Source: Bacilli bacterium (lineage in GTDB: Bacteria; Bacillota_I; Bacilli_A; RF39; UBA660). Taken from it: 64,000 nt of DNA. Each line of letters begins with the position of its first letter. Position 1 is the stretch's first letter. Position numbers and translations under genes: made by a program. Shown piece after piece: positions 1-64,000 of the stretch. The notes beneath the pieces are model-generated. The model had not been told where the DNA came from, did not search any database, and saw only the letters and a program-made list of their open reading frames with translations. The stretch spans positions 1 to 64,000 of the forward strand of contig JAQUYH010000006.1 of the NCBI GenBank assembly GCA_028691955.1. The letters are read 5' to 3'.

Positions 1-2
1 AT

Positions 3-737
3 GCATATAAAGCTTATGAGATGATAAAAGAGGTAAGTCCTTATTCAATAAAAGATTTGTTAAAAGTTCATGGTGTAATGACATATTTAACTTTAGATGA
101 ATCTGGTATTTTTAGATCTTCTGCTGAAGGTGTATTTGATGGTGAAAAATGTATTTTCATGGCACCACCACAAGATAGAGTGCCAGGATTAATGGAAGAA
201 TTATTTGATTTTATGAAAAGGGAAAAAAATAACATTAATCCATTAATATTATCTTCAATATTTCACTATGAATTTGTTTTCATTCATCCATTTACCGATG
301 GTAATGGAAGAATGGCAAGATTATGGCAGACTGTTATATTATCCAATTATAAAGAAGTTTTTGAATACCTACCAATAGAGAATCAAATAAAAAAATATCA
401 AGAAGAATATTATGATTCAATAGCACATTGCCATACTAATGGGAATTCCAATGAATTTATTGAATTTATGTTAAAAATGTTTGATGAAGTTTTAGATGAA
501 ATAATTAGTTCATCATCGCAATCATTAACTCAAAATAGTGTTTATTTAATTAAATTATTAGATGTAATGGATAGTAATACTCCAATGACAGCTAATCAAA
601 TTATGAAAAAACTAAATATAAAATCGAAAGAAACATTTAGAGCAAATTACTTAGATCCTGCTATAAATGAAGGATTAGTAAAGATGACTATACCTGATAA
701 ACCAACAAGTAAGAACCAAATGTATTATAAAGTATAA
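3..737 (+). CDS. Fic family protein (5' end outside window)
   Basis: Fic-domain protein, a family that usually transfers AMP from ATP to target proteins, often in toxin or signalling roles. The core motif HPFTDGNGRMARLW (HPFxDGNGRxxR) carries the catalytic His and phosphate-binding loop. Upstream of it, GVFDGEKCIFMAPP matches the beta-hairpin 'flap' that positions the target. The C-terminus (about the last 70 residues) looks like a winged helix, as in the larger Fic proteins. An ATG sits at 21, but the frame stays open to the window edge and reads AYKAYEM before it, which fits the helix normally preceding this region, so I regard the gene as truncated by the window. No inhibitory helix motif is visible in the part seen. 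A lipoprotein gene follows 40 bases later. Confidence 0.85.
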   Translation, partial: AYKAYEMIKEVSPYSIKDLLKVHGVMTYLTLDESGIFRSSAEGVFDGEKCIFMAPPQDRVPGLMEELFDFMKREKNNINPLILSSIFHYEFVFIHPFTDGNGRMARLWQTVILSNYKEVFEYLPIENQIKKYQEEYYDSIAHCHTNGNSNEFIEFMLKMFDEVLDEIISSSSQSLTQNSVYLIKLLDVMDSNTPMTANQIMKKLNIKSKETFRANYLDPAINEGLVKMTIPDKPTSKNQMYYKV

Positions 738-777
738 AATTTAGATGAATAGCAATTTATTGAAATGGAGTTGGATT

Positions 778-1254
778 ATGCAAAAGAAATTATTGTGTTT
801 AGCTTTAATTGGAATATTTAGCCTTATTTTAGTGGGATGCACTAATGAATCAAAAAATAATTCCGTCGATATTGGTGAAAAGTCTAAATATGTATTAAGA
901 AATGATTTAGTAAGTATTAGTGTAAATGAAGAAAGTTTAACTAATTCAAAAGCAACTTTTACTCTAATTAATCATACTGCTGGAAATTATGATTATGGTG
1001 AACCTTATTTAATCGAATATGAAAAAGAGGGGATTTGGTATAAAATAGTTCCAATTAATGATATGAATTTCAATATGATTGCCTATATTTTAAAACCAAA
1101 GGAGTCAAGAGAAATAACTGTTGATTGGGAATATCATTATGGGAAGTTATCTCCTGGTAAGTATAGACTTATTAAAGATGTATTTCGTGAATCAGATAGA
1201 CCTATAGAAGAAAGCGATAAAGTTTATATAGGAGCAGAGTTTGAAATTAAATAA
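778..1254 (+). CDS. Lipoprotein with Ig-like domain
   Basis: Predicted surface lipoprotein of about 158 residues. The N-terminus has a short basic start, a hydrophobic stretch and the lipobox LVGC, so the mature protein should begin with a lipid-modified Cys. The rest (LSPGKYRLIKDV near the C-terminus) resembles the bacterial Ig-like domain found in many Bacillota lipoproteins. The ATG at 778 has a GGAG seven bases upstream. An earlier in-frame ATG at 745 would put charged and bulky residues before the signal peptide and lacks a ribosome site. The function is unknown, and nothing links it to the neighbouring defence genes beyond position. Confidence 0.7.
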   Translation: MQKKLLCLALIGIFSLILVGCTNESKNNSVDIGEKSKYVLRNDLVSISVNEESLTNSKATFTLINHTAGNYDYGEPYLIEYEKEGIWYKIVPINDMNFNMIAYILKPKESREITVDWEYHYGKLSPGKYRLIKDVFRESDRPIEESDKVYIGAEFEIK

Positions 1255-1277
1255 TTTGCTGAATTTGAAAAATATAA

Positions 1278-1308
1278 TTGCTAAAAACAGGAAATTTTAG
1301 TGTATAAT
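1278..1308 (+). promoter_or_regulatory. Promoter for the hamAB leader
   Basis: TTGCTA (1278-1283) and a perfect TATAAT (1303-1308) are separated by 19 bases, slightly longer than ideal. Transcription would start near 1315, placing the hairpin at 1327-1366 inside the leader. Confidence 0.5.
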
Positions 1309-1326
1309 ATAGTCAATAAAAAGGGA

Positions 1327-1371
1327 GCGCTAGTACAGGCTTATTTATAAGTTTTTGTATTGGCGTTTTTT
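1327..1371 (+). terminator. Terminator-like hairpin in hamA leader
   Basis: Bases 1327-1337 pair with 1356-1366 over 11 bp, counting G-U pairs, and a smaller CTTAT/ATAAG helix can form in the loop. A run of six Ts follows at 1366-1371. The structure ends 7 bases before the AGGAGG of hamA and lies downstream of the promoter at 1278-1308. It could act as an attenuator of the defence operon, or it could simply end transcripts of the lipoprotein gene. Confidence 0.6.
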
Positions 1372-1385
1372 AGTAGTAGGAGGAA

Positions 1386-2273
1386 GTGATTGTTATTAAT
1401 TATAGTATAAGAGATATCCCTATTCCTGCTGAAATCTCAACTAAATTAAATAAAATAAATTTATTCATTTACGAGAGCAATATGGATATCAATGATTATC
1501 TAACCAATTTATTTGTGTCTGAAGATTTTTGTAATAGTGTATTTCATAAGGATTTATCAAGAGAAGATTGGCAAGCAATATATTATGGAATTAAATCAGA
1601 GAAAGGTAAAGAGTACTTTAAAAATAATGGAATACTTTTCGAGCATTTTTCTAATAAAATATTAAGTGAACACTTTAGCTTACAAAATTTGATAAATTTT
1701 GGAAATATAGATTTTGAGGATCCTGATAAAGGATCTGATATTATTTTTTTTAATCAAGACTTTAAATTGCAATTTTATGAAGTTAAGTCAAAATGCACTG
1801 CAAATCAGAAAGGAAATCAAAAAGATTTTGCTGAATTAGTTAAAAATGCAATAAGATCAATATTTTGTAGAAGGTTGAAAAATGTAGCTAAATTGATGGG
1901 TGCTAAAACTGCAATAAAAGGTAAAGATGAATTATTTGGAAGCTATAAATTATTATGTGATATGTTAAATAACAGTTCAAATATGATTAACTATGTTGAT
2001 AATGGTAATATCGACTTCAATATATGTATAATTGGTGAAAAAATAGATATTGATGATGACTTGTTGAAACAAGAAATTATCGAAGTGTTTAATACAAATA
2101 AGTATTGCCCTGAAAATTGTGAATATAATAATGAAGTTTGTATAAAAGGGATACTAGACAAAATAATAATCCTAAATATTGTGAATATTCAATTTTTAGG
2201 TGAGTTATCGTTAAATGTAATTTATGAAAAAATCATTAAAACAATTGAATTAATGGGAGTGCTTGATGAATAA
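1386..2273 (+). CDS. hamA: Hachiman-type defence nuclease subunit HamA (DUF1837)
   Basis: About 295 residues. I assign it to the DUF1837/HamA family, the nuclease partner of the Hachiman anti-phage system, from the nuclease core GSDIIFF then YEVKSK: an Asp near residue 118 and E132-x-K134, as in PD-(D/E)xK enzymes, with a further Glu in LFEHF near 86. The downstream AELVKNAIRSIF helix is also typical. In the known system HamA is held inactive by the HamB helicase and degrades DNA once released. The start is uncertain: GTG 1386 lies only two bases from AGGAGG, and the next in-frame Met is about 32 residues in. The gene overlaps hamB. AbpA-type proteins share this fold and are the main alternative. 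Confidence 0.75.
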   Translation: MIVINYSIRDIPIPAEISTKLNKINLFIYESNMDINDYLTNLFVSEDFCNSVFHKDLSREDWQAIYYGIKSEKGKEYFKNNGILFEHFSNKILSEHFSLQNLINFGNIDFEDPDKGSDIIFFNQDFKLQFYEVKSKCTANQKGNQKDFAELVKNAIRSIFCRRLKNVAKLMGAKTAIKGKDELFGSYKLLCDMLNNSSNMINYVDNGNIDFNICIIGEKIDIDDDLLKQEIIEVFNTNKYCPENCEYNNEVCIKGILDKIIILNIVNIQFLGELSLNVIYEKIIKTIELMGVLDE

Positions 2274-4749
2274 TATATATTTTGAACTTAATAGCGTGAA
2301 GAAAATATTATATTTAAGAAATGAAAGTCTTAACAATAATATATTGAAAGACAATGTTGTTGAAATTATTAATGATTTTTTTAATGAAACTCTAATTTTT
2401 ATATCATTCTATGGTATTGATAATATAAGAATATTTTTAAATGTATTAATTAATTTTATTTTTGATTATTATAAAAGCGAATTAAAGCAATGCGATTACA
2501 GCCTTATTTTTCAATTTATAAAATTATTGAACTATTATCCTCATTTAAGAAAGTTGGGTTTAACAGAGAATAATATGGATATAACTGATTATTTAAACAT
2601 TAGAATCAGAGATGTGAATGATATGTTATTAACTGATAGTCAAATTGAATTTTATAGAAACATAATGTTAAAAAATCAAATCATATATAGTGCTCCTACT
2701 TCATATGGAAAGACAACTATTTGCCTGAACGGATTTATTGATTTGCTGAAAATCGATAAAATAAACAATTTATTAATAATTGTTCCTACAAAAGCATTGA
2801 TTAATGAATACAAGAAAAACATAAATCAGTATATAAAACAAAACAAATATGATATAAATGTTGTTGAAAGTGCATATTCAGAGTTTAAAAAACATCAAAA
2901 AACAATATATATTTTTACTCAAGAAAGAGTATTAGCTTTCTTCACTACTGAAGAAAAGAAGAAAAATATTGATTATATACTAGTAGATGAGGCTCAAATA
3001 ATTTCATATTTAAAAAATAAAAGGACGCCGCTTTTATTAAAGGCAATATCATTGTTTGAAAGATGCCCAAAAATATACTTAACTCCTTTTGTAAAAAATT
3101 TTAATGATAATGTAATAAAAAAGATTGATAGTATAGATAGTTTTAATGAGATAGTTGTTACAGGAAAAGAATCACTGGTTGCAAACAATAAATTTATTAT
3201 TGATTTATATAATTATGACCAAATAAAAGTTAGTGATGTGACATTTCAATCTCCAAATGATTACTTGTTTTTTGAAAGAACTTGCCCTAAAGTAATCAAT
3301 GATGCTAATTTTTTAAATGTTATCCCAATTATGAAAAAAGTAATTGATAGGCAAGATAAAACGATAGTTTTTACTTCAAATCTAAACAATTCTTTAGATT
3401 GGCCCGAATTATTTCAAAAAGAGTACAATTGTAGTGTTAAAAATATGTCTAAAAGAATGAAAGCACTAATAAAACATTTGGAAGAAAATGTGCATCCAGA
3501 CTTTGATTTAATTAATTATTTAAAAAGTGGAATTGCCTATCACAATAGTTATTTAGATAGTTTTACAAAAAGACAAATTGAATATATCTTCACTGAAGAA
3601 ATTGGCAGTATAGATTATTTGTTTTGCACAAACACTATAAGTCAAGGCGTAAATTTTAGTGCAAAAAATATATTTGCTTTTATTGGTAGAATCCAATCTG
3701 ATAATCCCGATTTGGATTTTGTTAATTTACTTGGTAGAGCTGCAAGATTAAAATATAATGGATTAGGAAATTTGTATTTTGTAAAGTCAACTCAAACAAC
3801 GAAGTATGAAAAAGTATTTATGGAATCAAATGATAACTTGAATATTGAGCTGTCAAGTGTTTCATCTGATGATATAAAAAAGTCGGATAAAATTGAGCTG
3901 CGCTCATATATTGCAGACAACAGCATAGAAAATGAAGAGAAAAACAGAATAATAAGAGAAAACCAACATTTATTGAATGAGCTTAATATTAATATTGAGC
4001 CTATTGATCAAATGAATTATTCGATAAACCAATCAGATATATTTTCTATTGAAAAAAGTATTGAGTCATTGTCGGAGTCAACTATAAAAAAATATATAAA
4101 ATTTTATCAATCATATGAATCTACAATAGAATTTATTTCCTTTTTAAAAAACACATATAATTGGGAAAAAATATATTTGAATGGCAGTAATCAAAAAAAG
4201 AAAAGAATATTAAATGTTGAATTTATTGCAACAATTATTACTAAATTGATACAAGGGAACACTATCAATAGTATTATTAGCTACAATATTGATAATAAAA
4301 AATATGATAGGTTATTCATTAATGTTGAGACAAAATCAGTTAGTTCCGAACAGAAATATGGATATGATCCTTGTAATTTAAATAATAAGAAGCATCTTAA
4401 TATTATAATTATAAATTCATTATTCGATGTTCAAAATTTGATTGAATTTGAAGTGAAAAAATATATCCAGGATTTTTATTATCGAGTAAATAAAATGCAT
4501 AATGTAACTTATAAAGACGAAAACGTTGAAAATTTTATTGATTTTACAACAACAGAAAAGAAAAAAATTAATTTAATGAATATTGGTATAATTGATACTT
4601 TTGCTATAAATGATATAGTTAAAAATAAAAATTATGATGAGATAATATCAAATGATAATATTGAATTAAATGAATTGTTTAAAAAGGTTTCGGAATTAGA
4701 GGGTGACGAGTCTCCATTATATTATGCAATAAAAGATATTGTGAGTTAA
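2266..4749 (+). CDS. hamB: Hachiman-type defence helicase HamB
   Basis: About 827-residue superfamily 2 helicase. The Walker A motif is APTSYGKT (about residues 142-150), the Walker B/DEAQ box is VDEAQ (about 239-243), motif V is QGVNFS, and motif VI is LLGRAARL, with the arginines expected for ATP hydrolysis. The long C-terminal part has no motif I recognise. In Hachiman systems HamB surveys DNA and releases the HamA nuclease when it meets damaged or phage DNA. The ATG at 2266 follows GGGAG and overlaps the end of hamA by 8 bases, indicating translational coupling. Length and pairing match described systems. A strong shared terminator follows. Confidence 0.8.
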   Translation: MNNIYFELNSVKKILYLRNESLNNNILKDNVVEIINDFFNETLIFISFYGIDNIRIFLNVLINFIFDYYKSELKQCDYSLIFQFIKLLNYYPHLRKLGLTENNMDITDYLNIRIRDVNDMLLTDSQIEFYRNIMLKNQIIYSAPTSYGKTTICLNGFIDLLKIDKINNLLIIVPTKALINEYKKNINQYIKQNKYDINVVESAYSEFKKHQKTIYIFTQERVLAFFTTEEKKKNIDYILVDEAQIISYLKNKRTPLLLKAISLFERCPKIYLTPFVKNFNDNVIKKIDSIDSFNEIVVTGKESLVANNKFIIDLYNYDQIKVSDVTFQSPNDYLFFERTCPKVINDANFLNVIPIMKKVIDRQDKTIVFTSNLNNSLDWPELFQKEYNCSVKNMSKRMKALIKHLEENVHPDFDLINYLKSGIAYHNSYLDSFTKRQIEYIFTEEIGSIDYLFCTNTISQGVNFSAKNIFAFIGRIQSDNPDLDFVNLLGRAARLKYNGLGNLYFVKSTQTTKYEKVFMESNDNLNIELSSVSSDDIKKSDKIELRSYIADNSIENEEKNRIIRENQHLLNELNINIEPIDQMNYSINQSDIFSIEKSIESLSESTIKKYIKFYQSYESTIEFISFLKNTYNWEKIYLNGSNQKKKRILNVEFIATIITKLIQGNTINSIISYNIDNKKYDRLFINVETKSVSSEQKYGYDPCNLNNKKHLNIIIINSLFDVQNLIEFEVKKYIQDFYYRVNKMHNVTYKDENVENFIDFTTTEKKKINLMNIGIIDTFAINDIVKNKNYDEIISNDNIELNELFKKVSELEGDESPLYYAIKDIVS

Positions 4750-4788
4750 ATGATCTAGTTCATAGAACTAGGTCATCTTTTTCTTTTG
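4750..4788. terminator. Bidirectional terminator between hamB and integrase
   Basis: A 12-bp stem (4750-4761 with 4765-4776, three-base loop) is followed by a T-rich stretch on the plus strand. hamB ends just before it and the minus-strand integrase frame ends within it at 4760, so one hairpin serves both converging genes. Confidence 0.75.
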
Positions 4789-6042
4789 TCATCTTTTTCT
4801 TAGGAACAATATAAATATATTCATCTTGATCTTCTTCTTTAGATTCAATTATCTTCTTTGACTCTGGTAGTTGTTCTTTTGGTTTGTAATCAATAAACTT
4901 CTCATTTTGATTCTCAATAATATTAACGATAGTATCTAATCTATTTTGATACATATGAGAGTAGGTATTAAGTGTTTCATCAATTTTAGTATGTCCTAGG
5001 TATTTAGCAACTAAAGTTATATTAGCGCCGCTATCAATTAATAAGAAAGCACAACTATGCCTAAAATCATGGATTCTAATATCTTTAGCACCAGCATTAA
5101 ATGCATTCAAAGTTTTTCTATTTCTAAAAGTTGTATCAGCTATAGGATCCACATCACCGAATACAAACCACTTATCCTTAAATCCGTAATAGGTAGAACA
5201 TTTATCATATAATCTTTCTAAATCATTTATTAAGAATAGGGGAATAGGTATTGTTCTATAACTAGAACTGGTTTTAGGACTAGTTAAAGTATAATTTTTA
5301 TTAGTTTTCTCATTAGGGACTTTTACAACATTTTTATTAACAGTTAAAGTTCTTTTATTAAAATCAATATCTTCCCAAGCTAATCCTCTAAGTTCACCAT
5401 TACGAAGTCCACAATAGAATAAGGTTTGAAATGCACATCTATATTTTAAATCAGGTTCTACTGATAAAAATCTTTGAAATTCTTGATGAGTATAAAATAA
5501 CATCTCTTTTTTTCTTTCATTAGGATTATTAAAATTAGTCATTTTACTATAAACTTAAAAAAAGTTAATGTCATACCACTTAGTACCAAAGTTTAGTAAT
5601 GTCTTTAAATACTTATACAACCCATTTTTATATCTAGTAGATATTTCTTTAGCATTAATTGTTTGTCTCCACATTTCATAATGTCTTATATTAAAACCAA
5701 CTAATTTAAGATTGTCTAATGGTTCTAGAAATGGCCTCATTGTTCGATAATTTTTTAGAGTGGTAACTTTAACTTTATCTTGTTGATAATTGTAATGCTC
5801 TTCAATTAAATCTTTAAAGGTCATATCTGAATAATCAGTAGCGTTTTTTATCTTAAGTTTAAACTCAGCTTCATGATCTCTAGCATCTCTTCTAGAATCA
5901 AATTTCTTAGAATGATATCTATGTCTTCTACCTAATAAATTAGTATAGCTTAAATCAACAAACCAACTTCTACCATCTCTAGTTATTTCATCTTTTTAGC
6001 TTGTCTTATTGCAATATTTATCACATCTCTTCTATTTTTCAT
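4760..6042 (-). pseudogene. Broken tyrosine recombinase (phage/ICE-type integrase)
   Basis: All three parts of a phage-type tyrosine integrase can be read, but not in one frame. The start at 6042 reads MKNRRDVINIAIRQAKK and then meets a stop. One extra A in the A-run at 5993-5997 would join it to the arm-binding domain (DGRSWFVDLSYTN). The core-binding domain (TFKDLIEEHYNYQQ) runs in the same frame until an in-frame TAA at 5555-5557 (INFF*VYSKMTNF). The catalytic domain follows with LRNGELRGLAWEDID, IHDFRHSCA and YLGHTKIDETLNTYSHMY, so the Arg, HxxR, His and Tyr catalytic residues are still encoded. Two independent lesions make an active enzyme unlikely. It was presumably the integrase of the element that brought in the neighbouring defence genes. 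Confidence 0.85.
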
Positions 6043-6169
6043 GTTCAAATAATTTATGAAAAATTTTAATTACTTTACTTATTCTATTCTTATAACAATT
6101 TGAAAATGACACAATTTTGCATTAAATAGAAACATGAAAATTTTAATAGAATAATCAAGTGAAAAATGA

Positions 6170-6175
6170 TATAAT
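6170..6175 (+). promoter_or_regulatory. -10 element for methyltransferase operon
   Basis: A perfect TATAAT with no clear -35. The expected transcription start near 6181 lies 3' of the possible GTG start at 6159, which favours ATG 6198 as the true start. Confidence 0.4.
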
Positions 6176-6197
6176 TGTAATAATGGAGGCAACAAGT

Positions 6198-7412
6198 ATG
6201 GAAAAAACATATAAAAAAATTCAACAATATTTTGACAAATTAAACAATGATACCTCTCATTTTATAAATTCTAATGATATATGTACACCTATGGAATGTG
6301 TAAAAACAATGGTTGATAGTGTTCCAAAGACTTTTTGGACAAAATCAAATATTAAAATTTTAGATTGCTGTTGTGGTAATGGAAACTTCCCGGCATATAT
6401 TGCAACAAAAACTAGTTTAGAAGATATCTATTTTAATGAAATAAATAAAAAAAGGATTGAAAATTTATACAAATATTTTGGAAATAATATTAATCTAACT
6501 CAAAAAGATTTTTTAAAATTTCCATCTAATGAAGAGTATGACTTAGTTGTAGCTAATCCGCCATATGCAAAATTTAATAATGATAAAAGAGTATCAAAAA
6601 ATCATAATATGTCAAGGGACTTTATATGCAAAGCAATAGAAGTCACTAAACCGGGAGGATATGTTTTGTTCATTGTCCCAAATAATTGGATGTCATACGC
6701 AGACAGAAATGTTTTACCATCTTTAATGAGTAAATATCAATTTGTTAATTTAGACATAAATGGAGCAAAGAAATGGTTTCCTAAAGTTGGCTCATCATTT
6801 ACGTGGTTTCTATTGCAAAAAAAAGCCAATAAAAAAAAGTTTAGTGTTAGCAATAATTATGTTATAAAAGATGAACAAAAAGTAAAGCTTGACAAAAATG
6901 TTGAGTATATCCCATTATACTATTCAGAAATGGTAAGAAAAATAATTAATAAAACAATAAATAATTGCAAAATTCCAAAATATAATGTAGAAACAAGCAG
7001 TTTTCTACATCATCATACAAAAGCTGAAATGATGCAAAACAAAAGAACAGAAGAATTTAAGTATAAAATCATTCATACACCTAGCCAAATAGTTTGGTCA
7101 AAGATTCCACACAAGTATCAAGATAATTACAAAGTATTTTTGTCATTAACCAATCAATATAAAGTTTTCGTTGATAATTGTGGGATGACACAAAGTATTG
7201 CATTTATCAATTGTAAATCAAAAGAAGAAGCAGAAAAAATTAGCAATGAATTAGATAATGATATTTATAAATTTTTAAATAATATTACACGTTATGGAAA
7301 TTTTAATAATATTAGAATACTGCAGCATTTTCCATTATATGGATCTTTTAAATTAAATGAAGAAGAAAAAAAGTTTGTAAAGGAGTTTAATGAGAGGTAT
7401 TATGGCAAATAA
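6198..7412 (+). CDS. DNA N6-adenine methyltransferase
   Basis: About 404-residue class I SAM-dependent methyltransferase. Motif I (SAM binding) is ILDCCCGNGNF near residue 53 and catalytic motif IV is NPPY near residue 119, the signature of N6-adenine DNA methyltransferases. The C-terminal half has no obvious motif and is presumably the target-recognition region. ATG 6198 is preceded by GGAGG with 8-base spacing; GTG 6159 and ATG 6183 are in frame but lack a good site. The 3' end overlaps a GIY-YIG nuclease gene by 23 bases, so the pair is best read as a restriction-modification module. I cannot predict the recognition sequence. Confidence 0.85.
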   Translation: MEKTYKKIQQYFDKLNNDTSHFINSNDICTPMECVKTMVDSVPKTFWTKSNIKILDCCCGNGNFPAYIATKTSLEDIYFNEINKKRIENLYKYFGNNINLTQKDFLKFPSNEEYDLVVANPPYAKFNNDKRVSKNHNMSRDFICKAIEVTKPGGYVLFIVPNNWMSYADRNVLPSLMSKYQFVNLDINGAKKWFPKVGSSFTWFLLQKKANKKKFSVSNNYVIKDEQKVKLDKNVEYIPLYYSEMVRKIINKTINNCKIPKYNVETSSFLHHHTKAEMMQNKRTEEFKYKIIHTPSQIVWSKIPHKYQDNYKVFLSLTNQYKVFVDNCGMTQSIAFINCKSKEEAEKISNELDNDIYKFLNNITRYGNFNNIRILQHFPLYGSFKLNEEEKKFVKEFNERYYGK

Positions 7413-7920
7413 AAAGAACAGAAACATACAGATTATTAAAACATATGAAGAATTAGAAAATGAAGTTGATTATGAGCAATTCGAGTATAGGGATTATTTT
7501 TATCTCATATGTAATTTAATTCCAAATAAAGAAAAGGAAAGGCTTGAGATAGAGGTAATTGACACAGATGCTTGCAATGATCATGGGCTTGTATATGTTT
7601 TTGTGGTTAAAGGTAAAATATTTAAGATTGGGGAAAGCATTACACCAATTGTCAAAAGAGTACAATCATATAACTGTGGAAAAGTTGAATACAGAATTAA
7701 TGGAACAAACTCTACAACAAATTATTTTGTATTACAAAGCCTTTTAGCTATAAACGAAGTTGTTCAGGTATATGCTTTTTTCCCTCAACAACCAGAGTAT
7801 GAAATATTTGGTAAAAAATATAAGGATAGTTGGCCAGTTTCAAAGAGGGCAGAAAACATAATAATAAATGCCTTTATTGCAAATCACGAAAAAAAGCCTA
7901 TAGGATGTACACAGAGATAG
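7390..7920 (+). CDS. GIY-YIG nuclease, putative restriction enzyme
   Basis: 176 residues. GLVYVFVVKGKIFKIGES reads as a GIY-YIG module: GLVY replaces GIY and FKIG replaces YIG, and the following RVQSYNCG supplies the Arg. The size and the overlapping methyltransferase recall the small GIY-YIG type II restriction enzymes of the Hpy188I kind, but I cannot establish homology by eye. Two starts are plausible: ATG 7390 (AGGAG, 4-base spacer) and ATG 7402 (AGAGG, 4-base spacer); I keep the longer. Alternatives are a homing-type or repair GIY-YIG nuclease. The overlap with the methyltransferase is the main argument for restriction. Confidence 0.6.
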   Translation: MRGIMANKKNRNIQIIKTYEELENEVDYEQFEYRDYFYLICNLIPNKEKERLEIEVIDTDACNDHGLVYVFVVKGKIFKIGESITPIVKRVQSYNCGKVEYRINGTNSTTNYFVLQSLLAINEVVQVYAFFPQQPEYEIFGKKYKDSWPVSKRAENIIINAFIANHEKKPIGCTQR

Positions 7921-8130
7921 TTAAACTACATTTTTATAGTGGAAATAAGTTCTATTAAAACAGAAGCCGCAATAAATAATCCAGCATCATGGAAAATAAT
8001 GGAAAAACTAGGCTTTTCTAGAAGTAAAAACAGCGGATATGTTAATTATGCCTTCATTGAAGAACCAGTAGAAACTTATGTTTATCACAAGACTAAAGAA
8101 GAATACTTAAATCAGAAAGCAAAACAGTAA
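7921..8130 (+). pseudogene. 3' remnant of a GNAT acetyltransferase
   Basis: The frame reads VEISSIKTEAAINNPASWKIMEKLGF, the end of a GNAT fold where N-x-A-S is followed by MEKLGF, then a short tail. Only about 65 codons remain; the N-terminal two thirds, including the acetyl-CoA loop, is missing. The frame begins right after the stop of the GIY-YIG gene and has no ribosome site. The simplest reading is a resident acetyltransferase gene whose 5' part was lost when the restriction-modification cassette arrived, which would make about 7921 the right edge of the island. Confidence 0.7.
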
Positions 8131-8144
8131 AGTTTTGTTTTTTT
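8120..8144 (+). terminator. Terminator after GNAT remnant
   Basis: CAAAAC (8120-8125) pairs with GTTTTG (8132-8137), followed by seven Ts. Confidence 0.65.
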
Positions 8145-8167
8145 ATGTAAACAACAGCTATCATCCA

Positions 8168-8197
8168 TTGACTTAATAATTAATAAAATACTATAAT
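8168..8197 (+). promoter_or_regulatory. gldA promoter
   Basis: TTGACT (8168-8173) and TATAAT (8192-8197) with 18-base spacing. Transcription would begin near 8204, giving a very short leader before the AGGAGG. Confidence 0.7.
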
Positions 8198-8218
8198 TTA
8201 CTACAGTAGGAGGAAACA

Positions 8219-9286
8219 ATGAATAAAATAATTATCGCACCGAACAAATATGTTCAAGGAAAAAAGGCACTTGAAAACCTAGAAAATTATACAAAAGGAT
8301 TAGGAGACAACGTTTGCGTTATAGCAGATGAATTCGTACTTAATTTAGTTAAAGATAAGATTGCAAGTACTTTTAAAGGGCAAATATCTTTTGAAAAATT
8401 TAATGGAGAATGCTCAAAAGTAGAAATTAAAAGACTAGAAGAAATTTTTAAAGAAAAAAAAATAAATGTAGTTGTTGGAGTAGGAGGAGGAAAGACTTTA
8501 GATACTGCTAAAGCCACTGCTTACTATTTAAATATTCCAGTAGTAATAGCTCCAACAATAGCTTCAACAGATGCACCTTGTAGCGCTCTTAGCGTTATAT
8601 ACAAAGAAGATGGCGTATTTGATGAATACCTAGTTTTACCAAAAAATCCAGATCTAGTTATAGTAGATACCGAAGTAGTAGCAAGCTCACCAGTAAGACT
8701 TACAGTATCTGGTATGGGAGATGCACTATCAACATATTTTGAAGCAAGAGCAACATTCAAATCAGGTAAACCAGTTATGGCAGGAGGTCTTACTACAAAT
8801 GCTGCTATGATGCTTGCCAAAGGATGCTTTGATATACTTTTGAGAGATGGATTAAAAGCCAAAGAAGATTTAGAAAAAGGAATAGAAACTAAAGAAGTTG
8901 ATAATATAATAGAAGCCAATACCTTACTTTCTGGACTAGGCTTTGAAAGTGGAGGTTTAGCAGCTGCCCATGCTATTCATAACGGATTAACAGCTCTAAA
9001 AGAATGTCATCATCTATACCATGGCGAAAAAGTAGCCTTTGGAACAATAGTGCAATTAGTACTTGAAGATGCTCCCAAAGAAGAGTTAGAACAAGTAAGA
9101 ACCTTCTGTAAAAAAGCAGGACTTCCAACAAACTTATATGAAATGGGAGTAACAGAAATAGTAGAAGAAGACATAATGAAAGTCGCACAACTTTCGACAG
9201 TTGAAACAGAAACAATTCATAACTTACCATTTGAAGTTAATGCCAAAATGGTATATGATGCTATATTAAAAGCTAATTCATTATAA
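8219..9286 (+). CDS. gldA: Glycerol dehydrogenase
   Basis: 355-residue iron-type/zinc alcohol dehydrogenase of the GldA family, which oxidises glycerol to dihydroxyacetone with NAD+ or runs the reverse reaction. The nucleotide-binding loop VVGVGGGKTLDTAKA and the STDAPCSALSVIY segment are characteristic. The metal ligands are visible: Asp in GMGDALS (about 167), His in AAAHAIHNG (about 250) and His in YHGEKVAFG (about 267). The ATG sits 5 bases after AGGAGG and the gene has its own promoter and terminator, so it is monocistronic. In this organism it probably helps balance NADH during fermentation. Confidence 0.93.
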   Translation: MNKIIIAPNKYVQGKKALENLENYTKGLGDNVCVIADEFVLNLVKDKIASTFKGQISFEKFNGECSKVEIKRLEEIFKEKKINVVVGVGGGKTLDTAKATAYYLNIPVVIAPTIASTDAPCSALSVIYKEDGVFDEYLVLPKNPDLVIVDTEVVASSPVRLTVSGMGDALSTYFEARATFKSGKPVMAGGLTTNAAMMLAKGCFDILLRDGLKAKEDLEKGIETKEVDNIIEANTLLSGLGFESGGLAAAHAIHNGLTALKECHHLYHGEKVAFGTIVQLVLEDAPKEELEQVRTFCKKAGLPTNLYEMGVTEIVEEDIMKVAQLSTVETETIHNLPFEVNAKMVYDAILKANSL

Positions 9287-9294
9287 AAGCTAAA

Positions 9295-9318
9295 ACATAC
9301 TGAAAAGTATGTTTTTTT
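9295..9318 (+). terminator. gldA terminator
   Basis: ACATACT (9295-9301) pairs with AGTATGT (9306-9312), followed by a T run. Confidence 0.7.
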
Positions 9319-9381
9319 AAAAATACTATGTTATTAATCAAAAATGTGTTATACTACACAAGCAACGAAAAAGGAGAAATT

Positions 9382-10695
9382 ATGAAATTTAAAGAATTAA
9401 AACTATCTAAACAAATAATGAATGCAATAGAAAAGATAGGATATGAAGAAGCAACGCCTATACAAGAATTAGCTATACCAGCAATAATGGAAAATAAAGA
9501 CGTAATCGGTTTAGCTCAAACAGGAACTGGAAAAACAGCAGCTTTTGCTTTACCTATAATAGATAAACTAATTAGAACCTCTAAACCTGATAAAAAAATC
9601 AAGTTTTTAATCATAAGCCCAACTAGAGAACTAGCTGTTCAAATAAGAGATAATATTTTAAACTACATTGAAGAAACAGAATTTAAATGTAGTGTAATAT
9701 TAGGTGGAGTTAACCAAGAATCACAAATAAGAGTTCTAAAAAATGGTATAGATATTTTAGTTGCCACACCAGGAAGACTAGTAGACTTAATAAAACAAAA
9801 AAAAGCTGATTTAAGCAATGTAGAAACTATAGTATTAGATGAAGCTGACACAATGTTAGACATGGGATTTATAAAAGATGTTAAATTTATAATTAGTCAA
9901 ACTAAAGAAAAAAGACAAACATTACTATTTTCAGCAACTATGCCAAAAGAAATAAAAGAGTTAGCAGCTAATATAATGAATAATCCAATAACAATAAAAA
10001 CAAAAACAGAAGAAATAACAGCAGACAAAATCATAGAAGAAGTATATTTTGTAGATACCAAAAATAAAACCAATTTACTGATCGAGTTAATTTCAAATAA
10101 AGAAAAACCTTCAATATTAATTTTTACAAGGACTAAGCACGGAGCTAATAAATTAGCAGAAGAGTTAAGCGAATTTGATATTAAGACTAGTGTTATACAT
10201 GGAAATAAAACACAATCAAATAGAGTAAAAGCATTAAGTGACTTTAAAACAGGCAAAACCAGAATTATGATTGCAACAGATATAGCCGCTCGTGGTATAG
10301 ACATAACAGATTTAGGTTTGGTAATTAATTACAATATACCAGAAAAGCCTGAAATATATGTTCATAGAATTGGACGTACTGCAAGAGCCGGAAAAAGTGG
10401 CAAATCAATCTCATTATGTTCAAGCTGCGAGCAAAAGGATTTGAAGGATATTGAAAAACTAATCAAACATAATATTGCTGTTATTGAACATAAATACAAA
10501 ATGGTTGAGCAAGAACAAAAGCCAAAGCAAAAATCTAGAACAGTAAATGCTAATAAAAAAATTGTCAAACCACTTAAAGACAAACCTAAATCATATAGTT
10601 CAAACAAGCGTAACAATTATTCAAATAAAAGAAACAATGATAAAAGAGGTTTTTCAACAACTAAATTTAAAAACTATAATAGAAGATCAAAATAA
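9382..10695 (+). CDS. DEAD-box ATP-dependent RNA helicase
   Basis: 437-residue cytoplasmic RNA helicase that uses ATP to unwind short RNA duplexes, likely in ribosome assembly or mRNA turnover. All core motifs are present: the Q-motif region ATPIQELAIP, AQTGTGKT, PTRELAVQ, TPGRL, DEAD, SAT, ATDIAARGIDI and HRIGRTARAG. The last 60 residues are a low-complexity basic tail rich in Lys, Asn and Arg, a typical non-specific RNA-binding extension. The DbpA-type domain of the second helicase in this window is absent. ATG 9382 follows AAGGAG by 5 bases; the upstream in-frame start at 9328 has no such site. Confidence 0.9.
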   Translation: MKFKELKLSKQIMNAIEKIGYEEATPIQELAIPAIMENKDVIGLAQTGTGKTAAFALPIIDKLIRTSKPDKKIKFLIISPTRELAVQIRDNILNYIEETEFKCSVILGGVNQESQIRVLKNGIDILVATPGRLVDLIKQKKADLSNVETIVLDEADTMLDMGFIKDVKFIISQTKEKRQTLLFSATMPKEIKELAANIMNNPITIKTKTEEITADKIIEEVYFVDTKNKTNLLIELISNKEKPSILIFTRTKHGANKLAEELSEFDIKTSVIHGNKTQSNRVKALSDFKTGKTRIMIATDIAARGIDITDLGLVINYNIPEKPEIYVHRIGRTARAGKSGKSISLCSSCEQKDLKDIEKLIKHNIAVIEHKYKMVEQEQKPKQKSRTVNANKKIVKPLKDKPKSYSSNKRNNYSNKRNNDKRGFSTTKFKNYNRRSK

Positions 10696-10733
10696 TATAG
10701 TAAAAGAGTATACATTAACCAAATTTTCACATA

Positions 10734-10756
10734 AGCACTAGTATTAGTGCTTTTTA
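10734..10756 (+). terminator. Terminator after DEAD-box helicase
   Basis: AGCACTA (10734-10740) pairs with TAGTGCT (10745-10751), with a four-base loop and a T run. Confidence 0.75.
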
Positions 10757-10811
10757 AATACTTAATTTTAATAAAGTCTAAATTTATAGTATAATATAAA
10801 TAGGTGATTGT

Positions 10812-11297
10812 ATGATAATAAAATATGAATCAAAATATTCAGAAGACGTAAAAGATTTATTAGTTGAATTACAAGAGTATATTGTATCCATAGATAGAGA
10901 AAAATATAACATTATAACTCCAGAATATAGAGAAAAATATTTTATTGAAGCAATTGAAGAAGTTAATAAAAATAATGGCCAAATACTATTAGCAAAAGAA
11001 GAAAATAAAATAGTCGGTCTAGTAATAGGATTAATTATAAAACCAATTAATGAATATGCTTTTAAAGCACCTAAAAGAGGCAGAATATCTGAATTAATAA
11101 TTACCCAAAAATATAGAAAAAATAAAATGGGCGGTTTATTACTAGAGTCAATGGAAGAATATCTAAGAGTAAATGGTTGTGAAGATATACTAATAGAAGT
11201 ATTTGGCTATAATGATTTAGCTATAAAATTTTATGATAAACATGGTTATAATACTAGGCTATTAGAAGTAACAAAAAAGATTAAAGGAAAGGAGTAG
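10812..11297 (+). CDS. GNAT family N-acetyltransferase
   Basis: 161 residues with the GNAT order: an N-terminal helix pair, central strands (QILLAKEENKIVGLVIG), the acetyl-CoA loop region YRKNKMGGLLLESMEEYL (variant of R/Q-x-x-G-x-G/A), and the terminal DLAIKFYDKHGYN segment. The acetylated substrate cannot be inferred. A TATAAT lies about 15 bases before an AGGTGAT ribosome site, so the gene has its own promoter. A decayed lipoprotein gene follows. Confidence 0.85.
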   Translation: MIIKYESKYSEDVKDLLVELQEYIVSIDREKYNIITPEYREKYFIEAIEEVNKNNGQILLAKEENKIVGLVIGLIIKPINEYAFKAPKRGRISELIITQKYRKNKMGGLLLESMEEYLRVNGCEDILIEVFGYNDLAIKFYDKHGYNTRLLEVTKKIKGKE

Positions 11298-11401
11298 TGA
11301 TTATTAAAGAATAATATCTCATCTGAATAAATACAACATATCAAATATAACATCAGTATTTAACAAATTAACTTAATAAAATATTGGAAGAGAGTTTTTA
11401 T

Positions 11402-11830
11402 ATAAATAAAAAAATATTAGGCTTTTTAGTTGTAATTATGTGCTTTTTATTAGTTGGTTGTGGAAATAGCACTAGTGATGAAACACAGGAGGCAGTAGAC
11501 CAAGGAAATTCAGATAATAGTGATAAATCAGAAATCAAACTATATTCAACAGAAGATAGATTAGTTTATAATGCTGGTGGAGTATATTACATTGTAATTG
11601 ATTTTGATGATGAAGATAATGCCGATGGTTTAAAATGGATATATAATTATAGTGATTCAGCAACGGCAGCTGCAATGGTTGCAGGAATAAAAACTAACTT
11701 AGATGAAGAAAGTGATGTAGTAAGCGTAACACAAGATATAGAATATGGGGAATAAGCTTACGACGGATTAAATCGTGCAACAGCAGAAGCAGTCTTTATC
11801 ATGTATGAAGAAATACAAGAAGATGATTAA
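11402..11830 (+). pseudogene. Lipoprotein gene with lost start and nonsense codon
   Basis: The frame encodes a signal peptide and lipobox (LVGC) followed by an acidic Ser/Asn-rich stretch and a small domain (LVYNAGGVYYIVIDFDDED). Two lesions are apparent. The ribosome site GGAAGAGAG (11386-11394) points to codon 11402-11404, which is ATA where ATG would give NKKILGFLVV as expected. A TAA at 11753-11755 interrupts a frame that then continues as AYDGLNRATAEAVFIMYEEI to a second TAA just before the terminator. The only alternative start, TTG 11384, has no ribosome site. The protein could still be made at a low level from TTG 11384 and stop early. Function unknown. Confidence 0.65.
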
Positions 11831-11851
11831 AGCTCTTTAAAGAGCTTTTTT
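11830..11851 (+). terminator. Terminator after lipoprotein pseudogene
   Basis: The perfect palindrome AAGCTCTTTAAAGAGCTT (11830-11847) is followed by Ts. Its position directly after the second TAA supports 11830 as the original gene end. Confidence 0.75.
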
Positions 11852-11893
11852 AATGTCAATAAATAAGCTATAATATAAATAGAAGTTATTAAT

Positions 11894-12244
11894 ATGAAAG
11901 AATTAACAGAAAAAATAGTAGAATTTGCTAAAGAAAGAAATTGGCTAGAATATAATACACCATCTAATTTAGCGAAATTTATTTCAATAGAAGCAGCCGA
12001 ATTACTATAGTGTTTTTAATGGAGTGATGATTATAATAAAGATGAAGTAAAATATGAATTAGCCGATGTTATGAATTATTGTATTATGATGTGCTACCAA
12101 ATAGGAGTAGATCCCAAAGAAGTAATACTAGAAAAAATGAAAATAATAGCTAAAAAGTATCCTGTGGAAAAAACAAATCAAAAAGGTGATAAGCTAGTAA
12201 ACTATAAAAATTTAAAACAACAGTACATAAAGAATAACAAATAA
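11894..12244 (+). pseudogene. MazG-like nucleotide pyrophosphohydrolase with two nonsense codons
   Basis: The frame reads as a MazG/dCTP-pyrophosphatase-type protein: RNWLEYNTPSNLAKFISIEA, then AELL, then WSDDYNKDEVKYELADVMNY, then KYPVEK. The family Glu and Asp residues that bind Mg2+ are mostly present (EAAE, ELADVMNY). TAG at 12008-12010 and TAA at 12017-12019 fall where relatives carry Glu and Gln in the ELLEhFQW segment. Each is one substitution from a sense codon, and there is no frameshift. Intact enzymes of this family remove non-canonical or excess nucleoside triphosphates. The rest of the frame is undamaged, so the inactivation looks recent. Confidence 0.8.
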
Positions 12245-12258
12245 TATAATTAGAAAAT

Positions 12259-12303
12259 AAAATCAATCTAGTTATTTGGTTTTTTAATTATTTGGTTTTT
12301 TAA
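12259..12303 (+). repeat. Terminator with tandemly duplicated 3' arm
   Basis: TTATTTGGTTTTTTAA occurs twice in direct tandem (12272-12287 and 12288-12303). AAATCAA (about 12259-12265) can pair with either TTGGTTT, so the duplication provides two alternative terminator 3' arms and T-tracts. It follows the pyrophosphohydrolase pseudogene. Confidence 0.6.
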
Positions 12304-12336
12304 TTTCATGTTATAATCAAAATAGGAGAGTGTGTA

Positions 12337-13017
12337 ATGAAAAATATAGTATTAGAAAAGAAAAAAAAGTTTGTATTTATAAATATAATTATAGGTTTAT
12401 CCTTAGTTCTACTTATATTCACATTTATAACAATTGATTATTTAAGAGCTAATAATGGTAAAAAACCTTTATTTGCCATTCATAGAGTTGGAGTTACAAC
12501 AGTTGATGTAGTAAGTAATGATTTTAAAGATACAGTATTAAACGATATAGAAAGCTCTGTATATTATGGAATAGGATATAGCGTTTCCGTTTGTGACAAT
12601 AGAACTAGCAACTATAAATTTAAGCTTGGTGAGCAACCAGCTGATCCTTGTTTTACAATACTAAATTGTAGTGAAAAAGATGATTTAGGAATAGATCGTT
12701 ATTATGAATATTCATTTTTTGATAGCAAATTGTATAGAGTTAGTCAAATAACTCGAATACCAATAGCAAATGTAGATGAAACAGAAGAATCTTTACAAGA
12801 AAACACTTTAGAATTAAACAATATAAATGGATGCGGAGCAACTTTTGAAAAAATCGATAACACAACATATGAGATAGTTCAAGTTTGTAATATACTCAAC
12901 ATGTCAGAAAGCGATATAATAGATATTTACTCTGCTGGTTATAAATCCTTAATAGATACAAGAACAACAAAAGAAGATATAATAGATTATTACCACAATT
13001 GGATGGTATGTGAATAA
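12337..13017 (+). CDS. Membrane-anchored protein of unknown function
   Basis: 226 residues with one N-terminal membrane segment (about residues 13-33) after a Lys-rich start, then an extracytoplasmic domain. Just outside the membrane it reads DYLRANNGKKPLFA and later YYGIGYSVSVC. The next gene shares both motifs, so the two are paralogues. I do not recognise a named family with a known function. Several Cys residues in the external part could form disulphides. TATAAT at 12312-12317 and an AGGAGAG site precede the ATG. Confidence 0.65.
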   Translation: MKNIVLEKKKKFVFINIIIGLSLVLLIFTFITIDYLRANNGKKPLFAIHRVGVTTVDVVSNDFKDTVLNDIESSVYYGIGYSVSVCDNRTSNYKFKLGEQPADPCFTILNCSEKDDLGIDRYYEYSFFDSKLYRVSQITRIPIANVDETEESLQENTLELNNINGCGATFEKIDNTTYEIVQVCNILNMSESDIIDIYSAGYKSLIDTRTTKEDIIDYYHNWMVCE

Positions 13018-13025
13018 GGTGATTT

Positions 13026-13313
13026 ATGAAAAAAAATGTAAAAAAAATATTAATAGCAATTATTATAATTATATTAATTCTTGCTATATTAGGAACAGTT
13101 GATTATATTAGAGCAAATAACAAACAAAAGCCAATATTTACTTATAAAGAAGAAATTATAAATAGTGACAATATGTATGTTGGCACAAAATATTATGGTG
13201 CAGGATACACTATACTTATTTTAGACTATTGTGGAAACTATGAATCTAAAATCTTTCCTTTAGGAATAGGCACATTTGCTTGGTTTATAAATGGATCATG
13301 TAGTAATCAATAA
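13026..13313 (+). CDS. Small membrane-anchored protein, paralogue of upstream gene
   Basis: 95 residues: a Lys-rich start, one hydrophobic segment (about 8-26), then DYIRANNKQKPIF, YYGAGYTI and a Cys-containing C-terminus ending in FPLGIGTFAWFINGSC. It aligns with the first half of the upstream 226-residue protein and lacks its second half, but it ends cleanly and looks complete for a short version of the family. AAGGTGAT overlaps the end of the previous gene, so the two are co-transcribed. Function unknown. Confidence 0.6.
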   Translation: MKKNVKKILIAIIIIILILAILGTVDYIRANNKQKPIFTYKEEIINSDNMYVGTKYYGAGYTILILDYCGNYESKIFPLGIGTFAWFINGSCSNQ

Positions 13314-13345
13314 ATAAAATTAACAAACATCAAAGGAGATATCAT

Positions 13346-14530
13346 ATGAAAAGATTACTTAAAATTAGTTTAGATTTAGCTTTACTATCTTTTATTCCGG
13401 TAATATCATGGTTTCTATTAGGATTAATAGTCGATAAAGACTTGATAAACGTCTTTGGTTTAACATATCCAATTCAATTCCTTTGGTACATTTTAAAGTC
13501 CATTTTCTCAACTGGAGCAAATATCAGCAAAGTTAAAGATAAGAACAACAATGCTGTAATGTCAGGAATTGTTATTGGAACAATAGTAGGTTTAATAGTT
13601 TTTGGATTTCTAGCCTTAAATGTAGATAATTATATAAGATTTATGAATATGGATGTTAATATCTATAGAACATTCACTATATATTCAATCTTACAATTAT
13701 ATATAGAACTAATTTTACAATTTATATTGACTAAACTGTATTATGAAAATAATAATAATTTAGCCAATAAATACTCAATAAGATTTAATTCTATAAACTT
13801 TTTCGTTTTAATAGCAACATCATTAATAACAAAAAATCAAGTTTTGATAGTTACTATAACTTTAATAAGTATATTTACGTATGCTATAATAATTTTTATT
13901 AAATCATTTGATAAATTTAAATTACAGGTCAAGTTGTTAAATTGGATAAAATATGACTCGGTAGAGTTATTTAATAATATTATGTTTTTCTTTATATTCT
14001 TGTTTGGATTAAGTAATGCACTAAGCTATGGAGAAGAATATGCAATGGCATTAAATTTTATAGCCTTAATAACTGACACCCAGTGGGATGTATATGATTC
14101 AATATTAACAACAGCCCAAATAGATATAAGTAGAAAAACATTTAATTATAAAAAACATTTAAAGAATGCCTATAAATTACTATCAATACTTTTAATTAGC
14201 ATTCTGATATTGTTTATAGGACTATATAATTTTTACAATTTATCTTTATCAATAACATTAATTTATTTGTCATTTGAATTAATTAATTTTATGTTATATC
14301 CTATTTATAAAATTAAGATGTGTTAATTACAACTAGAATATTCAGCACTTAAAACAACAGAAAATAAAATAATTTCATCTGTTGGAAGATTCCTTTTTTC
14401 TTTTTTAAAAACCCCATACTGTACAGGAATTGGTCAAGTTTTCTCCACACTTTATCAATTTATAGTTTCAAGTCTGTCCTTTGAAAGAAGATACAAGACT
14501 AGTAAAAATGGAGAAGTAATAAAAAAATAA
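13346..14530 (+). pseudogene. MATE-like membrane transporter split by a nonsense codon
   Basis: A good start (AAGGAGATATCAT then ATG) opens a hydrophobic protein with about 10 membrane segments, resembling a MATE/MATE-like exporter. TAA at 14324-14326 ends it after 326 residues, but the frame continues without a gap for 67 codons as LQLEYSALKTTENKIISSVG and PYCTGIGQVFSTLYQFIVSS, the kind of terminal segment such transporters carry. One substitution in the TAA (to TAT or TAC, for example) would restore a protein of about 394 residues. The truncated protein might still insert into the membrane but lacks its final helices. Family assignment is by general appearance only. Confidence 0.6.
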
Positions 14531-14537
14531 GTAAACA

Positions 14538-14564
14538 AAATTGGTGTAAAAGCACCAATTTTTT
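14538..14564 (+). terminator. Terminator before hydrogenase operon
   Basis: AAATTGGTG (14538-14546) pairs with CACCAATTT (14553-14561), followed by Ts. The -10 box TATAAT at 14567-14572 for the hydrogenase operon lies immediately after it. Confidence 0.75.
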
Positions 14565-14595
14565 GATATAATAAAATATAGAATAAGGAGCTTGT

Positions 14596-15033
14596 ATGAA
14601 TAAAGAAATAGATGAAATAATTAAAAATAGTGAATCACTAATAGAAATGCTTCAAAAAATTCAAAAAATAGATGGTTACTTATATTTTGAAAGACTATTT
14701 TATTTGTCTGAAAAATTAGATATGTCTTTAGAAGATATCTACAGCACTGCTACCTTTTATAATGGCTTTAGCTTTAATATGAAAGGTAAATATCAGATAA
14801 ATATATGCTTAGGAACCGTCTGTTATGTAAAAGGTTCAAAAGAACTATCGGAAGAAATTAGCAAAATATTAAATATAAAAGACGGCGAATGCACAAAGGA
14901 TGGAAAGTTTTCATTAGATACAACTAGATGCTTAGGTTGTTGCTCAATGGCTCCAGTAATGAAAATCAATGATGATATATATGGCTTTGTAAAAAAAGAA
15001 CAAGTAAAAGAAATACTTGCTAAATATAATTAG
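14596..15033 (+). CDS. hydC: NuoE-like subunit of [FeFe]-hydrogenase (HydC)
   Basis: 145-residue thioredoxin-fold [2Fe-2S] protein of the NuoE family. The four cluster ligands are visible: Cys residues in CLGTVC (about 76-81) and in RCLGCCSMAP (about 117). It is the gamma-type subunit of trimeric NAD-linked hydrogenases and passes electrons between the NADH site on HydB and the rest of the complex. First gene of a three-gene operon: the stop is 8 bases before the start of hydB and a TAGGAG site sits between them. Length is normal. Confidence 0.88.
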   Translation: MNKEIDEIIKNSESLIEMLQKIQKIDGYLYFERLFYLSEKLDMSLEDIYSTATFYNGFSFNMKGKYQINICLGTVCYVKGSKELSEEISKILNIKDGECTKDGKFSLDTTRCLGCCSMAPVMKINDDIYGFVKKEQVKEILAKYN

Positions 15034-15041
15034 GAGTTAAT

Positions 15042-16793
15042 ATGGAAAGAATAAGAATAACGGTTGGCCTAGGCTCTTGTGGTATCGCTTCAGGAGCAAA
15101 GATAGTATATGAAGCATTAAAAGAAAAGACACAAAAATTAAACGTACAAATAGTAAAAGTAGGATGTATTGGAATATGTAGATATGAGCCTATTGTGGAA
15201 ATTTACAAAGATGGTAATAGAATAACATATATCAATGTTTCAGAAAAAGATGTAGAAGATATAATAGAAAAAACCATAAAAAATAATGAAATAATAGAGT
15301 CTTTATCTCTAAAAGAAGAGAATAATAATATTTTAAATGATCCCTTTCTTAAAAGACAAACTAGAATAGTATTAGAAAACTGTGGAAAAATAAACCCTGA
15401 AAACATTGATGAATATGGTGGATATAAAGCTCTAAGAAAAGCCTTAAAGATGGATAAAGACGAAATAATTCATGAAGTAAAAGAGTCAAAACTAAGAGGA
15501 CGTGGCGGAGCAGGATTTAAAACAGGAGACAAATGGTCTTTAGTTAAAGCCTCAGCTGGCGATAAAAAATACGTTTGCTGTAATGCCGATGAAGGAGACC
15601 CTGGAGCTTTCATGGATAGAGCCATATTAGAAGGGGACCCACACTCTGTAATAGAAGCTATGATAATAGCCGGATACGCAGTAGGAGCTAGTGAAGGATT
15701 CATATATGTTAGAGAAGAATATCCACTAGCTGTTGAAAGATTAAAAGTAGCAATTAAACAAGCTCAAAGCAAAAAATACTTAGGCAAAAATATACTAAAC
15801 AGTGGCTTCAATTTTAATCTAGAATTAAGACTAGGTGCAGGAGCTTTTGTGTGTGGAGAAGAGACTGCCCTAATGGCATCTATTGAAGGGAAAAGAGGAG
15901 AGCCAAGACTTCGACCTCCATATCCAGCAGAAAAGGGAGTTTATAATAGCCCAACATTACTTAATAATGTAGAAACATTTGCCAATATTCCAATAATAAT
16001 TTTAAATGGATCAGCATGGTTTAATAGTCTTGGAACAGATAAATCAGGTGGCACAAAAGTATTCGCACTAGGAGGTAAAATAAAAAATACAGGCTTAGTT
16101 GAAGTGCCAATAGGAACAGAACTAAAAGAAATCATTTATGATATAGGTGGCGGAATAGCTAACGATAAAAAGTTCAAAGCTGCTCAAACAGGTGGCCCAT
16201 CAGGCGGGTGTATTCCCGCAAGCTTAATAAATGTTAAAATGGATTATGACAATTTAAAAGAAATAGGAACAATGATGGGTTCTGGTGGACTTATTGTAAC
16301 GGATGAAGATACCTGCATGGTAGATATTGCCAAATTTTTTCTAGACTTTGCAGTAAGCGAATCTTGTGGTAAATGCACTCCTTGCAGAATAGGAACTAAA
16401 AGAGTTTATGAAATACTTGATAAAATAACTAAAGGAAAAGGTACAATTGAAGATTTAGAAAATCTAGACAATTTATCTAAACATATACAAGCAACATCAT
16501 TTTGTGGACTTGGTCAAACAGCAACTAATCCTGTTTTATCAACAATGAGATATTTTAAAGAAGAGTATATAAGTCATATAGTAGAAAAAAAGTGTCCAGC
16601 AAAAGTTTGCAAAGACTTATTAAAATATAAAATAAATAAAGAGTTATGTAAAGCATGTGGATTGTGTGCAAAAAATTGTCCAGTTAATGCTATTATAAAA
16701 ACAGATGATAAATACGAAATAGACGAGTCTAAATGTATCAAATGTGGAGCTTGCTTTAACAATTGTCACTTTAAGGCAATAGAAAAGGAGTAA
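15042..16793 (+). CDS. hydB: NuoF-like NADH/FMN subunit of [FeFe]-hydrogenase (HydB)
   Basis: 583 residues in three parts: an N-terminal thioredoxin-like [2Fe-2S] domain (GLGSCGIASGA, VGCIGICRYEP), the NuoF core with the NADH/FMN glycine-rich loops (RGRGGAGFKTGDKW, GAGAFVCGEETAL) and a [4Fe-4S] site (SCGKCTPCRIG), and a C-terminal two-cluster ferredoxin domain (CKACGLCAKNCP, CIKCGACFNNCH). This layout is that of HydB from electron-bifurcating or NADH-dependent trimeric hydrogenases, where FMN exchanges electrons with NAD(H) and ferredoxin. Two bases separate its stop from the hydA start. Confidence 0.93.
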   Translation: MERIRITVGLGSCGIASGAKIVYEALKEKTQKLNVQIVKVGCIGICRYEPIVEIYKDGNRITYINVSEKDVEDIIEKTIKNNEIIESLSLKEENNNILNDPFLKRQTRIVLENCGKINPENIDEYGGYKALRKALKMDKDEIIHEVKESKLRGRGGAGFKTGDKWSLVKASAGDKKYVCCNADEGDPGAFMDRAILEGDPHSVIEAMIIAGYAVGASEGFIYVREEYPLAVERLKVAIKQAQSKKYLGKNILNSGFNFNLELRLGAGAFVCGEETALMASIEGKRGEPRLRPPYPAEKGVYNSPTLLNNVETFANIPIIILNGSAWFNSLGTDKSGGTKVFALGGKIKNTGLVEVPIGTELKEIIYDIGGGIANDKKFKAAQTGGPSGGCIPASLINVKMDYDNLKEIGTMMGSGGLIVTDEDTCMVDIAKFFLDFAVSESCGKCTPCRIGTKRVYEILDKITKGKGTIEDLENLDNLSKHIQATSFCGLGQTATNPVLSTMRYFKEEYISHIVEKKCPAKVCKDLLKYKINKELCKACGLCAKNCPVNAIIKTDDKYEIDESKCIKCGACFNNCHFKAIEKE

Positions 16794-16795
16794 AT

Positions 16796-18511
16796 ATGGT
16801 AACTTTAAAAATTAATGATAAAGAAGTATCAGTAAATGATGGTGATACTATATTAGATGCAGCTAAAAAGCTAAATATATTTATTCCAACGCTTTGCTAT
16901 TTAAAAGAAATAAATAAAGTGGCTTCATGTAGAATGTGTTTAGTCGAAATAAAAGGATTACCTAAACTAATGACTTCCTGTTCAACTGAAGCAAAAGAAG
17001 GAATGGAAGTATATACTGAAACAGACAAAATAAAAGAAGCAAGAAAAAATAATTTGGAATTATTACTCTCTAATCATAATAAAGACTGTGATAACTGCTT
17101 AAAAAACAATCAGTGTAAATTTCAGGAGCTATTAGATAAATATGACATAAAAGAAAAGTACAAAAATACTAGAGAAAAACTTAATATTGACAACTCAACT
17201 ACATACTTAGTAAGAGACTCAAACAAATGCATATTATGTGGAAGATGTGTTGATGTCTGCAGTAAAGTGCAAGACATTTCAGTTATAGGAAGAAACGGCA
17301 GAGGAATAACTACCCAAATAGGTTGTGCTTTTGAGTATCCAATGGTAGATTCTCCTTGTATAGGGTGTGGTCAATGTACTTTAGTTTGTCCAACAGGAGC
17401 ATTAACAGAAAAAGATGATACTAAAGAAGTAGAAAACGCTATAAATAATAAAGATTTGCACGTAATAGCTTGTACTGCTCCAGCAGTAAGAGCTGCTTTA
17501 GGTGAAGAATTTGATATGCCAATAGGAACTAATGCAAAAGGTAAAATGGTAACTTCACTAAGAAAACTTGGGTTTGATAAAGTGTTTGATGTTGACTTTG
17601 CAGCCGATTTAACTATCATGGAAGAAGTAAACGAATTAATCGAAAGAATAAAAGAAAATAAAAATTTACCAATGTTTACTTCATGTAGTCCAGGATGGAT
17701 AAAATATGTAGAGCAATACCACCCAGAACTTATTGATAATTTATCTACTTGTAAGTCCCCACAACAAATGATGGGAGCTATATTAAAAACATACTATGCT
17801 AAAAAAGAAAATATTGATCCATCAAAAATATTTGTTGTTATGATAATGCCATGTATAGCTAAAAAGTTTGAACGAGCAAGAGATGGAGCTAATGATATAG
17901 ATGTTGTCTTAACTACTAGAGAAACAGCTAGAATGATTAAAAGACAAAATATTGATTTTAATTCTTTAGAAGATAGCGAATATGACTTGCCTTTAGGAAT
18001 AGGAGCTTCTGTTGTTTTTGGAAGCTCGGGCGGAGTTATGGAAGCGGCTTTAAGAACACTTACAGAAACCTTAACTAATAAACCATTAGAAAAAATAGAG
18101 TTTAATGAAGTAAGAGGTTTAGATGGAATTAAAGAAGCAACATATGACGTAAATGGAAGAGAAATCAATGTTGCTATAGTAAGTGGCATTAAAAACGCTA
18201 AAAAAATTATTAAAAAAATAAAGAACAAAGAAGTAAATTATGACTTTGTAGAATTTATGACTTGTCCTGGAGGCTGTTTAAATGGTGGTGGACAACCATA
18301 TATAGATTTTGATAAATATGATGTAGAAGAAGTAAAAAAGCTAAGAATGAAGTGTTTAATGGAAGAAGATAAAAATTTACCAATTAGAAAAGCACATGAA
18401 AATCCTTCTATAAAAGAGTTATATAAATCATTCTTAGATCATCCAGGAAGCGAATTAGCTGAAAAATTACTACACACTAAATATGAAAAAAGGGAAAAAT
18501 ATAAAAAGTAG
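16796..18511 (+). CDS. hydA: [FeFe]-hydrogenase catalytic subunit, group A3 type (HydA)
   Basis: 571 residues. N-terminal plant-type [2Fe-2S] domain (CYL, ASCRMC, SC), a His-Cys-ligated [4Fe-4S] segment (HNKDCDNCLKNNQC), two [4Fe-4S] clusters (CILCGRCVDVC, CIGCGQCTLVCP), then the H-cluster domain with L1 TSCSPGW, L2 MPCIAKKFE and L3 TCPGGCLNGGGQP. The Ser in L1 is, from memory, seen in other NAD(P)-linked hydrogenases such as HndD. The enzyme makes or consumes H2. With HydB and HydC it should reoxidise NADH and reduced ferredoxin during fermentation. H-cluster maturases (HydE, HydF, HydG) are required but none lies in this window. Confidence 0.94.
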   Translation: MVTLKINDKEVSVNDGDTILDAAKKLNIFIPTLCYLKEINKVASCRMCLVEIKGLPKLMTSCSTEAKEGMEVYTETDKIKEARKNNLELLLSNHNKDCDNCLKNNQCKFQELLDKYDIKEKYKNTREKLNIDNSTTYLVRDSNKCILCGRCVDVCSKVQDISVIGRNGRGITTQIGCAFEYPMVDSPCIGCGQCTLVCPTGALTEKDDTKEVENAINNKDLHVIACTAPAVRAALGEEFDMPIGTNAKGKMVTSLRKLGFDKVFDVDFAADLTIMEEVNELIERIKENKNLPMFTSCSPGWIKYVEQYHPELIDNLSTCKSPQQMMGAILKTYYAKKENIDPSKIFVVMIMPCIAKKFERARDGANDIDVVLTTRETARMIKRQNIDFNSLEDSEYDLPLGIGASVVFGSSGGVMEAALRTLTETLTNKPLEKIEFNEVRGLDGIKEATYDVNGREINVAIVSGIKNAKKIIKKIKNKEVNYDFVEFMTCPGGCLNGGGQPYIDFDKYDVEEVKKLRMKCLMEEDKNLPIRKAHENPSIKELYKSFLDHPGSELAEKLLHTKYEKREKYKK

Positions 18512-18537
18512 AAGTATTAAAAATTCTGCTTTTTTTT
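18507..18537 (+). terminator. Hydrogenase operon terminator
   Basis: AGTAGAA (18507-18513) pairs with TTCTGCT (18524-18530), followed by eight Ts. A -10-like TATGAT for the next gene begins at 18540. Confidence 0.7.
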
Positions 18538-18561
18538 GATATGATACAAGAAGGAGGTTAT

Positions 18562-18942
18562 ATGAAGGCACTAACAATAAAAGAACCATGGGCTAGTCTA
18601 ATAATAATGGGTTATAAGAAGTATGAGTTTAGAACTTGGAAAACTAAATATAGAGGTAAAATACTAATTCATACAAGTCAGAACTTTGAAAAAGGTTATG
18701 TTAAAACATTTGAAAAGTATAACTTAAAATTAAAGTCAGGCTATATAATAGGAGAAGCGGTATTAACAGATTGTATTTTAGTAGATAAAGAAATGAATGA
18801 TAAATTAGTAAAAGAGGATATTTTTGTATATGGAAATAGTGATCATACAGGAATATATGCCTGGAAGTTAGAAAATGTAATAACATATAACCAACCAACA
18901 AAAGCAAAAGGAAAACTAGGAATATGGAATTATGAGGAATGA
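18562..18942 (+). CDS. ASCH-domain protein
   Basis: 126 residues with the ASCH fold, a PUA-like beta-barrel that binds RNA or modified nucleosides. The N-terminus ALTIKEPWASLI with KYEFRTW and GKILIHTS is characteristic; the conserved Lys and Glu/Arg line the putative ligand pocket. Some ASCH proteins hydrolyse N4-acetylcytidine, others bind RNA, and I cannot distinguish these. ATG 18562 has AAGGAGG 5 bases upstream. A GNAT gene begins 3 bases after its stop, and the two are probably co-transcribed. Confidence 0.8.
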   Translation: MKALTIKEPWASLIIMGYKKYEFRTWKTKYRGKILIHTSQNFEKGYVKTFEKYNLKLKSGYIIGEAVLTDCILVDKEMNDKLVKEDIFVYGNSDHTGIYAWKLENVITYNQPTKAKGKLGIWNYEE

Positions 18943-18945
18943 TAT

Positions 18946-19410
18946 ATGAATATTGTAAGCATAAAAGAAAATAGAAATTATTTAAGTGAGTATTGCAGAC
19001 TTTGTATAGAAGAATGGGGCACATACAATATAAGTGATGAATTAGAAAATAAAATAAAAAATAAGGCAAATAAAATTCTTTCTAATAAGAGCGATGTTAT
19101 ATCAATATTAGGTTTGATAGAAAATAATTTTTTAATTGGGGTTATTTCCTTGTTTAAAATAGATGGGGAAGAAAGGCAAGATTTAACTCCATGGTATGCT
19201 ACAATGTATGTAAAAAAAGAATATAGAAAAAATAATTATTCTAAACTATTAGATAAAGCCATAAAACAAGAAGCCAAAAAATTAGGGTATAAAAAAATTT
19301 ATTTAAAGAGTAATTTGCATAATTATTACGAAAAATTTGGGGCTATTGAAATGGAGAAACTAAAAAATGGAGAAACGCTGTATTATATTAATTTAATTGA
19401 TAGAGTATAA
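18946..19410 (+). CDS. GNAT family N-acetyltransferase
   Basis: 154 residues. GNAT features are VISILGLIENNFLIGVISLF (strands 3-4), PWYATMYVKKEYRKNNYSKL (strand 4 to acetyl-CoA loop) and the C-terminal LYLKSN-type strand with NYYEKFGAIE. The substrate is unknown. It follows the ASCH gene with almost no spacer. The P-loop is a divergent RKNNYSK, without the usual glycines. Confidence 0.75.
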   Translation: MNIVSIKENRNYLSEYCRLCIEEWGTYNISDELENKIKNKANKILSNKSDVISILGLIENNFLIGVISLFKIDGEERQDLTPWYATMYVKKEYRKNNYSKLLDKAIKQEAKKLGYKKIYLKSNLHNYYEKFGAIEMEKLKNGETLYYINLIDRV

Positions 19411-19570
19411 ATTATATAAAAAGATTAAAATATGATAATTTATATTACAGTAAATTTATTGTAAAAAGAGATAGTTATATACTAAATATATTATCTAACC
19501 AATTGTTAAAACAAATAACAAATGATATAATTATAAAATAATACTTATAAATAAAGGAAGGCTTATAAAC

Positions 19571-20101
19571 ATGAAAAAAATATATATTGTTTTAACATAC
19601 CCAGGAGCAGTATTATCAAGAATAATTAGATTATATGAAAAAGCCGCCTATTCTCATGTGTCAATTTCACTTGATGATCATTTAGATCAAATGTATTCAT
19701 TTTCAAGACTGCATCCATATAATGCCTTTATTGGAGGCTTTGTTCAAGAATCACCTGAGTTTGGCTCATTCAAAAGATTTAAAAAAACAACAACAATGAT
19801 ATTAGAAATAGAAGTTAGTGAAGAACAATATAATAAAATTGAAGAAACAATAAAAGAATTTAACACTAATCATTATAGTTATAAATTTAATATACTAGGA
19901 TTAATTATGGCAGGATTTAAAATAAAAAGAAAATGTAAAAATGAATTTTATTGTGCCGAATTTGTAAAATACGTTTTAGAAGAAGCTGGTTGTTCTTATG
20001 AGATACCAGATGTGCCAACCCCAAAGGATTTTTTAAACTTAACAGGATCAAAATTAATATATGAAGGATATTTAAAAAATTATAAAAAGCAATGCTTTTA
20101 A
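19571..20101 (+). CDS. Permuted papain-like (NlpC/P60-type) protein
   Basis: 176 residues, no signal peptide. The layout fits the YiiX/YebB-like permuted NlpC/P60 fold: the motif TYPGAVLSRIIRLYEKAAYSH supplies the likely catalytic His, and FYCAEFVKYVLEEAG supplies the nucleophilic Cys about 125 residues later. Such cysteine hydrolases act on amide or lipid ester bonds, but the substrate here is unknown. It is preceded by a 160-base AT-rich gap that contains TATAAT near 19525 and nothing else I can identify. The AAGGAAGG before the ATG is a good ribosome site. Confidence 0.65.
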   Translation: MKKIYIVLTYPGAVLSRIIRLYEKAAYSHVSISLDDHLDQMYSFSRLHPYNAFIGGFVQESPEFGSFKRFKKTTTMILEIEVSEEQYNKIEETIKEFNTNHYSYKFNILGLIMAGFKIKRKCKNEFYCAEFVKYVLEEAGCSYEIPDVPTPKDFLNLTGSKLIYEGYLKNYKKQCF

Positions 20102-20185
20102 TTTTTTTTGCAAAAAAATAATAAATTCTTTGCAAAATATAAAAATTTGTTATATAATATGAAAACACAAAAAAGGGGCGATATT

Positions 20186-20587
20186 ATGGCGAAGGCGATT
20201 AGCAAACTTACAATAAACACAGATTTTTTCTTATTAACTGAGGGATTACAATTAGAAAAAATGGCCGATAACCATTTACAAGAAGAAATAGATTATAACA
20301 GAGTTCAATATCTTGTTTATTACTTAATCTCGCAAGGATTTGGTTTAATAGAAATAAAAAAGGCTTTAAGCCAATTAGAAGATAGTGAAGCTTATTGCAT
20401 AAGCTTGCTATATGATAAAGAATACAAATATAAAAAAAACATTAATATAAGTCCAGAGTTTTTTCAAAGTGCATATTTTGAAATGCTAGATAATATAATT
20501 CCAAAGTTAATAAGAATACTATCTTATAAAAATCAATTTGTTCCACATGTTTTTCAAAAAGATTCAAAAGGAAGGTATATATATTAA
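20186..20587 (+). CDS. Conserved hypothetical protein
   Basis: 133 residues, soluble and mostly helical. I do not recognise the family. It begins AKAISKLTINTDFFLLTEGL and ends in a basic, Tyr-rich tail. The AAAAGGGG site and ATG 20186 give a better start than the in-frame ATG at 20108. A phosphatase gene starts directly after its stop, so the two share a transcript. Confidence 0.6.
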   Translation: MAKAISKLTINTDFFLLTEGLQLEKMADNHLQEEIDYNRVQYLVYYLISQGFGLIEIKKALSQLEDSEAYCISLLYDKEYKYKKNINISPEFFQSAYFEMLDNIIPKLIRILSYKNQFVPHVFQKDSKGRYIY

Positions 20588-21205
20588 ATGATAACGGAAA
20601 TCTATTTACTAAGACATTCCTTACAAATTGATAAAAAATTGCTAAACTACGATCCGAAAGAAAAAGATCAATTAAAAAATGAAAAATTAATCTTAAGCAA
20701 AGAAGGAGAAATTCTTGCAGAAGAGTTTTCTTCAAGAAAAGAATTTCAAAATATAGATTTAATATACTCATCCAATTATGTTAGAGCCATAGAAACAGCA
20801 AAATATTTTTCGAATGATAAAATAATTAATATAGATTATCGTTTAGGTGAAAGAGTAGTTACAGAAAAAATTGATAATGAATTTTGGGCTAGCCAATTTT
20901 ATAACGAAGAGTTAAAAACTAAAAATGGAGAAAGTGGTAAAGAAGTATCCAAAAGAATGATGGAAGTTATGAATGAAATACTTTTAAACAACTTAGGAAA
21001 AAGAGTATTAGTAGTAAGCCATGCTGCAGCCATTACTTTCTTTTTATTAAACTTTTGTAAACTTATTGATTTAGATTATCAAAATAAATCAAGAATTTTA
21101 ACTTATAGAGGTAAAGAAATAATTAATGGGCCAATACAAAAGCCAAGTGCATTTAAATTAACTTATAAAGATAGAGAATTAGATAATGTTGAATATATAA
21201 AATAA
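20588..21205 (+). CDS. Histidine phosphatase family protein
   Basis: 205 residues of the phosphoglycerate-mutase-like histidine phosphatases. The phosphoacceptor motif is LLRHS, a variant of LxRHG with Ser for Gly; SSNYVRAIETAKY gives the second Arg; LGERV the acid region; and VVSHAAAI the second His. The Ser at the RHG position is unusual but occurs in divergent members. The substrate is unknown. It starts immediately after the upstream stop codon, indicating translational coupling. Confidence 0.8.
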   Translation: MITEIYLLRHSLQIDKKLLNYDPKEKDQLKNEKLILSKEGEILAEEFSSRKEFQNIDLIYSSNYVRAIETAKYFSNDKIINIDYRLGERVVTEKIDNEFWASQFYNEELKTKNGESGKEVSKRMMEVMNEILLNNLGKRVLVVSHAAAITFFLLNFCKLIDLDYQNKSRILTYRGKEIINGPIQKPSAFKLTYKDRELDNVEYIK

Positions 21206-21230
21206 AAGAGGTAATGTGAATTACCTCTTT
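21205..21230. terminator. Bidirectional terminator
   Basis: An 11-bp perfect stem (21205-21215 with 21220-21230) lies between the converging phosphatase and helicase genes. The phosphatase stop and the helicase stop both fall at its edges. Confidence 0.75.
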
Positions 21231-22795
21231 GCTATTTCTACTCTAATTAGCCTATTATTATATTTTATATTATTACAGTTTTTTAATACTTTATCCAAGC
21301 ATTGATTATTAACATTTACAAAAGTAAACTTAGATAATATTTCCATACCAGTAAATGTTCCTTCTTTTACATCAGCTTTCTTCTCTAAAAATAATAGAAA
21401 ACTTCTTTTATCAATTTTATCTAAAGTACCAATTGTCAAAAATATTCTAGTAGCATCCTTTAAATCTCTTTTGCCATTTTTCTTTTTGCTTTTAACAGCG
21501 TCTACTTTGACATTAAAATCGCTTCCGATTGAAGCATTTAATTTCTCTGTTAAAAGTTTATTAAGAATACTATTTTTATCTTCCTCTGTTAATTCACTAA
21601 TGAAAGATTCAAATAAGCTATTAGTCTCTTTGCTTCCTAAGACACTATCGGTAATAGTTTTAATTCTATTCATAAATATATCATTTTCTTTAGGAACTTC
21701 TTTCTTAATAATTTCTTTTTTAACAAATCTTTCTAAATCTTTCAATATTTTCTCTTCTTTAGAAGTAACAAGAGTAATAGCTAAACCCTTATTATTTACT
21801 CTTCCAGTACGTCCAATACGATGAACATAAGATTCATTGTTTTCAGGCAAATTATAATTAACTACAATATCAATATCATCAACATGAATTCCTCTAGCAG
21901 CAACGTCAGTAGCTATTAAATAATTAAATACACCAGCTTTAAATCTATCTAAAGTTGCAATTCTTTGAGACTGCGTAATATCGCCATGAATAACATCTGC
22001 ATTATATCCTCTTAAAGATAACTTCTCTAATATTTCATCAGCTAATCTTTTGGTTCTACAAAATATAATACATTTCTTTGGATTGTAATTATCCATTAAC
22101 CTGCAAAGGGCTTCTAATTTCGTGTTAAGATCAACCACATAATATTCTTGTTCAATATTTATAGCTATCTTTTCATCTGATTTAACAGAAACCATTTCAT
22201 ATTCATTAGACATATATTTTTCAGCAATAAGCTTTATTTCTTTTGGCATAGTAGCTGAAAGCAATAAAACTTGTTTGTCATTGTTAACTTTCTCAAAAAT
22301 AAACTCAAGTTCTTCCTGAAATCCCATACTAAGCATTTCATCAGCTTCATCAAGAATAAAAAAATTAATTTCAGACAATTTAAGAGCTCTACGATTAATT
22401 AAATCCTTTACTCTACCTGGAGTTCCAACAACAACTTCAGCGCCTCTTTTTAAGTCTTTAATTTGGTTTTCAATACTACTGCTTCCATATATGCAAGCCG
22501 TTTTAACATTAGTATATGTGGCAATATTTTTAATATCTCTTTCAATTTGAATAGCAAGTTCTCTAGTTGGAGCAAGAATCAAAGTTTGCGTTTTTCCGTT
22601 TTGAGCAATGTTTTCTAAGATAGGAAGAGTAAAAGCTAAAGTCTTTCCTGTGCCTGTTTGACTTTGGCCTAATACATCTTTTCCATCTAGTATTAGTGGT
22701 ATGATTTCCTCTTGTATTTTGGTTGGATTAGAAAAGTTTAATTCTTCTAATCTTTTTAGTAATTTACTATTTTTAATAATTTGATCAAATTTCAT
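21221..22795 (-). CDS. deaD: DEAD-box RNA helicase with DbpA-type RNA-binding domain
   Basis: 524 residues. Helicase core: NPTKIQEEIIPLIL, SQTGTGKT, PTRELAIQ, TPGRV, DEAD, SATMP, ATDVAARGIHVDDID and HRIGRTGR. The C-terminal 75 residues (FLTIGTLDKIDKRSFLLF) match the DbpA-type RRM that targets 23S rRNA or structured RNA, as in DeaD/CsdA and DbpA. The likely role is large-subunit assembly or cold adaptation. ATG 22795 follows AGGAG on the minus strand; an upstream in-frame start at 22831 lacks a site. It is the second DEAD-box enzyme in the window and is distinguished by this RNA-binding tail. Confidence 0.9.
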   Translation of the reverse strand: MKFDQIIKNSKLLKRLEELNFSNPTKIQEEIIPLILDGKDVLGQSQTGTGKTLAFTLPILENIAQNGKTQTLILAPTRELAIQIERDIKNIATYTNVKTACIYGSSSIENQIKDLKRGAEVVVGTPGRVKDLINRRALKLSEINFFILDEADEMLSMGFQEELEFIFEKVNNDKQVLLLSATMPKEIKLIAEKYMSNEYEMVSVKSDEKIAINIEQEYYVVDLNTKLEALCRLMDNYNPKKCIIFCRTKRLADEILEKLSLRGYNADVIHGDITQSQRIATLDRFKAGVFNYLIATDVAARGIHVDDIDIVVNYNLPENNESYVHRIGRTGRVNNKGLAITLVTSKEEKILKDLERFVKKEIIKKEVPKENDIFMNRIKTITDSVLGSKETNSLFESFISELTEEDKNSILNKLLTEKLNASIGSDFNVKVDAVKSKKKNGKRDLKDATRIFLTIGTLDKIDKRSFLLFLEKKADVKEGTFTGMEILSKFTFVNVNNQCLDKVLKNCNNIKYNNRLIRVEIAKR

Positions 22796-22958
22796 ATTTC
22801 TCCTCTTTTGGCAACTCGATAATTGTATCACATTTATTTAAATAAACCTAATGTTTTTAACAAAAATTTGGCAAAACATTTAAATATTAATGTATAAAAC
22901 AAATGTAAAGTGTATAACTTTATAAAAAAATTACCTTTAGCCAATAAAAAGCAACATT

Positions 22959-22987
22959 TTGACAAAGAGAAATGTATGTGTTAAAAT
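22959..22987 (+). promoter_or_regulatory. mraZ promoter
   Basis: TTGACA (22959-22964) and TAAAAT (22982-22987) with 17-base spacing, about 30 bases before the mraZ start. Confidence 0.7.
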
Positions 22988-23015
22988 ATGCTTCATTAAG
23001 TGAAAGGAGGATAAC

Positions 23016-23453
23016 ATGGAAGGAAACAAAATAATTTTGGGCCATTATGAAAGACAAGTGGATGCTAAAGGCAGAATTATAATTCCACCAACCTTTTTAG
23101 TGCCACCAAAAGAGGAAATGGCAATATGCCAAGATAATGATATGTTTTTCAAAATATATCGATTAGAATGTCTAAAAGGACTAGTAATAAAAGCATTAAA
23201 TAAGAGAGATGGCAGCATAGCCGATAAAGAAATATATTCAGCAATACAATCACGAATTGATCAATTAATGTCATGCATATTAGAGCAATCACATCTTGAC
23301 AATCAAAGAAGGATGATTATTCCAGCTAAAAGTCTACCTGAAGAGGGCAGAAAAGTTATCCTCTTGGGTAGTGGAGACCATATAAAATTATTTAATAAAT
23401 CAAGCAATTATGATTTATTTGTTAAGGAAAATAGAAGTCACATTTTACTATGA
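23016..23453 (+). CDS. mraZ: MraZ-like transcriptional regulator
   Basis: 145 residues with two SpoVT/AbrB-type half-domains: the first carries VDAKGRIIIPP (about 16-26), the second DNQRRMIIPAKSL and VILLGSGDHIKLF. In MraZ these become DxxGR-type repeats that bind direct-repeat DNA and regulate the division and cell-wall (dcw) cluster. Here the second half has NQRR instead of DxxGR, so its DNA contacts may differ. Normally mraZ heads the dcw cluster with rsmH; here it stands alone and the ATP synthase operon follows, so its targets are unclear. GGAGG lies 6 bases before the ATG. Confidence 0.75.
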   Translation: MEGNKIILGHYERQVDAKGRIIIPPTFLVPPKEEMAICQDNDMFFKIYRLECLKGLVIKALNKRDGSIADKEIYSAIQSRIDQLMSCILEQSHLDNQRRMIIPAKSLPEEGRKVILLGSGDHIKLFNKSSNYDLFVKENRSHILL

Positions 23454-23463
23454 CTTTTTTTTA
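23435..23463 (+). terminator. mraZ terminator
   Basis: AAGTCA (23435-23440) pairs with TGACTT (23451-23456), then a long T run. It overlaps the mraZ stop and separates it from the ATP synthase operon, which has its own -10 (TATAAT, 23520-23525). Confidence 0.65.
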
Positions 23464-23541
23464 TTTAACACATTAATTTATTTGACTTTGCATAGTGTTA
23501 GTGATAGACTAAAAAGTAGTATAATAGAAAGAAGGTAGGGT

Positions 23542-24246
23542 ATGAATATATCAGAAATACTAGATAACTCATCTGTTAAAACAGTATTTAATATTAACAT
23601 ATTTAATATAAATATACCTATAACTGAGTCTATTATAATGATGTGGATAATTTCTCTAATATTAATTTTTATAGCTCTTATTCTATCTTTGAAATTAAAA
23701 AAAGTTCCAGGCAAAAGGCAAGGAATAACTGAGTCTATAATAGAATTTATTTCTAATCTTTGCGAAGACGGAATTGGAGAAAAGGGAAAAAAGTTTGTTG
23801 GCTTTATTGGAACAATTCTATTATTTTTAGTAATAGCTAATTTAATAGACATATTAAATGTAATGATTTTTAATATAGATATTATCCCACCAACAAAAGA
23901 TTTAAGCGTTGTTATCGCACTATCCATTATATCTATTTCATCAGTAATATATGCTGGAATTAAATATCGTAAATTTAGTGGATTTGCTAAAAGCTTCTTT
24001 AGCCCAGTGGCTATTATATTTCCATTTAAAGTATTAGACTATTTAATGAAACCAGTATCTCTAACCCTAAGACTATTTGGCAATATTAGTGTAGGCTACT
24101 TAATAATGGCTATTATAACTAGCCTAGTCCCTTTAATAATACCAAGTTTTTTGAGCTTATACTTTGATATATTTGATGGATTACTACAAGCCTATATATT
24201 TGTGTTTTTAACCACATTATATATTGGTGAAGCAGTAGAAGAATAA
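23542..24246 (+). CDS. atpB: F-type ATP synthase subunit a
   Basis: 234-residue multi-pass membrane protein forming the ion half-channels of Fo. The essential stator Arg is in LTLRLFGNI (about residue 175), and the N-terminal TESIIEFISN and C-terminal LYIGEAVEE segments are typical. It heads a seven-gene operon in the order a-c-b-(delta-alpha)-gamma-beta-epsilon, with no atpI before it. AAGGTAGGG precedes the start and a GGAGG for atpE follows its stop. Confidence 0.92.
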   Translation: MNISEILDNSSVKTVFNINIFNINIPITESIIMMWIISLILIFIALILSLKLKKVPGKRQGITESIIEFISNLCEDGIGEKGKKFVGFIGTILLFLVIANLIDILNVMIFNIDIIPPTKDLSVVIALSIISISSVIYAGIKYRKFSGFAKSFFSPVAIIFPFKVLDYLMKPVSLTLRLFGNISVGYLIMAIITSLVPLIIPSFLSLYFDIFDGLLQAYIFVFLTTLYIGEAVEE

Positions 24247-24255
24247 GGAGGATTT

Positions 24256-24477
24256 ATGTCAGGAACAATCGCACTTGCAATAGGAATATGTATGACATCT
24301 TGTGCAGCAGCTGGAATTGGAATAGGTATGGCAACAGGCAAAGCCGTAGAAGCCATAGCTCGTCAACCAGAAGCATCAAAAAGCATTAGATCATTACTAT
24401 TACTTGGAGCTGTTTTAGTAGAATCAACAGCTATATACGGAATGTTTGTATCATTTTTATTACTTGCTAAAATGTAA
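24256..24477 (+). CDS. atpE: F-type ATP synthase subunit c
   Basis: 73-residue two-helix hairpin that forms the rotor ring. The polar loop ARQPEASKSI joins the helices. The ion-carrying carboxylate is Glu56 in VLVESTAIYG on helix 2. Ser57 and Thr58 next to it resemble Na+-type rings, but the helix-1 position that holds Gln in those rings is Ile23 in GIGIGMATGK. Ion specificity therefore cannot be read with confidence. The protein is slightly short for the family, with the N-terminal helix beginning almost at once. Confidence 0.92.
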   Translation: MSGTIALAIGICMTSCAAAGIGIGMATGKAVEAIARQPEASKSIRSLLLLGAVLVESTAIYGMFVSFLLLAKM

Positions 24478-24495
24478 ATTGAAAGGATTGGTAAT

Positions 24496-24990
24496 ATGGC
24501 ACTAGATCTTAATATATATGATATTATAATAGCGATTATAAATTTTTTAGTGTTGTATATTATATTAAATAAAATACTATTTAAACCACTTTTAAACCAT
24601 ATTAGTAAAAGAAATGAAGAAATCAAAAATACAATAGAAGAAAATAAAAAATTAAGAAAGCAATTAGAAGAAGAAAAAAGTCATAATCAATTACAGTATG
24701 ATAAACAGAAAAAAGAAATTCAAGAATCTATTGACATGGCTAAACTAAAATTAAAAGAAAATTATCAAGAACTGATTAAAAATGCTAAAGAAAAAGAGAA
24801 CCAAATTTATAAAGACAATATTACTCGCATGAAACAAGAGCAAACTAAAATTATAAAAGAAAATAAGGAAACAATATCAAATTTATCAATTGAAATAGCA
24901 GAAAAAATACTAAAGAATACAATTGATGAAAACAAATTAAAAGAAATGACAGATAAGTTTATTGATGAGGCAATAGAAAATGAAAAATAA
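24496..24990 (+). CDS. atpF: F-type ATP synthase subunit b
   Basis: 164 residues: one N-terminal membrane helix (IIIAIINFLVLYIILNKILF) and then a long, highly charged coiled coil that forms the peripheral stalk. Its C-terminal end normally binds the delta subunit. The last 11 bases overlap the delta-alpha gene, so the two are translationally coupled. Only one b gene is present, as expected for a homodimeric stalk. Confidence 0.92.
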   Translation: MALDLNIYDIIIAIINFLVLYIILNKILFKPLLNHISKRNEEIKNTIEENKKLRKQLEEEKSHNQLQYDKQKKEIQESIDMAKLKLKENYQELIKNAKEKENQIYKDNITRMKQEQTKIIKENKETISNLSIEIAEKILKNTIDENKLKEMTDKFIDEAIENEK

Positions 24991-26975
24991 AATAGTTGCC
25001 TTATTTTTTAATTATAATATTAGTTTGAATGAATTAGATAAATTAATAAGAACTATAAATTCTAACAAGGAGTTATATTCTTTTTTCATGTCTTCTAATT
25101 ACTCTTCTGAACAAAAAGAACAATATATAAAATCAACATTATCAAAATACTTTAGTCTAGATTTAATAAAGTATTTTGTAAACATATTAGAAAATAACAT
25201 GATAGATAAGTTAACTTCCATTTTAAATGAAGTAAGTGAAGAAATAACCAAAAGAGATTTAAGCATTCACATAACTATTTTTAGTGTGGAAAAAATAGAC
25301 GATAATCAAATAAATAAAATCAAACAAATTTATGAAAAAAAATATAGAGCAAAACAAAGCACTATTGAAGTTAAACTAGATAAAACTTTAATAGGGGGGC
25401 TAAAGGTTATTGTTAATGGTGATGTTTATGATAATACTATTAAAAACAAACTTTCTAAAATAAAAGAAAAGATACAATATAGTAATTATGAAATAGAGCA
25501 AGCTATTAGTGAAGAACTAGAAGATTTCAAAGATGAGTTAGAAAACTATGAATATGGTGAAGTAGTAAAAGTAGATGAAGAAATAGTTAATATTAGTGGC
25601 TTAGCAAAATGCAAATATGGTGAAATATTAGTCTTTGAAGATGGCAGTAAAGCACTAGCTCTAAATTTAAATAAAGATAGTATTGGAGCTGTCCTTTTAG
25701 AAAAAAATAAGACTATCAAAATTGGAATGAAAGTATCTAGAAGTGGAAGACCCGCATCTATTAAAGCTAGTGAAGCATTACTAGGAAAAGTAATTGATGT
25801 GTTTGGTAATACTATAGATGGAACAGAAAATATTAAAGAAGGAATATTAAAACCAATATTTACTAAAGCTCCAGGCATTATGAGTAGAAAAGCTATTAAT
25901 AGACCACTTGTTACAGGAATTACAGCAGTAGACACCATGGTTCCTATTGGAAAAGGACAAAGAGAACTAATAATAGGAGATAAGCAAACAGGTAAAACAA
26001 CCTTAGCACTAGATTCTATCATAAATCAAAAAGACAAAGACGTTGTTTGTATATATGTATCAATTGGTCAGAAAACCTCTTCTGTGGAAAATATAATAAA
26101 AATTTTAAAAGAAAAGGATGCTTTAAAGCATACAATTATTATAGTTTCATCCGCAAGTGACTTAGCCGCTAAGCAGTACATTGCTCCTTACGCAGGATGT
26201 GCCGTTGCCGAATATTTTATGCATAATTTAAAAAAAGACGTTTTAATTGTATATGATGATTTAACAAAGCATGCCATATCTTATAGAACCATATCATTAC
26301 TACTTAGAAGGCCGCCAGGAAGAGAGGCATATCCAGGAGATATTTTCTATATTCACTCAAGACTTTTAGAAAGAGCAAGCCAACTAAGCGATGAGTTAGG
26401 TGGTGGGTCAATGACAGCTCTTCCTATTGTAGAAACTGAAGAAGGTGACATATCATCATACATTCCAACTAACATAATATCCATAACAGATGGTCAAATT
26501 CACTTAGATACGTCCTTGTTTCACAGTGGACAAAGACCAGCTATTAATGCCGGACTATCTGTATCAAGAGTAGGTAGTGAAGCTCAAAGCAAAATGATGA
26601 AATTAGTTTCTTCTTCAATTAGACTTTCATTATCACAATATTATGATTTAGAAATATTTTCTGAGTTTGGAGCAGACTTAGAAGAAGGAACAAAAAAGAA
26701 ACTAGAAAATGGCAAAAAAATACTAGAAGCATTAAAACAAAATAGGCATGAATTATATGATGAAGCAAAAGAGGTTGTAATTACTTATTTAGTCTTAAAT
26801 AACTTATTAGAAGATGTTGATTTATCTAATATTAATCAATTTATAAATAATTTTATTATTTTCATAAAAGATAAAGAAATTTATAATAACATTATAAATT
26901 ATAGTAAAGACACGTATAGTGAATTTAAAGCTCAAATAGAATCTTTATTAATAGAATTTAAAAAGAAGGCAAATA

Positions 26976-26983
<8 letters not shown>
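24980..26983 (+). CDS. atpHA: Fused delta-alpha subunit of F-type ATP synthase
   Basis: 667 residues. Residues 1 to about 166 are the delta subunit: a helical N-terminal part and the conserved end DKTLIGGLKVIVNGDVYD with KNKLSKI. The frame then runs without a stop into a complete alpha subunit: the N-terminal helix (EQAISEELEDFKDELENY), beta-barrel (GEVVKVDEEIVNISGLAK), P-loop GDKQTGKTTL, and GLSVSRVGSEAQ with the arginine finger. No Met lies near the junction and no ribosome site is in frame there, so alpha cannot start separately. b-delta fusions are known in mycobacteria, but I do not know a described delta-alpha fusion. It would give three deltas per F1 unless it is processed. The delta N-terminus is slightly short. 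Confidence 0.9.
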
Positions 26984-29633
<2,650 letters not shown>

Positions 29634-29640
29634 TAGAATA

Positions 29641-29664
29641 AAGGCATCTAAAGGGGTGCTTTTT
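29641..29664 (+). terminator. ATP synthase operon terminator
   Basis: An 8-bp stem with two G-U pairs (29641-29648 with 29655-29662), then Ts. Confidence 0.6.
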
Positions 29665-29687
29665 ATCAACACCAAGTGGGGGACATT

Positions 29688-30812
29688 ATGGGAAAACAAG
29701 GAAAAAAAATAATTGATACAAATTTTACTGGTCTTGAACGCGTAAACGAATTAATCAAAGGGTATATAGAAAATGATTCTATTCCAGGAATTAATTATGC
29801 AGTGATAACTTCAGCAAGTACTAGTGATAAATTAGGCTTTGAAAGCATAATAATGGCTAGTTTAGGCTATAGAGCTCTATGGCCAGAAAAGGTAAAAAAT
29901 GGAGTTAACACCTTATATGATTTGGCATCATTAACCAAAGTTATTTCAACAGCTCTAATAGTTTTAAGAGCTCAAGAAGCAGGATTATTAAGAATAGACG
30001 ATCCTATTTCTAAATATTTGAAAGACTATCCCTATAAAGATATAACCATTAAACATTTATTAACACATTCATCAGGATTACCAGCAGACTTACCCTACAA
30101 AGACATTGTATCAAAAGGGAAAATAAAAGATGATATTTTTAAGCTTACTAAAGAATATCCAACTGGAATGGATGTAAAATATTCGGATATTGATTTTATT
30201 CTTTTAGGTTTTGCACTAGAAAACATTTATCAAAAACCATTAAATATAATTGCAGAAGAGCAAGTTTTTGGACCACTTAATATGCAAAGTACATGCTATA
30301 ATCCAGATATAAATTATTGCGCCCCAACAGAAGTTTTATCAAAAAATAAAGTAATTAGAGGTAAGGTTCATGATGAAAAAGCACGATCATTAGGCGGCGT
30401 GGCAGGTCATGCGGGTATTTTCTCTAATTTAGCAGATTTATCTTTGCTGTCATTAATGCTTTTAAATGATGGCATTATTGAAACGGAAGCAAAAACAAGC
30501 AAAAGATATTTATCAAAAGAAAGTATTGATCTGATTTTTGAACCAGCCGCTAAAGGTATAGAAGACAATAGATCACGCAGTGTTGGTGGATGGATAGTAG
30601 GAGATAATTCTGATGTAATAAATGACCGAAATGGCGTAATATCTTTTAGTGGATTTACAGGACCAAGTATAGTAATTGACAAAGACAGTAACTTAGCGAT
30701 AATTATACTAACAAATAGAATTCATATTTCAAGAGATGCTCCTATTGTAAGTATTAGGCAGCAACTAATAAATGAAATATATAAAAAATATAATAAAGTT
30801 TTAACAAAGTAG
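29688..30812 (+). CDS. Serine hydrolase, beta-lactamase class C/esterase family
   Basis: 374 residues, no signal peptide. The active-site SxxK is SLTK in YDLASLTKVIST (about residue 86), and YSD in DVKYSDIDF provides the Tyr triad. HLLTHSSGLPADLP and GGVAGHAGIFS are typical of class C beta-lactamase-like esterases, which also include D-amino peptide hydrolases. Without a signal peptide the enzyme would be cytoplasmic. ATG 29688 follows GGGGGA; an upstream GTG (29676) is less likely. Antibiotic resistance is not implied. Confidence 0.85.
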   Translation: MGKQGKKIIDTNFTGLERVNELIKGYIENDSIPGINYAVITSASTSDKLGFESIIMASLGYRALWPEKVKNGVNTLYDLASLTKVISTALIVLRAQEAGLLRIDDPISKYLKDYPYKDITIKHLLTHSSGLPADLPYKDIVSKGKIKDDIFKLTKEYPTGMDVKYSDIDFILLGFALENIYQKPLNIIAEEQVFGPLNMQSTCYNPDINYCAPTEVLSKNKVIRGKVHDEKARSLGGVAGHAGIFSNLADLSLLSLMLLNDGIIETEAKTSKRYLSKESIDLIFEPAAKGIEDNRSRSVGGWIVGDNSDVINDRNGVISFSGFTGPSIVIDKDSNLAIIILTNRIHISRDAPIVSIRQQLINEIYKKYNKVLTK

Positions 30813-30837
30813 GCTAATTAAAAAATTAGTCTTTTTT
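30812..30837 (+). terminator. Terminator after serine hydrolase
   Basis: GGCTAATT (30812-30819) pairs with AATTAGTC (30824-30831), then six Ts. Confidence 0.7.
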
Positions 30838-30865
30838 GTGCTATAATAAAATAGGATGGTGTAAT

Positions 30866-31537
30866 ATGAAAATAGCAAAATATAATCAGTCATGTTTACT
30901 AATTGAAACAAATAACAAAAGAATTCTAATAGATCCAGGCGTTATAGGCTATTATGATGGTTTACTAAATAAATGGAAGAATATAGATATTATTTTAGTA
31001 ACCCATAAGCACCAAGATCATTGTAATAAAGAAGCCATTGAAGAAATAATAAAAAGAGATAATTCTAAATTGTATATAACGGATGAAATACAAAAAGAAT
31101 TTAACTTTGTTAAATATAATATAATAAAAGAAAATAATATTATAAAAGAAGACAACATAACAATAGAAGTTGTTCATGCCATTCATGGCTACTTGGCAGG
31201 AATGAGAGAAAAAGGTATAGAGATAAAAGAAAATGTTGGCTACATTATAGATGACGGGAAAAATAGGCTATATACAACAAGTGATACAATAGGGTTCTAT
31301 AATGATTATAAGTGTAACATTTTATGCATGCCCTTTAATGGAAACGGTCTAACTTTAGGGCTTATTGATGGTTTATCTTTTATCAAAAGCATAAACCCTG
31401 ATTTAGTTTTACCAATTCACACTGAACATCCAAATCCCATTATGAATCCTAATATTAAAAGCTTAAAAGAAATGCTAACCCAAAATAATATTAATTATGA
31501 GATATTGGACTTAGAAGAATCCATAGAAATTTCATAA
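30866..31537 (+). CDS. MBL-fold metallo-hydrolase (UlaG-like)
   Basis: 223 residues of the metallo-beta-lactamase superfamily. The metal-binding motif is THKHQDHC (HxHxDH), with further ligands in VVHAIHGY, TTSDTIGF and LPIHTEH. The short form without extra domains resembles UlaG/YtkL-type hydrolases of unknown substrate. An AGGATGGT site precedes ATG 30866. It lies 9 bases upstream of the cadherin-like protein gene and may form an operon with it and the patatin gene. Confidence 0.85.
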   Translation: MKIAKYNQSCLLIETNNKRILIDPGVIGYYDGLLNKWKNIDIILVTHKHQDHCNKEAIEEIIKRDNSKLYITDEIQKEFNFVKYNIIKENNIIKEDNITIEVVHAIHGYLAGMREKGIEIKENVGYIIDDGKNRLYTTSDTIGFYNDYKCNILCMPFNGNGLTLGLIDGLSFIKSINPDLVLPIHTEHPNPIMNPNIKSLKEMLTQNNINYEILDLEESIEIS

Positions 31538-31546
31538 GGAGGAAAA

Positions 31547-32251
31547 ATGAAAAAGTTTTTATTGTTTCTATTATTAATGATTATTCCACTTTCAGTAAAT
31601 GCTGAAGACTTAAGTATTACATCTTTAGTAGTTGAGGGGGTAAATATAGAATTACAAGATGGTGTATATGAATATAATGCAACTGTAGATAACGCCGTTA
31701 CTGAAGCTAACTTTATAATTGAAACCAATGCAGATAACTATCAACTACTTAATAATACTGATTTAATAGTAGGCAGTAATATTATTACAATAGAACTAAA
31801 TAAAGGAAAAATTAAAACAGAATATACGATAAATGTTTTAAGAATGGCATATGATGTAACAGCTCTATCAAATAATAATCGTCTTACAAATATTTCAGTT
31901 AGTGGATATCCTTTAGGTTTTAATTCAGATAAACTTGAATACAATTTAAACATCAAAGCAGAGTACAAACTTAGTATTAACTATGAAGTAGAAGATGCTA
32001 ATGCCCTAGTTTACATAGAAGGAAATGAAAACTTGCATCAAGGAAGTGTTATAACTATAAAAGTTGTAGCGCAATCAGGAAATGTAAGAGAATACAAAAT
32101 TAATATCGCAAGTGCTACTGAAAGAATAGAAGAAGAAGAAAAGATAGAAAAAAATCTTGATATGAGATTAATGAGTTACATAATATCAGCTTTAGCAATC
32201 ATACTATTCTTAGTATTTATAAATGTGAAAGGTAATGAAAAAGAAAAATAA
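31547..32251 (+). CDS. Surface protein with two cadherin-like beta-sandwich domains
   Basis: 234 residues: signal peptide (cleaved near SVNAED), two cadherin-like beta-sandwich repeats ([20 protein letters not shown] in the first, [20 protein letters not shown] in the second, each ending in a YTINV/YKINI strand), an acidic linker (IEEEEKIEK) and a C-terminal membrane helix ([12 protein letters not shown]). It should sit on the outer surface, anchored by that helix. The exact function is unknown. The stop overlaps the start of the patatin gene. Confidence 0.75.
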
Positions 32252-33444
32252 TGTCAAAAAATGTCAACAAAAGAGCCCTAGTGTTATCAGGTGGTGGCTC
32301 TAGAGGTGCGTACCAAATAGGTGCATATAAAGCACTAACAGAATTAGGACTAAAGTTCGATATAATTACGGGTACATCAATAGGAGCTATTAATGGAGCT
32401 CTAATCACGCAAAGTGATGAAGAAAAAATATATAAATTTTGGGAAGAAGTAGATTATCAAAGTGTATTTGATTCTTCTTTTTTTACTAAAGAAGAAAATT
32501 TAAGTAAAAAAAAAGTATTTAAAGAGTATTTAAAAGAAGTTATTATTAAAAAAGGGCTTAGTATAAAAAACTTAGAAAACCAAATTAATAAATATGTAGA
32601 TTATAATAAAATCAGTAATTCCAATATCAAATTTGGCATAGTGATATATGATTTTGATAAAAAAAAGCCCGAATTTATTACTTCAAAAGAATGGAATAAG
32701 AAAAATTTCGGTGATTACATTATTGCTTCAGCAACATTCTATCCTTTTTTTAAAAAGAAAAAAATAAAAGACATTTATTATGTTGATGGTGGCTATTATG
32801 ATAACTTGCCAATAAATTTAGCGGAACAAATGGGAGCTACAGAAGTGATAGCTATAGATATAGGCCTATTTGGTAAGAGAAAAAAAGTAGAAAACACAAA
32901 ATTAGCTATCAAGTATATAAAACCAACCTCTAAACTTGGACTATCATTTATTTTTGATAAAGAAGTGTCAGAAAAAAACTATATTTTAGGTTATAACGAT
33001 ACTATGAAGATATTCAACAAGTACGAAGGTAATAAGTATACATTTTACTTAGATGAAATAAGTAAATACTATGAAGAAAATAAAAATAAAATAGCAGAAA
33101 TATATAATAAATATTTTATTAAAATAGGAACTAAAAACTTTGATTACAGTGACTTTATTAATTCTATTGACTTTATAGCTGACAAACTAAACATTGATTG
33201 TTCAAAAGTATATAATATAAAACAATTTAATGAGTTAGTGTTAGAGAACACTAAAACTTTAAATATTGATTATAAGCATAAAACATTGTTTAGAATAAAA
33301 GTTAAGCTTTTCGGTAGAAGAAAAAGCGTTATTAGAAGATTAATATTAAAAATAAGTAATAATAAAATTAAATCAATTGATAGATATGACAAGAAAGTCA
33401 TACTATCTGCAATTTATATTTATTCAATCATCGATTCACATTGA
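32251..33444 (+). CDS. Patatin-like phospholipase
   Basis: 397 residues. The N-terminal half has the patatin signature: oxyanion loop [16 protein letters not shown], nucleophile elbow GTSIGAING, and the catalytic Asp in [10 protein letters not shown] (about residue 180). These are lipid acyl hydrolases with a Ser-Asp dyad. The C-terminal 200 residues are Lys-rich and have no motif I recognise. No signal peptide; it starts directly at the stop of the cadherin-like gene. Confidence 0.88.
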
Positions 33445-33526
33445 TTATTTACACCATTTTACAAATTAAGAAATATAGAGATTGAATATTTATTAAAATA
33501 ATGATATTTTTGATTAAGGAGGAACT

Positions 33527-33631
33527 ATGGAAGAACAAATTAATGATGAAGTAATAACAGCAGAGGATTTTGATGAAATAATGGAAGAAATAATAAAGGT
33601 AGGCAAAGAAATGGGTGAAGATAATGACTGA
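33527..33631 (+). CDS. Small acidic protein (34 residues)
   Basis: A 34-codon frame with a near-perfect AAGGAGG site 5 bases before its ATG, overlapping the next gene by 8 bases. The peptide is strongly acidic (MEEQINDEVITAEDF onward) with one helix predicted. A ribosome site this good and an overlap this neat argue that it is translated. It may be a small partner or a leader peptide coupling translation of the following gene. Too short for confident family assignment. Confidence 0.55.
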   Translation: MEEQINDEVITAEDFDEIMEEIIKVGKEMGEDND

Positions 33632-34208
33632 AGCAGCAAAATTATATAAAATAAATATAGCCGGCATTGGCGTTTATAATGAACGATTGAAAAAAGAATT
33701 AAAAAAATTGGGATCCTTCGTTGACGAAACACGCGATTCAAGTAGAATTGAAGCTCATAGACAAAGAGCCCAAGAATTAAACGACCAATTAAATTTGAAT
33801 AGAATTCAACTTCTATTAATAGAAAGCGGTCTTATAAGCATGTTCCATTCAACAGCTACTTTGGGTTATCGTGATAAGTCTAAAATAGCTAAAAAACACG
33901 GCTTCACAGACTTTGATACGTATGCACGATTTAGAGAATCTCAAATAGGTGAATTACTACCACAACTTGTAGAATTAATTCAAGACGAAACGCTAAAAAG
34001 AGCAGCAAGAGAGGCAGAGCGTAAAGGTTTAGGATCTCAAGAAACTGGACTTTCTGCTATGTATTTAGTTGGGCTAAGTAGAATAAATGAAGGAATGGAA
34101 CAAATAAGAGCTAAAAAATACTTATCTAGAAAATATGATAAAGATCAAGTCTCTTATGTAACAGAACAACAAATTGCAAAATTAGAGCCAGAAGGAAGAC
34201 ACAGATAG
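33624..34208 (+). CDS. Conserved hypothetical helical protein
   Basis: 194 residues, soluble, mostly helical and charged. I recognise no domain. Possible landmarks are LGSFVDETRDSSRIEAHRQ and a C-terminal SRKYDKDQVSYVTEQQIAKL. The helix and charge pattern suggests a nucleic-acid-associated or scaffold protein, but this is only an impression. The ATG at 33624 lies inside the small upstream gene, so the pair is translationally coupled. No obvious promoter or terminator lies between them. Confidence 0.6.
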   Translation: MTEAAKLYKINIAGIGVYNERLKKELKKLGSFVDETRDSSRIEAHRQRAQELNDQLNLNRIQLLLIESGLISMFHSTATLGYRDKSKIAKKHGFTDFDTYARFRESQIGELLPQLVELIQDETLKRAAREAERKGLGSQETGLSAMYLVGLSRINEGMEQIRAKKYLSRKYDKDQVSYVTEQQIAKLEPEGRHR

Positions 34209-34356
34209 TATTTAAATAAAACAAAATAAATTAATTTACCTATTGCTTTTATCAATAAACTATGTTAAATTATAAGTGGTTTAAAAAATTATTTCGTTAC
34301 TTTCCTTTGGAATCTCAAATAACTATTAAATCAAATCTATAAAGGAGGGCCACGAA

Positions 34357-34551
34357 ATGGAGTACAAAGACAAAACTATCGTTTGCAAAGATTGTGGAAA
34401 AGAATTCGTTTTCACAGCTGGAGAACAAGAATTCTATGCTGAAAAAGGTTTCCAAAATGAACCAACTAGATGTAAAGAATGTCGTATAGCTAGAAAAAAT
34501 TCTAGAAATGATAGACCTAGAGATAGAAAAAGTTACGAAGAAGCTGCATAA
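34357..34551 (+). CDS. Small zinc-ribbon protein (zf-trcl type)
   Basis: 64 residues. Two CxxC pairs (VCKDCGKEF and RCKECR) bracket FTAGEQEFYAEKGFQNEPTRC, the pattern of the probable zinc-ribbon (zf-trcl) family. The C-terminus is a basic tail rich in Arg and Asp. Such proteins bind zinc and probably nucleic acid; a specific role is not established. AAAGGAGG precedes the start. The 148-base leader is AT-rich with a possible -10 TTAAAT near 34264. Confidence 0.8.
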   Translation: MEYKDKTIVCKDCGKEFVFTAGEQEFYAEKGFQNEPTRCKECRIARKNSRNDRPRDRKSYEEAA

Positions 34552-34563
34552 CAGCTTTTTTTT
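34541..34563 (+). terminator. Terminator at end of zinc-ribbon gene
   Basis: AAGCTG (34541-34546) pairs with CAGCTT (34552-34557), then nine Ts; the stem includes the last sense codons and the stop. Confidence 0.7.
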
Positions 34564-34629
34564 GTGAAATTTTATATATCCCTCTTTAATAATTTATATT
34601 AAATGCTATAATTAAAATAGGAGGAATAT

Positions 34630-35721
34630 ATGACAGACTTAAAATTAATTGTTCTTGATAGCATGCAAGAGATGGGAGAAAAAGTCAACGCCCATTTAAA
34701 AAAAATGTGCAAAACTAAAGAAGACTTTATAGTTCCAGTTGTTGTTTCTAAATTCAATAATGGTGAGGGAAAAGTAAAAATTAGTGAATCAATTAGAAAC
34801 AAAGATGTTTATATTTTAAGTGATGTGGGGAACCACTCTATTACCTATAAAATGTATGACTATATAAATCATAAAAGCCCAGATGATCATTACCAAGATA
34901 TTAAAAGAGTAATATATGCTGTAAGAGATCATTCCAAATGCAATTCCATTATAATGCCTTTGTTATATGCTTCAAGGCAACATAGAAGAGCAGGTAGAGA
35001 ATCATTAGACTGTGCAGCCTCTTTACAGGAATTAGTAGGATTAAAGGTAAAAAACATTGTCACATTTGACTTGCATGATGCAGACATTCAAAATGCTATA
35101 CCAAACTCATCTTTTGAAAATTTTTATCCTACAAAAGAAATAATAGAGTCATTTTTAAATAATGAAGATATTGACTTTCAAAATATTTTTGTTATAGCCC
35201 CTGATACAGGTGCGATAGGAAGAGCAAATTTATATGCCAATTTATTTAAGTGTAACATGGGTTTCTTTAGAAAAGAGAGAGATACATCAGTACTAGTAGA
35301 CGGCAAAAATCCAATAATAGATCACCAGTATGTAGGACCAAAGTTTAAAGGAAAGAACGTTATTATAGTAGATGACATGATAGCCTCAGGAGATTCCATT
35401 TCAGATGTTTCAAAAGTTGCTAGAGAGCTAGGTGCCAATAAAATTTATTTAACAGCTACATTTGCCCTTTTCACAAAAGGAATAGAAGAGATACAAAAGG
35501 CATATGATGATAAACAATTTGATAAAATATATACAACGAATTTAACTTATCAAAATCCAGAATATGCAAAATTACCATGGCTAGAAGTAGTAGACTGCTC
35601 TTGTAAAATAGCCAAAGTCATTTGTCATTTAAATCAAGGCAAATCATTAAGTCCACTTTTAAATGAAAGTGCCGAAATAACAGAAATGATTACTAAAAAA
35701 ATAACAGAAAAAGCTGAATAA
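34630..35721 (+). CDS. prs: Ribose-phosphate diphosphokinase (PRPP synthetase)
   Basis: 363 residues, longer than the usual 310-320. It makes phosphoribosyl pyrophosphate from ribose 5-phosphate and ATP for nucleotide synthesis. Visible motifs are SRQHRRAGRES (flexible loop), FDLHDADIQ, DTGAIGRA, and the PRPP-binding VIIVDDMIASGDS. The extra length is mostly in the C-terminal part (DDKQFDKIYTTN onward) and in SPDDHYQD near the N-terminus. Sequence differs enough from standard Prs that it may be the class found in Mollicutes-like and related Bacillota. Confidence 0.9.
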   Translation: MTDLKLIVLDSMQEMGEKVNAHLKKMCKTKEDFIVPVVVSKFNNGEGKVKISESIRNKDVYILSDVGNHSITYKMYDYINHKSPDDHYQDIKRVIYAVRDHSKCNSIIMPLLYASRQHRRAGRESLDCAASLQELVGLKVKNIVTFDLHDADIQNAIPNSSFENFYPTKEIIESFLNNEDIDFQNIFVIAPDTGAIGRANLYANLFKCNMGFFRKERDTSVLVDGKNPIIDHQYVGPKFKGKNVIIVDDMIASGDSISDVSKVARELGANKIYLTATFALFTKGIEEIQKAYDDKQFDKIYTTNLTYQNPEYAKLPWLEVVDCSCKIAKVICHLNQGKSLSPLLNESAEITEMITKKITEKAE

Positions 35722-35731
35722 AGCTTTTTTT
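35710..35731 (+). terminator. prs terminator
   Basis: AAAGCT (35710-35715) pairs with AGCTTT (35722-35727), then Ts. It overlaps the prs stop codon. Confidence 0.6.
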
Positions 35732-35759
35732 ATGTTACAATAATCTAATGGGAGTCAAT

Positions 35760-36008
35760 ATGAAATATGATGATATAGTAGATGAAACTATTAAAAAAAA
35801 CACAACTTACAGCAATAAAGACATATACATTACTGAAGAAGAAAAAGCAGTTTTAGAAAAATATGCTTTTGATTATAGAAAATATGACAGTTTAAGCGAG
35901 TTATCTTTTGACATAGAAGAATACTTAAACGATATTTATGAAGAGGATTTGGAATATGTATTAATAAATATGACTGATAGAAACTATTACAACAACACTA
36001 ACAAATAA
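35760..36008 (+). CDS. Small acidic hypothetical protein
   Basis: 82 residues, acidic, rich in Tyr and Asp, with no recognised domain. Phrases such as EEKAVLEKYAFDYRKYDSL and EEDLEYVLINMTDRNYY suggest a compact helical protein. GGGAG lies 5 bases before the chosen ATG; an upstream in-frame ATG at 35748 has no site. A pseudouridine synthase gene follows after 8 bases, probably in the same operon. Confidence 0.55.
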   Translation: MKYDDIVDETIKKNTTYSNKDIYITEEEKAVLEKYAFDYRKYDSLSELSFDIEEYLNDIYEEDLEYVLINMTDRNYYNNTNK

Positions 36009-36016
36009 GGAGACAT

Positions 36017-36670
36017 ATGAAAAAATTAGACATTGTTTATGAAGATAAACACATTATTATTATAAATAAAGAACCACATTTATTAACGGTAAGTACAGCT
36101 AATGAAAAAGAAAAAACCCTTTTTCATCAAGTTTTGTTATATGAAAGAAAGAAGAATAAAAATAACAAAGTTTTTATAGTACATAGATTAGATAGGGATA
36201 CCAGTGGATTAGTAATATTTGCTAAGAGCATAGAAGTAAAAAATTTCTTACAAGAAAATTGGGAGAAAACAACTAGAATTTATACAGCAGTAGTAGAAGG
36301 TTCTACTAAAGAAAGCGGTACAATAAAATCTTGGTTAAAAGAAAACAAGGCCTTAATTACTTTTTCTAGCGATAAGCCAAATGATGGCAAATTAGCTATA
36401 ACAAAATATAAAAAATTAGCTCAGAGTAAAAGCTATAGCCTTCTTGAAATAGATATAATGACCGGAAGAAAAAATCAAATAAGAGTACATATGCAAGATA
36501 ATAATACTCCAATTATTGGTGACAAAAAGTATCAAGCTAAAACTAATCCTTTAAAAAGATTAGGCCTATGTGCAAGTAAAATAGAATTTATACATCCCAT
36601 AACAAAAAAGAATATGATTATTGAGATAAAGCCGCCTCAAGAATTTTTAAAAATGTTTAATCTTAAGTAA
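36017..36670 (+). CDS. RluA-family pseudouridine synthase
   Basis: 217 residues of the RluA family. The catalytic Asp is in HRLDRDTSGLVIFAK (HRLDxxTSG). MTGRKNQIRVHM (family TGRxHQIRxH) and the hydrophobic C-terminal motif agree. No S4 domain is present, so it is of the short RluA/RluC type; the target rRNA or tRNA position is unknown. It is the first of two RluA-type enzymes in the window; the second (60258) lacks the TSG. It follows the small acidic gene closely. Confidence 0.85.
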   Translation: MKKLDIVYEDKHIIIINKEPHLLTVSTANEKEKTLFHQVLLYERKKNKNNKVFIVHRLDRDTSGLVIFAKSIEVKNFLQENWEKTTRIYTAVVEGSTKESGTIKSWLKENKALITFSSDKPNDGKLAITKYKKLAQSKSYSLLEIDIMTGRKNQIRVHMQDNNTPIIGDKKYQAKTNPLKRLGLCASKIEFIHPITKKNMIIEIKPPQEFLKMFNLK

Positions 36671-36729
36671 ACAAACGTTGTATAAAAGGGAATAATGTAT
36701 TATAATATTTATTAGAATGTAGGTATAGT

Positions 36730-37485
36730 ATGAAACAGAGAATAATAAGTGCAATCATAGCTTTAATAATAATAGCACCCATCTTCTTCATAGGAGGAAT
36801 TGTCTATAAGGCCTTTATTATGGCTATTTCAATATTTGCTCTTAAAGAGTTGATAGATATTAAAAATAGTAAAAAAGAAATTCCTTTAGTAATAAAAATT
36901 ATTGCCTATCTTTCTTTGGCGTTTTTAAACCTACCATTCTTAGAAACCTATAAAATGATAATATTAATGCTTTTAACATTATTAATCCCTGTAGTCTTTT
37001 ATGAAAAAAAATATGATATAGAAGATGCTTTTTTCTTGATAGGATCAAATATAATTCTTACATTTTTCATGGGCTTAGCTTATATCGTTAGAATAAATAA
37101 TTTATATTTAATGATATTTTTATTGCTAATTCCATCACTAACTGATATATTTGCTTATTTTTCAGGAATGCTTTTTGGTAAGCATAAATTATGCCCTAAA
37201 ATATCGCCCAAAAAAACGTGGGAAGGTTCTATAGGTGGGACTTTAATAGCTACCACTGTCGCCACACTATTTCATTACTATTTTATTGGAGGCAATATTA
37301 TAAATATAGTGATAGTTACAATGTTTTTATCTGTTTTAGGCCAATTTGGCGATTTATTTTTTTCAGCTATTAAAAGATTATACAATAAAAAAGATTTTTC
37401 CAATACTATGCCAGGGCATGGCGGAATATTAGATAGAATAGACAGCTTGATTTTTGTTTTAATCGGCTACATGCTATTTATTTGA
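36730..37485 (+). CDS. cdsA: Phosphatidate cytidylyltransferase
   Basis: 251 residues with about seven membrane segments. It makes CDP-diacylglycerol, the precursor of phosphatidylglycerol and related lipids. The signature is split over LFFSAIKRLYNKKDFSNTMP and GHGGILDRIDS, as in the family consensus. SPKKTWEGSIGG is the second conserved motif. It is followed after 9 bases by rseP, the usual neighbour, so the pair is a classical lipid/membrane-protease unit. Confidence 0.92.
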   Translation: MKQRIISAIIALIIIAPIFFIGGIVYKAFIMAISIFALKELIDIKNSKKEIPLVIKIIAYLSLAFLNLPFLETYKMIILMLLTLLIPVVFYEKKYDIEDAFFLIGSNIILTFFMGLAYIVRINNLYLMIFLLLIPSLTDIFAYFSGMLFGKHKLCPKISPKKTWEGSIGGTLIATTVATLFHYYFIGGNIINIVIVTMFLSVLGQFGDLFFSAIKRLYNKKDFSNTMPGHGGILDRIDSLIFVLIGYMLFI

Positions 37486-37494
37486 GGTGATTTA

Positions 37495-38535
37495 ATGAAT
37501 TTTATATATTTTATTTTAGTTTTAAGCGTGACTATTTTTATACATGAATTAGGCCACTTTATTTTTGCTAAAAGAGCAGGCATTTATGTATACGAATTTG
37601 CTCTTGGAATGGGTCCACGCATTTTTAAATTCAATAGAAAAGATGATGAAACAACATATTCTCTTAGGCTGTTTCCAATTGGCGGATTTGTTCAAATGGC
37701 GGGCGAAGAAGTAGAGCTAGACGAAAAAATTCCAGAAAATAAAAGACTTCAATCCAAAACTTGGATGCAAAGATTTCTAACAGTTATAGCAGGTGTTGTT
37801 TTCAACTTCTTACTAGCTATAGTTTTATTTATAATATGTGCTATAGTTGCAGGCGTTCCTCAAGATAAAGTAATTATTAGCGATATTGTAAAAGAATATC
37901 CGATTGAGTCTACAAATATTCAAGTGGGCGATGAAATAGTAGCTATAAATAATAAGAATTTATATGACAAGGATATGTTTTTATTAGAATTCCAAATAAA
38001 TGGTAAAAATGATTTAAATGTAACAGTCCGCCATAGTGACAATTCTTTGGAAGATATTACTATTATACCAGTTCCAACTGATGTAGATGGAAAAGAAGTT
38101 TATAAATATGGCTTTTCTTTAGATAATGCATATAGTCATAATTTCTTTAAAATCATAAGTTACGGATTTGCTAAAACTTGGTCATTAATAGTTCAAATGT
38201 TTTACATTATATATTATCTAATTATAGGAAAGCTTAGTTTGAATAGTTTATCTGGGCCTGTCGGAATATATAACATAGTTGGGCAAAGCGCACAAGCAGG
38301 ATTTATTAACGTTGTATTTTTGACTGGTTATTTATGTGTTAATGTAGGGTTCATTAATCTGTTGCCGATTCCAGCTTTTGATGGTGGAAGAGCACTATTT
38401 ATGATTATTGAAAAAATAAGAAGAAAACCAATTAATGCTAAAGTGGAAAATACGATTCATGCAGTAGGATTAGCTCTTCTTATGATTTTAATGGTTTTAG
38501 TCACTTGGAATGATATAACTAAATTTTTTATTTAG
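37495..38535 (+). CDS. rseP: Site-2 intramembrane metalloprotease
   Basis: 346-residue RseP/RasP-type zinc protease that cleaves transmembrane segments, such as those of anti-sigma factors. The catalytic HELGH lies in the first membrane helix (about residues 15-20); the second zinc motif is LLPIPAFDGGRALF. One PDZ domain lies between them (VPQDKVIISDIVKEYPIES, QVGDEIVAINNK). Fewer PDZ domains than in Gram-negative RseP is normal for this group. Confidence 0.93.
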   Translation: MNFIYFILVLSVTIFIHELGHFIFAKRAGIYVYEFALGMGPRIFKFNRKDDETTYSLRLFPIGGFVQMAGEEVELDEKIPENKRLQSKTWMQRFLTVIAGVVFNFLLAIVLFIICAIVAGVPQDKVIISDIVKEYPIESTNIQVGDEIVAINNKNLYDKDMFLLEFQINGKNDLNVTVRHSDNSLEDITIIPVPTDVDGKEVYKYGFSLDNAYSHNFFKIISYGFAKTWSLIVQMFYIIYYLIIGKLSLNSLSGPVGIYNIVGQSAQAGFINVVFLTGYLCVNVGFINLLPIPAFDGGRALFMIIEKIRRKPINAKVENTIHAVGLALLMILMVLVTWNDITKFFI

Positions 38536-38543
38536 GAGGTAAT

Positions 38544-38918
38544 ATGGCAAAAATATTAGATAGAAATGAAATTGCTCATAAAATTAAGATAACTTGCTCA
38601 AATTATGATTATATAGTTGATTCTCCATTGAATGATCCAATAACAAACGCTATAAGAGATGACTACACTGAATTTGTAGTAAACAATATCACTAACAATA
38701 AGGACATAGAGTTAGTAAAAAGATACGATACGATATTAGGAGAGTATGTTAATAATCCAAAATTTTTCAAAGAAGTAAAAAGAAGATTAAGTCAATATTT
38801 TGATGAAGATTGCGAATATGAATGCGTCATTGTCAATTTATTTGAAGAGCTAGATTTCATATATAAAAATTTTATGAATGAAAAAAATAATTTAAGGAAA
38901 GTAACGAGGTGGATATAA
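38544..38918 (+). CDS. Conserved hypothetical protein
   Basis: 124 residues, soluble and acidic-mixed, with no recognised motif. It starts MAKILDRNEIAHKIKITCSN and has two Cys near the end of the helical part (DCEYECV). The stop overlaps the ABC ATPase start by one base (TAATG), so it belongs to the same operon, possibly as an accessory of the exporter, though this is inference from position. An AGGAGG site precedes it. Confidence 0.55.
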   Translation: MAKILDRNEIAHKIKITCSNYDYIVDSPLNDPITNAIRDDYTEFVVNNITNNKDIELVKRYDTILGEYVNNPKFFKEVKRRLSQYFDEDCEYECVIVNLFEELDFIYKNFMNEKNNLRKVTRWI

Positions 38919-39817
38919 TGTTAAAAGTTTCAAGTGTAACAAAATATTATGGTAATTTTCTAGCAGTTGATAACTTATCATTTGAGGTAAAGCCAGGAGA
39001 AATATTTGGTTTATTAGGAGTAAATGGGGCAGGAAAAACAACAACATTTAGAATGATTATGGGACTGCTTGATTTAAGTGAAGGCTCTATTACTCTAGAC
39101 GGTAAAAATATAGACTATAGTGTTACCGATCAAATAGGCTTTCTAACAGAAGAGAGAAGTTTATTAACCAAGTTAACAGTTAAAGAGCAATGCTTATTTT
39201 ATGGAACATTAAAAGGCATGAAAGAAAGCGACATATTAAAAAAATTAGATTCATTACTAAAAGAATTTGAGATTTCAGAGTATAAAGAAAGAAAAATAAA
39301 AGAGTTATCCAAAGGTAATCAGCAAAAAATACAATTTATAACAGCTATTATTAATGATCCTAAATTGCTTATTCTTGATGAACCTTTTACAGGATTAGAT
39401 CCAATAAACGTAGAACAATTTAAGAATAAAATAAAAGAATTGGCTTCAAAAGGAAGCATGATTATTTTTTCATCACATAGAATGGAGCACGTTGAATTAT
39501 TTTGTAAAAAACTAGTTGTTTTAGTTAAAGGAAAAGCTGTATTAAATGGTAATTTAAAAGAAATAAAAGAAAACTATCGTAAAAAAGATATTATGCTAAA
39601 AGCAGATATAACTAAAGAAGAATTAGAAAAAACAAAAGGTGTAGTTGAAGTAGTAGAAATGGCTGACGAATTTGATGTCAAAATCGAAAGTCAAGAGATG
39701 GTCCAAAATGTATTTGAAAAAGTTAGCAAATGTAAGAATGTTACAAAATTTGTTGTAGAAGAACCATCGCTTAATGATATATTTGTAGCTAAGGTTGGTG
39801 AAGCATATGAGAAGTAA
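38918..39817 (+). CDS. ABC transporter ATP-binding protein
   Basis: 299 residues. Walker A GVNGAGKTTT (about 37-46), signature LSKGNQQKIQF, Walker B LLILDEPFTGLDP, and the switch His in FSSHRMEH. The C-terminal 80 residues extend past the nucleotide domain (a regulatory extension as in NatA or EcsA). The partner permease overlaps it by 11 bases. Together they resemble a Na+ extrusion or peptide/antibiotic efflux ABC system, but the substrate is unknown. The start at 38918 has GAGGTGG upstream. Confidence 0.85.
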   Translation: MLKVSSVTKYYGNFLAVDNLSFEVKPGEIFGLLGVNGAGKTTTFRMIMGLLDLSEGSITLDGKNIDYSVTDQIGFLTEERSLLTKLTVKEQCLFYGTLKGMKESDILKKLDSLLKEFEISEYKERKIKELSKGNQQKIQFITAIINDPKLLILDEPFTGLDPINVEQFKNKIKELASKGSMIIFSSHRMEHVELFCKKLVVLVKGKAVLNGNLKEIKENYRKKDIMLKADITKEELEKTKGVVEVVEMADEFDVKIESQEMVQNVFEKVSKCKNVTKFVVEEPSLNDIFVAKVGEAYEK

Positions 39818-41132
39818 ATTAGATTATTTAACAGGAATCAGTTTAAAAAGAAAAATTAAAACAAAGTGGTTTTTATTTGCCAACATAGCTTTAGCTATTG
39901 TTATGATTGCTCTTTTTAATATTGATAGTATTATTACCTACTTTGGAGGAGACTTCAATGAAAAGCAAAAAGTTTATATAGTTGATAATACAAATGAATC
40001 ATTTGACTTATTTGACGAGCAATTAAAAGTAACAAGCGAAGCTTTATATGGAGAAGATAATAGTTCTTACGAAGTAGAAAAAATAGATAAAACAGAAGAA
40101 GAGGCCAAAAAATTACTAAATGAAGATGATGAATCTAAAAATATAGTAATCATTTTTAATCCCTCTTTAAACAATGTCATTGAATTTGATATGATTTCAA
40201 AAGAATACATGGATTTGGTTGATACACAATTATTAACTGCAGCACTAAACAATACTAAAATAGCTTTAGCCTTATCCAAAACAACCATAGATCAAAAAGA
40301 ATTGAATAAAATATATTCTACAGCCGTAATAAATAGGACCTATTTAGATGAAGAAAAAAATAGTGCAGATGAAAATATGGATATGATTATGTCTACAGTA
40401 TTTCCAATAATAATATTACCTTTCTTTATGCTAACTATTTTCTTAGTACAAATGATAGGGGCAGAAGTAAATGATGAAAAAACAACAAGAAGTATGGAAA
40501 TAATTATAGCCAATGTTCCACCGAAAACACATTTTTTTGCAAAAGTAATAGCTGGTAATTTATTTGTTATAATTCAAGGAATATTACTATTTAGTTACGC
40601 TGGAATTGGACTGCTAATAAGTCATTTAATAGGTAATTCATCAATAACAGGTGGGATAACATCTCAAATGCAAGGTGTAGTTGATACTGTATTATCGTCA
40701 AATTTTGGCAACACTCTATATTTAGTTTTACCTTTAACACTTGTCTTAATGTTACTTACATTCTTAGGATACTCATTACTTGCCGGTATTCTAGCAAGTA
40801 TGACGACAAACATAGAAGACTTTCAACAAATGCAAGCGCCTATAATAGTAATTTCTCTAATAGGATATTATTTATCAATGATGGCAGGGTTATTTGAAGG
40901 GGCAACATTTATAAAAGTATTATCATTTGTACCACTTATTTCCGCCATTCTTTCCCCTTCTTTATTAGTTTTAGGGCAAATAGGAATTGTTGAAATATCA
41001 ATCTCCATATTATTAGTTGTACTATTTGATTACTTATTAATAAAATATGGATTAAAAATATACAAAGTTGGTATCTTAAACTACTCATCAAAAGATTTGT
41101 GGAAAAAAGTATTTAAGGCAATAAAAAATTAA
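39807..41132 (+). CDS. ABC transporter permease (NatB-like)
   Basis: 441 residues with one N-terminal membrane helix, a long extracytoplasmic loop (roughly residues 45-190, acidic), and five or six C-terminal helices. This is the ABC-2-type pattern of NatB and related exporters. It carries EVNDEKTTRSMEIIIANVPP, a conserved ABC-2 stretch facing the cytoplasm that interacts with the ATPase. The gene overlaps the ATPase gene and ends just before its terminator. Confidence 0.8.
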   Translation: MRSKLDYLTGISLKRKIKTKWFLFANIALAIVMIALFNIDSIITYFGGDFNEKQKVYIVDNTNESFDLFDEQLKVTSEALYGEDNSSYEVEKIDKTEEEAKKLLNEDDESKNIVIIFNPSLNNVIEFDMISKEYMDLVDTQLLTAALNNTKIALALSKTTIDQKELNKIYSTAVINRTYLDEEKNSADENMDMIMSTVFPIIILPFFMLTIFLVQMIGAEVNDEKTTRSMEIIIANVPPKTHFFAKVIAGNLFVIIQGILLFSYAGIGLLISHLIGNSSITGGITSQMQGVVDTVLSSNFGNTLYLVLPLTLVLMLLTFLGYSLLAGILASMTTNIEDFQQMQAPIIVISLIGYYLSMMAGLFEGATFIKVLSFVPLISAILSPSLLVLGQIGIVEISISILLVVLFDYLLIKYGLKIYKVGILNYSSKDLWKKVFKAIKN

Positions 41133-41156
41133 GTTCTTATTTTAAGAACTTTTTAT
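41132..41156 (+). terminator. ABC exporter operon terminator
   Basis: AGTTCTTA (41132-41139) pairs with TAAGAACT (41143-41150), then Ts. Confidence 0.75.
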
Positions 41157-41223
41157 TTTTAAAATGAATATTACAACATTAAATAATTATGATATAATAA
41201 ATATGTAATAATTGGAGGCTTAT

Positions 41224-43425
41224 ATGTCAAGAAGAAAAAAGAAAACAAAAATAATTGAAAGTTATCAAGTAGAACTAAGTGGATTGATTCTAATTCTAAT
41301 TTCAATAATTGGATTAGGTCGTTTTGGTATATTTGGAGAATTTATAAGCTCATTATCAGCTTTACTAGTAGGTAAACTTTATGCTGCATTACTAATCTGT
41401 AGTTTGATAATAGGTCTTTTTATGATATTTAAAAGAGAGGCATTTGACTTTTTCACTTCAAAATTATTTGGCCTTTATATATTGTTTATGGGAGCTTTAG
41501 TTTTCTTTGAACTAAACTATATAAATGATGCAGGATTAACTGGTTCAGAGATGGTAAAAGAGGTAATAAATAGCTTTATTCCATCTTTAAAAGATATGAC
41601 TATAATTCATGGTGGAGGATTAATAGGGTCACTGTTAACTTGGGGAAATATTACTTTATTTGACGTAAAAGGCACAGAAATTGTTATGATCATATTGATG
41701 ATTTGTGGATTTGTTATGTTTACAGGTATATCAATTATGGATATCATAAGTAAAGTAAAAGAAAAGAGCAAAAAAGTTCTTAATACAAAAATAGATTTAA
41801 AAGGAAAAGAAGAAATTAAAAAAGTAGAAGAAAAATATGAAAGAGACAATAAAATAGTAGTGTCCTCGTATGACGATCTAGTTCATATGAATGAAGACAA
41901 AGAAGCTAAAGAAGAAAGAGAAGTAAAAGAGGCGAAAGAAGAGAGTATTGCGCCAATGGATTCTATATCTAGTGAAAGTTATGGTCTTCCACCTATTACT
42001 TTGTTGAATAAACCTCCCAAAAATAAAGATAATAATAATCAACAAGATATCAAAAATAATGTTGAAATTTTAACCCAAGTACTAAAAGACTTTGGTATTG
42101 AAAGTAAAATAGTAAGTGTTAATATAGGTCCTTCAGTTACACAATATGAATTAGAAATATTAGGAGCCATTAAATTATCTAAAATATTAGGATTAAATAG
42201 AGAAATATCTTTAGCTCTAGCCGCTAAAGATGTTAGAATAGAAGCACCTATTCCAGGTAAAAGAACAGTAGGTATAGAAATACCAAATAGATCTATTTCA
42301 ATGGTTACCGTAAGAGAAATACTAGAGACAGTACCTTCAAGCTTTTCAGCAAGTAAATTATTAGTCACACTAGGCAAAAATATTATGGGCAAACCAGTTT
42401 ATGCTGAAATAAACAAAACACCACATCTACTAGTAGCTGGAGCTACAGGTAGTGGTAAGTCAGTATGTATAAATAGTTTTATTATATCCATTTTAATGCG
42501 TACTAGACCTGATGAAGTAAAACTAGTGTTAGTTGATCCAAAAAAAGTAGAACTTTCCGTATATAACGGTGTTCCACACTTATTAGCTCCAGTAGTAACA
42601 GATCCAAAAAGAGCTAATGTTGTATTAAAAAAAATAGTATCCGAAATGGAAAGAAGATATGACTTGTTTGAAAAGAGTGGCACTAAAAATATAGCAGGAT
42701 ATAATGAATATATAGATAAATATAATGCAACAAGTGAAAACAAACAGCCAAGAATTCCATATATAGTAGTTATAATAGATGAGCTAGCAGACTTAATGCT
42801 AGTAGCTGCTAAAGAAGTTGAAGACTCAATTATGAGAATAACACAAATGGCTAGAGCCGCAGGAATTCACTTAATTGTAGCCACTCAAAGACCATCAACA
42901 GATGTAATAACAGGAGTTGTAAAAGCCAACATTCCATCAAGAATTGCTTTTGAAGTAGCAACACAAGTTGACTCAAGAACAATATTAGATATGGGAGGAG
43001 CTGAAAAATTATTAGGAAAAGGTGATATGTTATTTGCTCCAATGGGAGAAAATACGCCAATTCGTGTTCAGGGAACTTTTGTATCGGAAGAAGAAATTAA
43101 AAAAGTAGTTGATTTTACTGTTAAACAGCAGATTGCCAGATATGACGAAACTCTATCTATGACCGATGAAGAAATGAGAGCTACTACTATGGTAGATGAT
43201 TCACCAAGTAGTGATGCTTATGAGGAGCCTTTATATAATGAAATAGTAAAATTTGTAGTAGATCAAGGTAAGGCTTCAGCTTCTTTACTACAAAGAAGAT
43301 TTAGATTAGGTTATAATAGAGCAGCTAGAATTATAGATTTATTAGAAGAACGAGGAATAATAGGACCAAATAATGGATCTAAACCAAGAGATGTGTTAGT
43401 TAAAGTAGAAAAAGAAGAGGAGTAA
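41224..43425 (+). CDS. ftsK: DNA translocase FtsK/SpoIIIE
   Basis: 733 residues. Four N-terminal membrane helices, an acidic/Lys-Glu-rich linker, then the motor: Walker A GATGSGKSVC, PDEVKLVLVDPKKVELS, Walker B VVIIDELADLM, and ATQRPSTDVITGVVKANIPSR. The C-terminal gamma domain (SASLLQRRFRLGYNRAARII) reads polar DNA sequences and directs movement to dif. The protein pumps chromosomal DNA through the closing septum. The gamma domain is nearly repeated in another protein (48407-50086). ATG 41224 follows TTGGAGG. Confidence 0.94.
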   Translation: MSRRKKKTKIIESYQVELSGLILILISIIGLGRFGIFGEFISSLSALLVGKLYAALLICSLIIGLFMIFKREAFDFFTSKLFGLYILFMGALVFFELNYINDAGLTGSEMVKEVINSFIPSLKDMTIIHGGGLIGSLLTWGNITLFDVKGTEIVMIILMICGFVMFTGISIMDIISKVKEKSKKVLNTKIDLKGKEEIKKVEEKYERDNKIVVSSYDDLVHMNEDKEAKEEREVKEAKEESIAPMDSISSESYGLPPITLLNKPPKNKDNNNQQDIKNNVEILTQVLKDFGIESKIVSVNIGPSVTQYELEILGAIKLSKILGLNREISLALAAKDVRIEAPIPGKRTVGIEIPNRSISMVTVREILETVPSSFSASKLLVTLGKNIMGKPVYAEINKTPHLLVAGATGSGKSVCINSFIISILMRTRPDEVKLVLVDPKKVELSVYNGVPHLLAPVVTDPKRANVVLKKIVSEMERRYDLFEKSGTKNIAGYNEYIDKYNATSENKQPRIPYIVVIIDELADLMLVAAKEVEDSIMRITQMARAAGIHLIVATQRPSTDVITGVVKANIPSRIAFEVATQVDSRTILDMGGAEKLLGKGDMLFAPMGENTPIRVQGTFVSEEEIKKVVDFTVKQQIARYDETLSMTDEEMRATTMVDDSPSSDAYEEPLYNEIVKFVVDQGKASASLLQRRFRLGYNRAARIIDLLEERGIIGPNNGSKPRDVLVKVEKEEE

Positions 43426-43428
43426 AAT

Positions 43429-43800
43429 ATGAATAAAAAAGCATTTACTTTGGTAGAGCTTCTTGGCGTACTAATCATCTTAGGCATCTTAGGGATATTA
43501 GTTTCACAAAGTATTATAAATAGGGTTCAAGAAAGTAATGAAAAAACAGAAGAATTAGCTAAAGATATATTAATATCATCAGCTAGAGACTATGTATACA
43601 ATAACCCTGATGAGTTTCTAGAAACAAAGGATAAAACTTATTGTTTAACCTATGATTATTTAGTCCAAACAATCTATCTAAATGAGGGCATGATTCCTAA
43701 GATAGATAAAGTAAATTATTTAAAATCATATTATATAAGTGTCATTTATAATGGCGTTTCATTTGATTATGATGTTGTTAAAGAATGTACAGCGAATTAG
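43429..43800 (+). CDS. Prepilin-like protein
   Basis: 123 residues with a type IV prepilin N-terminus: KKAFTLVELLGVLIILGILG, where a prepilin peptidase would cut before Phe and leave a hydrophobic assembly helix with the conserved Glu at +5. The rest is a small domain of about 85 residues with two Cys (YCLTYD, ECTAN) that could pair. It follows ftsK by 3 bases, which is unusual. The pilus machinery is not in this window. It may be a pseudopilin or competence-type pilin. Confidence 0.75.
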   Translation: MNKKAFTLVELLGVLIILGILGILVSQSIINRVQESNEKTEELAKDILISSARDYVYNNPDEFLETKDKTYCLTYDYLVQTIYLNEGMIPKIDKVNYLKSYYISVIYNGVSFDYDVVKECTAN

Positions 43801-43823
43801 ACTTAATTTAGTCTAATTTTTTA
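43795..43823 (+). terminator. ftsK-pilin terminator
   Basis: AATTAGAC (43795-43802) pairs with GTCTAATT (43811-43818), then Ts. The stop codon lies in the stem. Confidence 0.7.
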
Positions 43824-43897
43824 TTGACATAAATCCTTATAAAATAAAGGCTAATTAAGCTCAATTATGTGTAAATATAAAAATATTAAAAAAACTA

Positions 43898-43925
43898 TTG
43901 CCTTTTATACAGAATATGCTATAAT
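43898..43925 (+). promoter_or_regulatory. Promoter of the ywiB-rpoE pair
   Basis: TTGCCT (43898-43903) and TATAAT (43920-43925) with 16-base spacing, 27 bases before the gene start. Confidence 0.6.
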
Positions 43926-43952
43926 GTTTGAAGTTTTAATGGATGTGATAAA

Positions 43953-44288
43953 ATGTCTAAAATAAAGCTTAAAATAACATCAAAAGTTAGTGATGAAGAA
44001 ACTATATCATATGTAGAAGCTATAAGACAAAATAATAAATATATATACAAAGTAGATAATACAAAAATAATTGTTGAAATTTTGGACGACAATATTCAAA
44101 TTAAAACAATTAGTGATATAGAAAACCATATTATTTTAGGTAAAAATTCTTATGCATACTTGCTGATAAACAACAAAAAGATAGAATATCCAATTAAAAC
44201 AAAAAAATGGCAAATAAAATCCAACTACATATTCGTAGAATATGCTGTGGAATCACTCAATACATATATATTAGAAGTTATTGAGTAA
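43953..44288 (+). CDS. YwiB-like (DUF1934) beta-barrel protein
   Basis: 111 residues, small all-beta protein. Patterns such as KLKITSKVSDEETISYVEAI and the C-terminal FVEYAVESLNTYILEV fit the DUF1934/YwiB lipocalin-like family, but the match is by pattern only. In Bacillus relatives ywiB lies near rpoE (delta), as here, which supports the call. No signal peptide or membrane segment. Function unknown; the next gene begins 21 bases later. Confidence 0.5.
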   Translation: MSKIKLKITSKVSDEETISYVEAIRQNNKYIYKVDNTKIIVEILDDNIQIKTISDIENHIILGKNSYAYLLINNKKIEYPIKTKKWQIKSNYIFVEYAVESLNTYILEVIE

Positions 44289-44309
44289 TTTAAAAAAATA
44301 GGAGGAACC

Positions 44310-44732
44310 ATGAAAATCAAAGATATGTCAAAAGAAGAATTAGAATTATTATCATACACGGATTTAACAAACTTGATTCTAAAAGAAAAGAATAAATCTA
44401 TGAATACCCCAACCATTTTTAAAGAAATTTGCGATTTATTAAATTACAGCGAAGAAGAGTACAGTAACCTTATTGGAGACTATTATACATCTTTAACACT
44501 TGATAAACGATTTGTCTTACTTGATAACCATGAATGGGATTTGAGAGAAAAACACGCTATAAGAATAGATAGTGATGATGACGAGGAAGAAGAAGAGACC
44601 TTTGAGGAAGAAGATGAAGAAGAAGAAAACATGGATGATAATTTAGATGAAGGAACAGAAGAAGAGTTAGATGACAATTCTGATGATGATTTAGAGGATC
44701 TAACAGTTATAGATGAAGAAGAAGATATTTAA
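44310..44732 (+). CDS. rpoE: RNA polymerase delta subunit
   Basis: 140 residues. N-terminal HARE-HTH-type globular domain (EELELLSYTDLTNLILKEKN, FKEICDLLNYSEEE, LTLDKRFVLLDNHEWDLRE) and a C-terminal tail of almost only Asp and Glu from about residue 88. This two-part layout is the hallmark of the Gram-positive delta subunit, which loosens RNA polymerase-nucleic acid contacts and speeds recycling. Gene preceded by AGGAGG and followed by a terminator inside its tail. Confidence 0.9.
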   Translation: MKIKDMSKEELELLSYTDLTNLILKEKNKSMNTPTIFKEICDLLNYSEEEYSNLIGDYYTSLTLDKRFVLLDNHEWDLREKHAIRIDSDDDEEEEETFEEEDEEEENMDDNLDEGTEEELDDNSDDDLEDLTVIDEEEDI

Positions 44733-44750
44733 ATAAATATCTTTTTTTTT
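44723..44750 (+). terminator. rpoE terminator
   Basis: AGATATTT (44723-44730) pairs with AAATATCT (44735-44742), then nine or so Ts. The stem contains the last codons. Confidence 0.7.
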
Positions 44751-44789
44751 ATAATTGTGATAAACTATTATTAGTATTGGAGGCTAAAC

Positions 44790-45725
44790 ATGGTAAATAT
44801 TTATAAAACAGAAGAAGGAAAATTAAGAAAATTAAAAGAAATAGAAGAGGATACTTGGATAGATTTAGTCTCACCAACTATAGAAGAAATAGAAGAAGTT
44901 GTTAAAAAAACCAAAGTTGATGCAGATTTTTTAAAAAGACTACTAGATTCAGAAGAAATACCACATATTGAAATGGGCAAAAAATCAACACTAATAGTTG
45001 TACATTATCCATATTTAGTAGATTCAGCATATAAAAACAAATATTACATTCACCCTCTTGGGATAATAATAGGAAGTAATCATTTTATAACCATATCTTT
45101 AAAACCTATAACCTTATTAGATGAATTTAAAGAAAATAAAGTAAAAGATTTATTTACTGAAAAGAAAACACGATTTACGTTTCAAATCTTATATCGTATA
45201 GCATCATTATACCAAAAGCATCTTAAAGCTATAGATGAAGATATTAACAATAGAGAAAAACACCTAAGGAAGTCAACAAAAAATAAAGAACTTTTAGATT
45301 TACTTAATATTGAAAAAACACTAGTTTATTTTACGACTTCACTAAAGGCTAATGATATTGTCCTAGATAAACTATCAAAAGGAACAATTTTACAATTATT
45401 TGAAGAAGATAATGAAATATTAGAAGATGCTATAATAGAAAACAAGCAAAGTATTGAAATGGCTAATGTATATAGAGAAATATTATCAAGTATGACTGAT
45501 ACTTATGCAACAATAATATCAAACAATTTAAATGTTGTTATGAAATTTTTAGCTGGTATTACAATAGTTGTATCTGTTCCAACCATGATAGCTTCATTCT
45601 TGGGCATGAACGTCAACTTAGGATTTGTTGGAAGCACACCCTATGCCTTTTTAATGATCGTGCTTATATCTGTAGTATTTTCATTAATTATTGCACACAT
45701 ATTAAAAGATAAAGACATGCTATAA
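44790..45725 (+). CDS. corA: CorA family Mg2+/divalent cation transporter
   Basis: 311 residues: a large cytoplasmic N-terminal domain, a long stalk helix, and two C-terminal membrane helices with the selectivity motif GMN (FLGMNVNL, about residue 271) at their junction. CorA forms pentameric channels that import Mg2+, sometimes Co2+ or Ni2+. Its own terminator and an upstream TTGGAGG are present, so it is monocistronic. Confidence 0.92.
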   Translation: MVNIYKTEEGKLRKLKEIEEDTWIDLVSPTIEEIEEVVKKTKVDADFLKRLLDSEEIPHIEMGKKSTLIVVHYPYLVDSAYKNKYYIHPLGIIIGSNHFITISLKPITLLDEFKENKVKDLFTEKKTRFTFQILYRIASLYQKHLKAIDEDINNREKHLRKSTKNKELLDLLNIEKTLVYFTTSLKANDIVLDKLSKGTILQLFEEDNEILEDAIIENKQSIEMANVYREILSSMTDTYATIISNNLNVVMKFLAGITIVVSVPTMIASFLGMNVNLGFVGSTPYAFLMIVLISVVFSLIIAHILKDKDML

Positions 45726-45733
45726 AATTATCA

Positions 45734-45772
45734 AATAATAGATATTTTAGTAAAATACTATTATTTTTTTTA
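45734..45772 (+). terminator. corA terminator
   Basis: A long AT stem (about 14 bp, one bulged A; 45734-45748 with 45752-45765) followed by a T run. Confidence 0.6.
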
Positions 45773-45811
45773 ATTATTTGATAAAATATATTAGAACATG
45801 GAGGTATATAC

Positions 45812-48298
45812 ATGAAATTTTTGAAAAAGATTTTTGACCATGAATATAAAGAATTAGAAAAATTTAAAACAATAGCCAATCAAATAAATGAGCTTGATGA
45901 GCAAATGTCAAAATTAAGTGATGAAGAGTTACAAAATAAAACAATTGAGTTTAAAGAAAGATTAGCTAAAAAAGAAACATTAGAAGACATTAAAGTAGAG
46001 GCTTTTGCTGTAGCAAGAGAAGCGGCTTTTCGTGTCATTGGAGAAAAACCATTTTACGTTCAAATACTAGGTGGTCTTGCTATTCATTACGGAAATATAG
46101 CAGAGATGAAAACAGGTGAAGGTAAAACTTTAACTTCAACAATGCCTGCTTACTTAAATGCTTTAACTGGTGAAGGCGTACATATCATTACAGTTAATGA
46201 ATACTTGGCAACCCGTGATGCTAATTGGATGGGAAATATTTATAAATTTTTAGGTTTAACCGTAGGTGTAAATTTAAGAGAAATGTCTCCAAAAGAAAAA
46301 CAAGAAGCTTATAACTGTGACATAACATATTCTACTAATAATGAAATAGGATTTGATTATTTAAGAGACAACATGGTTGTAAAAGCAACCGATAGAGTTC
46401 AAAGACCATTAAATTTTGTTATTGTTGATGAGGTAGACTCTGTATTAATAGATGAAGCAAGAACACCTTTAATTATTTCAGGTGGCGCTATGAAATCAGC
46501 GAACCTTTATACAGATGCTGATAAATTTGCTAAATCATTAAAAGAAAACAAAGGCTATGTATATGATGAGAAAACCAAAGTTGTTACACTAGATGCTGAA
46601 GGTATAGAAAAAGCGGAGAAAGCATTTAATTTATCTAATCTATATGATATGAGCAACACCAATCTTCTGCACTACATAAATCAAGCTTTAAAAGCTAATT
46701 ATGGAATGAAAAAAGATTATGATTATGTTGTTAATGATGATAAAGTAATAATAGTAGACCCTTTTACTGGTAGACTAATGGCCGGAAGACAATACTCTGA
46801 AGGGCTTCACCAAGCAATAGAAGCAAAAGAAGGAGTTAAAATACAAGAAGAAACTAAAACTTTAGCTACTATTACATTCCAAAATTTATTTAGGATGTAC
46901 AGAAAAATATCAGGAATGACAGGTACTGCTAAGACGGAAGAAGAGGAATTTAGAGAAATATATAACATGTACGTTATTACAATTCCAACAAATAGACCTG
47001 TTATAAGAAAAGACTATGGTGATTTAATATTTGCAACTAAAGAAGGAAAATATAAGGCTATCGTAGATGAAATAAAAGAAAAGCACGCTAAAGGACAACC
47101 AATCTTAGTTGGTACTGTAGCAGTTGAAACCAGTGAATTAATTAGTAGGATGTTAGATAAAGTAAGAATTCCACATGAAGTTTTAAACGCCAAAAACAAT
47201 GCTAGAGAAGCAGAAATAATAGCTAAAGCTGGTAAAAAAGGCTCTGTAACAATAGCCACTAATATGGCAGGTCGTGGAACAGACATCAAAATAGATGATG
47301 AAGTAAAATCACTAGGTGGACTTTGCATTATCGGCACAGAAAGACATGAGTCAAGAAGAATTGATAATCAGCTAAGAGGACGTGCCGGAAGACAAGGGGA
47401 CCCTGGATACTCACAGTTCTGTGTTTCATTTGAAGATGAACTAATGGTAAGGTTTGGAACAGATAGAGTAAAAGGAATGTTACAAAAAGTAGGATTTGAC
47501 GGAGATTTATCAATAAGAAACAGTATGTTTTCTGGAACTATTGAATCAGCTCAAAAGAGAGTTGAAGGAAATAACTTTGATACTAGAAAATCTTTACTTC
47601 AATATGATGATGTTATTAATAATCAAAGAGAAATAATATACTCTAAAAGAAATGAGATATTGGATAGTGATTCTATTCACAATACTGTATTAAGTACTTT
47701 TAAAGATTACATTACAGAACTAGTTGAATCACATCTTATTGAAACAAGCACATTAAGTGAACAAGATAGAAGTGAAATACTAGAAGCTATTAATGGAACT
47801 ATATATAAAGGCAAAATAACACTTGAAGAAATTCAAGACAAAGATAAAGATGAATTTATTACTTATATATATGACTTAATAGTAAGAGAATATGAGGAAA
47901 AAATAAAAGAACTACCTTTAGAAATAACTAAGGAATTTGAAAAAGCTATATCATTAAGAGTTATTGATACTCATTGGATGGAACACATCAACACGATAGC
48001 TCACTTAAAAGAAGGTATTCAGTTAAGAGGTTATGGTCAAGAGGATCCATTAAGAGCTTATACAACTGAAGGCTTTGAATTATTTGAATCTTTATTATAT
48101 ACAATCGATAAAGAAATAACTTTATACTTACTTAAAGCTGAAATAAGACAAAACATGGAGAGAAAACAAGTAGCTAAAGGTGAAGCAGTAACAAACAAAG
48201 AAACAAAAAGAGAACCTAAAAAAGTAGTCAAAGTTGGAAGAAATGATCCATGTCCATGTGGTAGTGGAAAAAAATACAAACAATGTTGTGGAAAATAA
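45812..48298 (+). CDS. secA: Preprotein translocase ATPase SecA
   Basis: 828 residues. SecA motor that drives protein export through SecYEG. Walker A MKTGEGKT (about 98-105), IVDEVDSVLIDEARTPLIIS, TNMAGRGTDI, GRAGRQGDPG in the second motor domain, and a C-terminal zinc-binding tail CPCGSGKKYKQCC that contacts SecB or ribosomes. Length normal. GGAGG precedes the start. The gene ends in a strong terminator. Confidence 0.96.
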   Translation: MKFLKKIFDHEYKELEKFKTIANQINELDEQMSKLSDEELQNKTIEFKERLAKKETLEDIKVEAFAVAREAAFRVIGEKPFYVQILGGLAIHYGNIAEMKTGEGKTLTSTMPAYLNALTGEGVHIITVNEYLATRDANWMGNIYKFLGLTVGVNLREMSPKEKQEAYNCDITYSTNNEIGFDYLRDNMVVKATDRVQRPLNFVIVDEVDSVLIDEARTPLIISGGAMKSANLYTDADKFAKSLKENKGYVYDEKTKVVTLDAEGIEKAEKAFNLSNLYDMSNTNLLHYINQALKANYGMKKDYDYVVNDDKVIIVDPFTGRLMAGRQYSEGLHQAIEAKEGVKIQEETKTLATITFQNLFRMYRKISGMTGTAKTEEEEFREIYNMYVITIPTNRPVIRKDYGDLIFATKEGKYKAIVDEIKEKHAKGQPILVGTVAVETSELISRMLDKVRIPHEVLNAKNNAREAEIIAKAGKKGSVTIATNMAGRGTDIKIDDEVKSLGGLCIIGTERHESRRIDNQLRGRAGRQGDPGYSQFCVSFEDELMVRFGTDRVKGMLQKVGFDGDLSIRNSMFSGTIESAQKRVEGNNFDTRKSLLQYDDVINNQREIIYSKRNEILDSDSIHNTVLSTFKDYITELVESHLIETSTLSEQDRSEILEAINGTIYKGKITLEEIQDKDKDEFITYIYDLIVREYEEKIKELPLEITKEFEKAISLRVIDTHWMEHINTIAHLKEGIQLRGYGQEDPLRAYTTEGFELFESLLYTIDKEITLYLLKAEIRQNMERKQVAKGEAVTNKETKREPKKVVKVGRNDPCPCGSGKKYKQCCGK

Positions 48299-48307
48299 AA
48301 AATAAAA

Positions 48308-48342
48308 CCTCAGGCAATTAAAACAAAAACCTGAGGCTTTAT
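48308..48342 (+). terminator. secA terminator
   Basis: CCTCAGG (48308-48314) pairs with CCTGAGG (48330-48336), a 7-bp GC-rich stem with a 15-base loop and a short T tract (CTTTATT). It abuts a palindrome at 48338-48353. Confidence 0.7.
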
Positions 48343-48379
48343 TGTACAATAAAATACTGAAAATAAATATTTATTGTAC
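48338..48379 (+). promoter_or_regulatory. Palindrome and repeated half-site upstream of FtsK-gamma/Mrr gene
   Basis: TTTATTGTACAATAAA at 48338-48353 is a perfect 16-bp palindrome. Its first ten bases, TTTATTGTAC, recur at 48370-48379, exactly 32 bases downstream (about three helical turns). This looks like an operator with two sites in the promoter region of the next gene, and may be bound by a dimeric repressor. No regulator gene lies nearby, so autoregulation or a distant regulator is possible. Confidence 0.5.
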
Positions 48380-48406
48380 GAATCAATATATTTTGGGGGT
48401 AAAGAC

Positions 48407-50086
48407 ATGAGTTTATTTGAATTAATTTATATAAGTAGATATAGAAAAATTATTAGAAAAATTGACAGTTTAAATAAAAAAAATATCCAGGGGTATCAAA
48501 CATTTAAAGAATATATTCTGGCAGATGAATTGATAATACCACTTTATTGTGCTCTAAAAAAAATTGAAAAAAAATATCCACGTTTGCATGTAGATAGTTA
48601 TGAGACGTTCCAAGAAAATTTATATAATCAAATTAATAGAGTGTATGATAAAATGGTGACTCAAATATATGAAGTCAAAAATGATTACCAAAGAAAGCAG
48701 AAATTAGTTGATTTAGAAAATAATATAAATGATTCTTTTGGCCATGGCTGTGATGATATCATTCAAAAGCTATTAATTGATTTGAAATATAAAATTACAA
48801 ATATTAACAAATTTAGGATAAAAGAAATAACTATTTGTGATGAGGAGCCAATTATCGAAGATGTTATAAAATTTATTGTAGAAGTGGGCAAGGTTTCGGC
48901 ATCTTTACTACAAAGAAGGTTTAGACTAGGTTACAATAGAGCGGCACATATAGTAGATATCTTGGAAAAAAAAGGTTATATTGGAGGGGCGAATGGTTCA
49001 GAACCAAGAGAAGTTTTAATTACCATTGATAATTCAAAAAATAGCACTATAAGAACAACTTTAGAAGAAATATCAGATGAAGAGTATAATGAAATTTTAT
49101 TATCAAATAGAAGGAAGAATAAGTCTATAAAAGAGATAATGAAGGAATATAATGTTGAAATTGATTACAACCAGATGGATGTCTTTTTAAAATTAGAAAA
49201 TTCATTAATTTTAAAATCAAATAATGATATAGATAAGAATGATGTAGTAAATAATGTTTTAAAATATATGAGTCCAGAAAAAATGAAGATTGTATTAATT
49301 AATAATAATATTTTAACATTTAACAATTATAATGGAATACCTCATTTATTATTCCCCATTGTAAATGATATAGACAACGAAATTATTGTTTTACAAGAAA
49401 TTGTTTTTGAAATGGATCATAGATATGATTTGTTTGTTAAGGAACAAATTAAATCTTATGAAAAATATAAAAAAATGAATCTACCATATATTCTTATAGT
49501 AATCGATGAGATTTCATTAATGATAAATAATAGAGATATTCGAACTTTGTTAACAAAAATTTTATTGAATGGCACTAGAGCAGGGATTAAATTACTAATG
49601 TTTAGTAAATTTAATGAAAAAAATTTAAATTTAGGACCTATTGAAAACTTAGTGAGAATACATGAAATATATAATTTAGATAATATTTTAAATAGAGATA
49701 ATATAATTTATAAGTCATTAGGATACGTTGAAAATAATAGCAAAAATTTTGATTTTGAAAAATATGCAGTAATCATTTTAGAATCCAATGGTTTTAATAG
49801 TATTGAATTAACTAAATCAAATAGAAATTCTGTCGTTACCATTATTGCTTACAAAAATGACATAAAATATGCCATACAATGCAATAATTATTCAACACCT
49901 GTGGGATTAAAGGCTGTGCAAGAAGCGATAGAAAGCAAAATAAATAATGATTGCCATGTTGCTACAATTTTGACAAATAATATATTTACAAAAGGTGCTG
50001 TCAAATTGGCAAACAAAAACAATGTATTATTATGGGATAAAGAGAAGCTACAAAAATTAATATATAACACAAGAAATAGTAAATAA
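48407..50086 (+). CDS. FtsK-gamma domain, degenerate FtsK motor and Mrr-like nuclease domain protein
   Basis: 559 residues in four parts. Residues 1-145 are helical and unassigned. About 145-208 is an FtsK gamma domain (SASLLQRRFRLGYNRAAHIV) nearly identical to that of ftsK at 41224. About 260-425 matches the FtsK motor (NYNGIPHLLFPIVNDIDNE, EMDHRYDLF, LIVIDEISLM), but the Walker A loop is replaced by SNNDIDKND, so ATP hydrolysis is unlikely. About 448-555 resembles the Mrr catalytic domain, but the catalytic Lys of QxK is Asn (IQCNNYS) and the preceding Asp is lost, so nuclease activity is doubtful. The gamma domain sits before the motor, the reverse of FtsK. GGGGG precedes ATG 48407. It looks like a DNA-sequence-reading scaffold. 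Confidence 0.7.
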   Translation: MSLFELIYISRYRKIIRKIDSLNKKNIQGYQTFKEYILADELIIPLYCALKKIEKKYPRLHVDSYETFQENLYNQINRVYDKMVTQIYEVKNDYQRKQKLVDLENNINDSFGHGCDDIIQKLLIDLKYKITNINKFRIKEITICDEEPIIEDVIKFIVEVGKVSASLLQRRFRLGYNRAAHIVDILEKKGYIGGANGSEPREVLITIDNSKNSTIRTTLEEISDEEYNEILLSNRRKNKSIKEIMKEYNVEIDYNQMDVFLKLENSLILKSNNDIDKNDVVNNVLKYMSPEKMKIVLINNNILTFNNYNGIPHLLFPIVNDIDNEIIVLQEIVFEMDHRYDLFVKEQIKSYEKYKKMNLPYILIVIDEISLMINNRDIRTLLTKILLNGTRAGIKLLMFSKFNEKNLNLGPIENLVRIHEIYNLDNILNRDNIIYKSLGYVENNSKNFDFEKYAVIILESNGFNSIELTKSNRNSVVTIIAYKNDIKYAIQCNNYSTPVGLKAVQEAIESKINNDCHVATILTNNIFTKGAVKLANKNNVLLWDKEKLQKLIYNTRNSK

Positions 50087-50127
50087 ATAGTTATCAATTT
50101 AATGATACTATGATATAATAAATAAAA

Positions 50128-50171
50128 TGCTGAATAATATTTAAAGATCTTATCATAAACTTATTAAGCAT
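50128..50171 (+). promoter_or_regulatory. Hairpin in the leader of the thioredoxin-like gene
   Basis: ATGCTGAATAA (50128-50138) pairs with TTATTAAGCAT (50161-50171), with one internal mismatch and a 22-base loop. A TATAAT at 50114-50119 lies upstream, so the hairpin would be at the extreme 5' end of the transcript, just before the AGGAG of the next gene. It could stabilise the mRNA or control translation. No T-run follows, so it is not a terminator. Confidence 0.4.
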
Positions 50172-50193
50172 GTTGTGGAAAGTAGGAGAAAAA

Positions 50194-50643
50194 ATGAACG
50201 AAAAAGGAAAAATGAAAATAGTTGTAATAGTTTTATCAGTTATTTTATTAGCTATTATAGGGTTAGCAGTAATAGAAGCAAAGAACCAATCAAAGAAATT
50301 AGAAACATTTAATCAATATTTTAACAGTTCAGAACCAAAATTAATATATTTTGCTCGTGATACTTGTTATTATTGCAATCTACTTGCGCCAGCGAGACAA
50401 GAAATATTAGATAACAATAATGTAGATTACTATTATGTAGATACAGACAATATTAGTGAAGCATTATTAAATCAAATGCTAGATAAGTTAGGAATAACTA
50501 GTTTTGGCACGCCAACACTTGCTATAGTTCAAAACGGAGAAGTTGTATACATTCAATCTGGAGTGTTCTCTACTGATACAGATAATGTAGATGAACTAAC
50601 AGCTTTTCTACAAAAATATAGCATAATAGAAGCGAGCGAATAA
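50194..50643 (+). CDS. Membrane-anchored thioredoxin-like protein
   Basis: 149 residues: one N-terminal membrane helix (VVIVLSVILLAIIGLAVIEA) and an extracytoplasmic thioredoxin fold. The active site is CYYC in ARDTCYYCNLLAP, different from the CGPC of thioredoxin, and the cis-Pro loop is FGTPTLAI. It is probably a thiol oxidoreductase for cell-surface disulphides. ATG 50194 has AGGAG upstream; it overlaps no gene. The following PH-domain gene begins 1 base after its stop. Confidence 0.8.
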   Translation: MNEKGKMKIVVIVLSVILLAIIGLAVIEAKNQSKKLETFNQYFNSSEPKLIYFARDTCYYCNLLAPARQEILDNNNVDYYYVDTDNISEALLNQMLDKLGITSFGTPTLAIVQNGEVVYIQSGVFSTDTDNVDELTAFLQKYSIIEASE

Positions 50644-50644
50644 T

Positions 50645-51085
50645 ATGCAGGAAGTAATTGAGAAAGCACTAGAATTTAAAAAAAGACATCCTATGACAGT
50701 TGCTTGGAGAATAAAAGCCAATGCTAAATTAGTGGGCAGTTATATTAGCCCAGAAGAAGATATCAAGTACGTCTTTATAGGACAAAAAAATGACTTCTTT
50801 TATGATATATTATCTACCAACGTTGCCGTTATAACCAACAAAAGAATAATAGTAGGAACTAAAAGAGTTTTATTTGGACATTTTATAACGTCTATCACAC
50901 CAGACCTATTTAACGATTTAAAAATCAAAGCTGGTATGTTTTGGGGAAAGGTTTATATCGATACAGTTGGTGAATTAGTAATATTTTCTAATATTGATAA
51001 AGGAGCTTTAGATGAAATAGAATCTCAAGTTACTGAGCATATTATTAGAGAAAAAAAGAAATACCCAAAAAGAGAAGCAAGATAG
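50645..51085 (+). CDS. Bacterial PH-domain protein
   Basis: 146 residues. The pattern DILSTNVAVITNKRIIVGTKRVLFGHFITSI is that of the bacterial PH (YvbH/PH_3) domain, a small lipid- or protein-binding fold. No membrane helix. It ends in a Lys/Arg-rich tail that could contact acidic lipids or RNA. It follows the thioredoxin gene directly and is probably co-transcribed with it. Function unknown. Confidence 0.65.
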   Translation: MQEVIEKALEFKKRHPMTVAWRIKANAKLVGSYISPEEDIKYVFIGQKNDFFYDILSTNVAVITNKRIIVGTKRVLFGHFITSITPDLFNDLKIKAGMFWGKVYIDTVGELVIFSNIDKGALDEIESQVTEHIIREKKKYPKREAR

Positions 51086-51099
51086 AATTCTTGCTTTTT
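51075..51099 (+). terminator. Terminator after PH-domain gene
   Basis: AAGCAAGA (51075-51082) pairs with TCTTGCTT (51089-51096), with the stop codon in the loop region and Ts after the stem. Confidence 0.7.
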
Positions 51100-51157
51100 A
51101 TATTGGACTTTAAAAATTATTAAAAATTTTGTATAATATTACATAGGAAGGTATAAA

Positions 51158-52315
51158 ATGAAGAAACTTGTATTATATTTATTAATATTAATAAGCTTTT
51201 ATTTAATATTTAATTACTTTATATCAAAGAGTAGTTATATAATTGAATATTCTATTTCCTCATATAATGTAAAAGAATATAGAGAAAAAGAAGGATTATA
51301 TTTTGAAATAATAGCTAATGGCCTTATATATAACTTTATGATCAATAAAAATTTAAGTAGGAAAGCAATTAAAAATATTGATTATTACAGTGACGATTCT
51401 TATAATTGTTTAATGCCAATTTTTGATGATAACAAGACATATACAGATGTAATTTGCCAAAAAGAAAATATTCAATATTTTTATAATGGAATAGTATCCC
51501 CTTCTTTAGATTTAACTACATTTAGAAATAATTTTATCAACGAAGAAACAAGTATAGATACATCTACGCTAGACTTTAATATAATATATAATGACTCATT
51601 ATTAGAGGATGAATATATTATATTAAATTCATACAGAGGAATTAATATAATTAGTAAAGATAGCAACAAAAACATAGATCTATTTGACAATGATATATAT
51701 AGCCCAGCAATTAATGGACTAGTAGGTAAATACTACATAATAGCCAATTATAATCAAAGATATCATTTCACTTCATTTTATATAATAGATGTTGAAACAG
51801 GAAAAAAAGATGAAATATCAACAAGTTATAACATAAATACTGATGCCATAATTCAAGGAATATATAATAATGAACTATACATATATGATAGTGAAAATAA
51901 AACACAATATAAAATAAATCCATATAAGAAAACAATAAAAAAGATTAATACAAATAAATTGACTATTTTATCAGAAAACAAATTAGAAACATATAACAGT
52001 AGTGAATTAAATAACTACCAATTCGATTATAGCTTTACTTTAAATAGCAAGGAAGTAATTCAAAAGATAAGCAATAATGGATACTATTATCTAATAGGCA
52101 GTAATATATATATGGGATACAATATAAATGTAGATAAATTAACGTATTTATTTAATAACAATTATGATACAATTAAATATAATAACAACTACGCTTGCAT
52201 GTTAAAAGGTGAGTATCTATATTGTTATGATAAAATTTTTGGATTAAGATTAGTATTAGAAAATAAGGAATTAAACTTTAATAAAAATCTTTCATTCGAA
52301 GTTTACTCCAAGTAG
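51158..52315 (+). CDS. Membrane-anchored extracytoplasmic protein, unknown
   Basis: 385 residues: a single N-terminal hydrophobic segment (about residues 4-22) and a large extracytoplasmic domain rich in Asn, Tyr and Ile, with repeated short strands (IYNNELYIYDSENK, NNGYYYLIGSNIYMG, MLKGEYLYCYDK) that suggest a beta-propeller-like fold. No catalytic motif is recognisable and there are only a few Cys. It is followed after 14 bases by the P-type ATPase gene and could be an operon partner, but this rests on position only. Confidence 0.55.
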   Translation: MKKLVLYLLILISFYLIFNYFISKSSYIIEYSISSYNVKEYREKEGLYFEIIANGLIYNFMINKNLSRKAIKNIDYYSDDSYNCLMPIFDDNKTYTDVICQKENIQYFYNGIVSPSLDLTTFRNNFINEETSIDTSTLDFNIIYNDSLLEDEYIILNSYRGINIISKDSNKNIDLFDNDIYSPAINGLVGKYYIIANYNQRYHFTSFYIIDVETGKKDEISTSYNINTDAIIQGIYNNELYIYDSENKTQYKINPYKKTIKKINTNKLTILSENKLETYNSSELNNYQFDYSFTLNSKEVIQKISNNGYYYLIGSNIYMGYNINVDKLTYLFNNNYDTIKYNNNYACMLKGEYLYCYDKIFGLRLVLENKELNFNKNLSFEVYSK

Positions 52316-52329
52316 AAAGAGTGATTTAA

Positions 52330-54969
52330 ATGAATTGGCACAGCAAAAGCATTGAAGAAATTTATGGTATTCTAAAATCAACAGAAGATGGTTTAAATAC
52401 TAAAGATGTAAATCAAAAACAAAAAGAATACGGCAAAAATATTATACCAAGTAAAAAAAGAGATACTTTGCCAACCGTTTTTTTTAAACAATTCATTAAT
52501 CCTATTATATATATTTTGGGATTTGCAGCATTTTTTTCTTTAATTATTGGAGAATATGCTGATACGCTATTTATTGCTATAGTTGTTTTGCTAGATGCTG
52601 TTATGGGAGCTTATCAAGAGTGGCAAGCAGAAAAGAGTGCAGAAAGCTTAAAAAAAATTATAAGAGTAGTAACTTCAACACTAAGAAACAATAGCAAAAA
52701 GAGAGTAGATTCTGAACAATTAGTTCCAGGAGATATTATATTTCTAGAGCCTGGTGATAAAGTGCCAGCTGATGCTAGAATAATAGTCTGTTATAATTTA
52801 TCAATAGATGAGTCTTTTTTAACAGGAGAATCAATATCAACAGAGAAGATTCCTGATATAATTCCAGAACCAACATCAATATCCGAAAGAAATAACATTT
52901 GCTATGCTGGATCTACAGTTATGACAGGAAGAGCAAAGTGTATCGTTGTAGAAACAGGTTTAAAAACAGAATTTGGTAAAATAGCTAATGATGTTATTGA
53001 GAAAAAGGATGAAGACACACCCTTAGTAATAAGAATGAGGAAATTTACTAAACAATTAAGTATATTTACTTTTCTATTTTCTGTAGTCTTAATATTCATT
53101 TTATATCTTAAAGGATACATATTAAAAGATATATTCTTTCTTGTAATTGCTCTTGCAGTATCAGCCATACCAGAAGGACTACCAGTAATACTTACAATAA
53201 CACTGTCAATAGTAACTAATAGAATGCTTAAGCGAAATGTTATAGTAAGAAAGCTTAATTCAGTTGAGGGATTAGGTAGCTGTACGGTTATAGCAAGTGA
53301 TAAGACGGGAACGCTAACCCTTAATGAGCAAACACTAAAGGTAGTATTATTGCAAAATAATGTAAAGTACGATATTACTGGCGAAGGATATAATGGAATA
53401 GGTGAAATAGTGCCTACTAATGATGAGGCAAAATGTCAAGAAAATATAAACTTATTAAATGAATTAGCTAAATTAGTAACAATTAATAATGAAGCAACTT
53501 TAGAATACAATGAAAATGTTTGGAAGAGTTCAGGAGATGCTATAGATATAGCCTTATTGTCATTTGCTAAAAAAGTTGGAGTAGTTAATACATATAATGT
53601 CATAGGGAGAATCCCTTACGAATCGGAAAAACAATTTTCCGCAACTTTCTATCAAGACAATGATACAAATTATGTAACAATTAAAGGGTCTTTAGAAAAA
53701 GTACTAAGTTTTTGCCATAAAAAGGACTATAACGAAGTAAAACAAAAACACGATCAATTATCAAAAGAAGGATATCGAATAATTGCTGTAGCAAAAGGCG
53801 AGAAAAAAGATTTTATAGAAAAAATCGGCTATGAAGATAGCGATATATCAAAACTGGATTTTGTTGGCTTACTTGCCTTTATAGATCCAATTAGACCAGA
53901 TGCAGTTAGTGCCATAAAAGAATGCCAAAAAGCAGGTATAAAAGTAGTTATGATTACAGGAGATTATTCATTAACTGCGTCTAAAATTGCATTAGATCTA
54001 AAACTGATAAAAAATGAAAGTGAAGTATGTACTGGCTTGGAATTAGAAGAGTACTTTAATGAGGGACTAGAAAGATTTGACGAATTTGTTAAAGAAAAAA
54101 AGGTCTTTTCCAGAGTAAGTCCAAAGCAAAAATTAGAAATAGTTAATTCATATAAAAGACAAAAAGAATTTGTGGCAGTTACAGGAGATGGCGTTAATGA
54201 CGCACCAGCTTTAAAAGGAGCTAACATAGGAATAGCTATGGGAGACGGTTCAGATGTTACAAAAGATGTTGGAAGTATCATAATAACTGATAATAACTTT
54301 TTATCTATAGTTTCTGGCGTAGAAGAAGGAAGATTCGCTTATGAAAATATAAGAAAAGTAACATATTTACTTATTTCTTGTGCTATATCGGAAGTGTTAT
54401 TTTTCATGTTAGCAATTCTTTTTGATATGCCAGTTCCTTTCCTAGCTATACAACTATTGTGGCTTAATTTAATTACCGAAGGAATTCAAGACACTGCTTT
54501 ATCATTTGAAAAAGGCGAAAAAGACGTTATGAAAGAAAAGCCGAGAAAAACGACTGATAGTCTTTTTGATAAATTATTGTTGGAAGAAACTTTTTTAGCA
54601 GGAATAGTAATGACCATAATTATGTTTATAACGTGGGTGTATTTAAATAAATATTTACAATTAGATATTATTTTATCAAGAAGTTATATAATGTTATTAC
54701 TAGTGATTTTGCAAAACTTTCAAACACTTAACTGTAGGTCTGAAAGAGCTTCTATATTTAAAATACCAATAAAGAATAACTATTTTGTCTTCATCTCAGT
54801 TGTACTTACATTAGTTCTGCAAATTGTAATATCTGAAACAACATTCCTAGACAGTGTTCTAAAAATAGAACCAATTCCGTTTATACACGTTATATATCTT
54901 TTTATATTATCCACACCATTATTAATAATTATGGAATTATATAAAAAGAGGAAAGAAGGTAAAAATTGA
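52330..54969 (+). CDS. P-type cation ATPase (Ca2+-type)
   Basis: 879 residues with about ten membrane helices. The phosphorylated Asp is in SDKTGTLTLN (about residue 324). TGES, ATP-binding KGSLEKV, TGDGVNDAPALKGANIGIAMG and membrane motif PEGLPVILT (SERCA-like ion site) identify a P2A/P2B calcium-type pump. The N-terminal cation_ATPase_N stretch (IYGILKSTEDGLNTKDV) is complete. It should expel Ca2+ or related divalent cations. The stop overlaps the TTG start of the next gene. Confidence 0.9.
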   Translation: MNWHSKSIEEIYGILKSTEDGLNTKDVNQKQKEYGKNIIPSKKRDTLPTVFFKQFINPIIYILGFAAFFSLIIGEYADTLFIAIVVLLDAVMGAYQEWQAEKSAESLKKIIRVVTSTLRNNSKKRVDSEQLVPGDIIFLEPGDKVPADARIIVCYNLSIDESFLTGESISTEKIPDIIPEPTSISERNNICYAGSTVMTGRAKCIVVETGLKTEFGKIANDVIEKKDEDTPLVIRMRKFTKQLSIFTFLFSVVLIFILYLKGYILKDIFFLVIALAVSAIPEGLPVILTITLSIVTNRMLKRNVIVRKLNSVEGLGSCTVIASDKTGTLTLNEQTLKVVLLQNNVKYDITGEGYNGIGEIVPTNDEAKCQENINLLNELAKLVTINNEATLEYNENVWKSSGDAIDIALLSFAKKVGVVNTYNVIGRIPYESEKQFSATFYQDNDTNYVTIKGSLEKVLSFCHKKDYNEVKQKHDQLSKEGYRIIAVAKGEKKDFIEKIGYEDSDISKLDFVGLLAFIDPIRPDAVSAIKECQKAGIKVVMITGDYSLTASKIALDLKLIKNESEVCTGLELEEYFNEGLERFDEFVKEKKVFSRVSPKQKLEIVNSYKRQKEFVAVTGDGVNDAPALKGANIGIAMGDGSDVTKDVGSIIITDNNFLSIVSGVEEGRFAYENIRKVTYLLISCAISEVLFFMLAILFDMPVPFLAIQLLWLNLITEGIQDTALSFEKGEKDVMKEKPRKTTDSLFDKLLLEETFLAGIVMTIIMFITWVYLNKYLQLDIILSRSYIMLLLVILQNFQTLNCRSERASIFKIPIKNNYFVFISVVLTLVLQIVISETTFLDSVLKIEPIPFIHVIYLFILSTPLLIIMELYKKRKEGKN

Positions 54970-57383
54970 AAAAAGGATTTACAATAGTTGAATTATTAAT
55001 GGTTATTGTTTTAATAGGCTTACTTTCAACTCTGATAATACCTAATATAAACAAATTGATTAAAAATTCTGGGACAACCTTATCAGAAGCACAGATAAAG
55101 TCGGTAGAAGATGCGGCTGAAATGTATGCTGTTGACTATCAAGATACATTCGAAGAATTAGATGAATTTACTATTGAGTTAAAACTTTTAAAAGATTTAG
55201 CTTATGTCTCATATGACATAAAAGATATTTCAACAGGAAAATATTACTCGGATAATTCTTTAATTACTTTTAGGAAAGAAAATGGAATATTTAAAGCAAC
55301 CTTCTATCCTGAATATGATACGGAATATGAAAGTGATATAAAATATTCTAAACATATGGTTATTATTAAAGGGGATAATATTTATGCAAACAGTGAAGCC
55401 ATTGATCCTGATAATATTATTCTAATTGGAATTAATGGTGCAATATATGATTCTAATCAATATAATGTTGAAATAACAAGCGCATCATCAACAAATAATG
55501 ATGGTTATGAAACAGTTTCATATACAGTAACAATCATTGAAGATACAGTAACATATATTTATGAAATAGTAAGAGATGAATATGATGAAGCAAGTACAGT
55601 TGGGCCAACATTTACTATAAGTGATATTCAAAATATTAATAAATCAGAATTAACCATCAAAGTAAATATAATTTCAGAAGGTGATGGAATATCAGGCTCT
55701 GCTTATTCATTTGACAACGGAGTGACTTGGCAATCATCAAACTCTAAAGTAGTTACAACATCATTTAATAACACTATTAAAGTAAAAGACACAAATAATC
55801 ACGTTGCTAGTGAAAACCACAGCATTAGTAAGCTAACAATAAATGCTAATGGTGGTATTTGGAATGGTTTAGAAACAAGCAGTTATTATTGGATAAAACA
55901 GGATACTACAAAAAGTATAATAAATCCAATAAAACTAGGCTATACTTTTACAAACTGGAGTGTAACAACGGGAACTGGTACCATTACTGGTGGAATATTC
56001 ACAATGGGCAGCACCGATACAACAATAACCGCAAATTGGGCAGTTAATTCATATAAGCTTACTCTAGATTTAAATGGTGGCACAACATCAGGTGAAACAG
56101 AAATTGAAGTAGAGTATGGAGCAAGTATAGTTTTAACAGAACCTACAAAAGAAGATTATCTATTTAATGGCTGGATAATTATTTTTGGCGAACAAAGTGA
56201 AATAAATGTTAATACATTTACTATGGGGTGTGAGAATGCAGAGGTGCAGGCTACTTGGGAGTTAGACGATCATATATTAGTAGTAGATTCAAATGGCGGG
56301 GAATGGGTTGGAACCACACCACAAAATTTAAGTTATGGTCAAATAGTGACTATAAATAATCCAACAAAAATAGGCTACTCTTTTGTAAGATGGGATATAG
56401 TAGGAGAGGGAAGCAGTATAGATAACACATCATTTACGATGGGAACAAAAGGCACAACTTTAACTGCTGTATGGGATCCTAATCCTTATACTTTAACAGT
56501 TAATTCAAACGGAGGAACATGGAGTGGAACTACACCACAAACGATATTATATGGTTCAACTATTACAATTGAAGATCCTACAAGAACAAGTTATAGTTTT
56601 TTGGGGTGGACTATAAGTGGAAGTGGAAGTAGCATAAATGGCACAACATTCACAATGGGATATGCAAACACTACAATAACTGCAAATTGGGTTTTAACTG
56701 TACAAAGTTTTGCATATACAGGAGGAATTCAATCCTTTACAGTTGCTGCAACAGGAACATACAAATTAGAAGTATGGGGAGCACGAGGTGGTGGCTCTGG
56801 TGCACTTGGTGGTTACTCATATGGCTACAAATCTTTAACACAAGGAACTGCTCTTTATATTGTAGTAGGTGGAACTACATCAGGTGTCTCAGGAGGCTAT
56901 AATGGTGGCGGTTCAACACCAAGTGGAGCTTATGGTGGCGGAGGAGCAACACATATTGCAACTGCTACAGGTGTACTATCTTCTTTAACGTCTAATCGAA
57001 CTGCTGTAATTATAGTTGCTGGCGGAGGCGGCGGGATAAGCGCTTGCTGTGCTGGCGGAACAGGAGGAGGAACAAATGGTGGAAATAGTTCAGGGACTTC
57101 ATATTGGACTGCTAAGTATGCTAGTGGTGGAACACAAACTTCAGGAGGATACAATGTAGTTCTAGGCAGTGCTTATGGTTCATTTGGACAAGGGTCTGCA
57201 TCAACTGGTGCCAATGGCGGAGGCGGCGGAGGCGGCTGGTACGGAGGTGGCGGTGGTACCTGGGGAACAGAAAACTCCGGTGGCGGAGGTGGCTCTGGTT
57301 ACATTGGCGGAGTTACAAGTGGCTCAATGACAAATGGATCACGCAGTGGCAATGGCTATGCTACAATTACATTTATAGAGTAA
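54966..57383 (+). CDS. Prepilin-type surface protein with InlB-like repeats and glycine-rich domain
   Basis: 805 residues. It begins with a prepilin signature (KKGFTIVELLMVIVLIGLLS), then a pilin-like domain to about residue 220, a short Ig-like part, four InlB B-repeat/Listeria-Bacteroides-type repeats (about residues 285-575, each ending TITANW-like), and a C-terminal glycine-rich domain (578-805) resembling the ALK/LTK glycine-rich region. The start is TTG at 54966, overlapping the ATPase stop. It is probably a surface-exposed pilin-like adhesin. The codons in the glycine-rich region (GGN-rich) raise local GC well above the surroundings. Confidence 0.75.
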   Translation: MKKGFTIVELLMVIVLIGLLSTLIIPNINKLIKNSGTTLSEAQIKSVEDAAEMYAVDYQDTFEELDEFTIELKLLKDLAYVSYDIKDISTGKYYSDNSLITFRKENGIFKATFYPEYDTEYESDIKYSKHMVIIKGDNIYANSEAIDPDNIILIGINGAIYDSNQYNVEITSASSTNNDGYETVSYTVTIIEDTVTYIYEIVRDEYDEASTVGPTFTISDIQNINKSELTIKVNIISEGDGISGSAYSFDNGVTWQSSNSKVVTTSFNNTIKVKDTNNHVASENHSISKLTINANGGIWNGLETSSYYWIKQDTTKSIINPIKLGYTFTNWSVTTGTGTITGGIFTMGSTDTTITANWAVNSYKLTLDLNGGTTSGETEIEVEYGASIVLTEPTKEDYLFNGWIIIFGEQSEINVNTFTMGCENAEVQATWELDDHILVVDSNGGEWVGTTPQNLSYGQIVTINNPTKIGYSFVRWDIVGEGSSIDNTSFTMGTKGTTLTAVWDPNPYTLTVNSNGGTWSGTTPQTILYGSTITIEDPTRTSYSFLGWTISGSGSSINGTTFTMGYANTTITANWVLTVQSFAYTGGIQSFTVAATGTYKLEVWGARGGGSGALGGYSYGYKSLTQGTALYIVVGGTTSGVSGGYNGGGSTPSGAYGGGGATHIATATGVLSSLTSNRTAVIIVAGGGGGISACCAGGTGGGTNGGNSSGTSYWTAKYASGGTQTSGGYNVVLGSAYGSFGQGSASTGANGGGGGGGWYGGGGGTWGTENSGGGGGSGYIGGVTSGSMTNGSRSGNGYATITFIE

Positions 57384-57430
57384 AATTAATTATATTTATA
57401 TAGGATATTTAAAAAAAGCATATATTTTAA

Positions 57431-57459
57431 TTGACAAATATATGTTTTTTTAGTACAAT
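57431..57459 (+). promoter_or_regulatory. rplM promoter
   Basis: TTGACA (57431-57436) and TACAAT (57454-57459) with 17-base spacing: the best consensus promoter in the window. The start site is near 57466. Confidence 0.8.
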
Positions 57460-57465
57460 TCATAT

Positions 57466-57530
57466 TGGTACATTTTTTATATGTTTAGTTATTTGCTCTG
57501 GGAAAGCAGATTGTTGAACATAAGGAAGGA
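57466..57530 (+). promoter_or_regulatory. Candidate L13 ribosomal-protein leader
   Basis: The 70-base leader of rplM contains the small hairpin TCTG-GGAAAG-CAGA (about 57498-57511) before the AAGGAAGG site. Bacillota often carry an autoregulatory L13 leader at this place. I cannot confirm the consensus by eye. Confidence 0.35.
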
Positions 57531-57535
57531 AAAAT

Positions 57536-57967
57536 ATGAAAAATACATACATGCAAAAAAAAGAAGATGTTGTTCGTAATTGGGTAATATTAGATGCTAA
57601 AGATGTTAATTTGGGACGATTAGCAACAAAAGCAGCTCATATCCTAAGAGGAAAACATAAACCAACTTATACTCCACACATTGATTGTGGAGATGCTGTT
57701 ATAGTAATAAACGCATCAGAAGTTAATCTAACTGGTAATAAATTAAATAACAAAATTTATTATAATCACAGTGGATATACTGGCGGTTTAAGAGAAAGAA
57801 CAGCAAAAGAAATGAAAGCTAATTATCCAGTTGAAATGGTTGAAAGAGCAATCAAAGGAATGCTTCCAAATGGAAGACTAGGTCGTCAAATGTTTACTAA
57901 ATTATTTGTATATGCAGGTTCTGAGCATCCACATGCTGCGCAAAAACCTGAAAAGATGGAAATATAG
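57536..57967 (+). CDS. rplM: 50S ribosomal protein L13
   Basis: 143 residues. L13 signatures are [37 protein letters not shown] and [19 protein letters not shown]. It binds 23S rRNA early in large-subunit assembly. It forms the classical rplM-rpsI operon, with 9 bases before rpsI and an AGGAGG between. Confidence 0.96.
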
Positions 57968-57976
57968 GAGGTTTTA

Positions 57977-58393
57977 ATGGCAAAGAGTAGAGTGTTTATA
58001 GGAACTGGTAGAAGAAAAACTTCTATCGCACAAGTAAAAATGGTTCCAGGAAAAGGAAAAATAACAGTTAATGATGTTGACGTTAAAGCATTTTTCCCTT
58101 ATGAAACAAATATAATGGATTTAAAACAACCTTTAGTAGCAACAAATACAGAAGAAACATTTGATATCGAAGTAAAAGTAAATGGTGGCGGATTTAATGG
58201 TCAAACAGGAGCTATTAGATTAGGAATAACTAGAGCTCTTCTAGAATATGATCAAGATAATGCAGAAAAAGAAGGAAGCTTTAGAAAAATACTAAAAGCA
58301 GCTGGTTTTATAACTAGAGATTCTCGTAAAAAAGAAAGAAAGAAACCAGGTTTAAAAGCTGCAAGACGTGCTCCACAATTTTCAAAAAGATAA
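57977..58393 (+). CDS. rpsI: 30S ribosomal protein S9
   Basis: 138 residues. It starts [20 protein letters not shown] and ends in the conserved basic tail ([17 protein letters not shown]), which reaches the P-site tRNA. The terminal SKR is intact. Second gene of the operon; it ends just before a terminator. Confidence 0.96.
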
Positions 58394-58397
58394 TATT

Positions 58398-58423
58398 AAA
58401 GACCTTATACGGTCTTTTTTTAT
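58398..58423 (+). terminator. rplM-rpsI terminator
   Basis: AAAGACC (58398-58404) pairs with GGTCTTT (58411-58417), then Ts. Confidence 0.8.
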
Positions 58424-58494
58424 TTACACTTCTTCATACATAAATATTTAATAAAATATATATTTAAGGTATAATATTAAAGGAGGACATATTT

Positions 58495-59403
58495 ATGAAT
58501 AAAGTAGTAATAATAGGCTGTGGTAACGTTGGAATGAGTTACGCATATGCTCTTTTAAACCAAAGAACTAGTGTTAGTGATTTAATATTAATTGATATAA
58601 ATAAAGACAAAATAGAAGGAGAGGTAATGGATTTAAATCATTGTTTAGCTTTCGCACCATCTAAAATAAATATCAAAGCTGGTGATTATGAAGATTGCAA
58701 AGATGCATCCATTATATGTATAGCAGCCGGAGCTAACCAAGCGCCTGGTGAGACAAGAATGGATTTAATAGAAAAAAACACTAAAATATTTAAAGTAATT
58801 ATTAAAGAAGTCATGAAAAATGGTTTCAATGGAATATTTTTGGTAGCTACTAATCCATTAGATGTAATGACATATATAACATGGAAAGAATCTGGTTTAC
58901 CAACTAATCAAGTAATAGGTTCAGGAACTAGTTTAGATACTGCAAGACTTAGATACTTAATTGGTGATAAACTAGAAATTAGCCCAAAAAATGTTCATGC
59001 TTATGTTATAGGTGAACATGGAGACTCAGAATTTATTCCTTGGAGTAACGTAAATGTAGGTTTGCAAAATATAAAAGAGTTTTTAACAGAAAAGGAACTT
59101 GAAGAAATTTACTTAGAAGTTAAAAATGCTGCTTACAAAATTATAAATAAAAAAGGCGCTACCTATTATGGTATAGGAATGTGCTTAGTAAGAATAACAA
59201 ATGCCATACTAGGAAATGAAAACAGCATAATAACAGTATCAGCATATGATAAAGAAAATAATATTTATGTTGGACTTCCAACTATAATAAATAAAAATGG
59301 AGTTAAAGAAAGCGTTTATGTCAACTTAAACAAAGAAGAAACAGAGAAATTACAAAATTCAATAAATATAATTAAAAATGCTATAGATAAGATTGGTGAT
59401 TAA
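58495..59403 (+). CDS. ldh: L-lactate dehydrogenase
   Basis: 302 residues. Rossmann-type NAD site IIGCGNVGMSYAYAL, Asp for the ribose in LIDINKDK, substrate loop GANQAPGETRMDL where Gln at the specificity position indicates lactate rather than malate, and the catalytic His in GEHGDSE (about residue 175). It reduces pyruvate to L-lactate and regenerates NAD+. AAAGGAGG precedes the ATG, with a -10-like TATAAT about 15 bases before. It overlaps no gene; the next gene begins within 2 bases of its stop. Confidence 0.95.
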   Translation: MNKVVIIGCGNVGMSYAYALLNQRTSVSDLILIDINKDKIEGEVMDLNHCLAFAPSKINIKAGDYEDCKDASIICIAAGANQAPGETRMDLIEKNTKIFKVIIKEVMKNGFNGIFLVATNPLDVMTYITWKESGLPTNQVIGSGTSLDTARLRYLIGDKLEISPKNVHAYVIGEHGDSEFIPWSNVNVGLQNIKEFLTEKELEEIYLEVKNAAYKIINKKGATYYGIGMCLVRITNAILGNENSIITVSAYDKENNIYVGLPTIINKNGVKESVYVNLNKEETEKLQNSINIIKNAIDKIGD

Positions 59404-59404
59404 A

Positions 59405-60265
59405 TTGCAATTAACAAAAAACTGGGAAGACTATGGAATAATAGATGCTGGCAATGGAGAAAAACTAGAACGCTGGGGAAAAGTAATTTTAAGAAGACCA
59501 GATCCTCAAGCTATGTGGATAACTGATAAAGAAGGATGGAATAAAATAGATGCTTTCTACCACCGCTCAGATAAAGGCGGTGGATATTGGGAATATAAAA
59601 ATAAAACACCAGAATTTTGGACAGTATCTTATAAAGATTTAAAATTTAAAGTAAGTCCTACCGGTTTCAAACATACTGGACTATTTCCCGAACAAGCATC
59701 AAATTGGGATTTCATAATAGATAAAATAAAAGACTCAAACAGAAAAATAAAAGTTTTAAACCTTTTTGCTTACACAGGAGGATCCACAATAGCATCTTTA
59801 TATGCAGGAGCTGACGTAGTTCATGTTGACGCTTCAAAGGGAATGATTGCTTGGGCTAAAGAGAATGTAAAACTATCTAAGTTAGAAGAAAAAAATGTTC
59901 GTTTCATAGTAGATGATTGCCTAAAATTTGTAGAAAGAGAAGCCAGAAGAGGTAATAAATACGATGCTATTATAATGGATCCACCCAGTTATGGAAGAGG
60001 ACCTAATGGCGAACTTTGGAAATTTGAAACAAATTTAGATATTTTAATACAAGCATGTTTAAATATTTTAACAGATAAACCTTTATTCTTTATAGTTAAT
60101 GCTTATACAACAGGAATATCAAATACCGTTTTGTATAACATCCTAAAAACGACAATGCAAAAAAGATATGGTGGAAAAGTTATATCAGATGAAATAGGTT
60201 TACCAATATCAAAAAACGATTTAGTATTACCTTGTGGAATACTAGGTAGGTGGGAAAGTGATTAA
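59405..60265 (+). CDS. SAM-dependent RNA methyltransferase (RlmI/RlmK-like)
   Basis: 286 residues. SAM site NLFAYTGGSTIASLYAGADV, DASKGMIAWAKEN (ribose), and catalytic DPPSYGRG; the N-terminal GNGEKLERWGKVILRRPDPQ is characteristic of this class I family, related to RlmI-type 23S rRNA cytosine methyltransferases. The full PUA domain is lacking. TTG 59405 follows GGTGAT at the ldh end, giving the likeliest start; an in-frame TTG at 59393 is inside ldh. The downstream pseudouridine synthase overlaps it. Confidence 0.8.
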   Translation: MQLTKNWEDYGIIDAGNGEKLERWGKVILRRPDPQAMWITDKEGWNKIDAFYHRSDKGGGYWEYKNKTPEFWTVSYKDLKFKVSPTGFKHTGLFPEQASNWDFIIDKIKDSNRKIKVLNLFAYTGGSTIASLYAGADVVHVDASKGMIAWAKENVKLSKLEEKNVRFIVDDCLKFVEREARRGNKYDAIIMDPPSYGRGPNGELWKFETNLDILIQACLNILTDKPLFFIVNAYTTGISNTVLYNILKTTMQKRYGGKVISDEIGLPISKNDLVLPCGILGRWESD

Positions 60266-60911
60266 TCCAATATATGAAGACAATCATATTATTGTTGTAG
60301 AAAAACCTATAAATGTTTTAGTTCAAGCAGACAAAACAAATGACCTTGATTTATTAACTATAATAAAGAATTATTTAAAAACTAAATATAATAAACCAGG
60401 TGATGCTTATCTAGGACTAGTTCATAGATTAGATAGACCAGTAGGTGGTATTATGGTTTTTGCAAAAACTAGTAAAGCAGCTTCTAGATTAAGTGAACAA
60501 ATAAGAAATAATGAATTAGATAAAATATATTACGCTATAGTTTGTGGAAAACTTGAAAAAAACAAAGGTATTTTAGAAGATAAATTAAAAAAAGACATAA
60601 AAACAAATATTGTAAGTATCTCAGAAGATGGAAAAATATCTAAACTAGAATATGAAGTTGTTGACTATAAAGAAGGTTATAGTTTAATTAAAATACACCT
60701 TATAACTGGAAGGTCACATCAAATTAGGGTTCAGTTTGCAAGTAGAAATCATCCACTATTTGGAGACGCTAAATATAATAAGAATCATAAAAATAAAGAA
60801 CAAATCGCTTTATTTGCAAAAGAAATATCTTTTTATCATCCAATAAAAAAAGAAAAATTAACTTTTTCTATTGATTTACCAACCCATTATCCGTGGAATA
60901 TATTTAAATGA
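60258..60911 (+). CDS. RluA-family pseudouridine synthase
   Basis: 217 residues. HRLDRPVGGIMVFAK holds the catalytic Asp (VGG replaces TSG), and LITGRSHQIRVQFA agrees with the family. It starts with GTG at 60258, overlapping the end of the methyltransferase gene by 8 bases. With the adjoining methyltransferase it forms a small RNA-modification operon. Sequence and motifs differ from the other synthase at 36017, so the targets probably differ. Confidence 0.85.
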   Translation: MINPIYEDNHIIVVEKPINVLVQADKTNDLDLLTIIKNYLKTKYNKPGDAYLGLVHRLDRPVGGIMVFAKTSKAASRLSEQIRNNELDKIYYAIVCGKLEKNKGILEDKLKKDIKTNIVSISEDGKISKLEYEVVDYKEGYSLIKIHLITGRSHQIRVQFASRNHPLFGDAKYNKNHKNKEQIALFAKEISFYHPIKKEKLTFSIDLPTHYPWNIFK

Positions 60912-60950
60912 AAAAGCTTAATACGAATGCTCAGTCGTATCAAGCTTTTT
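60911..60950. terminator. Bidirectional terminator
   Basis: 60911-60926 pairs with 60935-60950 over 16 positions with one mismatch; A and T tracts at the ends serve both strands. It ends the synthase operon and contains the 3' end of the minus-strand transglutaminase-like gene. Confidence 0.8.
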
Positions 60951-61799
60951 TAATTCATCATCAGTTACTAAAAAGAATGTGTGCAAAAGTAAATTTTCAC
61001 CAGTATTAGTAACAGGATCATCCCAAGTTAAGTCCAAATGAAGCCAAGTGTTATTTACATATACATAATTCCAAACATGTTTTGTGCTAGAAATTTTATA
61101 ATTATCAATTCCCAATTTGCTCAGTAAAATGGCCATTGCATCAGTATATCCACCACATATAGCAGATCCTTCAATCAAAGCACCGTTTGCTTTATAGGCA
61201 TTACTTTCAGCAACTAAACCGCTTTCAATTTCATCAGCCGCTTCTTCATCATATACCGTGTTGTTAATAATATAATCATGTAATACTTTTATCTTATCAG
61301 TTAAACTCATATTATTATTCACATTATTAGCAATAATTTCGTTTGCTTTTGTTTCCAGTGCAACAATATCTGCTTCTGAATATAATTTAATAATACTAAT
61401 TTGAACTTTCCCCATTGAGTTATATTCTAGTAAAATTTTCTTATAACTATTATAAGGATGCACATAATTATTTACTTTATTAAAATCACTACTACCTGAT
61501 AAACTAACAACATCATCTATGCAAGTTGGATAACTAGAAGTACAAAAAAATACAACTTTATCCCATCCTCCATTTAATGCGGTGTAAAAAATATTAACTA
61601 TATCTTCTCTATTTTCAGGGTAGTAATCATCAGTTTCTTCATATAATGAGGAATCCTTAGCATATATATTATCAGCTTCTCTTACTATCAAATTCTCATT
61701 TACAAAATTAATTAAAACATATTCTCTAATTTCGTCCTTGTATTCTAAGCCTAAATATAATATGGCAAGGACCAACAAAAAAGATAAGAGCTTTCTCAT
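60918..61799 (-). CDS. Secreted or anchored transglutaminase-like protein
   Basis: 293 residues, with an N-terminal membrane segment (LLSFLLVLAILYLGLEY). The C-terminal part has the transglutaminase/protease triad: Cys in SAICGGYTDAM, His in TKHVWNYVYV and Asp in LDLTWDDP. Many such bacterial proteins process cell-wall or surface proteins. The central region (NREDIVNIFYTALNGGWDKV) is unassigned and has CTSSYPTC. Likely extracytoplasmic; substrate unknown. Confidence 0.78.
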   Translation of the reverse strand: MRKLLSFLLVLAILYLGLEYKDEIREYVLINFVNENLIVREADNIYAKDSSLYEETDDYYPENREDIVNIFYTALNGGWDKVVFFCTSSYPTCIDDVVSLSGSSDFNKVNNYVHPYNSYKKILLEYNSMGKVQISIIKLYSEADIVALETKANEIIANNVNNNMSLTDKIKVLHDYIINNTVYDEEAADEIESGLVAESNAYKANGALIEGSAICGGYTDAMAILLSKLGIDNYKISSTKHVWNYVYVNNTWLHLDLTWDDPVTNTGENLLLHTFFLVTDDELKKLDTTEHSY

Positions 61800-61830
61800 A
61801 TGATCACCTTATTATATTATATAACAAAAT

Positions 61831-61857
61831 AAAAAAAAAAGAAGTAAAATTACTCCA
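61831..61857 (-). terminator. rpsT terminator (minus strand)
   Basis: On the minus strand a six-pair stem around 61841-61856 (with one G-U) is followed by about ten Ts (61831-61840). It overlaps the rpsT 3' end. Confidence 0.5.
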
Positions 61858-62113
61858 TTTCGTTAACTTTTTTTGATAAGCGAGATTTATTACGGGCTAC
61901 AAAGTTCTTTGCAGCAATTCCTTTTGCTCCAGCTTTATCAATTCTTTTGATAGCTACTTTTAATGCATCAGTAGCTTTATTTTTATCTTTATTTAAAACT
62001 GCTTTTTCAACATTTCTGATAGCTGTTTTCATGCTTGCTCCAAAATTATTATTAGCTTCTTTCTTTTTAGCAATTACTTTAACTGCTTTCTTAGCATTTT
62101 TCATATTTGGCAT
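61850..62113 (-). CDS. rpsT: 30S ribosomal protein S20
   Basis: 87 residues, very basic three-helix protein. Patterns MPNMKNAKKAVKVIAKKKEA and IDKAGAKGIAAKNFVARNKS are typical. S20 binds 16S rRNA early in assembly. A GGAGGTG site lies upstream on the minus strand. It is transcribed away from the next gene. Confidence 0.92.
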   Translation of the reverse strand: MPNMKNAKKAVKVIAKKKEANNNFGASMKTAIRNVEKAVLNKDKNKATDALKVAIKRIDKAGAKGIAAKNFVARNKSRLSKKVNEME

Positions 62114-62264
62114 AAATTCACCTCCAAGTCATTTCATCCATATAATTCTAACAAATTTTTATTGAAAAAGCAACAAAAAAGTTATATTAAATATTTAAAA
62201 AGGTTCGTTATTGATTTTAACTCTCTTTTAAGATATACTATTTATAGAATAAAAAGGTGATAAT

Positions 62265-63851
62265 ATGATACTAAAGAAGCCCTATGGATTACTAATTAAG
62301 CATTTTAAACTAATACACATTATCTTTGCTGTTTTTAGCATACTTACTTTTTCAAAAATAAGCTTGATATTAAGTTTTTTAAATGAATATATAGCAAATG
62401 ATGGCTTTATAGTAGAAGCATATAAGGTTGCCCCATTATTAAATTTTAGTTTAATTATAGGAATAATAGTTTTTATATTGCTCAATATTGTTATTATTAT
62501 ATTAATGCAAACAAAACAGAAAAAGATATTATTTTACATATCAAATATAATATTTTATGCATTAGTAATAATAATATTCTCATATACATTAACACTTTTC
62601 GGCACAATGCAGACGCGTATCGTCGATACGAGAATAGTAAGAGCCATAAAGGATTTCTATACAATATTTTATGCTGTAAATATAATAAGCATATTTATGT
62701 ATCTGATGAGAGGTTTAGGCTTTGATGTTAAAAAGTTTAACTTTAATAAAGACCTAGTTGATTTAGAAATTACAGAAGCTGACGAGGAAGAAGTAGAAGT
62801 TTCAGTTAATGTAGATGTTCAAAAGATAGGCAGAAAAAAAAGAAAAATAATTAGACATTTAAAATACTTCTATTATGAGCACCAATTCATATGTAACATA
62901 ATATCCATAGCGCTTTCATTAATAGCAGCCACTTTAATTGTATACTTTACTTTCTTCAATAGTAAACCAACATATAACCAGTATACTTCAATAGGAGTTG
63001 GTGCTTATAACTTTGAAATAGATAAAGTATATGTCACTAATACCGATATGGATGGAAATGTAATAGAGGAAGGTAAAACTTTTGCAGTAGTTAACATCAA
63101 AATAAAGAAAAGATCTACTAACAGTGTTCAACTGAATTTAGGCAGATTTGGTTTGGTCGTAAACGGAATAACTTATTATCACAATTATAATTATGGCAAA
63201 TATTTTATAGATATTGGTAACGCTTATCTCGATGAGAGCCTAAGTAGTGACTACCAAAACTATATATTGGTATATCCAATTAATACTAGTTCAATAAATA
63301 AACTACAATTTAATTATACTGATTCGACTAATGATATAATTGTTAAAATAAATTCGCTAGACTTTAACACACAAAATAGTCATACAATCGCACTAGGTGA
63401 AGAAATCAATTTTGATGATACTATTTTAGATGGATATAGATTTACTATTAACAAATACGAAGTAGGAAAAACAATTCAAATTAATTACAAATATTCCATA
63501 ACAGAAGATAATTATGTGAGTGCGGTTGAATATGTCACACCGACAATAGATAGTAATTATGACAAAGCGGTTTTAAGACTAGATTATAGTTTCACAAAAG
63601 TAGATAATAATAGTTATGCAGCCAATATTAATACATTTTTAACAAATTTTGGATATTTAAAATATACAGTTGATGGTAAAGAATATACTTCAAAGTTTAA
63701 TCTCGGAACATTAAAAGCTGTTAAAGTTAACCAACCTAATACAACATATTTAGAAGTAAAAGAAGAAGTTCTAAATGCTGAGACAATCACACTTTGCTTA
63801 AAACTTCGCAACAACGTTTATGAGATAATATTAAAGGGTGGTGCTCAATGA
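62265..63851 (+). CDS. Multi-pass membrane protein with extracytoplasmic beta domain
   Basis: 528 residues. Three or four hydrophobic helices lie in the first 150 residues, a charged linker (EITEADEEEVEVSVNV) follows, then another membrane helix near 215 (IISIALSLIAATLIVYFTFF) and an extracytoplasmic domain of about 300 residues, beta-rich, with a repeated YSITEDNYVSAVE and DKAVLRLDYSFT type of sequence. The latter recalls DUF4352-like lipoprotein domains, but I am not certain. Function unknown. The end overlaps the next gene by 4 bases (ATGA), so the two are co-transcribed. Confidence 0.6.
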   Translation: MILKKPYGLLIKHFKLIHIIFAVFSILTFSKISLILSFLNEYIANDGFIVEAYKVAPLLNFSLIIGIIVFILLNIVIIILMQTKQKKILFYISNIIFYALVIIIFSYTLTLFGTMQTRIVDTRIVRAIKDFYTIFYAVNIISIFMYLMRGLGFDVKKFNFNKDLVDLEITEADEEEVEVSVNVDVQKIGRKKRKIIRHLKYFYYEHQFICNIISIALSLIAATLIVYFTFFNSKPTYNQYTSIGVGAYNFEIDKVYVTNTDMDGNVIEEGKTFAVVNIKIKKRSTNSVQLNLGRFGLVVNGITYYHNYNYGKYFIDIGNAYLDESLSSDYQNYILVYPINTSSINKLQFNYTDSTNDIIVKINSLDFNTQNSHTIALGEEINFDDTILDGYRFTINKYEVGKTIQINYKYSITEDNYVSAVEYVTPTIDSNYDKAVLRLDYSFTKVDNNSYAANINTFLTNFGYLKYTVDGKEYTSKFNLGTLKAVKVNQPNTTYLEVKEEVLNAETITLCLKLRNNVYEIILKGGAQ

Positions 63852-64000
63852 AAAAATTATTAATCTTTTTTCTAATATTGATAATTCCAATGACAGTACA
63901 CGCTTCGCCTTACTGCGATTATAATGAGTACAATGAGATATTAAAAAAAGCTGGAAACGTCAATATAATGGTAGATTACAAAGAACTAGAAGATAGTGCC
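63848..64000 (+). CDS. Secreted protein (3' end outside window)
   Basis: The first 51 codons only: a signal peptide (MKKLLIFFLILIIPMTVHA) followed by SPYCDYNEYNEILKKAGNVN. It begins inside the end of the previous gene (ATGA overlap) and is cut by the window edge. Family cannot be judged. Confidence 0.6.
   Translation, partial: MKKLLIFFLILIIPMTVHASPYCDYNEYNEILKKAGNVNIMVDYKELEDSA

Follow-up and report, generated by a model that had tools for sequence, protein, structure and literature searches.

The gene at 54966..57383 (+) of the 64,000-nucleotide stretch analysed here (the window) is a whole modular prepilin gene, as read from its open reading frame and translation together with Pfam and NCBIfam domains. 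It encodes 805 amino acids plus a stop codon and starts with TTG, 6 nt downstream of a Shine-Dalgarno-like GGAAAGAAGG (54950..54959, +) read from the sequence. Since the TTG and the stop codon of the P-type ATPase gene upstream of it overlap, translational coupling between the two genes is possible. The gene is flanked by this ATPase gene and rplM and lies outside any pilus operon. Its counterpart was absent from the site beside rplM in seven relatives (the same-genus genome G001 and six others), which marks it as specific to this lineage. The window also contains a second, small prepilin of 123 aa (43429-43800, +), which directly follows an FtsK-like ORF and scores over the N_methyl cut-off.

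Residues 1-24 of the protein (54966..55037, +) form a class III signal. Cleavage is predicted after Gly4 of the leader LKKG, so that the mature protein would begin with FTIVE, with Phe at position 1 and Glu at position 5 of a hydrophobic helix; a short leader ending in Gly, Glu5 and about 21 hydrophobic residues are the signature used to recognise modular pilins. The NCBIfam model TIGR02532 scored 22.2 bits against a cut-off of 16.3, the ComGC pilin model matched residues 2-68 at 6e-10, below that model's full-length cut-off, and Pfam N_methyl fell slightly under its threshold (17.8 versus 21.2 bits). Among solved structures in the PDB, geopilin and PilA matched the N-terminus. The prepilin signature proposed in the initial annotation is thus borne out by TIGR02532, the Gly/Glu5 leader and the ComGC similarity. 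The GspG pseudopilin model also matched (residues 3-59, 2e-9), and this genome has a separate Tad-like cluster at C11:109k with an ATPase resembling TadA, both of which would fit a protein belonging to a pseudopilus or to the Tad-like system instead of a ComGC-type surface pilus. We regard such an assignment as highly improbable, given that the N-terminus belongs to the N_methyl/ComGC type and not to the short Tad/Flp type, that two small pilins of this same type are encoded next to each other at C3:106.9k, and that a stalked subunit of about 800 residues is better suited to a surface filament than to a short pseudopilus.

Three further segments follow the pilin part. Residues 207-287 (55584..55826, +) form a linker or stalk segment seen in a paralogue alignment, which is about 40-53% identical to paralogues and belongs to no Pfam family. 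Residues ~288-576 (55827..56693, +) comprise the four InlB-type B-repeats that had been noticed earlier, with four stretches matched by Flg_new (PF09479, 3.6e-19, above cut-off) and four by Flg_new_2 (PF18998). The remaining residues, 578-805 (56697..57380, +), constitute an ALK/LTK-type glycine-rich domain (GRD) placed as a distal head, assigned from PF12810 (ALK_LTK_GRD), a structural model, PDB fold matches and a shuffle control. PF12810 spans residues 595-804 (2.4e-18, 67.5 bits versus a cut-off of 24.5), and both GGGG-rich motifs quoted earlier are found in this C-terminal domain. The pilin therefore carries two kinds of domain foreign to pilus biology, Flg_new (four copies) and PF12810. 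The four repeats, all over cut-off, are shared with the InlB B-repeat or Listeria-Bacteroides repeat proteins (PF09479, PF18998). Unlike internalins, however, the protein has no Pfam match to an internalin LRR and lacks a wall anchor (LPXTG or GW), its C-terminus being ...YATITFIE, and the repeats stand between a pilin anchor and the GRD.

The similarity of the GRD to the ALK/LTK family exceeds what glycine composition gives. With a profile of bacterial GRDs that was built without the window sequence, the window GRD scored 168 bits, whereas none of 1000 composition-preserving shuffles exceeded -20, and the scores were -18 for the reversed sequence and -27 and -52 for two unrelated domains of this genome that are likewise rich in glycine. 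A match by composition alone was rejected on these scores (168 versus -18 or lower), and the resemblance claimed in the initial annotation holds, by the shuffle control as by the PF12810 score. A scan of GTDB contigs with the aligned GRDs of this genome yielded at least 356 confirmed relatives, and 78 loci were kept; 101 full-length GRDs were extracted and 73 of them aligned with the window GRD for modelling. By sequence, the profile of the bacterial GRD alignment matched worm scd-2 at 1.8e-12, ALK at 5e-10 and LTK at 3e-6.

Studies of the GRD in ALK and LTK have treated it as a part of animal receptors. AlphaFold modelled the window GRD poorly from the single sequence (pLDDT 39) and confidently from the alignment with 73 bacterial relatives (pLDDT 95.1, pTM 0.93). 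Structure prediction of residues 578-805, which had been suggested as a check, returned a GRD-like fold: all 21 PDB matches at E <= 0.001 were ALK, LTK or scd-2, and the next match had an E-value of 0.54. The TM-score to these structures was 0.43-0.53 by query length with an rmsd of ~9-11 A, which indicates a core common to the bacterial GRD and ALK/LTK while much else differs. The model thus supports an ALK/LTK-type fold for the window GRD as a partial match (TM-score ~0.5). The likeness to the ALK/LTK GRD (PF12810; PDB 7LRZ, 7NX1, 7LIR) consists of a score above the Pfam cut-off and significant fold matches to that family only; the window protein differs in having no kinase, MAM or EGF-like parts (no Pfam match to a kinase or MAM domain was obtained). 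The glycine-rich stretches are confident in the model and assigned neither helix nor strand, and are therefore compatible with polyglycine helices.

GRDs are widespread in gut Bacilli, in lipoprotein-like proteins of Segatella and in phage tail regions, on many types of carrier. The related loci suggest that the present genome belongs to a Bacilli-like gut lineage. At least about a dozen further GRD proteins at named loci begin with a prepilin signal, as do both GRD proteins of the same-genus genome G001, but most GRDs at named loci sit on other carriers, namely lipoprotein-like, signal-peptide or very large repeat proteins. Viral proteins on contigs L091, L095 and L098 and in BFVD models carry the same domain family (TM-score ~0.75 to the BFVD models), in L095 at a distance of a few genes behind one for a tail tape-measure protein, but they lack the pilin anchor. 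With the whole window protein as query, phage and plasmid records gave weak B-repeat matches only. Since bacteria and phages commonly carry the GRD as a module, the ALK/LTK likeness should not be read as animal mimicry or capture, and capture of the domain from animals is unsupported. A further resemblance is to gp38 of Salmonella phage S16, a polyglycine-rich adhesin (Dunne 2018, as cited in PMC13243192) that uses a glycine-rich helical bundle for host recognition. As S16 gp38 was absent from the PDB fold matches of the window GRD among the matches listed, the resemblance is one of principle and not of family. In the literature searched, no report of bacterial ALK-type GRDs or of this gene's architecture was found.

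Several other features of GRD carriers were observed in the same survey. In two viral contigs (L093:7590-9941, L098:7512-8648 and L098:9264-10388), ALK-type GRD proteins are encoded close upstream of radical-SAM proteins (PF04055); both L098 radical-SAM proteins exceed the PF04055 cut-off, and the one in L093, which contains an intein, falls short of it. This proximity might indicate radical-SAM modification of the viral glycine-rich protein. A second type of leader on GRD carriers, KGFAxTSxLYS-like and without Glu5, occurs at L044:4051-5406 and in L056, L149, L159 and L169; in proteins of this type in the present genome an F5/8C-like domain follows the GRD. In one contig of Segatella paludivivens (NZ_KB890640.1; L099, L110, L129, L168), GRD proteins whose N-termini are lipoprotein-like are arranged in tandem arrays.

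Further genes of the window gene's type exist in this genome. PF12810 is over cut-off in four prepilins, namely the window gene and those at C25:24.9k, C23:41.4k and C23:64.9k, as well as in a protein at C20:4k whose leader lacks Glu5, and it is weaker in two more proteins (C11:137k, C23:62.6k). About 23 prepilin-type ORFs were counted by a DNA pattern and ORF inspection; the pattern alone gave 32 sites versus 8 for a reversed control, and not all sites are prepilins. Other prepilins carry Gly_rich_2, F5/8C-like, Laminin_G_3, BspA LRR_5 or GLUG modules. Four prepilins of ~650 aa with similar leaders and endings (L038:9040-11010, L039:2979-4952, L041:7379-9307, L045:15203-17170) have no Pfam domain except N_methyl and represent a head family without a name.

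Comparison of the pilin genes at the DNA level revealed a mosaic. Nucleotides 1-1268 of the C25 pilin gene are 83% identical to the 5' two-thirds of the C6 pilin gene, after which the C25 gene switches to nucleotides 1462-2405, in the 3' half of the window gene, with 78.5% identity. The N-terminal parts of the window gene and the C6 pilin are only ~20% identical, and the C6 pilin ends in two Gly_rich_2 domains, not a GRD. This combination of a C6 5' part with a window-gene 3' part implies that heads moved between carriers or were replaced, and end-domains thus appear to have been swapped between pilin genes of this genome. The GRDs of the window gene and C25 share 90% protein identity at a dS of ~0.9, and the dN/dS of 0.06 points to strong purifying selection on the domain. 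This conservation between paralogues bears on whether the GRD is a sticky or structural element, serving pilus-pilus contact, biofilm or a passive coat, with glycine segments adding length and stability, and not a specific binder. The presence of GRDs on many unrelated carriers in many bacteria would fit a generic structural module. We nevertheless think this account unlikely, because the GRD is terminal and not internal in the window protein, its sequence is strongly conserved, ALK and LTK bind ligands with their GRD region (complexes 7N00, 7LS0, 7NX0) and the domain is also present in phage tail regions.

The proposed search for assembly ATPases and a prepilin peptidase was successful in part. 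In this assembly of a small-genome uncultured bacterium (1.04 Mb, 26 contigs, 98% complete), a PilB-type ATPase was found at C3:134.9k (424 bits) in addition to the prepilins, but family models detected neither PilC nor PilD, and PilC was not found with a same-genus protein as query either. Two PF00437 matches are over cut-off in this genome, and no retraction ATPase is evident among them. In genome G001, PilD and PilC are adjacent and lie near trmK, rpoD and dnaG (PilC and PilD were confirmed by family; the names trmK, rpoD and dnaG are a reading of the sequences), and PF00482 matches occur in 33 of 40 relatives. For trmK the present assembly has only a 29% partial match, and for rpoD nothing better than a 37% match, in a frame of 277 aa. 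A housekeeping sigma factor is indispensable to a bacterium and must exist here, so the simplest reading is that the rpoD-trmK-pilC-pilD stretch is missing from the assembly. As trmK and the true rpoD, neighbours of PilC and PilD in G001, are missing too, the absence of PilC and PilD is likely an assembly gap. We rejected a true lack of the pilus machinery as the most economical reading, because the missing stretch also lacks these two genes. Of the two outcomes that the initial annotation named as refuting it, a fold unlike the GRD and a genome without pilin export machinery, neither check refuted it.

These results also bear on whether the pilin-like N-terminus serves as a membrane anchor alone and is never polymerised. 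The large size of the protein (805 aa), the failure to find PilC and PilD in this assembly, the lack of an evident retraction ATPase and the leader without Glu5 of the related C20 GRD protein would all fit a simple anchor. Yet the window protein has the canonical Gly/Glu5 signal and ComGC similarity, PilB is present, PilC and PilD are adjacent within the genus with PF00482 common among relatives, and the loss of the true rpoD together with the missing stretch points to an assembly gap. We therefore consider an anchor-only role improbable.

The explanation we favour, as a probable though by no means certain one, is that the window gene codes for a minor type IV pilin of modular build, with a pilin anchor, a B-repeat stalk and a binding head, within a repertoire whose heads have been exchanged. 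The protein would be inserted in the membrane and cleaved after Gly4 by a PilD-type peptidase, and a PilB/PilC machine would polymerise its N-terminal helix into a thin pilus, where the size of the protein makes a place at the tip or close to it probable. The four B-repeats would act as a stiff stalk, as their family suggests, and the C-terminal GRD, with its predicted ALK/LTK-type fold, would bind ligands as the head of the protein, its probable role being adhesion to surface molecules of a host or of microbes. The genome holds a set of such pilins that differ in their heads, and the DNA mosaic supports an exchange of heads between carriers. Against this explanation count the absence of PilC and PilD from the assembly, the position of the gene outside a pilus operon, its restriction to this lineage and the partial nature of the fold match to ALK.

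Modular pilins are already known, with more than 1,200 counted in 264 architectures (PMC8179133). The pilin PilB of Streptococcus sanguinis bears a vWA module that binds host proteins, an experimental precedent for a grafted adhesive module, and its PilC is a modular pilin with a lectin module (PMC8179133). Like these, the window pilin combines a class III signal with a C-terminal domain foreign to pilus biology, and small pilins are encoded elsewhere. In contrast to them, it bears a GRD of the ALK/LTK type as its head, above a stalk of four repeats, and the system comprises ~23 prepilin genes with head exchange between carriers and with PilC/PilD missing from the assembly. The modular pilin with its ALK/LTK-type head is well supported as a variant of this known kind, and the repertoire to which it belongs shows evidence of head exchange. 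By analogy with the S. sanguinis modular pilins (PMC8179133), an adhesin role is plausible, which retains the adhesin part of the host-facing, receptor-binding role first suggested; the likeness to animal receptors should not be taken as a sign of mimicry.

A more far-reaching possibility, which we put forward tentatively and consider doubtful, is combinatorial pilus display in a reduced-genome bacterium: prepilin heads including GRDs would be exchanged as DNA cassettes and vary what the pilus binds, and the GRD would be a head that binds ligands specifically and arose in bacteria or phages, with the same fold in animal ALK/LTK. With a confidently modelled bacterial GRD forming the outer head of a pilus protein, ligand binding by this fold becomes testable in simple proteins from bacteria. 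A 1-Mb genome with about 23 prepilins of varied heads, together with direct DNA evidence of exchange, would widen the idea of modular pilins from adhesins fused one at a time to a repertoire that is shuffled.
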